From Acidimicrobiia bacterium (lineage in GTDB: Bacteria > Actinomycetota > Acidimicrobiia > IMCC26256 > JAGPDB01): 35,388 nt of DNA. How positions within the stretch are numbered: the stretch's first letter is position 1; every line of letters begins with the position of its first letter. Positions 1 to 35,388 of the stretch are shown one piece after another. The stretch lies in contig JAGPDB010000020.1 of NCBI GenBank assembly GCA_018057765.1, positions 1 to 35,388 on the forward strand, given 5' to 3'. The notes below the pieces were generated by a model. The model made no database searches. It saw nothing but the letters and a program-made list of their open reading frames with translations, and was not told the DNA's origin. The translations under genes were made by a program, and so were the position numbers.

Positions 1-12
1 TTGGAAAAATAG
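1..12 (+). CDS. Possible last codons of an upstream gene (dnaJ?)
   Basis: Frame 1 reads three codons followed by TAG two bases before the hspR start. In many actinobacteria hspR follows dnaK-grpE-dnaJ, so this could be the end of dnaJ. Nothing in so few bases identifies it. The call rests only on expected gene order and the tight spacing. Confidence 0.25.
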   Translation: MEK

Positions 13-14
13 AC

Positions 15-461
15 ATGGAAAATTCGGATTATATTAATGATGCGGACGAGATAGGGCTTTACGTTATGAGCGTAGCCGCAAAACTGGTAGGAACGCATCC
101 ACAAACACTTCGCGAGTATGAACGAAGAGGATTGATAACACCACAAAGAACAGATGGCGGAAATAGACGTTATGCAAATAACGATATTGAGAGATTGATG
201 CGAATCAAAACTTTACGAGAAGAAGGTATGAGCCTAACTGCCATTACACAATTACTCGAATACGAAAAGGCACTTTATAATCTAAAACAAGAAAATCTAG
301 AGCTAAAAAATGCATTAGAAGATACACAATTCCGTTTAGATGATGTTGAAAATCGACTTGCACAAGTGGAAGATTCAATTGATAGTGCTTCAATGGAAAT
401 AGTCAAAATAGGTATGAGGGAAATTGTATTAGCAAAGCTACAAGAGGAGAATAACGAATGA
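15..461 (+). CDS. hspR: HspR-type MerR-family heat-shock repressor
   Basis: This 148-residue protein carries an N-terminal MerR winged helix-turn-helix (about residues 15-85). It contains the HspR-typical stretches VAAKLVGTHPQTLREYERRG and GGNRRY, followed by a coiled-coil region (about 85-130) that probably mediates dimerisation. HspR proteins repress dnaK and clpB operons by binding HAIR inverted repeats, with DnaK as co-repressor. No HAIR element is visible because the window opens 14 bp before the start. A GGAAA sequence stands about 8 nt upstream of the ATG. The stop overlaps the clpB start by 4 bp (ATGA), so the two genes are translationally coupled and clpB is probably part of the HspR regulon. 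Family assignment is strong; the regulatory circuit is inferred from the family and the neighbour. Confidence 0.9.
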   Translation: MENSDYINDADEIGLYVMSVAAKLVGTHPQTLREYERRGLITPQRTDGGNRRYANNDIERLMRIKTLREEGMSLTAITQLLEYEKALYNLKQENLELKNALEDTQFRLDDVENRLAQVEDSIDSASMEIVKIGMREIVLAKLQEENNE

Positions 462-3049
462 GTATTGATCCAGAGAAATTTACGCAAAAAGCAGCTGAAG
501 CATTGAATAATGCGAATACTAATGCAAGGTCAGCGGGTAATAATACAATTACTCCTGAACGAGTTTTGATATGTATGCTTGATCAATTTGAATCAGTTGT
601 GCTTCCAACATTGAAAAAGATCGGTGTTGAACCAAATGTACTCCGACATCAATGTGAAGCAAAAGTAAAAACAGAAGTAAGTGTTAGCGGTTCAATTAAT
701 GAACCTACAATCGATATGGAATTATATAGGATTCTTGAAGCTGCTGATAATGAACGAGCAGTAATGGGTGATGAATATGTTTCGACAGAACATATCTTAT
801 TAGCAATGTCTAGATCTACATCGAAAATTGGCGACATGCTACGCGCTAGTGATGTTAGCTATGAAGTCATTTTAGATGCTTTGAAGGAAATACGTGGTTC
901 GCATCGGGTGACAACTGATGATCCTGAAGCAACTTTTAATGCATTAGAAAAATTTGGTCGTGATTTGACTCAAGATGCAAGAATGGGGAAGCTGGATCCA
1001 GTTATTGGAAGAGATGACGAGATTAGAAGAGTGATACATGTTTTATCTCGACGTACAAAAAATAACCCTGTTTTAATTGGTGAACCCGGAGTCGGTAAGA
1101 CTGCAATCGCTGAAGGTCTAGCTAGAAGAATAGTTGAAGGCGATGTTCCTGATTCTTTAAAAAATAAACGCTTAATATCGCTTGATATTTCTTCAATGGT
1201 TGCCGGTGCGAAATTCCGAGGCGATTTTGAAGAACGATTAAAAGCAACCTTGAAAGAAATTACAGATGCCGATGGACAGATTATCACTTTCATAGATGAA
1301 CTTCACACAATAGTTGGTGCTGGCGGTACGGGTGAATCATCTATGGATGCAGGAAATATGATTAAGCCAATGTTGGCAAGGGGAGAGCTACGTTTATTAG
1401 GTGCTACAACACTTGATGAATATAAAAAATATATTGAAAAAGATCCAGCATTAGAAAGAAGATTCGCAACTGTTTTCGTTGGCGAACCGAGTGTCGAAGA
1501 TACTATTGCAATACTTCGTGGATTAAAAGAACGTTATGAAGTTCATCATGGGGTACGTATTAAAGACGGCGCGCTCATTGCGGCAAGTGTTTTATCGAAT
1601 AGGTACATACCAGCAAGACAGTTGCCTGATAAGGCAATAGATTTGATTGATGAAGCTGCCTCGGGTTTACGCATTCAAATCGATTCTATGCCAACTGAAA
1701 TTGATGTAGTCGAACGTCGTATTAGACAATTAGAAATCGAAAGAACAGCATTAGGAAAAGAAACAGATACTGCTTCTTTGAACCGACTTTCTTCGTTAGA
1801 GCGCGAATTTTCTGGACTAAATGAAAAACGTGCGTCGTTAGTTTCGCGTTGGCAAGTTGAAAAAGAAGCTATTTCGTCAATCAGTCAGGCTAAGCATGAT
1901 TTAGAGGAAGCTAAAAATTTAGCTGAGACAGCAGAACGCGATGGTAAATTAGAGAAAGCCGCCGAACTTAGATATTCTCGAATACCTGAACTTGAACATG
2001 AAATCGAATTACGCTCAGCTGCTTTAGAGCAAGTAGCTCCCGGAGATCGTATGTTGAAAGAAGAAGTTGACGAAGATGATATAGCGGAAGTAATTTCTAA
2101 CTGGACGAAAATTCCAATCTCACGTTTACTTGAAGGTGAGATGCAAAAACTTTTGAATCTTGAAGATAAATTACATGAAAGCGTAGTTGGTCAAGACAAA
2201 GCTGTTTCGGTAATAGCAAGTGCAGTTAGGCGTTCTCGTTCAGGTTTATCTGACCCTGATCGACCTATTGGTTCATTCTTATTTTTAGGGCCAACTGGTG
2301 TTGGTAAGACTGAGCTAGCACGAGCTTTAGCATTAACTTTATTCGATGATGAAAAAGCTATGATCCGTATTGATATGAGTGAATATATGGACAAACACAC
2401 TGTGTCGCGTTTAATTGGCGCACCTCCTGGATATATAGGTTACGACGAAGGCGGTCAGCTGACAGAAGCTATAAGGCGCAGACCTTATAGCGTGATTTTG
2501 TTAGATGAAATCGAGAAGGCAAATACTGATATATTTAATGTGTTGCTACAAGTTCTAGATGATGGGAGACTTACCGACGGTCAAGGACACGTTGTTAACT
2601 TTACTAATACTGTAATAATCATGACATCTAATCTTGGTGCTGGAGAAAATGAGTTGCAAGTTATAGATACTGTTCAACAATTCTTTAAACCAGAATTTGT
2701 TAACCGTATTGACGAGATGGTTGTATTCAGTTCACTTACCATAGAAGATTTATCAAAAATTGTTTTACTTCAACTCGATGATGTTGCTAAAAGACTTCGC
2801 GAAAAGAATCTCACACTTGTTGTTGATCAAGGAGCATCGCGCTTACTTGCAACAAAAGGGTATGATCCTGATTTTGGTGCTCGTCCATTAAAGAGAGTAA
2901 TTCAACATGATGTTGTAGACGAAATTGCTAAAAAGATCCTTGAGGGTCAGTTCCGCGAAGGTGATGTAATACTTATCCAAAAAGGTGAAGGTGACGTTCT
3001 TATAATAGAACGAAGTGATAAGAGTGGGATTAACGAGTCTTTAGTTTAG
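458..3049 (+). CDS. clpB: ATP-dependent chaperone ClpB (disaggregase)
   Basis: ClpB is a hexameric AAA+ unfoldase that works with DnaK to pull polypeptides out of aggregates in the cytosol. The 863-residue length is normal. Visible parts are the N-terminal Clp-N repeats (about 4-145), AAA-1 with Walker A GEPGVGKT (208-215) and Walker B D280/E281, a coiled-coil middle domain (about 405-530), and AAA-2 with Walker A GPTGVGKT (611-618) and Walker B D683/E684. The C-terminal domain contains the conserved FGARPLKR. The start ATG overlaps the hspR stop (ATGA). The 3' end overlaps the convergent membrane-protein gene by 9 bp, and no terminator hairpin is visible between them. The middle domain separates ClpB from ClpA/ClpC. 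Confidence 0.97.
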
Positions 3050-4093
3050 GTTTTTTGCTTCATTCATATCAGAGTACTCTGCAGCCAAGGCATGCAGGAA
3101 GGCAGCTATAAGTAGCCCTGTCAATGCTCCACCCAATCCATAAAGTTCTAAACCTGCAAAAGTAACAAATATAACAACAATCGAATCAAGTCTCATCACG
3201 TGTTGTCCTAAATATCTATGTCGCACAAAGGATTCAATTATTTCATAGACAATTACTAAACCTAAGATAACGAATGCTTCATTAATATTTTTTGCTCCAG
3301 CAATAAGAAGAATTGGTAAGGACCCTATAAGTGTTCCAAATATAGGAATTATATTCCAAACTGCTACCCAGGTTGCCAACAGTCCACCAGCTGGTATTGA
3401 ATAATATCTACAAAGTGAATATGCGAATAACCCGGTACTTAAACTTAACCCAATTTGTGCCCATGCAAATGAAGTTGAGCGTTTATAAGCGTGAGTGAGT
3501 TTTCTTCTAAATATATCTCTACGTTTTTCATTTTCAATAATACTTAGTGCTCCTAATAACAATTTTTTTCCGTAGCTTAAAAAGAAAAGCATCATAACTC
3601 CACTAGCAATAAATGCAATTGTTCGATCTGCATTAGCTCTTAGGCGTTCAGTTTTAGTCCCACCTTGAATATAATCAGGAATTGCTTTTATAACCGATTT
3701 TGTTTTATTTTCAATTTCAAACTTCTTAAAGCTCTCAGCGTACTTCCCTGTTCTTTCTAACTTTGCTGCTTTTTCAGGTAATGACTTTTCTAATTTTGTA
3801 GTTTGGGAATTAACATCATCAACAACAGAATATATAGGTATGACAATTAGAAGTAATGTAAAGATCGCCATGATAATTACAGCAAAAGTACGATTCATAT
3901 ATTTATCAAGAAGATTCACGCCGGGATAAAGCATAAAAGCAATAGAAATCGAGAAGAGTATCCATCCAATTGTTCGTGATGCATTATCTGTAGCATGTAT
4001 TAAAAATATTCCAAGTCCTACCGATATAACAATTCCTATTGCTGATATAAAAGAAATCTTGAGAGTTATTGGATTTGACACTTTTTTATTCAT
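3041..4093 (-). CDS. AI-2E family transporter (PF01594-like), paralogue 1
   Basis: This 350-residue integral membrane protein has paired hydrophobic segments at the N-terminus (about 10-32 and 37-57), another at 68-90, a soluble charged stretch (about 95-155), and a block of five or so further segments to the C-terminus. The arrangement and the stretch IIPIFGTLIGSLP are typical of the AI-2E/TqsA/PerM family. Members have been linked to autoinducer-2 or small-ion export; the substrate cannot be read from sequence. It is divergent from a second family member, with only 21 bp between the annotated starts. Its stop lies inside the 3' end of clpB. The ATG follows no clear Shine-Dalgarno sequence. 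Confidence 0.8.
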   Translation of the reverse strand: MNKKVSNPITLKISFISAIGIVISVGLGIFLIHATDNASRTIGWILFSISIAFMLYPGVNLLDKYMNRTFAVIIMAIFTLLLIVIPIYSVVDDVNSQTTKLEKSLPEKAAKLERTGKYAESFKKFEIENKTKSVIKAIPDYIQGGTKTERLRANADRTIAFIASGVMMLFFLSYGKKLLLGALSIIENEKRRDIFRRKLTHAYKRSTSFAWAQIGLSLSTGLFAYSLCRYYSIPAGGLLATWVAVWNIIPIFGTLIGSLPILLIAGAKNINEAFVILGLVIVYEIIESFVRHRYLGQHVMRLDSIVVIFVTFAGLELYGLGGALTGLLIAAFLHALAAEYSDMNEAKNLN

Positions 4094-4101
4094 TTGGCAA
4101 G

Positions 4102-4107
4102 TAACCT
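4102..4107 (+). promoter_or_regulatory. Candidate -10 box, leaderless start at 4115
   Basis: TAACCT matches the TANNNT -10 pattern and ends 7 nt before the GTG at 4115. The same spacing occurs before several other genes here that lack a Shine-Dalgarno sequence. No -35 match is evident. Confidence 0.3.
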
Positions 4108-4114
4108 ATAAGAC

Positions 4115-5326
4115 GTGGTTAAAAAAGATGACATGTCTAAAGTTATAGAAGATGATCTCAATTTATCTGATGTAGGCATTACTACTTCTTCTCGTTCCAT
4201 AGACATACATCCTAGAAGCTTTCCTATGATAGTTTTGGCAATTGTTTTTTTAGGTGTATCTGCATTACTTTTTTCTAATATTGCTAAAACTTTTACAGCA
4301 TTTGTGGTGGCGATGCTTTTTGCGCTTGCTTTAGACCCTTTAATTGTTAAATTGCAAGATTGTAGGAATTGGAAAGTTTATAGATATATAACTAGAAGCA
4401 AAAATAAAAAATCTGATCAAAAACAACTGGGTAGATACCTTTCTGTATCCGTTGTTTTAGGTTTATTTATTGTTTCAATAACACTAGGTTCATATCTTAT
4501 TGCTCCTCAAATATCTACTCAGATACAAAATTTTGCAAAAGAGATCCCACAGACAGTTAAAGGCCTAGAACGTATTCCACTAATTGGTGAGAAAATAGGA
4601 AGTAAAGAAAATCAAGAAAAGATTTCAGATGCAATAAAAGAACTCCCTGATAGATTGAGTTCAAGGAATTCTCCTCTGGGCACAATTTTTAAATCTATAG
4701 CAAATGGCGCATACTTAGGGTTTCTATTTATAATGATGTTTATAGCCCTATTATTAGACGGACCTAGAGTAGTTAAGAATCTTCGTTCAATAGTACCTGG
4801 CGAGAATAAAGAAGCTGCAGATAGAATTTCTCATGCTTTATACAGGGTTATTGGTAAATATATGGCAGGTTCTATATTCGTGGCATTACTCGCAGGGACA
4901 GTTATGGGAACATTGGGGCTGATCTTAGGTTTACCCCTAGTTCCATTGTTATTTGTTTGGATAACTTTTACTAATTTGATTCCACAAATAGGTGGCCTAT
5001 TAGGCGGTTTGCCTTTTGTGTTATTTGGGTTTGGAGTTTCTCCTTTAACGGGGACACTATGTGCTGCAATCTTCTTAGGATATCAACAAATTGAAAATCA
5101 TCTAATCCAACCAATCGTAATAGGTAAAACTATAAAAATTTCTCCGCCAATTACAATGGTTGCTGCACTTTTAGGTGCCAGCGCAGGAGGAATTTTAGGC
5201 GCAATGTTAGCGGTACCTTTTGTTGGAGTGATAAAAGCAATGGCAGCAGAATTTGATTTTCCAAGAGGTGTAAGAGCAAAGATGATTGAAAAAGAAGTCA
5301 TAGAACCTGAAGAATCTGAACTCTAA
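4115..5326 (+). CDS. AI-2E family transporter (PF01594-like), paralogue 2
   Basis: A 403-residue polytopic membrane protein with a hydrophilic N-terminal tail (about 1-35). Hydrophobic pairs follow at about 36-75 and 108-130, then a soluble segment (about 130-195) and a cluster of segments from about 198 to 385. The stretch NLIPQIGGLLGGLP aligns with NIIPIFGTLIGSLP in the divergent neighbour, which places both in the AI-2E/PerM family. GTG at 4115 is chosen because a TANNNT -10 box ends 7 nt upstream; an ATG at 4133 (codon 7) is the alternative. Identity to paralogue 1 outside the family motifs looks low, so the two probably diverged long ago or have different substrates. Confidence 0.8.
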   Translation: MVKKDDMSKVIEDDLNLSDVGITTSSRSIDIHPRSFPMIVLAIVFLGVSALLFSNIAKTFTAFVVAMLFALALDPLIVKLQDCRNWKVYRYITRSKNKKSDQKQLGRYLSVSVVLGLFIVSITLGSYLIAPQISTQIQNFAKEIPQTVKGLERIPLIGEKIGSKENQEKISDAIKELPDRLSSRNSPLGTIFKSIANGAYLGFLFIMMFIALLLDGPRVVKNLRSIVPGENKEAADRISHALYRVIGKYMAGSIFVALLAGTVMGTLGLILGLPLVPLLFVWITFTNLIPQIGGLLGGLPFVLFGFGVSPLTGTLCAAIFLGYQQIENHLIQPIVIGKTIKISPPITMVAALLGASAGGILGAMLAVPFVGVIKAMAAEFDFPRGVRAKMIEKEVIEPEESEL

Positions 5327-5431
5327 TAATCTCTTAGCACTTTAATAGTTCTAAGTGGTGGATATTTTATTATCATGCAAGTTCTACTATATGAAAAAAT
5401 CATAAAAATAAGGCGCAAATCTAAACGTCCT

Positions 5432-5469
5432 GGTTAATCGAAATCTACTTCGGTAACTTGAAATTAACC
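5432..5469. repeat. Inverted repeat GGTTAAT...ATTAACC
   Basis: Perfect 7-bp arms (5432-5438 and 5463-5469) enclose 24 nt that can themselves form a CGAA/TTCG mini-hairpin. No T-tract follows, so it is not a clear terminator for the upstream membrane-protein gene. It could be a structured RNA or a protein-binding site. Confidence 0.4.
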
Positions 5470-5674
5470 TAAATAAGATATAGATTAACTAATTACATCG
5501 ACGAAGTTTATTTACTTTTTAGATGGGTCAGAATACTATCGTGATTATTCGAGGGAAACACTTTCGTAAACTGGCTGGGGTGGAACCTGACTTTGATGAT
5601 GTTAGGAATACGAACTGAGAATTTTTTGATCTTGGTTCAGATTCATATTTTCATTTAGAGTCGATTGTTGGCAG

Positions 5675-5690
5675 TTAGAAAATATAGTGT
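5675..5690 (+). promoter_or_regulatory. NrdR-box-like sequence over a candidate -10
   Basis: TTAGAAAATATAGTGT matches 12 of 16 positions of the NrdR consensus ACACWATATATWGTGT, with the right half perfect. It overlaps a possible -10 box TATAGT (5683-5688). NrdR normally uses two boxes spaced by whole helical turns, and I could not find a convincing second one. The call is therefore tentative. Confidence 0.35.
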
Positions 5691-5727
5691 GCGTACAAAA
5701 ATACGTGCTCCATGGGTGGAGGTAAAA

Positions 5728-8211
5728 ATGGCCCTTACAGAGGTCGAAGCAAAAGTCGAATTCGATGATGCAGAAAATAAACTTGATGAAAAAAATTTGG
5801 AAAGCAATGTTAGCAAAATAACGTCTGATGTAGATCCAACTGAAACGGGAATGCGTATTAAAAAACGTAATGGCTCTTTAGAACCTTGTGACGTAAATAA
5901 AATTGTTAGAGCTATTGCTCGTTGTTCTGTCGGTCTTGATAAAGTCGATTCAATGCGCGTCGCTATGCGTACTATTGCGGGCTTACATGATGGTGCCACT
6001 ACCGAAGAATTGGACCGTCTTTCTATTCAAACAGCTGGCGCTTTAGTAGTTGAAGAACCGGAATATAGCCGTCTAGCAGCGCGTTTGCTTGCTACCTTTA
6101 TAGATAAAGAGGTTCGTAACCAAGGTATTCAAAGCTTTTCACAGAGTATTGCTCATGAACATATGAATGGGCTAGTTAATGACGATATTTTTGAATTCGT
6201 TAATGCAAATGCAAGAAAACTTGATGATGCTATTGAAACAAATAATTCATGGTTGTTCGAATACTTTGGTTTACGTACCACAGCTGATCGCTATCTACTT
6301 CGTCAACCAGAATCTCGAAAAGTCGTAGAAACACCACAGTATTTCTTTTTACGTGTTGCCTGTGGCTTGGCTGAAAATGTTCATGAGGCTATAAGTTTTT
6401 ATAAACTAATCTCATCTCTTGCTTATTTACCAAGTTCTCCAACACTGTTTAATGCAGGAACAATGCATACACAAATGTCATCATGTTATTTATTAGATTC
6501 ACCACTTGATTCACTTGATTCGATTTATGACAAATATAAAGATGTAGCTCGTCTTTCAAAGCATGCTGGTGGAATTGGTCTCGCCTATTCAAGAGTCCGT
6601 TCTCGTGGTTCCCTAATTAGAGGTACAAATGGTTTGAGTAATGGTATTGTTCCCTGGCTCAAAACACTTGATAGTTCAGTCATGGCAGTCAATCAAGGAG
6701 GTCGTAGAAAAGGTGCGGCTTGTGTTTATCTTGAAACTTGGCATGCAGATATTGAAGAATTCCTAGAACTTCGCGACAATACAGGTGATGAATCACGTCG
6801 TACACACCACCTAAATCTGGCAAACTGGGTACCTGACATTTTCATGCGCAGAGTCGATGAAGATGGCCAGTGGTCTTTGTTCGATCCAAATGATTACCCA
6901 GAGTTTGTTGATCTTTATGGTGAAGAATTCGATGCGGCATATGAGAAGGCGGAAGCAAAAGGTAATTTCGTAAAACAAGTTCCTGCACGCGATATCTATG
7001 GCCGTATGATGAGAACATTGGCCCAAACTGGTAATGGTTGGATGACCTTTAAAGATGCTTGTAATAAAAAAGCTAATCAAGTTGGTAAAAGCAACAATAT
7101 AATTCATCTTTCAAATCTATGTACAGAGATTCTTGAAGTTACTTCTGATACTGAAACTGCAGTTTGTAACTTGGGTTCGATAAATCTTTCTAAATTTGTA
7201 GACGATGGTCCAAACGGTAAACAAGTTGCCTATGATCGAATTGGCGAAGTAGTTCGTACAGCAGTGACTTTCTTAGACAGAGTGATTGACCGCAACTGGT
7301 ACCCAATAGAAACTGCACAAGCATCAAACTCTAGATGGCGGCCAATAGGTTTAGGTTTGATGGGTCTTCAAGACGTATTTTTCCAACTTAAAATTGCCTT
7401 CGATTCAGAAGAAGCTAAGAAAATATCTTCTCGTATTTCTGAAGAAATTTATTATCACGCATTGGTTCGATCGATTGAACTAGCTGAAGAATTTGGTCCT
7501 CATTCTGCTTTTAGTGAGACAAGAGCGGCAGAGGGTAAGTTTCAATTTGACCTATGGGAAAATGCAGTACCTCAAGAAGCAAAACGCTTTGAAGATCTTC
7601 GTGAGCGAATGGTCAAATCTGGTTTGCGTAACTCGCTAATGATTGCGATCGCACCAACCGCAACCATTGCATCTATTGCGGGTTGTTATGAATGTATTGA
7701 GCCACAAATATCAAATTTATTTAAGCGCGAAACTCTTTCAGGAGAATTTTTACAAATAAATTCATACTTGGTTAAAGACCTTCAATCAGAAGGACTTTGG
7801 ACTGAAGCGGTTAGAGACAAGATCAAAAAAGCAGAAGGATCGATTCAGGCTATCGACGAAATCCCACAAGCACTTCGCGATCTTTATAGAACAGTTTGGG
7901 AAGTTCCTATGCGTTCGTTAATCGATATGGCCGCTGAACGTGGCGCATTTATTGATCAAAGTCAATCTATGAACTTGTTTATGGAGACACCAACGATTGG
8001 TAAATTGTCATCTATGTACATGTACGCTTTTCAAAAAGGAATTAAGACTAGCTATTATCTACGTTCACGACCGGCTACAAAGATACGTCAATCAACCAAA
8101 GGTGCTTCAGAGCACGCAATTAAAGCACCGGATGATACGGTAGATCTGGCTTTGGCTGAAAAGATTGCTTGTTCGTTGGAAAATCCTGAATCCTGCGAAT
8201 CTTGTCAGTAA
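5728..8211 (+). CDS. nrdA: Ribonucleoside-diphosphate reductase, alpha subunit (class I)
   Basis: The catalytic subunit reduces ribonucleoside diphosphates to deoxy forms. The ATG at 5728 (827 residues) is chosen because GGAGGT at 5718-5723 precedes it. The same frame is open back to a TTG at 5665, but that start has no ribosome-binding site. An ATP-cone allosteric domain lies at about residues 35-130. Active-site residues are all visible: C253 (SSCYLLD) and C480 (CNLGSINLS) as the redox pair, and N463-x-C465-x-E467 (NLCTE) with the thiyl cysteine. The C-terminus ends in CESCQ, the CxxC thioredoxin-exchange pair. The beta subunit follows 56 bp downstream. No nrdI or nrdH is nearby, which argues for class Ia rather than Ib. 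The ATP cone predicts dATP feedback inhibition. Confidence 0.95.
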   Translation: MALTEVEAKVEFDDAENKLDEKNLESNVSKITSDVDPTETGMRIKKRNGSLEPCDVNKIVRAIARCSVGLDKVDSMRVAMRTIAGLHDGATTEELDRLSIQTAGALVVEEPEYSRLAARLLATFIDKEVRNQGIQSFSQSIAHEHMNGLVNDDIFEFVNANARKLDDAIETNNSWLFEYFGLRTTADRYLLRQPESRKVVETPQYFFLRVACGLAENVHEAISFYKLISSLAYLPSSPTLFNAGTMHTQMSSCYLLDSPLDSLDSIYDKYKDVARLSKHAGGIGLAYSRVRSRGSLIRGTNGLSNGIVPWLKTLDSSVMAVNQGGRRKGAACVYLETWHADIEEFLELRDNTGDESRRTHHLNLANWVPDIFMRRVDEDGQWSLFDPNDYPEFVDLYGEEFDAAYEKAEAKGNFVKQVPARDIYGRMMRTLAQTGNGWMTFKDACNKKANQVGKSNNIIHLSNLCTEILEVTSDTETAVCNLGSINLSKFVDDGPNGKQVAYDRIGEVVRTAVTFLDRVIDRNWYPIETAQASNSRWRPIGLGLMGLQDVFFQLKIAFDSEEAKKISSRISEEIYYHALVRSIELAEEFGPHSAFSETRAAEGKFQFDLWENAVPQEAKRFEDLRERMVKSGLRNSLMIAIAPTATIASIAGCYECIEPQISNLFKRETLSGEFLQINSYLVKDLQSEGLWTEAVRDKIKKAEGSIQAIDEIPQALRDLYRTVWEVPMRSLIDMAAERGAFIDQSQSMNLFMETPTIGKLSSMYMYAFQKGIKTSYYLRSRPATKIRQSTKGASEHAIKAPDDTVDLALAEKIACSLENPESCESCQ

Positions 8212-8267
8212 TTAAATAGAACAAGAAACTGAACACAAAAAACTTACTTTATGAGGAGACGATCGAG

Positions 8268-9353
8268 ATGACATCCACCCAAGCAATTACAAACATTGAC
8301 GCCGAACTAGAAACAGAAGCAGAACAAACATTTCCCGGTTTAGAACATGAGCCACATATTCTAGATCCTGGATTTAGATTAACTCTTCGTCCAATGCGTT
8401 ACCCACAATTTTATGATATGTATCGTGATGCGATTAAGAACACATGGACTGTTGAAGAAATTGATTTAGCTTCTGATATCTCAGACCTCACAGGAAAACT
8501 ATCGCCTGCTGAAACTCACCTTGTAAAACGTATTGTTGCGTTCTTCGCTACAGGAGACTCCATTGTTTCAAATAACTTAGTATTGAACTTATATAAGCAT
8601 ATCAATTCACCCGAAGGTCGTTTGTACCTATCTAGACAATTATATGAAGAAGCACTTCACGTTCAGTTCTACTTGACTTTGCTTGATACTTATATCCCTG
8701 ATCACGATGAACGAAATGAAATGTTCCGTGCTGTTGAGACAATACCATCAATCAAACGAAAAGCGGATTTTTGCTTTAAATGGATCGGTTCAATAGATGA
8801 ACTCGACAAACTAGAAACCGCCGCAGATCGACGTCGTTTCTTATTAAATCTAATTTGTTTTGCTGCCTGTATAGAAGGAATGTTCTTTTTCGGAGCTTTT
8901 GCATATGTTTACTTCCTTAGATCAAAAGGATTATTAAATGGTCTTGCATCAGGGACTAACTGGGTCTTTCGTGATGAAAGCTGTCATATGGAATTTGCGT
9001 TTGCTGTTATCGACACCGTTCGCCAAGAGGAGCCATCGTTATTTGATGATGAGATGCGTAGCCAAATAGAAGAAATGTTCCAAGAAGCAATCGATTGTGA
9101 ATACCAATTTGCACAAGATGTTCTAACTGATGGAATACCCGGACTACCGTTGGCTGAAGTGAAACAATATCTTGAATATTGTGCAGATCGTCGATTTGAA
9201 GTACTGGGAATGCCTACTAAGTACAAAGTAAAGAACCCTTTTGAGTTCATGAACTTACAAGATGTACAAGAACTTTCAAACTTCTTTGAACGTAGCGTAA
9301 GCGCATATCAAGTTTCAGTCGAAGGTGATGTTGAACTCAACGAAGACTTCTAA
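8268..9353 (+). CDS. nrdB: Ribonucleoside-diphosphate reductase, beta subunit (class I)
   Basis: The radical-generating partner of the preceding alpha subunit, 361 residues. The ferritin-like di-iron site is visible: D97 (TGDSI), E128 and H131 (EEALH), the EGMFF glutamate, and the final ExxH in RDESCHMEF. Y135 lies four residues after H131, exactly where class Ia enzymes carry the stable tyrosyl radical, so this is not a Tyr-less class Ic protein. GAGGAG at 8253-8258 gives a strong ribosome-binding site 9 nt before the ATG. The 56-bp gap to nrdA shows no terminator, so the genes form one operon. The N-terminal 30 residues are acidic and probably flexible. Confidence 0.95.
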   Translation: MTSTQAITNIDAELETEAEQTFPGLEHEPHILDPGFRLTLRPMRYPQFYDMYRDAIKNTWTVEEIDLASDISDLTGKLSPAETHLVKRIVAFFATGDSIVSNNLVLNLYKHINSPEGRLYLSRQLYEEALHVQFYLTLLDTYIPDHDERNEMFRAVETIPSIKRKADFCFKWIGSIDELDKLETAADRRRFLLNLICFAACIEGMFFFGAFAYVYFLRSKGLLNGLASGTNWVFRDESCHMEFAFAVIDTVRQEEPSLFDDEMRSQIEEMFQEAIDCEYQFAQDVLTDGIPGLPLAEVKQYLEYCADRRFEVLGMPTKYKVKNPFEFMNLQDVQELSNFFERSVSAYQVSVEGDVELNEDF

Positions 9354-9417
9354 TTCTATTATTGGACTAATATTATATCGACATACTTTGCGGAAATATT
9401 TATTTGTAACTATGAGT

Positions 9418-9423
9418 TATAAT
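9418..9423 (+). promoter_or_regulatory. Candidate -10 box for def
   Basis: A consensus TATAAT lies 26 bp before the deformylase ATG, leaving room for a short leader with the AAGGAAAT ribosome-binding site. No good -35 sequence is seen at 16-19 bp spacing. Confidence 0.4.
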
Positions 9424-9449
9424 AAGATACTTGTAGATATAAGGAAATT

Positions 9450-10007
9450 ATGTTTAATTCAATAGATAAAATACGTACACTTGGAGATCCAGTCTTAAAA
9501 GTACGCTGTAGTGAGATAACGGAATTCTCAAAGTCAGATGAAGACTTAGCCTTAAAAATGATAAAGATTTTGGCCAAAGATAAAAAAGGTATTGGGCTAG
9601 CAGCTAATCAAATAGGTATTAAAAAGCGTATTGTCGTCGTTGAAAGTGATCATCTGAATATTCCAGAACCAGTATTAATAAACCCTGAAATACATGATTC
9701 ATCAGAGCTATGGGAATATGAAGAAGGGTGTCTATCTATACCTGGTTTTTATTTTCCGATACTTAGACCAAAGCTGATACATCTAACTGCGCAACGATTA
9801 GATGGCACTAAGTTTGAATTAGAGCTAGATGTCATTGAGGCGCGCTTAATGTTGCACGAAATAGATCACCTCAATGGACTTTGTATGTTTGATAATATCC
9901 CTAAAGAAGAAATGGCTTTTGCCCAAGAGATTTATTCAGAAGTACAAGCAGGTATGGAATGTCGAACCTATAGTCGTGGTCGCGACGACGAGGATTATGA
10001 ACTATAA
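9450..10007 (+). CDS. def: Peptide deformylase
   Basis: This metalloenzyme removes the N-formyl group from nascent proteins. The 185 residues contain all three family motifs: GIGLAANQIG (about 49-58), EEGCLS with metal ligand C94, and HEIDH with ligands H136 and H140 and catalytic E137. AAGGAA upstream of the ATG supports the start. The C-terminal 20 residues are charged and variable. The gene converges with an uncharacterised gene across 48 bp containing a small hairpin. It sits near ribosomal protein genes, in keeping with a translation role. Confidence 0.95.
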   Translation: MFNSIDKIRTLGDPVLKVRCSEITEFSKSDEDLALKMIKILAKDKKGIGLAANQIGIKKRIVVVESDHLNIPEPVLINPEIHDSSELWEYEEGCLSIPGFYFPILRPKLIHLTAQRLDGTKFELELDVIEARLMLHEIDHLNGLCMFDNIPKEEMAFAQEIYSEVQAGMECRTYSRGRDDEDYEL

Positions 10008-10032
10008 AAATCAAAAAGAATATTATGTCGAA

Positions 10033-10051
10033 AATATTGATCTACAATATT
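10033..10051. repeat. Inverted repeat between convergent genes
   Basis: AATATTG (10033-10039) and CAATATT (10045-10051) are perfect 7-bp arms around a 5-nt loop. They lie midway between the def stop and the stop of the converging gene. The stem is AT-only apart from one G-C pair and has no clear T-tract on either strand. At best it is a weak bidirectional terminator. Confidence 0.35.
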
Positions 10052-10055
10052 GGAT

Positions 10056-10547
10056 TTAACTTATTCCAGTTGTTAGACCCATGGCTATTAAAGGAAGATG
10101 TTTATCAGCCAAAGCATTAGTTATTACACCCGTACATATCTGTGGTATTGCTTCTTCTGGAACATTCCTTATTGAAGTAACCAGTCCTCCTCCTCCTTGT
10201 AGAATCGCTCTTGCAGCTAACAATTCTTCAATATCGAAAAGGCTAACATCCCATGCGCCTGAGGGATCATTAGGATCAAGCGTATGGGCTCTATAGCTTG
10301 GCTTCTCAATATTAGGGTTTGTTTCACGCAATCTATATTCAACAGGTGAACCATTAACAAATGCTTTAAAAGTAAGAATCCGGGCTCCGTTATTCACTTC
10401 AAGCCTAACATCGGTTACTTCAGGGAGAACTTTTACATTTGCAATAGCATCAACAACACGATTTGCAGCATGTAATGGAAATTCTCTTACAGCACCTGCA
10501 ATACCTGAAATTGCATTGAACGGATTGACAAATTTTCTAACTTGCAT
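10056..10547 (-). CDS. Conserved-looking hypothetical protein
   Basis: I do not recognise the family. The ATG at 10547 (163 residues) is preferred because AGGGGG stands a few bases upstream; an upstream ATG at 10595 in the same frame has no such site. There is no signal peptide or transmembrane segment. The N-terminal part (about 1-45) looks helical. The middle (about 45-85) alternates hydrophobic and polar residues like beta strands (DVRLEV, RILTFKAFV, VEYRL). A Gly-rich turn GGGG near residue 120 precedes a helical tail. Codon use resembles its neighbours. A 7-bp inverted repeat lies 12-34 nt upstream of the start and could be an operator. It converges on def and is followed downstream by no other gene on its strand. 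Confidence 0.65.
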   Translation of the reverse strand: MQVRKFVNPFNAISGIAGAVREFPLHAANRVVDAIANVKVLPEVTDVRLEVNNGARILTFKAFVNGSPVEYRLRETNPNIEKPSYRAHTLDPNDPSGAWDVSLFDIEELLAARAILQGGGGLVTSIRNVPEEAIPQICTGVITNALADKHLPLIAMGLTTGIS

Positions 10548-10558
10548 ATTTCCCCCTA

Positions 10559-10581
10559 TGAAGTAAGTACATCCTACTTCA
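10559..10581. promoter_or_regulatory. Inverted repeat upstream of the hypothetical gene
   Basis: TGAAGTA (10559-10565) and TACTTCA (10575-10581) form a perfect 7-bp dyad with a 9-nt spacer. It lies just upstream of the ribosome-binding site of the minus-strand gene starting at 10547. Its position suits an operator or a leader hairpin. No known regulator motif was recognised. Confidence 0.3.
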
Positions 10582-10609
10582 AGAAAATTGTGCAATAGTT
10601 AAATTTCCA

Positions 10610-10634
10610 TAAAAAAACAGGGCCTAAGCCCTGT
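10610..10634 (-). terminator. Rho-independent terminator of rpmB-rpmG
   Basis: On the minus strand ACAGGGC-TTAG-GCCCTGT forms a 7-bp, 4-nt-loop hairpin (10617-10634). It is followed directly by a run of seven T (10611-10617 on the plus strand as A). It starts 25 nt beyond the rpmG stop. This is a textbook intrinsic terminator. Confidence 0.85.
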
Positions 10635-10658
10635 AATTAGATTAAATATTAATAAATA

Positions 10659-10823
10659 CTATTTTTCTTCTTTAAACATTACATGTTTGCGTAGTTTTGG
10701 ATCATATTTCATCATCTCAAGACGCTCACGTGAATTATTTTTATTTTTCTTAGTGTAATAAGTGAAACCGCTACCTTCTGTAGAACGTAACTTCACCAAG
10801 ATTCGTTTCATATTTTTTGCCAT
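10659..10823 (-). CDS. rpmG: 50S ribosomal protein L33 (zinc-free type)
   Basis: A 54-residue basic protein beginning MAKNMKRILVKLRSTEGSGF and containing YYTKKNKNN and the end motif LRKHVMFKEEK, all typical of bacterial L33. No cysteine is present, so this is the C-minus form lacking the two CxxC zinc knuckles. The start lies 21 nt after the rpmB stop and a strong terminator follows, so rpmB-rpmG form a two-gene operon. The gene is too short to stand out by length alone; the call rests on direct translation and motif match. Confidence 0.92.
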   Translation of the reverse strand: MAKNMKRILVKLRSTEGSGFTYYTKKNKNNSRERLEMMKYDPKLRKHVMFKEEK

Positions 10824-10844
10824 AATGCACCAATCAATCTAAAT

Positions 10845-11081
10845 TTATATTTTTTCGCCGCGTTTACGCATCTCTGCTAGAACAGATTCGATACCACGTT
10901 TGTTAATAATTTTGATACCTTTTGCAGAAACAGTCAGTTTTACGAAACGATTTTCACTAGGTACAAAAAATTTCTTCTTTTGGATATTAGGACGAAACCA
11001 TCTGTTAGTACGAATGTGTGAGTGAGACACATTTTTACCAGTAGTTGGTTTTTTGCCTGTTACTTGGCATACTCCACTCAT
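10845..11081 (-). CDS. rpmB: 50S ribosomal protein L28 (zinc-free type)
   Basis: A 78-residue L28 with [20 protein letters not shown], the [11 protein letters not shown] block and the C-terminal [15 protein letters not shown] single cysteine (C5) remains, so the zinc-binding CxxC pairs of the C-plus form are absent. AAGGAAA precedes the ATG. In several actinobacteria the C-minus L28/L33 pair is under Zur control. Here a 21-bp palindrome covers a possible -10 box upstream, which would allow repression, although it is not a good match to the Zur consensus as I know it. It is the first gene of the rpmB-rpmG operon. Confidence 0.93.
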
Positions 11082-11111
11082 GTACTTTCCTTCCCAGGAT
11101 AATTAAATATT

Positions 11112-11132
11112 GTGATTTGTATTCTAAATCAC
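11112..11132. promoter_or_regulatory. 21-bp palindrome over the rpmB promoter region
   Basis: GTGATTT (11112-11118) and AAATCAC (11126-11132) are perfect 7-bp arms with a 7-nt spacer, 30-51 bp upstream of rpmB. On the minus strand the spacer and arm contain TAGAAT (11126-11121), a plausible -10 box, so a dimeric protein bound here would block transcription. A leader hairpin is the alternative. The cognate factor is not identified. Confidence 0.45.
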
Positions 11133-11192
11133 GAGGTCTTATATTCTAGCCCGAAAGGGGTACTCTCGCGCCAGTCGTATGGTTATCTTATT

Positions 11193-12029
11193 TTAAGATA
11201 CATTTGTTGGATCCCAACAAGTACGATAATTCCTTTCCAAATCAGCAATCATAGACAAATCTTCAGGATCTAACTTAAAATCAAAAACATCGATATTCTC
11301 AATAATACGTGATGGTGTAGACGATTTTGGAATAACGACAAGATTCATCTCTAAGCACCATTTGATCATAATTTGAGCAGTAGTTTTATTATGCTTAGCA
11401 GCAATTTTGACTAAAACCTCATTATCTAAACCATTTCCATGAGCAAGAGGTGAATATGCTTCAATTAAAATGTCATTTTCTGCACAATAATCTCGTAGTT
11501 CTTTTTGCTGTAAATATACATGAATCTCAACTTGGTTAATTGCTGGTTTAACATCGCATTCTCTTAATAATTCTTCCAAATGTTTGATTGTATAGTTACT
11601 TACGCCTATTGATTTAGCTTTACCTGATTCGAGTATTTCTTGCATTCTCGTCCATGCCGGACGACGGAGTTCCGTTACTGGGAAATGAACTAGAAATAAA
11701 TCCACATAATCTGTTTGGAGATTTTCTAATGAGATTTCAAATGAAGGCCAAACGTGTTTAAAATATTGATTATCATTCCATAGTTTTGTCGTTATAAACA
11801 GGTCTTCTCGTTTTAAGTTGGGAATAGTTTTATAGCCAGTTTGTAACGCTGCACCTAAAATTTCTTCATTGCAATATGTTTGCGCCGTATCAAAGTGTCG
11901 ATATCCACACTCTAAGGCGGTTGCTATAGCTTTGTTACATATTTCTTCATCTTTATTTTCCCACATACCAAGGCCTATTTGGTCGATTTCTAATCCATTG
12001 TTCATTTTTCTTAACGGTGCAGTTGTCAT
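11193..12029 (-). CDS. Aldo/keto reductase
   Basis: An NAD(P)H-dependent oxidoreductase of the AKR superfamily with the normal TIM-barrel length (278 residues). The catalytic tetrad is complete: D47 and Y52 (FDTAQTY), K82 (TTKLW) and H115 (LVHFP). NADPH-phosphate contacts are suggested by the C-terminal IPKSSTPSRIIENI. The architecture is closest to the prokaryotic 2,5-diketo-gluconate reductase-like AKR5 group; the true substrate cannot be read. AGGAAAGAGA upstream of the ATG is a good ribosome-binding site. The gene is divergent from the catalase across 262 bp, which suggests a shared stress-linked promoter region. A 7-bp hairpin overlaps its stop (11184-11200) but has no T-tract. Confidence 0.9.
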   Translation of the reverse strand: MTTAPLRKMNNGLEIDQIGLGMWENKDEEICNKAIATALECGYRHFDTAQTYCNEEILGAALQTGYKTIPNLKREDLFITTKLWNDNQYFKHVWPSFEISLENLQTDYVDLFLVHFPVTELRRPAWTRMQEILESGKAKSIGVSNYTIKHLEELLRECDVKPAINQVEIHVYLQQKELRDYCAENDILIEAYSPLAHGNGLDNEVLVKIAAKHNKTTAQIMIKWCLEMNLVVIPKSSTPSRIIENIDVFDFKLDPEDLSMIADLERNYRTCWDPTNVS

Positions 12030-12291
12030 TTTTGTCTCTTTCCTAATTCAAATACTTAATTAACTATAGCTTTATTTTGGCTTAGATTAAAAAACGTTCA
12101 ATTTATTCCCAGTTTCAACTTAAAAAGCATCTGAAAACTCCTTTATATCAAGAATTAATATCTTTATATCTACAATCCTGAATATATCTTAACATCCACT
12201 ATTAATATTAGAAATTAATTTAAAATCTATATGAAAACTATTTAAGTAAATTAGATCTAAGAATTTTAGAATTGTATATGGAGGATTCAAT
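12030..12291. promoter_or_regulatory. Divergent promoter region, aldo/keto reductase and catalase
   Basis: This very AT-rich 262-bp region must hold the promoters of both genes. A 10-bp perfect palindrome TTAGATCTAA (12251-12260) and a possible -10 TAGAAT (12267-12272) precede the catalase GGAGG site (12280-12284). I see no clear PerR, FurA or OxyR consensus. Confidence 0.4.
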
Positions 12292-13758
12292 ATGGAAATT
12301 AAAGATGAGAAAAATCTCACTACTGCTACTGGAACTCCAGTAGTCGACAATCAAAATGCTATGACAGCTGGTCCAAGAGGGCCCATGTTGCTGCAAGATG
12401 TTTGGTTTTTGGAAAAACTTGCACATTTCGACAGGGAAGTAATCCCAGAAAGAAGAATGCATGCAAAAGGATCTGGAGCTTTTGGAACTTTTACTGTTAC
12501 AAAAGATATTTCAAAATATTCAAAAGCAAAGATTTTTTCACAAATAGGTAAAAAAACTGAGATGTTTGCACGATTTTCTACAGTAGCAGGTGAAAGAGGT
12601 GCAGCCGATGCGGAACGAGATATTCGCGGTTTCGCAATGAAGTTTTATACCGAGGAAGGTAACTGGGATTTGGTCGGAAATAATACTCCAGTATTTTTCC
12701 TTAGAGACCCTTTAAAGTTTCCTGATCTAAATCATGCAGTAAAACGTGATCCTAGAACTAATTTAAGAAGCGCTAAAAACAATTGGGATTTCTGGACTTT
12801 ACTACCCGAAGCACTTCATCAAATTACTATTACGATGAGCGAAAGAGGAATCCCCCAATCCTATAGAAACATGCACGGCTTCGGTAGCCATACTTTCAGT
12901 ATGATCAATGCTGATAATGAACGCGTGTGGGTTAAATTTCATCTTGTAAATCAACAGGGGATTAAGAATCTTACTGATGAGCAAGCAGCAGCAATAATTG
13001 CAGACGATCGTGAAAGCCATCAACGCGATCTTTATGAAGCTATCGAACGTGGAGAATTTCCGCGTTGGAATATGGCTATACAGGTTATGACACAAGAACA
13101 GGCTAATGAGTTGGAATATAATCCATTCGATTTAACCAAGGTTTGGTACAAGAAGGACTTTCCTCTAATTGAAGTTGGCTATTTTGAACTCAACCGAAAT
13201 TCTGATAACTATTTTGCAGATGTTGAACAGGCAGCATTCAACCCAGCAAATGTAGTTCCTGGTATTGGCTTCTCGCCTGACAAGATGCTTCAAGGGAGAC
13301 TTTTTTCATATGGTGATGCTCAAAGATACAGGCTTGGTGTTAATAATAGTCAGATTCCGGTTAATGCCGCACAGTGTCCAGTAAATAGTTTTCATCGTGA
13401 CGGACAAATGAGAGTTAATAATAACAGTGGAGGCACTATAGGTTATGAACCAAACAGCTATGGTCAATGGCAAGAGCAGTCCGAATCCAAAGAACCTCCT
13501 TTGCCGATCAAAGGTGACGCATATAACTGGAACTTTAGAGAAGATGACGATGATTATTATACTCAGCCAAGAAAATTATTTAATTTAATGCCATTAGAGC
13601 AACAAAAAGTATTGTTTGAAAATACTGCACGGGCAATGGGTGATGCTCCTAAAGAAATTAGGATTAGGCATATTTCAAATTGTCTCAAGGCCGATATTGC
13701 TTATGGTCAAGGGGTAGCCGATGCACTTGGGATACCAGTGGTAGAGGTCAGTAAATAG
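12292..13758 (+). CDS. katA: Monofunctional haem catalase (small-subunit type)
   Basis: Catalase converts hydrogen peroxide to water and oxygen. At 488 residues it has the small-subunit length and lacks the extra C-terminal flavodoxin-like domain of large catalases. Catalytic H57 lies in [12 protein letters not shown], the partner asparagine in VGNNTPVFF (N130/N131), and the proximal haem ligand Y340 in [12 protein letters not shown]. The [10 protein letters not shown] signature is also present. GGAGG 7 nt before the ATG gives a strong ribosome-binding site. The N-terminal 20 residues ([18 protein letters not shown]) match the clade-3 NADPH-binding catalases. No signal peptide is seen, so it is cytoplasmic. 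The symbol katA is used by family convention. Confidence 0.95.
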
Positions 13759-13794
13759 TATCTAAACCAAAGATCACTAGAGTTTGAACTGAGC

Positions 13795-13800
13795 TATACT
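13795..13800 (+). promoter_or_regulatory. Candidate -10 box of the ATPase gene
   Basis: TATACT ends 3 nt before ATG 13804 and 6 nt before GTG 13807. The 6-7 nt spacing seen at other leaderless genes in the window favours GTG 13807 as the actual first codon. Confidence 0.4.
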
Positions 13801-13803
13801 GAT

Positions 13804-16059
13804 ATGGTGTTTACCCAGGAGATTCTACTAACGAACGAACATACATCTGAGCAAGATTGGCAACGCTTTTTCAATGTTATTGGCACACGTGCAAAGGGGT
13901 TAAAACCAATTGAATTGGAAATCATCTTCGATGGTTCCATTGTCAGGTTTTTTAGTATATCGAAAAAAGATTTAACGCATATTTCGAATGGCTTAGATGG
14001 CTTCTTATTCCAGTCTTTAAATTCTGATGATATGGAAATGTTAAAAACAGCACTAGCTGTAAGAAAGCGCATTTTTGTTAGAATACCAAAATTCGGGACA
14101 ATATTTGACTTAAAAGAAAAATATTTAGTAAAAAAGGGTATTGATTTAAAAGTCGCTAGTTTTAAAATACGACGAATATTTACAAAGTTATTTTGGAAGC
14201 GAGAGTTCATTTTTGATGTCCATGGAATTAAAAAAACTAGTAAAAAACTGTCGAATGTTTTAGTTCCAAAAATACTGGATATAGATTTTTATACAAATTC
14301 TTCGTATATCAAAAGAAGAATTTCTAATTATTTGGATATAGAAAAAACCGCACCTTTTCTCAATACGCGAAACGAAAACCCATTGTTGTCAGTGAACATG
14401 TTTCCGTATTCAACTCGTGAACATTTTTTGAATCTTACTGATTACGAATTTGATAAACATTCATTTATTGTTGGTGCTAGTGGTAGCGGGAAGTCACGCT
14501 TTATCGAACTTCTTGTTGACCGTTTAGGGCAAACGCATCTAAAAAATAACTATAGAGTAATTGTTATTGATCCCCACGATGCATTGCGCGAAAATTTAAT
14601 GCATATACCATCTACTCGGATTTTGAACTTTTCAAAAGAAGGGACATCTTTGTTCCCCGACTCCCAAGCAGATATTACAGCATCTACAGAACTTACATCT
14701 ACACTATTGCTTTCATTGATGGGGTCAACTTCAAATTCTCGATTAGAGAGATTGTTGAGATTCACTACATATGTTCTATTCGTTGCCCAAGCAATGTCAA
14801 TGACGAACCTAAAACGGTTTTTGACAGATTTAGAAGCTAGAACACAAATATTGAATCATGTTAAAGGCTATATTCCTGACAATATCGAACATTTCTTTGG
14901 TTCAGAATTTAACGAAATAAAAACTCAACATTATGTTGAAGCATTCCAGCCGATTGTAGCTCTTATTGATGAGATGGAACTCCAACCAACATTAAGTGCT
15001 GATGGTGATGTTTCGATGTTAAATATTATCGAAGAAAATTTCTTGACAGTATTTTCGTTAAACAAAGTATCAATGGGTGAAAAGGTAGTCAAAACTGTTG
15101 CTGGATTATTAATTCAACAAATATTTTTACTTGCCCAAGCACGAGCATTTAATCAAAAAGTTATTCTTGTAGTTGATGAAGTATCAGTCGTTCAAAATCC
15201 AACGCTTGCTGCAATATTGGCAGAATCCAGGAAATTCGGTATGTCTGTAATTTTGACTCAACAATACTTTGGCCAAGTAGAATCTTCACTACAACAAGCT
15301 ATTTTATCAAATGCAATAAATTATTATGTTTTTAAGGTTTCTGAGGAAGATGCAAGGATCCTTGAGGGCAATGTCTCGATGGAGATACCAAAATCTATTG
15401 TTGAAGCAGAAATGATAAAAGGTTTAACTGAAGCTGATATCCGTGTAAAAATGATGACAGAGCTAAATCCTCGTGAATGCATAGTGCGTGTTGCTGCTGC
15501 AGGACGGGTATTGCCAGCGATTAAAGCTAAGACTATGACTGTTGACTCAGCAACTAAATATTCAAATGGAAACAATATTATTGAGCTGGAAGAGCAGAAT
15601 CGCCAAGTATTACCAGATAAATTTATTTATGCAAAAAAAGAGGGCCAGTATAAGTCTATCGTTGATGAAAAAGCCCAAATTCCAAAAGATATTGTGGAAA
15701 TCTTACCGCAACCATTGCCTCACGGAGAAAATCTAGTTAGTGTAAATTCAACCATTTCGAATTTGTCTGAATCACATGAACCAGATGAACTTTTAACAAT
15801 TCAAGAACCTAGCGAGTTGCGATCTAATTCAAATTTGCCCCCAAATATTTTACAGCATAGAAGTGTAAGAGAGAGTTTGGGTTCAAGTCCTGAAAAGCCA
15901 CTTAATATGGCTCAGGTCTTAGCTACTCAGTCATCGTCTCGTATACCTATTAAAGAAAAACTTGTAGAGATAGATAAAGAAATAAAAAAGAACGATACAA
16001 AAATAAAAGTCCCATTAAAACCATATATATTTGAACAAGATAATGACCAAGAAAATTGA
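13804..16059 (+). CDS. HerA/VirD4-like P-loop ATPase of unknown role
   Basis: A 751-residue protein with an uncharacterised N-terminal region (about 1-200, basic in the middle) and a RecA-like motor of the HerA/FtsK/VirD4 group. A disordered, polar tail covers about 575-751. Walker A is GASGSGKS (224-231), an IDPHD stretch follows near 258, and Walker B is VILVVDE with D458/E459. ESRKFGMSVILTQQ near 475-490 is the usual HerA/TraG/VirD4 sensor region. Such motors move DNA or protein substrates; nothing shows which applies here. No transmembrane segment is evident. The start is ATG 13804 or GTG 13807, the latter matching leaderless spacing. The next gene begins 7 nt after its stop with its own GAGGA site, implying joint function. 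No relaxase, VirB4 or pilin gene is nearby, so a full conjugation system is not indicated. Confidence 0.75.
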   Translation: MVFTQEILLTNEHTSEQDWQRFFNVIGTRAKGLKPIELEIIFDGSIVRFFSISKKDLTHISNGLDGFLFQSLNSDDMEMLKTALAVRKRIFVRIPKFGTIFDLKEKYLVKKGIDLKVASFKIRRIFTKLFWKREFIFDVHGIKKTSKKLSNVLVPKILDIDFYTNSSYIKRRISNYLDIEKTAPFLNTRNENPLLSVNMFPYSTREHFLNLTDYEFDKHSFIVGASGSGKSRFIELLVDRLGQTHLKNNYRVIVIDPHDALRENLMHIPSTRILNFSKEGTSLFPDSQADITASTELTSTLLLSLMGSTSNSRLERLLRFTTYVLFVAQAMSMTNLKRFLTDLEARTQILNHVKGYIPDNIEHFFGSEFNEIKTQHYVEAFQPIVALIDEMELQPTLSADGDVSMLNIIEENFLTVFSLNKVSMGEKVVKTVAGLLIQQIFLLAQARAFNQKVILVVDEVSVVQNPTLAAILAESRKFGMSVILTQQYFGQVESSLQQAILSNAINYYVFKVSEEDARILEGNVSMEIPKSIVEAEMIKGLTEADIRVKMMTELNPRECIVRVAAAGRVLPAIKAKTMTVDSATKYSNGNNIIELEEQNRQVLPDKFIYAKKEGQYKSIVDEKAQIPKDIVEILPQPLPHGENLVSVNSTISNLSESHEPDELLTIQEPSELRSNSNLPPNILQHRSVRESLGSSPEKPLNMAQVLATQSSSRIPIKEKLVEIDKEIKKNDTKIKVPLKPYIFEQDNDQEN

Positions 16060-16066
16060 GGACTCA

Positions 16067-16762
16067 ATGTTAGAACAAGCACAATATATTTTAGATAAAG
16101 TCATTGGGCAAATAACTGGTTTTGAAAACCCGATGAACGTAGAACAATTTTTAGCCAAATATGCATTTGATGTTAGATTGCCCTCACCTGTAAATGACTC
16201 AATTACTGGAGAGGTGACATGGGCACAATCAACGAATCCATCAAAATTTATAACATTAAATAATGCGAGAAAACGAGTCGATGTTGATGAATTTATGATT
16301 GCACCTAGACCATTAAACTCGATGACAGATATTTTAAATGCTTGGCAAGAAACAAATTATACTTCAACAGAAAGACAAATAGACTCTATAGATATTTTTG
16401 AATGTGACAATATTTATAATTCACAAAATATCTATAGGTCCCAAGACATTCATAATTCTAAACATGTGTTATTTAGCGATAGCGCATTGACGAGCGAATA
16501 CATTGTCGCTCAACAAAGGTCACATAACTGCTTTTATTGTGCACGAATAGAAGACTCGAAAGATTGTTCAGAGAGTTTTAATGTTTCATGGTCTTCATCT
16601 ATTGTAAAATCGGCCTTTATTCATGATTGTTATGATATGTTCGAATGTCTATTTTGTTCTCATTTAGCAGGAAAAAAATATTGTGTTGCCAATATACAAT
16701 TAACACAAGAGCAATATTTACCTATAAAAGAAATGGTAATGCGCTGGATATTAGGTAACTAG
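16067..16762 (+). CDS. Cys-containing hexapeptide-repeat (probable beta-helix) protein
   Basis: A 231-residue protein paired with the upstream ATPase. ATG 16067 is chosen because GAGGA (16058-16062) precedes it; ATG 16043 or TTG 16031 would add 8 or 12 residues inside the ATPase reading frame. Residues 1-100 are globular. From about 106 to 207 the chain shows a roughly six-residue periodicity of short polar turns (IYNSQN, IYRSQD, IHNSKH, then NCFYCA, KDCSES, FECLFC), as in solenoid beta-helices, with several cysteines. It ends in a motif of the form C-x2-C-x4-GKKYC followed by QLTQEQY. From memory, proteins ending in a similar LRxKxYCxxNxQYxxEEY motif occur in Patescibacteria near HerA-like ATPases. 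No function is known to me. Confidence 0.65.
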   Translation: MLEQAQYILDKVIGQITGFENPMNVEQFLAKYAFDVRLPSPVNDSITGEVTWAQSTNPSKFITLNNARKRVDVDEFMIAPRPLNSMTDILNAWQETNYTSTERQIDSIDIFECDNIYNSQNIYRSQDIHNSKHVLFSDSALTSEYIVAQQRSHNCFYCARIEDSKDCSESFNVSWSSSIVKSAFIHDCYDMFECLFCSHLAGKKYCVANIQLTQEQYLPIKEMVMRWILGN

Positions 16763-16964
16763 CTGAGAATCTGAAATATATCCAAAGGCTTTATCTTTAG
16801 ATATCAAGCTATCTGGGTTATATATAGTGAGTTGGCATAAGATAGAGCTATTGTGCGAGAATATACCTTCGGTTTTTCTAATAGAATCCATAACTGATTT
16901 AAACAGAAACTCTGACCACCAGCTTATGCAAAGTGCTTTGCTGGCCCCATATATTGGAGTAATA

Positions 16965-17651
16965 ATGAAAAAAGATATTCATCCCGAATACCGCGACGTT
17001 GTTTTCAGCGACGCATCTGCAGATTTTAAATTCATCACACGTTCAACAGTTGTTGCAAAAGACACAATAGAGCTTGATGGAAAAACATACCCGCATGTAC
17101 AAGTAGATATTTCGTCTGAGAGCCACCCATTCTTTACAGGTAAGATGAAATTTGTTGATACAGCTGGTCGAGTTGAGAAATTCCAAAACAAATTTAGTAA
17201 AACTATGAAAGAGCAGAAGAAAGCTAAAGCTGCTGCTGCTGAACAGGCGATACTTGATAAAGCTGCAGCTGATGTAGAACGTGCTGCTGAAAAAATCGCT
17301 AAAGCGCAAGCTAAAGAGATTGAAGATGCAAAGCGCGCTAAAGCTAAAGCTGCTGCTGAAAAGAAAAAAGCTCGTGAAGAGAAGAAAGTTGCAGATGCAA
17401 AAGCTGCAAAAGCTGCAAAAGAGAATCCTGAAAAACAAGAAACTCCAAAGGCACAAGATACTAAAGCAGAAACTGAAGCTTCGAATGAAGCACCAATAAT
17501 GGAAACTTCACCTGCTAGCGAAACTGAAGCTGAAAAAGCTGAAGGTACTAGCGAAGAAGTTCCAGCTGCTACTGCGATTGAACCTTTAACGCAAGAAGAA
17601 GAAGCAGCACATGCAGCGAAAGCAGAAGCAAAAGAAGCTCCAAAAGCTTAA
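16965..17651 (+). CDS. rpmE2: 50S ribosomal protein L31 type B with long charged C-terminal tail
   Basis: Residues 1-80 are a type B (zinc-free) L31: [31 protein letters not shown] and [13 protein letters not shown] 16965 is chosen because GGAG (16956-16959) stands 5 nt upstream and the L31 family starts exactly here; the frame stays open further upstream to 16827 but that part has no family match. The family usually ends near residue 85. Here an extra 140 or so residues follow: first Lys/Ala/Glu-rich, helical and basic (about 85-150), then acidic and Glu/Ala/Pro-rich (about 150-228). The tail coding region contains internal repeats of Ala/Lys codons. purA follows after 71 bp on the same strand. 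Confidence 0.9.
17219..17369. repeat. Internal Lys/Ala codon repeats in the L31 tail
   Basis: The string GCTAAAGCTGCTGCTG occurs twice, near 17223 and 17342, within a run of similar Ala/Lys codons. It encodes repeated KAKAAAAE-like segments. The pattern suggests that the tail grew by slippage or local duplication. Confidence 0.6.
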
Positions 17652-17722
17652 ACCCATCAAGTAGTTCTGCGCTGAATTAAGAGCGCTATAGATGATAAAT
17701 TAAAAAGTGAGGTAGGTCGGCT

Positions 17723-19066
17723 ATGCCAGGAACCGTTATTACCGGGGCCCAATGGGGCGATGAAGGAAAAGGTCGGTTTACCGATTATTTAGCTGAACGT
17801 TCTGACTTTGTTGTCCGCTATCAAGGTGGTCACAATGCTGGTCACACAATTGTTGTAGATGGTGTAACTTTTAAACTCCAACTGGTACCTTCGGGTATTT
17901 TATATCCACATGTAACTCCAGTTATTGGTAATGGTGTGGTTGTAGATCCAATTGTTTTGTTAAAAGAGCTCGACAGTTTAGCAGCACAAGGTATTGATAC
18001 TTCTCGATTAGTTGTTTCAGGAAATGCACACGTAATTATGCCCTATCATCAAGAGATGGATGCTTTGACCGAACGTTACTTAGGTAAAAATAAACTCGGT
18101 ACGACTAAACGTGGAATTGGTCCTTGTTACGCTGATAAAGCTTTACGTGTTGGTATAAGACTTCAAGATCTATTGGACGAAAAAATCTTTCGTCAAAAAC
18201 TTGAATTGGTTTTACGTGAACGTAATATAGTTTTCACAAAAGTTTATAATCGTCTTGGTTATAAAGTCGAAGAACTTGTTGAAAAATATCGCGAGCTTGT
18301 TCCACGTTTAGAACCAATGATGGGTGATACTGTTCACATTATTCATAAAGCATTAGATGAAGGTAAAGAAGTTTTGTTCGAAGGCGCACAAGCAACTTTT
18401 CTCGATTTGGATCACGGAACATATCCTTATGTGACTTCTTCAAACCCTGTAGCGGGTGGAGCATGTACAGGAGCCGGAGTTGGCCCACGTGCATTAACTC
18501 GTATAATTGGTGTTGCGAAAGCATATGTTACACGTGTAGGAGCTGGACCTTTCCCTAGTGAACTTCCATTAGAAGAGGGAGACGTCGTTTATCCCGATGG
18601 TTATTCAAGTGACCAAATTGCACAAGATATGACTATTGGTAATTTCCTTGTGGAACGTGGACGCGAATTTGGTACAAATACTGGTCGTCGTCGTCGCCCG
18701 GGTTGGTTAGATTGTGTAATGTTAAAACATGCTGTACGTTTAAATACATGTACTGAAATCGCACTTTGTAAACTCGATGTTCTAGGCGGGCTTGATGAAG
18801 TTAAAATCTGTACGGCTTATGAGATGCCTGATGGTACTCGTATTGATCATATTCCTTATCACCAAAGCGCATTTCATGATGCTAAACCTATTTACGAAAC
18901 ACTTCCTGGTTGGGGTAAAGAAATTGAAGATGTACCAAACTTTAGTGAACTTCCTGCAAATGCGAAAGCATTCATACATCGTGTTGAAGCTATTGTTGGC
19001 GTTCCAGTAACTTTTGCTTCAACAGGACCAGCTCGAGATCACACAGTTGTAATGCCAAGAGCTTAA
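17723..19066 (+). CDS. purA: Adenylosuccinate synthetase
   Basis: Catalyses IMP + aspartate + GTP to adenylosuccinate, the first step from IMP to AMP. The 447-residue length is normal. The P-loop-like GAQWGDEGKG spans residues 8-17 with catalytic D13, and catalytic H41 lies in GGHNAGHT, both at the same positions as in E. coli. The TTKRGIGPCYADK block and the C-terminal aspartate-binding GTNTGRRRRPGW are present. The ATG follows GAGGTAGG at a spacing of about 7 nt. The product feeds PurB, encoded 2 kb downstream. The gene may share a transcript with rpmE2. Confidence 0.97.
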   Translation: MPGTVITGAQWGDEGKGRFTDYLAERSDFVVRYQGGHNAGHTIVVDGVTFKLQLVPSGILYPHVTPVIGNGVVVDPIVLLKELDSLAAQGIDTSRLVVSGNAHVIMPYHQEMDALTERYLGKNKLGTTKRGIGPCYADKALRVGIRLQDLLDEKIFRQKLELVLRERNIVFTKVYNRLGYKVEELVEKYRELVPRLEPMMGDTVHIIHKALDEGKEVLFEGAQATFLDLDHGTYPYVTSSNPVAGGACTGAGVGPRALTRIIGVAKAYVTRVGAGPFPSELPLEEGDVVYPDGYSSDQIAQDMTIGNFLVERGREFGTNTGRRRRPGWLDCVMLKHAVRLNTCTEIALCKLDVLGGLDEVKICTAYEMPDGTRIDHIPYHQSAFHDAKPIYETLPGWGKEIEDVPNFSELPANAKAFIHRVEAIVGVPVTFASTGPARDHTVVMPRA

Positions 19067-19086
19067 ATATTTTTTGTAGCACAAGC

Positions 19087-19092
19087 TAAACT
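19087..19092 (+). promoter_or_regulatory. Candidate -10 box, leaderless purD
   Basis: TAAACT (TANNNT pattern) ends 6 nt before the purD ATG, and no Shine-Dalgarno sequence is present. This is the geometry expected of leaderless transcription. Confidence 0.4.
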
Positions 19093-19098
19093 TATCCT

Positions 19099-20406
19099 AT
19101 GAGAATTTTGCTTTTAGGTAATGGTGGTCGTGAGCATGCTTTGTCTTGGCGGTTAAATCAATGCGAAAGTGTTTCAGAAATTATTGTTGGTGCAAGCAGT
19201 GTCAATCCTGGTATTAGTGATGATGGTATTGACAGTATAATTCTCGATATATGCAGTCCTGAGGAAGTTCTAAAACATGCGCAGGAATTAGAAATCGATC
19301 TTGTGATATCTGGCGGCGAGCCTCCATTAGTTGCAGGTATTGCAGATTTGCTTCGCATCAATAATATTAGTGTTTTTGGTCCAAACAAAGATGGTGCTCA
19401 ACTTGAAGGTTCTAAAGCTTGGATGAAAGAAGTACTCGTTTCATCTGGCGCACCAACAGCACAACATCAAAGTTTTACTGCAGGTCAACTTGATGTTGCT
19501 TTACAATTTTTAGTTGATCTAGAGGAGGAAACTAAAACTGGTACTTATATTATTAAAACTGATGGTCTAGCTGGGGGTAAAGGTGTTACAGTAAGCAATT
19601 CTCTTGATGAAGCACGTGATGCAGTTAAGGAGTATTTGTCTGGTCAAGCTTTTGGTGACGCTGGAACAACATGTGTAATTGAAGAAGCTATGGTTGGCCC
19701 GGAGATCTCTATCTTTGCAATTTGTGATGGTGAGAATGTTGTTTTTATCGGAGACGCACAAGATCACAAAAGAATTAATGATAATGATGAAGGTCTAAAC
19801 ACTGGAGGTATGGGAGCCTATTCCCCTGTGCCATTTGTCGATGATAATTTAGTAAAACAAATTATGGCTGAATCAATAGTGCCCACTGTTGCCGAATTGA
19901 AGAGGCGAAGTATTGATTATCGGGGAGTTTTATATGCCGGATTGATGCTCACAAAAACTGGCCCAAGATTACTTGAATATAATATTCGCTTTGGTGATCC
20001 TGAATGCCAAATTTTGATGATGAGATTTAAAGGAGATATTGCAAAAGTATTAAAAGCATGTGCTGATGGCGACTTAAATTCAATTGGTTTCGATAGTGAA
20101 CTTAATCTAACAGATGAAAGTTCTTTAACTGTTGTAATTTCCGCTAAAGGATATCCAGAGAATCCAGAAAAAGGTGCAGTGATTACGGGTATCGAACAAG
20201 CTAACGAAATTAATGGAGTTAAAGTATTTTTTGCTGGTGTAAAAAATGACAATGGGCAATTAATTGTAAGTGGTGGGAGAGTACTAAATGTTACTGCGAC
20301 TGGTGAGAGTATTGAAATCGCTCGAGACAGAGCATATAAAGCATGTGAACTAATTAATTTCAAAGGTATGCATTATCGTACCGATATCGCTTCTCAGGCA
20401 GTTTGA
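19099..20406 (+). CDS. purD: Phosphoribosylamine--glycine ligase (GAR synthetase)
   Basis: Joins glycine to 5-phosphoribosylamine using ATP, the second purine step. The 435 residues start with MRILLLGNGGREHALSW, the PurD N-terminal signature. The ATP-grasp domain follows, with KTDGLAGGKGV around D155-K161 and the metal-binding RFGDPECQ. The start has no ribosome-binding site but has a -10 box 6 nt upstream. The gene ends inside the first bases of a small membrane-protein gene, which is therefore probably cotranscribed. Confidence 0.96.
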   Translation: MRILLLGNGGREHALSWRLNQCESVSEIIVGASSVNPGISDDGIDSIILDICSPEEVLKHAQELEIDLVISGGEPPLVAGIADLLRINNISVFGPNKDGAQLEGSKAWMKEVLVSSGAPTAQHQSFTAGQLDVALQFLVDLEEETKTGTYIIKTDGLAGGKGVTVSNSLDEARDAVKEYLSGQAFGDAGTTCVIEEAMVGPEISIFAICDGENVVFIGDAQDHKRINDNDEGLNTGGMGAYSPVPFVDDNLVKQIMAESIVPTVAELKRRSIDYRGVLYAGLMLTKTGPRLLEYNIRFGDPECQILMMRFKGDIAKVLKACADGDLNSIGFDSELNLTDESSLTVVISAKGYPENPEKGAVITGIEQANEINGVKVFFAGVKNDNGQLIVSGGRVLNVTATGESIEIARDRAYKACELINFKGMHYRTDIASQAV

Positions 20407-20411
20407 TTTTT

Positions 20412-20843
20412 ATGAGAGAAAATAAAGTTCTTTATAGAGAAAATAGTTTTTCAAGTTTTTTTATTTGGATATGTCTCATAACTGGAATCGTATGGACTAT
20501 TGTTGGATTTACTTCCAATGTTTATTTATTTATTGCTGGTGTTTTTATTATCTTTTTTGCTTTCCCTCTCATTTTAATTTTAAAAAGGTTTTATTCAATA
20601 GTTTTAAAAGTAGATTCGCTTAAAGTAGGTAAAGATAGTATTAAAACTAATGATATTATTTCAGTTATAAGTGATGACGAAATAATTCCGAATCAAGATG
20701 GAAAGTTACTTGGGGGCGCTTATGATTCATTCTTCGGCCAGTCAAAGTTAACTATTAATCTTAAAGATGGAACAAAGGCTACTTTTGGGGCTTTTCGTCG
20801 CGAAAAATTAGTCGATATATTAACAGGCCAAATGAAAAAATAA
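20412..20843 (+). CDS. DUF3093-like small membrane protein
   Basis: A 143-residue protein beginning MRENKVLYREN, with two hydrophobic segments (about 16-35 and 39-57) and a cytoplasmic beta-rich domain ending in FRREKLVDIL. The YRE start, the two membrane spans and the final RRxxLxxxL motif match what I know of actinobacterial DUF3093 proteins, which have no known function. ATG 20412 is chosen; a TTG at 20403 would overlap the purD stop. No Shine-Dalgarno sequence is visible, so translation may depend on coupling with purD, whose stop is 5 nt upstream. Confidence 0.6.
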   Translation: MRENKVLYRENSFSSFFIWICLITGIVWTIVGFTSNVYLFIAGVFIIFFAFPLILILKRFYSIVLKVDSLKVGKDSIKTNDIISVISDDEIIPNQDGKLLGGAYDSFFGQSKLTINLKDGTKATFGAFRREKLVDILTGQMKK

Positions 20844-20849
20844 ATGCGA

Positions 20850-21059
20850 CTAATCCCTAGGTGAAAACCTTGGGATCTCCTTTCCATCAATAATGATATT
20901 TTCAAAAAACATATCTTTTGGTCGTGCCCATTTTTTTGACTCATCGTTTAGATCAACGTATATTATTAACTCTTCCAAGGTTTCGCTATGTTTTGCCTCA
21001 TAAATAATCTTATAAATATTTCCTTTGTAGTGTCTGTATGTTTTTCCAATAGCATCCAT
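20850..21059 (-). CDS. DUF1653-family small protein
   Basis: A 69-residue protein with the family pattern GKTYRHYKGNIYKII, then the AKHSETLE block, the YVDLN strand and WARPKDMFFENI, ending PRF. Nearly the whole chain is this single domain, which has an SH3-like predicted fold in the family; its role is unknown. A TAAAGT -10 box ends 6 nt before the ATG and there is no Shine-Dalgarno sequence, suggesting a leaderless message. It is divergent from purB with 37 bp between the starts, and converges on the small membrane-protein gene with a gap of 6 bp. Confidence 0.8.
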   Translation of the reverse strand: MDAIGKTYRHYKGNIYKIIYEAKHSETLEELIIYVDLNDESKKWARPKDMFFENIIIDGKEIPRFSPRD

Positions 21060-21065
21060 ATAGAT

Positions 21066-21071
21066 ACTTTA
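21066..21071 (-). promoter_or_regulatory. Candidate -10 box of the DUF1653 gene
   Basis: TAAAGT on the minus strand, 6 nt before the ATG at 21059. It lies 13 bp from the purB -10 box on the opposite strand, so the two promoters must overlap. Confidence 0.4.
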
Positions 21072-21084
21072 GTTCTATTTTCAC

Positions 21085-21090
21085 TAGAAT
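21085..21090 (+). promoter_or_regulatory. Candidate -10 box, leaderless purB
   Basis: TAGAAT ends 6 nt before the purB GTG at 21097. No Shine-Dalgarno sequence is present between them. Confidence 0.45.
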
Positions 21091-21096
21091 GGTTGT

Positions 21097-22404
21097 GTGA
21101 TAGAACGATATACAACTCCAGAACTTGGCCAACTTTTTAGTGATGTTTCAAGAATGTCCACATGGCTAGACGTTGAAGTAGCTGTAGCGGATGCGCTCAG
21201 TGAAGTTGGTAAAATTTCACCAGATGACATAAAAACTATTCATGATACTCGCCCAATAATTGACGAAGATTTTGTTGACAATGTTTTAGAACGCGAAGCA
21301 ATAACTCATCATGATGTTGCTGCTTTTGTTGATACCGTACAAGCGAAAATGGGTAATGACGCTGCACGATATATCCATTACGGTCTGACTTCTTCAGATG
21401 TTGTTGATACTGCTCTTTCTTTATTGCTAAAACAAGCAATGACTATTATCATTCAGGAAACTAAAGAATTAGATTCGGCACTTTTAGTAATCGCAAACGA
21501 ATACCGCCATACATATATGGTCGGACGTACTCATGGTATTCACGCTGAACCTACAACTTTTGGTACCAAGGTAGCCCTTTGGTTATTACAACTTCGTCGT
21601 GACCAACAACGACTACAAGACGCATTAACAGCAATTTCTGTAGGCAAGCTTTCTGGTGCTGTGGGAACTTTCTCAAATATCGAACCAGCAGTTGAGAAAA
21701 AAGTTTGTGAAACTTTAGGTTTAACACCAGTAAGCGCAACTCAAGTTATTGCACGTGATCGTCATGCACAAATGCTTTATGCGTTGACTTCTCTAGGATC
21801 CACTATTGAACAGATGGCATTAGAAATCCGTCATTTACAAAGAACTGAGGTTAGTGAAGCATTTGAGCCTTTCGCTAAAGGTAAACAAAAAGGTTCTAGT
21901 GCTATGCCACATAAGCGTAATCCTGTCAAGTGTGAGCAGCTTTGCGGACTAGCCCGTGTTTTGCGTGGTAATCTAACTGCGGGTTTTGAAAATGTTGCTC
22001 TTTGGCATGAACGTGATATTTCACATTCAAGTGTTGAACGCATTATCTTGGCTGATTCCCTTACTCTCGCACATTATATGACTCGTTCTATGACAAAAAT
22101 CATTTCTGGTATAGAAGTTGATGCGAAAAGAATGTTAGAAAACATAGAAGCTTCTTTTGGTGTTGTTTTTTCTCAGACAATACTCTTAGCACTTGTTGAT
22201 GGGGGACTTTCTCGCGATGAAGCTTATAGAATTGTACAAGAACTTGCACAACGAGCTTTTGCTGAGCGTATTTCTTTGCGTGAACTTTGCGAAAAAGATG
22301 AACGTGTAATTGAAATCTTGGATAACGATAAATTAGCTTCGAGTTTTGATCCTGCAAGATTAGTTGCTCACACGGAAGTCGTTTTTGATTCTATAAATAT
22401 ATAA
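21097..22404 (+). CDS. purB: Adenylosuccinate lyase
   Basis: Removes fumarate from SAICAR and from adenylosuccinate, so it serves both the AICAR branch and AMP formation. The 435 residues start MIERYTTPELGQLFSD, the usual PurB N-terminus, which fixes GTG 21097. Visible are the TSSDVVDTALSLLL helix, GRTHGIHAEP with H146 and H149, and the fumarase/lyase signature GSSAMPHKRNP (266-276) whose serine is catalytic. It is the first gene of a tight run purB-purC-purS-purQ-pyrE-purL. GTG with a -10 box 6 nt upstream indicates a leaderless transcript. Confidence 0.97.
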   Translation: MIERYTTPELGQLFSDVSRMSTWLDVEVAVADALSEVGKISPDDIKTIHDTRPIIDEDFVDNVLEREAITHHDVAAFVDTVQAKMGNDAARYIHYGLTSSDVVDTALSLLLKQAMTIIIQETKELDSALLVIANEYRHTYMVGRTHGIHAEPTTFGTKVALWLLQLRRDQQRLQDALTAISVGKLSGAVGTFSNIEPAVEKKVCETLGLTPVSATQVIARDRHAQMLYALTSLGSTIEQMALEIRHLQRTEVSEAFEPFAKGKQKGSSAMPHKRNPVKCEQLCGLARVLRGNLTAGFENVALWHERDISHSSVERIILADSLTLAHYMTRSMTKIISGIEVDAKRMLENIEASFGVVFSQTILLALVDGGLSRDEAYRIVQELAQRAFAERISLRELCEKDERVIEILDNDKLASSFDPARLVAHTEVVFDSINI

Positions 22405-22412
22405 AGGATGTT

Positions 22413-23387
22413 ATGACTCTTAATACTGACCCTAACTATTCACAGGCACCCAGTGTTCCAGAATTAGAAGCTTTAGGTTTACATCACCTATATGGCGGTA
22501 AGGTTCGAGATATCTATGCAGTAAATGACGACCAGCTCTTGCTTGTTGCTAGCGACCGTATAAGCGCATATGACGTAATCATGAGCGAAGCTATTCCCGA
22601 AAAAGGTGCAGTCCTAAATGGTATTAGCGCCTATTGGTTTGAAAATACAAAAGATATAATTACAAATCACGTTGTATCAACCGACGCTACTGATTTTCCG
22701 TTTACAGGAGCTAGCGAACTTTTACATGCTCGATCGGTATTGGTTCAAAAAACATTACCCATTCGTCTAGAAGCAATTGTACGAGGATATATTTTTGGTC
22801 ATGGCTATAGTGAATATTTGGAAACTGGCCAGATACATGGTCATCAGTTACGAGAAGGCTTGCGACTTTCTGAGAAGTTACCTAATCCCATCTTTACTCC
22901 AACCTCTAAAGCTGAAGAAGGTCATGATGAGTCGGTAAGTGTAGAGATTGCACGAGATTTAGTTGGGGCTAAAGTATATGATTTTATTAAGGATGCTTCT
23001 ATAGCCTTATATGAATATGGTGTGAAACGTGCAAACGATGTCGGAATAATCTTGGCTGATACTAAATTCGAATTTGGTTTTATAGCTAATAGTGATGGTG
23101 CGTTAAGTGGAGGTAAATCCGAGAGCTCTATAGACGACATTATATTGATTGATGAAGCAATGACACCTGATTCTTCTCGTTATTGGGAGAGTTCTACCTA
23201 TTCGGTGGGAATTTCTCCGGCTTCTTTTGACAAACAATTTTTGCGAGACTGGCTTGAAGCTCAACCTTGGGATAAAACTGCTCCGGCTCCAACATTGCCA
23301 CAAGATGTTATTTTTGGTACCCGTGAACGCTATGTTGAGGCATATGAACGAATAACTGGAGATTCGTTTTCGAGCTGGGTAGGTTAA
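22413..23387 (+). CDS. purC: Phosphoribosylaminoimidazole-succinocarboxamide synthase (SAICAR synthetase)
   Basis: Couples CAIR with aspartate using ATP, giving the substrate of PurB next door. The 324 residues make it the longer form of the family. Signatures are YGGKVRDIY near residue 27, the SDRISAYD and LPIRLEAIVRGYIFGHGYSEY blocks, and LADTKFEFGF for the nucleotide site. The ATG lies 8 bp after the purB stop, with AAAGGATG as ribosome-binding site. The C-terminal stretch (about 250-324, PASFDKQFLRDWLE and the final ERYVEAYERITG) is complete. Confidence 0.97.
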   Translation: MTLNTDPNYSQAPSVPELEALGLHHLYGGKVRDIYAVNDDQLLLVASDRISAYDVIMSEAIPEKGAVLNGISAYWFENTKDIITNHVVSTDATDFPFTGASELLHARSVLVQKTLPIRLEAIVRGYIFGHGYSEYLETGQIHGHQLREGLRLSEKLPNPIFTPTSKAEEGHDESVSVEIARDLVGAKVYDFIKDASIALYEYGVKRANDVGIILADTKFEFGFIANSDGALSGGKSESSIDDIILIDEAMTPDSSRYWESSTYSVGISPASFDKQFLRDWLEAQPWDKTAPAPTLPQDVIFGTRERYVEAYERITGDSFSSWVG

Positions 23388-23440
23388 TACCATATCACTA
23401 TAATAATTTTTGCAATTTAGTTCTATCGATCAAAAACTAC

Positions 23441-23446
23441 TATTCT
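23441..23446 (+). promoter_or_regulatory. Candidate -10 box, leaderless purS
   Basis: TATTCT ends 6 nt before the purS ATG, with no Shine-Dalgarno sequence between. A second promoter inside the pur run would allow purSQ-pyrE-purL to be expressed apart from purBC. Confidence 0.4.
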
Positions 23447-23452
23447 ATATAT

Positions 23453-23716
23453 ATGGCAAACTTCAATGTAAAGATACAAATTTCTTCTCTTCCTGGAGTA
23501 TTGGATCCAACAGCTGCAGCTATATTGCGTGCTTTACCTGCACTTAATTTTCAAGGTGTGACTAATGCGCAAGTAGGAAAAACAATTACTTTTGATCTTG
23601 AATCAACAAATGAGAATTCCGCAAAAGAAGAAGTAGAAAAAATGTGTGAAGAATTATTAGCAAACCCAGTAATTGAAGTCTATAGTTTTGATATCAATGA
23701 ATCGGCTAATGCCTAA
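23453..23716 (+). CDS. purS: Phosphoribosylformylglycinamidine synthase, PurS subunit
   Basis: The 87-residue accessory subunit that bridges PurQ and PurL in the three-part FGAM synthase. It starts MANFNVKIQISSLPGVLDPTAAAI, followed by the LNFQGVTNAQVGKTITFDLE block, and is of normal size. The stop overlaps the purQ start by one base (TAATG), giving translational coupling. The start is probably leaderless. The 65-bp gap after purC is the widest in the cluster and carries the candidate promoter. Confidence 0.95.
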   Translation: MANFNVKIQISSLPGVLDPTAAAILRALPALNFQGVTNAQVGKTITFDLESTNENSAKEEVEKMCEELLANPVIEVYSFDINESANA

Positions 23717-24423
23717 TGGTTGATGTTTCTACTAAACCAACAATTGCAATCATCATTTTCCCAGGTACTAATTGTGAACTTGATGCTCAACATGCTGTAA
23801 CTATTGCTGGGGCAAGTACAAAGATGATGTGGCATAGTGATACAGATTTGTCTGGAGTTGACGGAATCATCATTCCTGGTGGTTTTGCACACGGCGACTA
23901 TTTACGTACGGGTGCAATAGCTCGATTTTCACCAATAATGAAATCAGTTGAAGAATTTGCCTCTAGTGCTAAACCGGTTTTAGGGATTTGTAATGGATTT
24001 CAAGTATTGTGCGAAGCGAAACTATTACCTGGTGCCCTTAGAAAAAATGACGGCATGAAATTTTTGTGTAAAGAAGTTGAGTTGGAGGTTGTCAGTAATA
24101 ATTCGCCTTTAACTTCTGAATTGGAAATAGGTGAAAAGGCTACAATTCCAATAAATCATTTCGAAGGCAGCTATACATGTAGTGATGAGACTTATAAAAC
24201 GTTAGTTTTAAATGATCAAATAGTTTTGCGTTATGTTAATAATCCAAATGGTTCTAAAGAATCAATTGCAGGCATCTGTAATATAGAACGCAATGTTGTT
24301 GGTTTGATGCCTCATCCTGAACGTGCATATGAAGAAATATTAGGTTCAACAGATGGCAAAAAAATGATTGATTCTTTTGTGTTAGCAGCAACAGAATCAA
24401 AAGCTAAATTAATTGACGCTTAA
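23716..24423 (+). CDS. purQ: Phosphoribosylformylglycinamidine synthase, glutaminase subunit PurQ
   Basis: The class I glutamine amidotransferase that delivers ammonia to PurL. The 235 residues contain the nucleophile C92 in GICNGFQVL and the His-Glu pair H200 and E202 in PHPERAYE. The oxyanion region GGFAHGDYLRTGA is also present. It overlaps the purS stop by 1 bp. The glutamine-binding and catalytic residues are all intact, so the complex should use glutamine. pyrE begins 16 bp downstream. Confidence 0.96.
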   Translation: MVDVSTKPTIAIIIFPGTNCELDAQHAVTIAGASTKMMWHSDTDLSGVDGIIIPGGFAHGDYLRTGAIARFSPIMKSVEEFASSAKPVLGICNGFQVLCEAKLLPGALRKNDGMKFLCKEVELEVVSNNSPLTSELEIGEKATIPINHFEGSYTCSDETYKTLVLNDQIVLRYVNNPNGSKESIAGICNIERNVVGLMPHPERAYEEILGSTDGKKMIDSFVLAATESKAKLIDA

Positions 24424-24439
24424 TTTGGAAAGATGAAAG

Positions 24440-25021
24440 ATGAAAACTATGGAATTAAGGCCAACACAACAACTTATAGTTGATGCTTTTAAAAAGCACT
24501 GTGTTACGGAAGGTGATTTCACCTTGGCTTCTGGGCGAAAATCAAAATGGTATTGCGTAGGTCGAGATTTAACTTTTCGAGGTGATTCTATAGAACTTGT
24601 TGGTCATGGAATAATGGATGCTCTAGTTGCAGCACAAGAAACAACTGGAAAAAATTTAATCGATTTTGATGCAGTTGGCGGAATAGTTGTTGGCGCTATT
24701 CCTGTTGCGATGGCAGTTGCTTCAGTTACTGGAAAAAATTCTTTCGCAGTTAGAAAAGAACCTAAAGGTCACGGCGACGGTGCATTAATTGCTGGTCCTT
24801 TAAAACCAGGTCAGAAAGTATTAATTGTAGAGGATACAGTTACAACTGGTGGGTCACTTATTCCTTCTATTGATGCAGTCCAAGCTTATGGCTGCACTGT
24901 AGTTGCAGTTGCTGCTCTTCTTGATCGAGGTGGAGAGATTTCGAAAATTTGTGAGGATAGAGATTTAACTTTCGTTAGTTCAATAACCGCACCAGATCTT
25001 GGTTTTGAATTCGGATCTTAA
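24440..25021 (+). CDS. pyrE: Orotate phosphoribosyltransferase
   Basis: Converts orotate and PRPP to OMP in pyrimidine synthesis. The 193 residues include the PRPP loop VLIVEDTVTTGGS near 131-143, the FAVRKEPKGHG catalytic-loop region and the N-terminal FTLASGRKSKWY typical of OPRTases. GGAAAG stands upstream of the ATG. Its place between purQ and purL, with gaps of 16 and 25 bp, is unusual because it splits a pair that is normally adjacent and puts a pyrimidine gene in a purine operon. A PRPP-dependent pathway link is the only obvious logic. Confidence 0.93.
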   Translation: MKTMELRPTQQLIVDAFKKHCVTEGDFTLASGRKSKWYCVGRDLTFRGDSIELVGHGIMDALVAAQETTGKNLIDFDAVGGIVVGAIPVAMAVASVTGKNSFAVRKEPKGHGDGALIAGPLKPGQKVLIVEDTVTTGGSLIPSIDAVQAYGCTVVAVAALLDRGGEISKICEDRDLTFVSSITAPDLGFEFGS

Positions 25022-25046
25022 ATTAAAATAGTTACTAGGAGAAAAA

Positions 25047-27407
25047 TTGACTGTAGTAGAAAAAGAATCGATAATGCCTAAAGACAAAAAACCTATTTAT
25101 CAACAACTTGGTTTAACAAAAGAAGAATACCAAGAAATTATAAAAGTATTAGGTGATCGTGAACCCAACGATGTTGAACTAGCAATGTTCTCAGTAATGT
25201 GGTCAGAACACTGTTCATATAAATCTTCACGGAAATATTTGAAAAACTTTCCAACAAAAGGTGAGCATGTTTTAGTCGGCCCAGGCGAAGGTGCTGGGGT
25301 GATTGATATCGGTGATGACATGGCACTTGCTATTCGTATTGAATCACATAATCATCCAAGTGCTATAGAACCATACCAAGGTGCGGCTACTGGTGCTGGC
25401 GGTATTTTGCGAGATATTTTTTCTATGGGTGCTCGCCCTATTGCTTTATTAGATTCATTGCGATTTGGAACTCTTGATGATGCTCGTACTCGCTATATAG
25501 CTGAAGGAGTGGTAAGCGGAATTAGCGGTTATGGTAATGCTGTTGGTGTACCTACTGTTGGTGGTGAAACTGTTTTTGATAAATGTTATAAAGGAAATCC
25601 TTTAGTCAACGTTATGGCATTAGGAGTTTTGCCGAAATCTCGTTTGATGTTGGCACGTGCAAGTGCTTCAGAAGATGAAAGCGGTGTAGGTAATTTAGCT
25701 GTACTTTTAGGTGCATCCACAGGTCGTGATGGTATAGGTGGAGCATCTGTTTTAGCTAGTGCTTCGTTTGAAGATGACGTAGAGGTAGCGCGTCCTACTG
25801 TTCAAGTTGGCGATCCATTTACAGAGAAAAAACTTATTGAAGCAACTTTAGAATTATTAGATAAGAAACTTGCAGTTGGTGTTCAGGATTTAGGTGCTGC
25901 TGGTATCTGCTGTGCAACTTCAGAATCTGCTGCTGCTAGCGATATGGGTATAGATATTGATTTAAGCGCTATTCATTTACGTGAAAAAGAAATGACTGCT
26001 CCAGAAATTATGACTAGTGAATCGCAAGAACGAATGTTGATTATTTGTACGCCAGAAAAATTAGATGAAGTTTTAGCATTGGCAACAAAATGGGAGATCG
26101 ATGCTTCGCTAATAGGAAAAATCACTGATACTAAAAGATTTATTATTAGAGATAAAGGTTTTGATGGTGATGGCGGAGAAATAATGGCGGATGTTCCAGT
26201 CGGGGCACTTGGCGATGGCCCTTTATACGATAGGCCAAATGAAGCCGATCCAGAATTAGCAACTCGTCAAGAGAGCGATGTTGATCAAGCTTTACAAGAA
26301 AAATATGATTGTATAGAAAACTATAATAATTTGGCTTTAGAACTTCTAGCGCAACCCAATATAGCTTCAAAAAAATGGATTTTTTCACAATATGATCATC
26401 AACTATTTTTGCAAACAGTAGAGAAACCAGGTGGGGATGCATCGCTACTTCGTATTCATGGTGCTAGTGCAGGAGTTGCACTTAGTGTTGACGGAAAAGG
26501 ACGATGGGCAGGCTTAGATCCTTATAACGGCGCAATAGCTATCTTGCTCGAAGGCTTGAGCAACATTGCTTGTGTTGGAGCAACTGCAAAAGCTATGGTA
26601 AATAATCTAAACTTCGGTTCCCCTGAAGAACCTGCTGTTATGAATAGTTTCGATGAAGTTATCAATGGTGCAAGTGCTGCTTGTATTGCGGCCTCAATTC
26701 CAGTGGTCGGTGGTAATGTAAGTTTTTATAATCAGAGTAACGGTGAAAATATTGATCCAACTCCGGTGTTTGGTATTGTTGGAACTGTTGAGAATCTTAA
26801 ATATCGTGCACCAGGAATTAAATTTAGCGGTGATGACGTTTTAGTATTGCTTGAAACAGCACAGTATGCAAATTCTTCGTTTGATGATCGTGACGATGTT
26901 GTTTTAGCTGGTAGTGAATTGGCAACTATGAATAACGAGCGTGAAGGTATGTGTCCTGTCGTTGATTTAGAACTTTCAGTTAAAACTATTGAGGCAGTTC
27001 GAGATTTTGTATTTACACAAATGCAAAGCGAAATCAATACGCGTAGCTTGAGTGCAATTCATGATATTTCTAAAGGTGGATTATTAGTTGCTCTTTGCGA
27101 AATGGCTTCAAGTTCAGATTGTGGTTTTGATGTTGCAATAGATGCTAATGCTTCCGCTCTTTGGTCATTATTCGCCGAAGGCCCCGGCAGGTTCATTATA
27201 TCTGTTAAACAAGATTGTCTAAATGATGTTATGTCTAGTTTTAATTCAGAATTACTAAGTACAACAGTAATTGGTAGAGCAGTAAAAAACGAAAATCAAA
27301 ACCATGGAATAATTAGATCTGGTGCTCAAGAAATTATAAATCTTGAACTAAATGAAATTAAGGATACATTACAAAATTCTTTAGAAAAAGCTATTCACGA
27401 TAAGTAG
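25047..27407 (+). CDS. purL: Phosphoribosylformylglycinamidine synthase, PurL subunit
   Basis: The ATP-using synthase subunit of the PurSQL complex that makes FGAM. At 786 residues it is the small form that needs separate PurS and PurQ, both present just upstream. Conserved blocks are [15 protein letters not shown] near residue 50, [18 protein letters not shown] and [13 protein letters not shown] 25047 is chosen because TAGGAGAAAAA lies directly before it; ATG 25074 is the alternative and would remove nine residues. The last 13 bp overlap a minus-strand reading frame that extends the APS-kinase-like gene. No terminator hairpin is seen after the stop. Confidence 0.96.
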
Positions 27408-27577
27408 TAGTTTTGTGGTGCAATGTCGAGACTTTCAACGCTAATAGTTGATGTAACAGGCCATTGTTCATGGATTTTGTCTATTGTGGATTCTTTAGTG
27501 ATTTCTGTTGAAGAGTCAATAGATTCAATTTGTGGGAATAAATGATCCCAAGCTGTTTGTGTATCAATATTTATAAA
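27395..27577 (-). pseudogene. In-frame continuation beyond the APS-kinase-like stop
   Basis: Directly after the TAA at 27580-27578 the same frame stays open for 60 codons on the minus strand, ending TGA at 27397-27395. The translation (for example NIDTQTAWDHLFPQI, then HEQWPVTSTISVES) has protein-like composition and contains no start codon. It fits a former C-terminal extension cut off by one stop, or a chance open frame. It overlaps the end of purL by 13 bp. Confidence 0.35.
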
Positions 27578-28081
27578 TTAAGTAAAAAGCCCACGTAGCT
27601 CTAAAAAAGAAATTATTTGTGCAGCACTTGCAACTTCGTCTCTGTCATGGGTTAAAACTCTAAGTTCTGGTGCTATAGGTTTGCTGTAATCAACTGCTGC
27701 ATCGGATCCTTTGCGTTCAATGCAGAGGTCTTGTGGCGTATCTATAAATACTTCAACAAAATTATTGATATTAACTCGAGTTTCTTCCGCCGCGTCTGTC
27801 CACGTAGTGTCTGCTACAACAATAGAAGTTACACCATGTTTTGCAAGCAATGTTGAAATCCAACCTAAACGTCTAGTATCAGTAGTGCCATCTCCAACGA
27901 GTCTTGGGCCCAAATCTAATGAACGGGCTACTGAATCACGTTCAAGTAATTCGCATACAATATTGCGTCGTGTGAGTTCTCCATATACAAGTCGTGCCAA
28001 AGTATGCTTGCCAGAACCAGGCCGGCCACTTAGCCAAATGCAATAACCTACGTGTGGGTTGGCTTCATTATCTAAAATCAC
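27578..28081 (-). CDS. APS-kinase-like P-loop protein
   Basis: A 167-residue protein resembling adenylylsulfate kinase (CysC). It has YCIWLSGRPGSGKHTLA as P-loop, the RDSVARSL region, RRLGWISTLLAKHGVTSIVVAD, and the strand FVEVFIDTPQDLCIER. GTG 28081 is chosen because a TATTCT -10 box ends 6 nt upstream; the frame is open to TTG 28129, which has no initiation signal. The P-loop has His instead of Ser (GKHT) and the region after RDSVARSL is shortened compared with CysC, so the activity may differ. No ATP sulfurylase or PAPS reductase is nearby. The frame continues past the stop for 60 codons, so the gene may be truncated. Confidence 0.6.
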   Translation of the reverse strand: MILDNEANPHVGYCIWLSGRPGSGKHTLARLVYGELTRRNIVCELLERDSVARSLDLGPRLVGDGTTDTRRLGWISTLLAKHGVTSIVVADTTWTDAAEETRVNINNFVEVFIDTPQDLCIERKGSDAAVDYSKPIAPELRVLTHDRDEVASAAQIISFLELRGLFT

Positions 28082-28087
28082 AAATAA

Positions 28088-28093
28088 AGAATA
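28088..28093 (-). promoter_or_regulatory. Candidate -10 box, leaderless APS-kinase-like gene
   Basis: TATTCT on the minus strand ends 6 nt before the GTG at 28081. It is the main reason for choosing this start. Confidence 0.4.
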
Positions 28094-28199
28094 CCGCCTG
28101 TTGGGGTAACTTCGCCTATTAGCTACCAATTATTCTTGGGCTTTGTCCCAATGCCAGAGTCGGATTTATACAGGACACAGGTAATCCAGAAGGTAACTC

Positions 28200-28227
28200 T
28201 TGACTTTACTTCCTTGCTTTTTATGGT
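28200..28227 (+). promoter_or_regulatory. Candidate upstream promoter of a tandem pair
   Basis: TTGACT (28200-28205) and TATGGT (28222-28227) are spaced by 16 bp. The arrangement repeats the stronger promoter 44 bp downstream. Confidence 0.35.
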
Positions 28228-28243
28228 CTCGGCAGTAAATGGC

Positions 28244-28272
28244 TTGACAAAAAATGAAATGGCATATATGGT
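28244..28272 (+). promoter_or_regulatory. Promoter of the small Pro-rich protein gene
   Basis: A perfect TTGACA (28244-28249) is followed after 17 bp by TATGGT (28267-28272). The start site would be near 28279, leaving an 18-nt leader with AAAGGA (28286-28291) before ATG 28297. This is one of the two best -35/-10 pairs in the window. Confidence 0.65.
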
Positions 28273-28296
28273 AATAAAAGATACTAAAGGATTAAT

Positions 28297-28635
28297 ATGA
28301 ATCTCCAATAATTGATAACTCGGCTTCGGGTAACAGGAGCAGGCCTTTTTGCCTTAGGCATGGGCGCCTTTTTTATGAGCAATCACACTAAAGTTGATCC
28401 TGAGCCCATTTCTCCTGGTGATACTCCAGCCCAAATGGTTAATAAGCCTGAAGCTAGCACCAGTGCTCTTTATGGTGATGTAGGGAAAGCACTATTAGGA
28501 TCTAGTTTTGCAATAAATGTCGCTGCTATTGGTACCAATAAAGTAAGAGACCCAAGTGGCGAGGTACCCACGAATGCACCGACACCTTCATCTCCTCCTC
28601 CTCCTCCTGGAGGCTTTGGTGGTCTAGATTTCTAG
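28297..28635 (+). pseudogene. Small Pro-rich membrane-anchored protein, interrupted at codon 5
   Basis: A strong promoter, an AAAGGA ribosome-binding site and ATG 28297 lead into MNLQ and then an in-frame TAA (28309-28311). The same frame then stays open for 107 codons. The remaining protein has a hydrophobic helix (LRVTGAGLFALGMGAFFM), a polar stretch, a second weakly hydrophobic part (ALLGSSFAINVAAIG), and a Pro/Gly-rich end PSSPPPPPGGFGGLDF. It may still be translated by reinitiation at TTG 28312, which directly follows the stop. A CAA to TAA change would explain the interruption. I do not recognise the family. A sequencing error is possible. Confidence 0.5.
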
Positions 28636-28750
28636 AAAGTACCGCAATTAATTATCTTATATAAAATAGTAATTCGAATAGTGTCCATCAAGCTATTATT
28701 ATTTGGTACTCTAACGAACCTCTAATGAAAGCAACTTAGATGGATACTCT

Positions 28751-30028
28751 ATGATGAAGCTAAGAATGCAACTTCGAACACAACTGCGTTGGCTTATTTA
28801 CACAATTCCCATTGGGATATTGGCCGGGCTCTCATCTGCACTTTTTTTGTATGTTTTAGATTGGGTTAGTGAAATTCGAATTGAAAACATTTGGTTAGTT
28901 TATCTATTGCCATTAGCAGGATTTTTTATTGGTTATATATATTTTAGATATGGTGGAGAATCTTCCAAGGGTACGAATTTAGTTATAAACCAGTTACATG
29001 AACCAACAAAGCTTTTACCTCGTCAAATGGGCTTTTTCGTTATGGTGGGGACTTGGCTCAGTCACCTATTCGGTGCATCAGTCGGACGTGAAGGTACTGC
29101 ACTACAACTTTCATCGAGCCTTGCTGAAATGTTTTTTTCGAAGTTAAAATTATTAAAAGAAAATGACAAATCTAGAAAAGTAATTTTAGTTTGTGCAAAA
29201 GCTGGTGGATTTGGCGCCGTGTTTGGTATACCTTTAGCCGGCGCAATTTTTGCTTTAGAAGTACAAAAAATTGGAAAACTAAAAATTGAATTGATTTTAC
29301 CCGTGCTTGCAACATCGTTTATAGGTAACTATATGGTGCTATTAACTGGTTATCATCATTTCGACTATCCAAATATAAGTTTTTCTTTTAATGACCATTT
29401 GAGCATTTCATTTTGGGCAAAGATACTAATTTTAGGTATCATTTTTGGTATTACTAGTAATATTTTTTCGCTATCGATTCGATTTTTACAAAAAAACTTT
29501 TCTAACAAAATAAAATATTCTCCATTGCGACCATTCATCGGCGGAATCATTTTGATAATTGCTTTCTATGGTTTCGGAAGCCAATACCAAGGCCTGTCTA
29601 TATCGTTAATTAAAGACGCAATGTATGGGAACAACGTTGCACTTAGCGTTTTCGCAATTAAAATCCTTGTCACAGTAATTGCATTGAGCTTTGGATTTAT
29701 CGGGGGAGAGGTAACTCCACTATTTGTTATTGGGGCTACACTAGGCGCAGGTTTAGCTTATAGCTTTGGAAGATTTTTCAAAATGGACGTGGCTTTTATC
29801 GCTGCTCTCGGTTTAGTAGCAGTATTTGGAGGTACTTCGAATACACCAATCGCCAGTGCAGTAATTGGAATGGAGCTCTTTGGCGTGGCTATTGCCCTGC
29901 CAGTTTTGTTGGCTTGTTGTGTATCATATATGTTCTCGGTTGAAAAAGGTATTTACCACGCCCAGGCACGACCACATCATTTTAAGATAATAAATTTCAT
30001 AGGTAATAGAATGAAATCTATTCTTTAG
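28751..30028 (+). CDS. CLC-family anion transporter, fluoride (CLC-F)-like
   Basis: A 425-residue polytopic CLC protein with about ten hydrophobic segments. The gating-glutamate motif is GREGT (112-116, E114). The first selectivity region reads KGTNLVI (G74-N76) where chloride-type CLCs have GSGIP, and it is followed by HEPTKLLP. The stretch GGEVTPLFVIGATLG also resembles the CLC-F branch, which exports fluoride in exchange for protons. No CBS domains are present. Fluoride export is inferred from these motifs; no fluoride riboswitch is seen in the 115 bp upstream. The start is ATG 28751 or 28754; a poor -10-like TACTCT lies just before. Confidence 0.8.
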   Translation: MMKLRMQLRTQLRWLIYTIPIGILAGLSSALFLYVLDWVSEIRIENIWLVYLLPLAGFFIGYIYFRYGGESSKGTNLVINQLHEPTKLLPRQMGFFVMVGTWLSHLFGASVGREGTALQLSSSLAEMFFSKLKLLKENDKSRKVILVCAKAGGFGAVFGIPLAGAIFALEVQKIGKLKIELILPVLATSFIGNYMVLLTGYHHFDYPNISFSFNDHLSISFWAKILILGIIFGITSNIFSLSIRFLQKNFSNKIKYSPLRPFIGGIILIIAFYGFGSQYQGLSISLIKDAMYGNNVALSVFAIKILVTVIALSFGFIGGEVTPLFVIGATLGAGLAYSFGRFFKMDVAFIAALGLVAVFGGTSNTPIASAVIGMELFGVAIALPVLLACCVSYMFSVEKGIYHAQARPHHFKIINFIGNRMKSIL

Positions 30029-30075
30029 GTCGAAATATAGTCAGTGTCGCATTTGTCTTATTTTGATTTTTGTTT

Positions 30076-30081
30076 TATAAT
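30076..30081 (+). promoter_or_regulatory. Candidate -10 box of the lipoprotein gene
   Basis: A consensus TATAAT ends 8 nt before the ATG at 30090. No Shine-Dalgarno sequence is visible, so the message is leaderless or nearly so. Confidence 0.4.
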
Positions 30082-30089
30082 TATACTTC

Positions 30090-30953
30090 ATGAAAAATTT
30101 AGCCAAAAGAAGAATCGCGCCTATTTTTACAGCTGTTGTATTGGGTTTTTTTACTTCATGTTCTTCTCCTGTCGAAGGTCAAGTTACGGGTTTTGATGAG
30201 ACTACAGAAACCGATGTTATAGGTGATAGATGGGAACCGGGATTAGCTGACACTATGCCCGAAGAAGGGCCGGACGTAAAGGGACGAAAAGTAGTTTGGA
30301 AAGGCAAAAAATCTAAAACAGATCCAAGACTTAAAAGTAATTTTGATGACAAAGTGATAAAAGATGTAAAACCGAACTGGGTCAAATTTAATAATGCGGA
30401 TACTTTACCTAGTGGAGAAGTTCGTAAACTCGAATTAGAAAAAGTAGTAGATAGATGTCAAGCTGTAGAAGACGGATTCTTCGAAATAGGCATAAACGAT
30501 CCTGACTGTTGGGGTAAATTATGTTTTGCAGAAAAAGACGAACATTGTGAACCTGTATATGAGACCAAATACGACTATGAAATTCTTGTTGGCTATATCT
30601 ACCAACAGCGTTATTACAGTTTTGTAAAATTAAATCATTTAGCAGACCTTGGTACTTGTACACCTATACCTGTTTCAAAACCTAATAAACCAGAGTTTTC
30701 CAGAACAAATATAAAATGTATTAATTCATATGAACCCAACGTTAATAAAACTACTGATAAAGAGCAATACCTCATATTTGTTGAAGAACAAAAGGGTGAC
30801 AAACGTTTTTGTATGGTTGTTGATGAGGATGTTTATCGGCAAGCTAAACTAGGTGCCAATATTAAAATTAATGTAAGTGACGGAACATTTGAACTCGCTT
30901 TACCTGATCCTGTCGAAGCTCAATTTAGCTTCGAATTATGTCCTGTCTTATAA
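30090..30953 (+). CDS. Putative lipoprotein
   Basis: A 287-residue exported protein. The N-terminus MKNLAKRRIAPIFTAVVLGF is a basic then hydrophobic signal, ending in FFTSC with lipid-acceptor C24. The mature part is soluble and charged. About seven cysteines (for example RCQAVEDGF, DCWGKLCF, HCEPVYE, GTCTPIP, KCIN, RFCMV, FELCPVL) suggest disulfides outside the membrane. I recognise no domain. It lies between the CLC-like gene and purF on the same strand, but its own -10 box and the purF -10 box suggest separate transcription. Confidence 0.75.
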   Translation: MKNLAKRRIAPIFTAVVLGFFTSCSSPVEGQVTGFDETTETDVIGDRWEPGLADTMPEEGPDVKGRKVVWKGKKSKTDPRLKSNFDDKVIKDVKPNWVKFNNADTLPSGEVRKLELEKVVDRCQAVEDGFFEIGINDPDCWGKLCFAEKDEHCEPVYETKYDYEILVGYIYQQRYYSFVKLNHLADLGTCTPIPVSKPNKPEFSRTNIKCINSYEPNVNKTTDKEQYLIFVEEQKGDKRFCMVVDEDVYRQAKLGANIKINVSDGTFELALPDPVEAQFSFELCPVL

Positions 30954-30991
30954 ACATTCCAAGGCATTCGTCAACAACAACACTAACAAGC

Positions 30992-30997
30992 TAGAAT
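30992..30997 (+). promoter_or_regulatory. Candidate -10 box, leaderless purF
   Basis: TAGAAT ends 7 nt before the purF ATG (31005); an overlapping TATAAT at 30997-31002 is too close to act. No Shine-Dalgarno sequence is present. Confidence 0.45.
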
Positions 30998-31004
30998 ATA
31001 ATTA

Positions 31005-32603
31005 ATGTGCGGAATTGTTGGCCTGTATTCTCCCGGTGAAATAACTTCAAGTCTTGCGTATTTAGGTTTATTTGCTTTACAACACCGCGGTCAAGAGTCA
31101 GCAGGAATTGCAACCAGTGATCGAGAAGAAATTACTATAGTAAAAGATATGGGACTTGTTTCTCATGCATTCGATGAAAGAAAACTTGCTCCACTCGACG
31201 GTGATATTGCTATAGGTCATGTTCGTTATTCAACCACGGGTTCTTCTCATTGGGAAAATGCGCAACCTTTATTTCGTTCTATTGGAGACATGGGTTTCAC
31301 TATTGCCCACAATGGAAATTTAACCAACACGGATAAATTACAAGAATTATTAGGACAATTTCCTGGTATCTCGCAACCTACATATGGTATCGATTCGACA
31401 TCTGATTCAGATTTAGTAGCACAACTTATTGAACGTGTTATGACTAAAAATGATGTAGAGGGATTGAATTCACAGTCCTCAATCACTAATGTGGACGACA
31501 GAATATCTTCACCATTAGAAATTGCTCTAGGTGAAGTTTTGCCTCAACTCGAAGGCGCTTTTTCAATGGTCTTCATGAATGAAGATACCTTAATTGGAGC
31601 TAGGGATGCGCAGGGTTATCACCCATTAGTTTTAGGAAAACTTGAAAATGGCTGGGCCTTAGCTAGTGAATCATGTGCTTTAGACATTATGGGCGCACAT
31701 TTTGTTCGCGATATTGAGCCAGGTGAGATGGTAATCATTAATGATGATGGAGTTACATCATTACGATTTATAGAAGCGCGACCGAAACTTTGTGTTTTTG
31801 AATTCGTTTATTTCGCCAGACCCGACACGCAACTATATGGTAAATCAGTACATGCTGTTCGCCAACGAATGGGTGAAGAATTGGCGCGTCAAGCACCTGC
31901 AATCAATGCAGACATGGTAATGCCTGTTCCAGAATCTGGTGTACCAGCAGCACAGGGTTTTGCTCGAGAAACTGGAATACCGTATGGTGATGGCGTCGTA
32001 AAAAATCGTTATGTTGGACGTACGTTTATTTCTCCCGACCAAAAAACGCGCGCTAAAAATGTAAAAATGAAACTAAATCCTATTCGTGAAAATATCGAAG
32101 GTAAATCGTTGGTAGTTATTGATGATTCAATTGTTCGGGGCACAACGACCAAAGCATTAATTGCGATGTTGCGTGAAAGCGGTGCGAAAGAAATTCATTT
32201 TCGCGTATCCTCACCTCCATACAGATGGCCATGCTTTTTTGGTATTGATACTGGTTCTCGTAACGAACTTTTGGCAGCGAATATGAGTGTTGGCGAGATT
32301 TGTGACTATATAGGTGCCGATTCATTAAGCTATCTGAACGTCGATGCAATGATACGAGCCACTGACTCATCACCCAATTCTTTTTGTACAGCATGTCTAA
32401 CTGGAAAGTATGATGTGGATGTTGCAATCGAGGTTGATGCTGACGAATTGAAACAAATTTCTGAAACTGAAACTGAAACAAGCTCAGGTTTCGTTCCAGT
32501 ATTTTTCTCAACTAAAGATAGTCATCCTGAGGCGACTTCGTCCTCTGGTTATCCTGAGCTAGCTAAGCCGGTCGAAGGATCTAACTCTAAAGGTGCATTT
32601 TGA
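31005..32603 (+). CDS. purF: Amidophosphoribosyltransferase
   Basis: Makes phosphoribosylamine from PRPP and glutamine, the committed purine step. The protein starts MCGIVGLYSPG, so C2 becomes the N-terminal nucleophile after Met removal, with no longer propeptide. The PRPP loop VVIDDSIVRGTT begins at about 371. Four cysteines match the [4Fe-4S] ligands of the Bacillus-type enzyme: C263 (KLCVFEFVYF), C410 (WPCFFGID), and C461 and C464 (CTAC). The enzyme should thus carry an oxygen-sensitive cluster. The last 50 residues are a polar, Ser/Glu-rich extension. It overlaps purM by 4 bp. Confidence 0.96.
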   Translation: MCGIVGLYSPGEITSSLAYLGLFALQHRGQESAGIATSDREEITIVKDMGLVSHAFDERKLAPLDGDIAIGHVRYSTTGSSHWENAQPLFRSIGDMGFTIAHNGNLTNTDKLQELLGQFPGISQPTYGIDSTSDSDLVAQLIERVMTKNDVEGLNSQSSITNVDDRISSPLEIALGEVLPQLEGAFSMVFMNEDTLIGARDAQGYHPLVLGKLENGWALASESCALDIMGAHFVRDIEPGEMVIINDDGVTSLRFIEARPKLCVFEFVYFARPDTQLYGKSVHAVRQRMGEELARQAPAINADMVMPVPESGVPAAQGFARETGIPYGDGVVKNRYVGRTFISPDQKTRAKNVKMKLNPIRENIEGKSLVVIDDSIVRGTTTKALIAMLRESGAKEIHFRVSSPPYRWPCFFGIDTGSRNELLAANMSVGEICDYIGADSLSYLNVDAMIRATDSSPNSFCTACLTGKYDVDVAIEVDADELKQISETETETSSGFVPVFFSTKDSHPEATSSSGYPELAKPVEGSNSKGAF

Positions 32604-33670
32604 CAAAAACAGACTCAACAACTTATGCGGTAGATATTGAAGCTGGCGAAGCCTCAGTTAAATTGATTCAAGATCATGTTAAATCTACTTATAATGAGAA
32701 CGTGCTTTCGAGTGGCGAGACAAGCTTTGGGGGATGTCTCGCCTTCGATCCTTTAGAATACAAGCAACCAGTTTTGGTTTCTGGTACAGACGGCGTTGGC
32801 ACAAAAAGCGAAATAGCTTTTGAGCTTGGAAAATATGACACTATTGGTATAGACCTAGTAGCAGCTAATGTTGATGACATAGCAGCCCAGGGTGCAAAAC
32901 CACTTTTCTTTCTTGATTATGTTGCAGTCGGAATAATGGACCCTGACGTAATGGAACAGATAGTTAAAGGAGTATCCCAGGGATGTCTTTTGGCAGATGT
33001 TCCACTAATTGGTGGTGAGATGTCGGATCATCGTGGACTCATAGAACCTGGACATTTTGATTTAAGTGGAACTGCTGTTGGTGTAGTTGAACGTACAAAA
33101 ATTCGTCCACAAAATATAAGTGAAGGCGATATTATTATAGGTATTGATTCACCAAATATTCGTGCAAATGGATTTACTTTAGTGCGAGATATATTTATTG
33201 GTGAGAAGGCAAAAGCGGCTCGTCCCCTTGATACTCCAGCATGGAAAGGTGCAGATATTTCACTTGGAGATGCTTTGATTGATCCTAGTGTAATTTATTC
33301 TTCTGTAATGCAAAAAATATATGCCGATACTCAGTGTGGTGATATCGTAAATGGTGTACATGGCTGTGCACATATTACAGGTGGTGGCATTAGAAGTAAT
33401 GTTGCTCGTGTGTTGCCTAAGAATCTTAATGCTCAAATTACTCGTGGCTCTTGGGAAGTACCACAAATATTTAGCGAGATTGCACGACATGGTAATGTTG
33501 CCTTAAGTGAAATGGAAAAAGTTTTCAATCTAGGTATAGGATATGTTTTAGTTGTAAATAAGGAGTCCGTTTCGAAAATTCAGCAAATAATCGAGACATC
33601 AGGACGTAAATCATATTTAATAGGTGAAATAGCTAAAGGCAATGGGAATGTCCTGCTAGATAACGCATAA
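32600..33670 (+). CDS. purM: Phosphoribosylformylglycinamidine cyclo-ligase (AIR synthetase)
   Basis: Closes the imidazole ring of FGAM to give AIR. The 356 residues contain SGTDGVGTKSEIAF, DLVAANVDDIAAQGA and the C-terminal GVHGCAHITGGGI typical of PurM. The TTG start overlaps the purF stop (TTGA) and AAAGGTG precedes it, so the two genes are translationally coupled. A start further in would remove conserved sequence. A small hairpin follows the stop. purF-purM followed by a BldC gene matches the gene order known in Streptomyces. Confidence 0.96.
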   Translation: MTKTDSTTYAVDIEAGEASVKLIQDHVKSTYNENVLSSGETSFGGCLAFDPLEYKQPVLVSGTDGVGTKSEIAFELGKYDTIGIDLVAANVDDIAAQGAKPLFFLDYVAVGIMDPDVMEQIVKGVSQGCLLADVPLIGGEMSDHRGLIEPGHFDLSGTAVGVVERTKIRPQNISEGDIIIGIDSPNIRANGFTLVRDIFIGEKAKAARPLDTPAWKGADISLGDALIDPSVIYSSVMQKIYADTQCGDIVNGVHGCAHITGGGIRSNVARVLPKNLNAQITRGSWEVPQIFSEIARHGNVALSEMEKVFNLGIGYVLVVNKESVSKIQQIIETSGRKSYLIGEIAKGNGNVLLDNA

Positions 33671-33676
33671 ATATGT

Positions 33677-33692
33677 TACCCATTTAGGGGTA
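33677..33692 (+). terminator. Weak terminator-like hairpin after purM
   Basis: TACCC (33677-33681) and GGGTA (33688-33692) form a short stem with a 6-nt loop, followed by TTTGT. The GGGGTAT arm could instead pair with ATACCCC at 33729-33735, so two alternative folds exist. Confidence 0.35.
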
Positions 33693-33747
33693 TTTGTATA
33701 TATTCAAATTATACTCGTATTGCGTAATATACCCCGAACTAGGCATT

Positions 33748-33776
33748 TTGCACATCGTAGATTAATGTACTATGAT
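33748..33776 (+). promoter_or_regulatory. Promoter of bldC
   Basis: TTGCAC (33748-33753) and TATGAT (33771-33776) with the ideal 17-bp spacer. The start site near 33783 gives an ~85-nt leader, which is long for this window. The leader region contains three TTAAC repeats (33778-33803). Confidence 0.6.
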
Positions 33777-33867
33777 ATTAACTTAAGTAATTAACAAGTT
33801 AACACTCGGCAATTGCAACGAATTAGCCCACAACGGGTAGATCGTATACAAAGGAAAAGGGGAAGCA

Positions 33868-34068
33868 ATGGCTACCAATTATGACGAAGAAGCTCTATTG
33901 ACTCCATCAGAAGTCGCAGCAATGTTCAGAGTGAATCCAAAGACGGTAACACGTTGGGCACGCTCAGGAAAAATTTCTGCTATCAGAACACTTGGTGGTC
34001 ACCGAAGATTTAAAGCTTCAGAAATCAAATCATTTTTAGCTGAAGTAGAGCAAGACGTAGAAGGCTAA
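33868..34068 (+). CDS. bldC: BldC-like DNA-binding regulator
   Basis: A 66-residue protein that is almost entirely a MerR-like winged helix: LLTPSEVAAMFRVNPKTVTR, then WARSGKISAIRTLGGHRRFK, then SEIKSFL. This is very close to Streptomyces BldC, which binds head-to-tail on AT-rich direct repeats and controls development. In a non-sporulating streamlined cell the targets must differ. AAAGGAAAAGGGGAAG precedes the ATG. It has its own promoter and a strong terminator, so it is monocistronic. Its position after purF-purM is conserved in Actinobacteria as I recall, and supports the name. Confidence 0.9.
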   Translation: MATNYDEEALLTPSEVAAMFRVNPKTVTRWARSGKISAIRTLGGHRRFKASEIKSFLAEVEQDVEG

Positions 34069-34116
34069 ACCTTCGCATACTTGTTGATACTAAATCTATC
34101 TGCAATATAATTTTTT

Positions 34117-34151
34117 AAAACCAGTTAACGGGGGATGTTGACTGGTTTTTT
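34117..34151 (+). terminator. Rho-independent terminator of bldC
   Basis: AAAACCAGTTAAC (34117-34129) pairs with GTTGACTGGTTTT (34137-34149) with one G-U pair and a 7-nt loop GGGGGAT, followed by more T. It is a strong intrinsic terminator 48 nt after the bldC stop. Confidence 0.88.
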
Positions 34152-34167
34152 CATGTTATATTTGAAA

Positions 34168-34173
34168 TATAAT
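34168..34173 (+). promoter_or_regulatory. Candidate -10 box, leaderless gene at 34181
   Basis: A consensus TATAAT ends 7 nt before the ATG at 34181, with no Shine-Dalgarno sequence between. It lies just beyond the bldC terminator. Confidence 0.45.
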
Positions 34174-34180
34174 TAAACAA

Positions 34181-35176
34181 ATGTCAAATGATAAAAAAAT
34201 ACTATATGCCTCAATAGGTTCAAACATGAGAACTGCAAGGTTCATGGCATATATTAGTGGTGGTCCAGTAAAGGGTACACACAGAATTTACAAAGGGTGT
34301 AGGGATAATACACCGCCTACAAATAAGGTTGTTTTAGCTAGCCATATCCATCATGTATATTTTGCGAGGTCTAATGATGTATGGGGGGAGGCTCCATACA
34401 GCGGAATAGGTAATAATCATTTTGGTGGATTAGGAACAGTCGGCTTCAAACATTTAGAAGAAGGTTTTGAATTTGATGGACTTCGGAATGTGAATGTGAA
34501 AACAGAATTATTGAGTGATATTATTCAAAGAAAAGAAATGCTTTCTGCTGGATACCCAATTACTATCGAGCAATTTTGTGATGTCATGAGCCAAGAAAAT
34601 GATTTGGGAATTGGTCAAATAGAACTAGCTGAAGAACTAATTTATTCATTAACATTGGAAAACCCTTTAATTGACTTGCGAAATCGTACAGGCAATAATG
34701 CCATAATTCTCCCTAATGGGGAAAAATATGAGATCAATATTGAAGGTCATTATTCCGGACTGTTGTATTTAGGTGATGTTGATGTTGATGGAGAAACATT
34801 GCGCGCAATATGTTTTACTTCGCCATTTAGTTATGAGATGGCATTAGTTCAAAGTTATTTAGGTCAACCAATATTTGATATAGAAGATAAAGAAACTATA
34901 AAAAATAATTTAGCTGTGTTAAAAGTGTCTCTTCCAGAAGATTTAATTGAACAACATGCAGATAGTGATCATTTCTTAAATCCAGCAACTACTGCATATT
35001 TAACTATGATTGCTAGCGGAGTAGAAGAACTTGGACAAGGTAATTCAGATTGGACACGAGAAAATTCTTTTGAGTATTTATTATCGCTTGCTCCTTTTAA
35101 CTTAGAACAATTTTCTAAACAAACAAAACTTGTACGCAAAACTTTAGGGTTAAAACCAAAATATAAAAATAATTAA
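34181..35176 (+). CDS. Gamma-glutamylcyclotransferase-like protein
   Basis: A 331-residue soluble protein. The N-terminal part has IGSNMRTARFMAYISGG, then the HRIYKGCRDNTPP and HHVYFARSNDVWG blocks. These resemble the YGSNL..RF..Y..GG and YPGCRD..PP pattern of a family common in Streptomyces and often labelled histone deacetylase, although its fold is that of gamma-glutamylcyclotransferases. The usual YGSN is altered to IGSN here. The glycine-rich substrate loop is kept. Residues from about 230 on are an all-helical extension of unknown role. The start is supported by a -10 box 7 nt upstream. The substrate is unknown and the family link is from memory of sequence patterns. Confidence 0.6.
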   Translation: MSNDKKILYASIGSNMRTARFMAYISGGPVKGTHRIYKGCRDNTPPTNKVVLASHIHHVYFARSNDVWGEAPYSGIGNNHFGGLGTVGFKHLEEGFEFDGLRNVNVKTELLSDIIQRKEMLSAGYPITIEQFCDVMSQENDLGIGQIELAEELIYSLTLENPLIDLRNRTGNNAIILPNGEKYEINIEGHYSGLLYLGDVDVDGETLRAICFTSPFSYEMALVQSYLGQPIFDIEDKETIKNNLAVLKVSLPEDLIEQHADSDHFLNPATTAYLTMIASGVEELGQGNSDWTRENSFEYLLSLAPFNLEQFSKQTKLVRKTLGLKPKYKNN

Positions 35177-35187
35177 AGAAATTTTTG

Positions 35188-35260
35188 TGGCTGGGACCGG
35201 CGTCGATCCGGTGACCCCACACTTTTCAGGCGTGTGCTCTACCGACTGAGCTACCCAGCC
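35188..35260 (-). tRNA. tRNA-Phe (GAA)
   Basis: A 73-nt cloverleaf on the minus strand: acceptor GGCTGGG/CCCAGCC, D stem GCTC/GAGC, anticodon stem CACGC/GTGTG (one G-U) with loop CTGAAAA giving GAA. The variable loop is GGGTC and the T stem is ACCGG/CCGGT. The T loop reads ATCGACG rather than the usual TTC start. CCA is not encoded. Confidence 0.95.
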
Positions 35261-35309
35261 ACACACATACTCTTCGGGTAGTAGAAGCCTACCTTTTTAG
35301 TATGTGAAG

Positions 35310-35384
35310 CGGTCCCGACGAGATTTGAACTCGCGACCTCCGCCTTGACAGGGCGGCGTGAACTCCAGACTTCACCACGGGACC
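35310..35384 (-). tRNA. tRNA-Asp (GTC)
   Basis: A 75-nt cloverleaf on the minus strand: acceptor GGTCCCG/CGGGACC, D stem GTGA/TCAC, anticodon stem CCGCC/GGCGG with loop CTGTCAA giving GTC. The T stem is GCGAG/CTCGT (one G-U) with loop TTCAAAT, and the discriminator is G. It lies 49 bp upstream of tRNA-Phe on the same strand, so they are probably cotranscribed in the order Asp-Phe. Confidence 0.95.
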
Positions 35385-35388
35385 AATT

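Follow-up and report, generated by a model that had tools for sequence, protein, structure and literature searches.

What is the role of a VirD4/HerA-superfamily ATPase whose partner gene encodes a solenoid protein and which lies among actinobacterial housekeeping genes? The window (the whole analysed stretch of 35,388 nt from an Acidimicrobiia genome) contains such a two-gene cassette, flanked on one side by a catalase-like gene and on the other by the genes for ribosomal L31, purA, purD, and purB. The surrounding 35-kb contig carries ordinary housekeeping genes, whose names, other than that of L31, were assigned from translations. The host genome is a 51-contig assembly of 1.76 Mb that is 97% complete, and its 16S rRNA gene has one to two mismatches to two actinobacterial primers. 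The GC3 of the cassette resembles that of the host genes. The features of the cassette are listed below.

13804..16059, plus strand: P0001, a soluble VirD4/HerA-superfamily ATPase of 751 aa, recognized by its ORF, Pfam matches, and Saccharibacteria homologues
13804..14370, plus strand: N-terminal domain of P0001 (~residues 1-189), without Pfam match or transmembrane helix
14473..14496, plus strand: Walker A motif of P0001, GASGSGKS (residues 224-231)
15175..15180, plus strand: Walker B acidic pair of P0001 (D458/E459)
15574..16056, plus strand: C-terminal tail of P0001 (residues 591-751), weakly conserved and probably disordered
15901..15942, plus strand: conserved tail motif of P0001, LNMAQVLATQSSSR (residues 700-713), a candidate docking motif
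16058..16062, plus strand: GAGGA, ribosome-binding-site-like, overlapping the ATPase stop
16067..16762, plus strand: P0002, a solenoid protein of 231 aa, starting 7 nt past the ATPase stop
16373..16696, plus strand: about nine 12-residue solenoid rungs of P0002 (residues 103-210)
16673..16717, plus strand: conserved solenoid-closing motif of P0002, KKYCVANIQLTQEQY (residues 203-217), shared with 550-aa patescibacterial proteins

For the ATPase, the Walker A and Walker B motifs are intact and located as the original prediction had placed them. The nearest Pfam family is TrwB_AAD_bind (PF10412; 3e-10; score 39.9 bits, cut-off 20.5), which matches the motor core only, and DUF87 (HerA; 1e-7; score 32.3 bits, cut-off 23.2) matches only around the P-loop. 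The matches in NCBIfam, PHROGs, and PADLOC are also partial, and a PDB sequence search returned HerA P-loop matches only. The unmatched N-terminal domain is present in the short-type homologues described below as well. The proposed lack of a membrane anchor agrees with hydropathy profiles, in which no N-terminal membrane helix was detected in P0001 and 19 Saccharibacteria relatives. The best 19-residue values within the first ~200 residues of these proteins are 0.8-1.4, compared with 2.3-3.5 in the clearest transmembrane-bearing patescibacterial paralogues; several VirD4-like paralogues have a transmembrane helix. At the other end of the protein, the tail motif is present in 12 of the 15 tails with an automatically located start, compared with an average of 0.04 in shuffled tails, a contrast that is inflated by the kinship of the sequences. 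Three further tails, for which the start was not located automatically, show the motif by eye. Among the three automatically located tails without the motif, one belongs to an ATPase-solenoid fusion; among the non-fused homologues, two have no recognizable motif and two more have a partial one. The conservation of this motif suggests a role in docking.

Compared with the VirD4/TrwB/TraG coupling proteins, P0001 has the same Walker A/B core and matches TrwB_AAD_bind, but it lacks a membrane anchor and relaxase or type IV secretion system (T4SS) neighbours, and its N-terminal domain is unmatched. With HerA-NurA and HerA-based defence systems, it shares the DUF87 core around the P-loop, but no HAS barrel, NurA, SIR2, or nuclease partner was found, the partner of P0001 being the solenoid. 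The pair is not a HerA-NurA system, and its ATPase is not a conjugation coupling protein of the membrane-anchored kind. A firm placement of the ATPase within a HerA-NurA or conjugation family, which would have spoken against a separate system, was not obtained. In Patescibacteria, 5,713 VirD4 homologues have been reported, of which 148 are near virB4; most of these thousands of VirD4-like ATPases have no known function and are encoded at a distance from virB4, and exaptation of the distant homologues was not ruled out (PMC12102498). P0001 resembles these homologues in its motor superfamily and its distance from T4SS genes, and the cassette differs from them in having a partner gene and no membrane anchor. 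The cassette could be one case of such exaptation among the virB4-distant homologues. In the literature searched, neither the pair nor the solenoid family of Patescibacteria was found described, which does not prove absence.

The second gene begins, as expected from the original prediction, 7 nt after the ATPase stop and is preceded by the ribosome-binding-site-like GAGGA. The ATG at 16067 is preferred over an upstream TTG at 16031 as its start because of homology. The middle part of P0002 has a period of 12 residues, with an autocorrelation of 0.56 in the family alignment and 0.48 in the single sequence; over lags of 5-30 residues, none of 3,000 shuffles reached either value. The lag-5 autocorrelation is negative, and classification as a pentapeptide-repeat protein was ruled out on the dominant period of 12. 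The closing motif has the core K-K-Y-C-V-A-N...E-Q-Y. This repeat fits the solenoid architecture proposed initially, but the label "Cys-rich" is overstated: P0002 has eight cysteines in 231 aa (3.5%), and since the content varies from 1.2 to 5.7% in relatives, cysteine is not a defining feature of the family. A zinc or redox role of the short solenoid was rejected, as its cysteines are unconserved among relatives. P0002 has no match in Pfam and a weak match in PHROGs. AlphaFold models of P0002 (pLDDT 43, from an alignment that included seven distant homologues) and of a long solenoid protein (pLDDT 67, best in the terminal domains and about 60 for the solenoid) were of low confidence and yielded neither a usable model of a possible beta-solenoid nor a convincing fold match.

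The ATPase-solenoid pair forms a conserved cassette. In the Saccharibacteria class, 21 of the 295 sampled genomes (7%) have homologues of the two genes over their full length and with the order kept, and the ATPase gene is directly upstream on the same strand in all 18 assessable loci. The remaining loci are one fusion and two that are interrupted by contig ends. In the fusion (genome G770; L175 5199-7112; 638 aa), the ATPase core continues directly into the solenoid; this natural-looking protein is without the ATPase tail and much of the N-terminal domain. The first short P0002-like proteins came from genomes G521 and G644, where they are directly downstream of the ATPase. These solenoids are 44-47% identical to P0002, and the ATPases share 41% (761 aligned columns) and 44% (611 columns) identity with P0001. 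The G644 16S has no mismatches to four Saccharibacteria-specific primers (from a table in PMC6073563), whereas that of the host genome has three to five. These uncharacterized Saccharibacteria pairs (e.g., L106, L107, and L159-L177) resemble the window pair in near full-length homology, gene order, a soluble ATPase, and, in most cases, the tail motif; they differ from it in host phylum. Because the neighbouring genes differ between loci, the conserved unit is the pair itself rather than general synteny. The pair is not confined to the window genome, being found in these 21 genomes and in a congener of the host.

Two congeners of the host were sampled, and in one of these species (G001) the pair occupies the corresponding site ahead of rpmE and purA. 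Its contig begins inside the ATPase gene, and its solenoid gene is split by 2.5 kb of 71% GC within a 47% GC contig (L153, G001:C153, 566-3100). This insert encodes part of a surface-like protein and is probably an assembly chimera. In the conserved part of the solenoid, the host and G001 sequences are 66% identical, and pN is 0.226 compared with a pS of 0.918, from 108 comparable codons only and with saturated synonymous sites; therefore, the solenoid has been under purifying selection. The third species (G002) lacks the cassette: rpmE adjoins an aldo-keto reductase gene at this site, and there is no match elsewhere in the genome. No close homologue was found in the other genomes of the order (58 examined), and 396 other actinobacteria gave no close homologue and weak remote matches only.

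In the ATPase phylogeny, P0001 and the Saccharibacteria sequences group together (support 100/100) and are widely separated from the long-type ATPases of other Patescibacteria. The best tree places P0001 inside Saccharibacteria, and a topology with Saccharibacteria as one clade is not rejected (AU test, p = 0.34). As this leaves a Saccharibacteria clade without P0001 possible, the direction of transfer rests on the distribution, which favours a likely transfer from Saccharibacteria into the ancestor of part of the genus. Contact between Saccharibacteria and the host lineage is plausible because cultivated Saccharibacteria are epibionts on Actinobacteria (PMC10633639), an argument that concerns the hosts known from cultivation. 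The cassette probably reflects an exchange of genes that involved Saccharibacteria and a member of the Actinobacteria, the phylum of their cultivated hosts.

The statement in the original prediction that Patescibacteria have similar pairs proved accurate: the closest are those of Saccharibacteria, and a larger version is present in other Patescibacteria. The first lead was a patescibacterial-looking contig in an actinobacterial bin (L024, G092:C154), which carries an ATPase gene followed by a gene for a 621-aa solenoid protein and is likely a contamination of that bin. A scan of named genomes then identified an ATPase gene followed by three tandem long solenoid genes in Ca. Peribacter UBA2144 (L045). 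Full-length long solenoid proteins are present in about two dozen of the 287 sampled Patescibacteria, often in many copies, and in nearly every locus retrieved, the best-matching ATPase paralogue and the long solenoid genes are no more than ~3 kb apart. For five other VirD4-like ATPase paralogues that were checked, no long solenoid gene was found within their 10-12 kb. The 550-aa patescibacterial proteins have the same 12-residue period as P0002, so that the long type resembles the window cassette in placing an ATPase beside solenoids of this period with the same closing motif. These proteins differ in having a treble-clef/two-solenoid/treble-clef arrangement, in which the solenoid unit occurs twice between zinc-finger flanks, and in having many tandem paralogues. 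Their ATPases are only ~25% identical to P0001 and end in F-x-x-P-[LI]-[ILV] (e.g., L045 5384-7621) instead of the P0001-type tail motif. This end is reminiscent of the docking tails at the C-termini of proteins such as SSB. In one locus (L100 2-12459), a single ATPase gene is directly preceded by a tandem array of eight long solenoid reading frames, the first of which is truncated at the locus end, and some genomes have more than 20 candidate long-solenoid stretches. The contig L024 also carries a short AlaRS gene and has a GC content of 32%, compared with 40% at the 16S locus of that bin.

Alongside the conserved operon, the fusion, the soluble motor core, the repeat, the tail motif, and the selection on the solenoid, we infer that the two proteins act together. 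Our main reading, with a probability of roughly 0.42, is that the cassette encodes a two-component cytosolic machine. The ATPase would assemble as a ring, as expected from its superfamily, and the solenoid would dock at the C-terminal side of this ring, aided by the tail motif, to serve as a rigid adaptor or a substrate-gripping arm. ATP hydrolysis would then move or remodel a polymer, most likely DNA, which is the first-choice substrate because of the ATPase superfamily. As an architecture, the motor-plus-scaffold arrangement of the original prediction is well supported. Its suggested links to DNA transfer, uptake, or the cell surface are speculative, and the ATPase family showed no membrane helix. 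The probable ancestors of the ATPase are VirD4-like proteins of Patescibacteria that were freed from a role in secretion. A broader view, which is held tentatively, is that the cassette represents a new class of soluble VirD4-derived motors with solenoid adaptors, which may have been expanded into arrays in some Patescibacteria, while a compact form may have passed between Saccharibacteria, as epibionts, and one actinobacterial lineage, in which selection maintains it. The cassette provides a subset of patescibacterial VirD4-like ATPases with a defined partner gene and architecture, and the version in another phylum, reduced to two genes, may be more amenable to study.

Alternatively, the ATPase may act as a soluble coupling protein, delivering proteins to the T4SS of the cell, with the solenoids as substrates or adaptors. 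A coupling role is possible because both the Saccharibacteria and the host have T4SS-like genes. VirB4-like ORFs are present in the Saccharibacteria tested, and a host contig (L199, G000:C12, 944-12194) carries an actinobacterial T4SS-like cluster with genes for a VanY-like protein, a TrbL/VirB6-like protein, a 525-aa VirB4-like ATPase, and a VirD4 protein. The discovery of this cluster led to the abandonment of the idea that the host is without any T4SS. It also restricts the earlier claim that the ATPase has no relaxase or VirB4 partner: neither is found in the window, but the genome carries this cluster. In addition, the nearest Pfam family of P0001 is one of coupling proteins, the T4SS of S. 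epibionticum was reported to have no recognizable coupling protein (PMC10633639), and the tandemly expanded long solenoid genes resemble a substrate family. However, P0001 has no membrane anchor, the compared Saccharibacteria loci have no T4SS neighbour in common, and the cassette occurs in 7% of the class whereas T4SSs are reported as broadly ubiquitous in Patescibacteria (PMC12102498). Moreover, a dedicated VirD4 is already encoded within the host cluster, on a separate contig, by an ORF of 921 aa (PF02534, 2e-44). These patterns make this explanation unlikely in comparison to the cytosolic machine.

The two genes may instead form a defence or conflict system directed at phages or mobile elements, with an ATPase that detects or moves DNA and a solenoid that obstructs or tags this DNA. 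Such a system would fit the patchy distribution, the varied chromosomal positions, and the apparent cross-phylum transfer of the cassette, as well as the PADLOC matches of P0001 to mad8 (1e-12) and HerA (7e-8). Nevertheless, these matches are restricted to the shared motor core rather than full-length, and no nuclease, NADase, protease, or toxin domain was matched in either protein, such that P0001 differs from HerA-type defence and MADS systems in having no effector domain. The large tandem solenoid arrays beside the long-type ATPase are also atypical of defence systems, and we consider this explanation improbable as well. DNA handling tied to competence is far less probable: natural transformation has been reported in Saccharibacteria (PMC10633639) and the motor belongs to a DNA-pump superfamily, but the same source reports that com genes are conserved throughout the group, whereas the cassette is rare, and no common neighbour gene points to competence. 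Finally, a binning or assembly artefact, a concern raised by the 51 contigs of the assembly and by the patescibacterial-looking contig in another actinobacterial bin, is largely refuted by the location of the cassette within a contig of host genes, its host-like GC3, and its occurrence at the same site, with a 66% identical solenoid part, in G001.

A plasmid tblastn search gave one remote coupling-protein match for P0001 and none for P0002, and a phage tblastn search with P0002 or P0003 gave no match. Scans of viral contigs identified a single phage-like contig with a terminal solenoid fragment (L044 5763-5966, IMGVR_UViG_3300025030_000857), with which a weakly matching phage family (phrog_15341) was noted. 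In addition, one actinobacterial family (G188; similar matches in G221 and G242) has a gene for a solenoid-like protein of 137 aa (L181 1372-1785) that bears cysteines and a closing motif resembling that of P0002. This gene is flanked by a groEL-like and a ychF-like gene, with no ATPase gene adjoining it.
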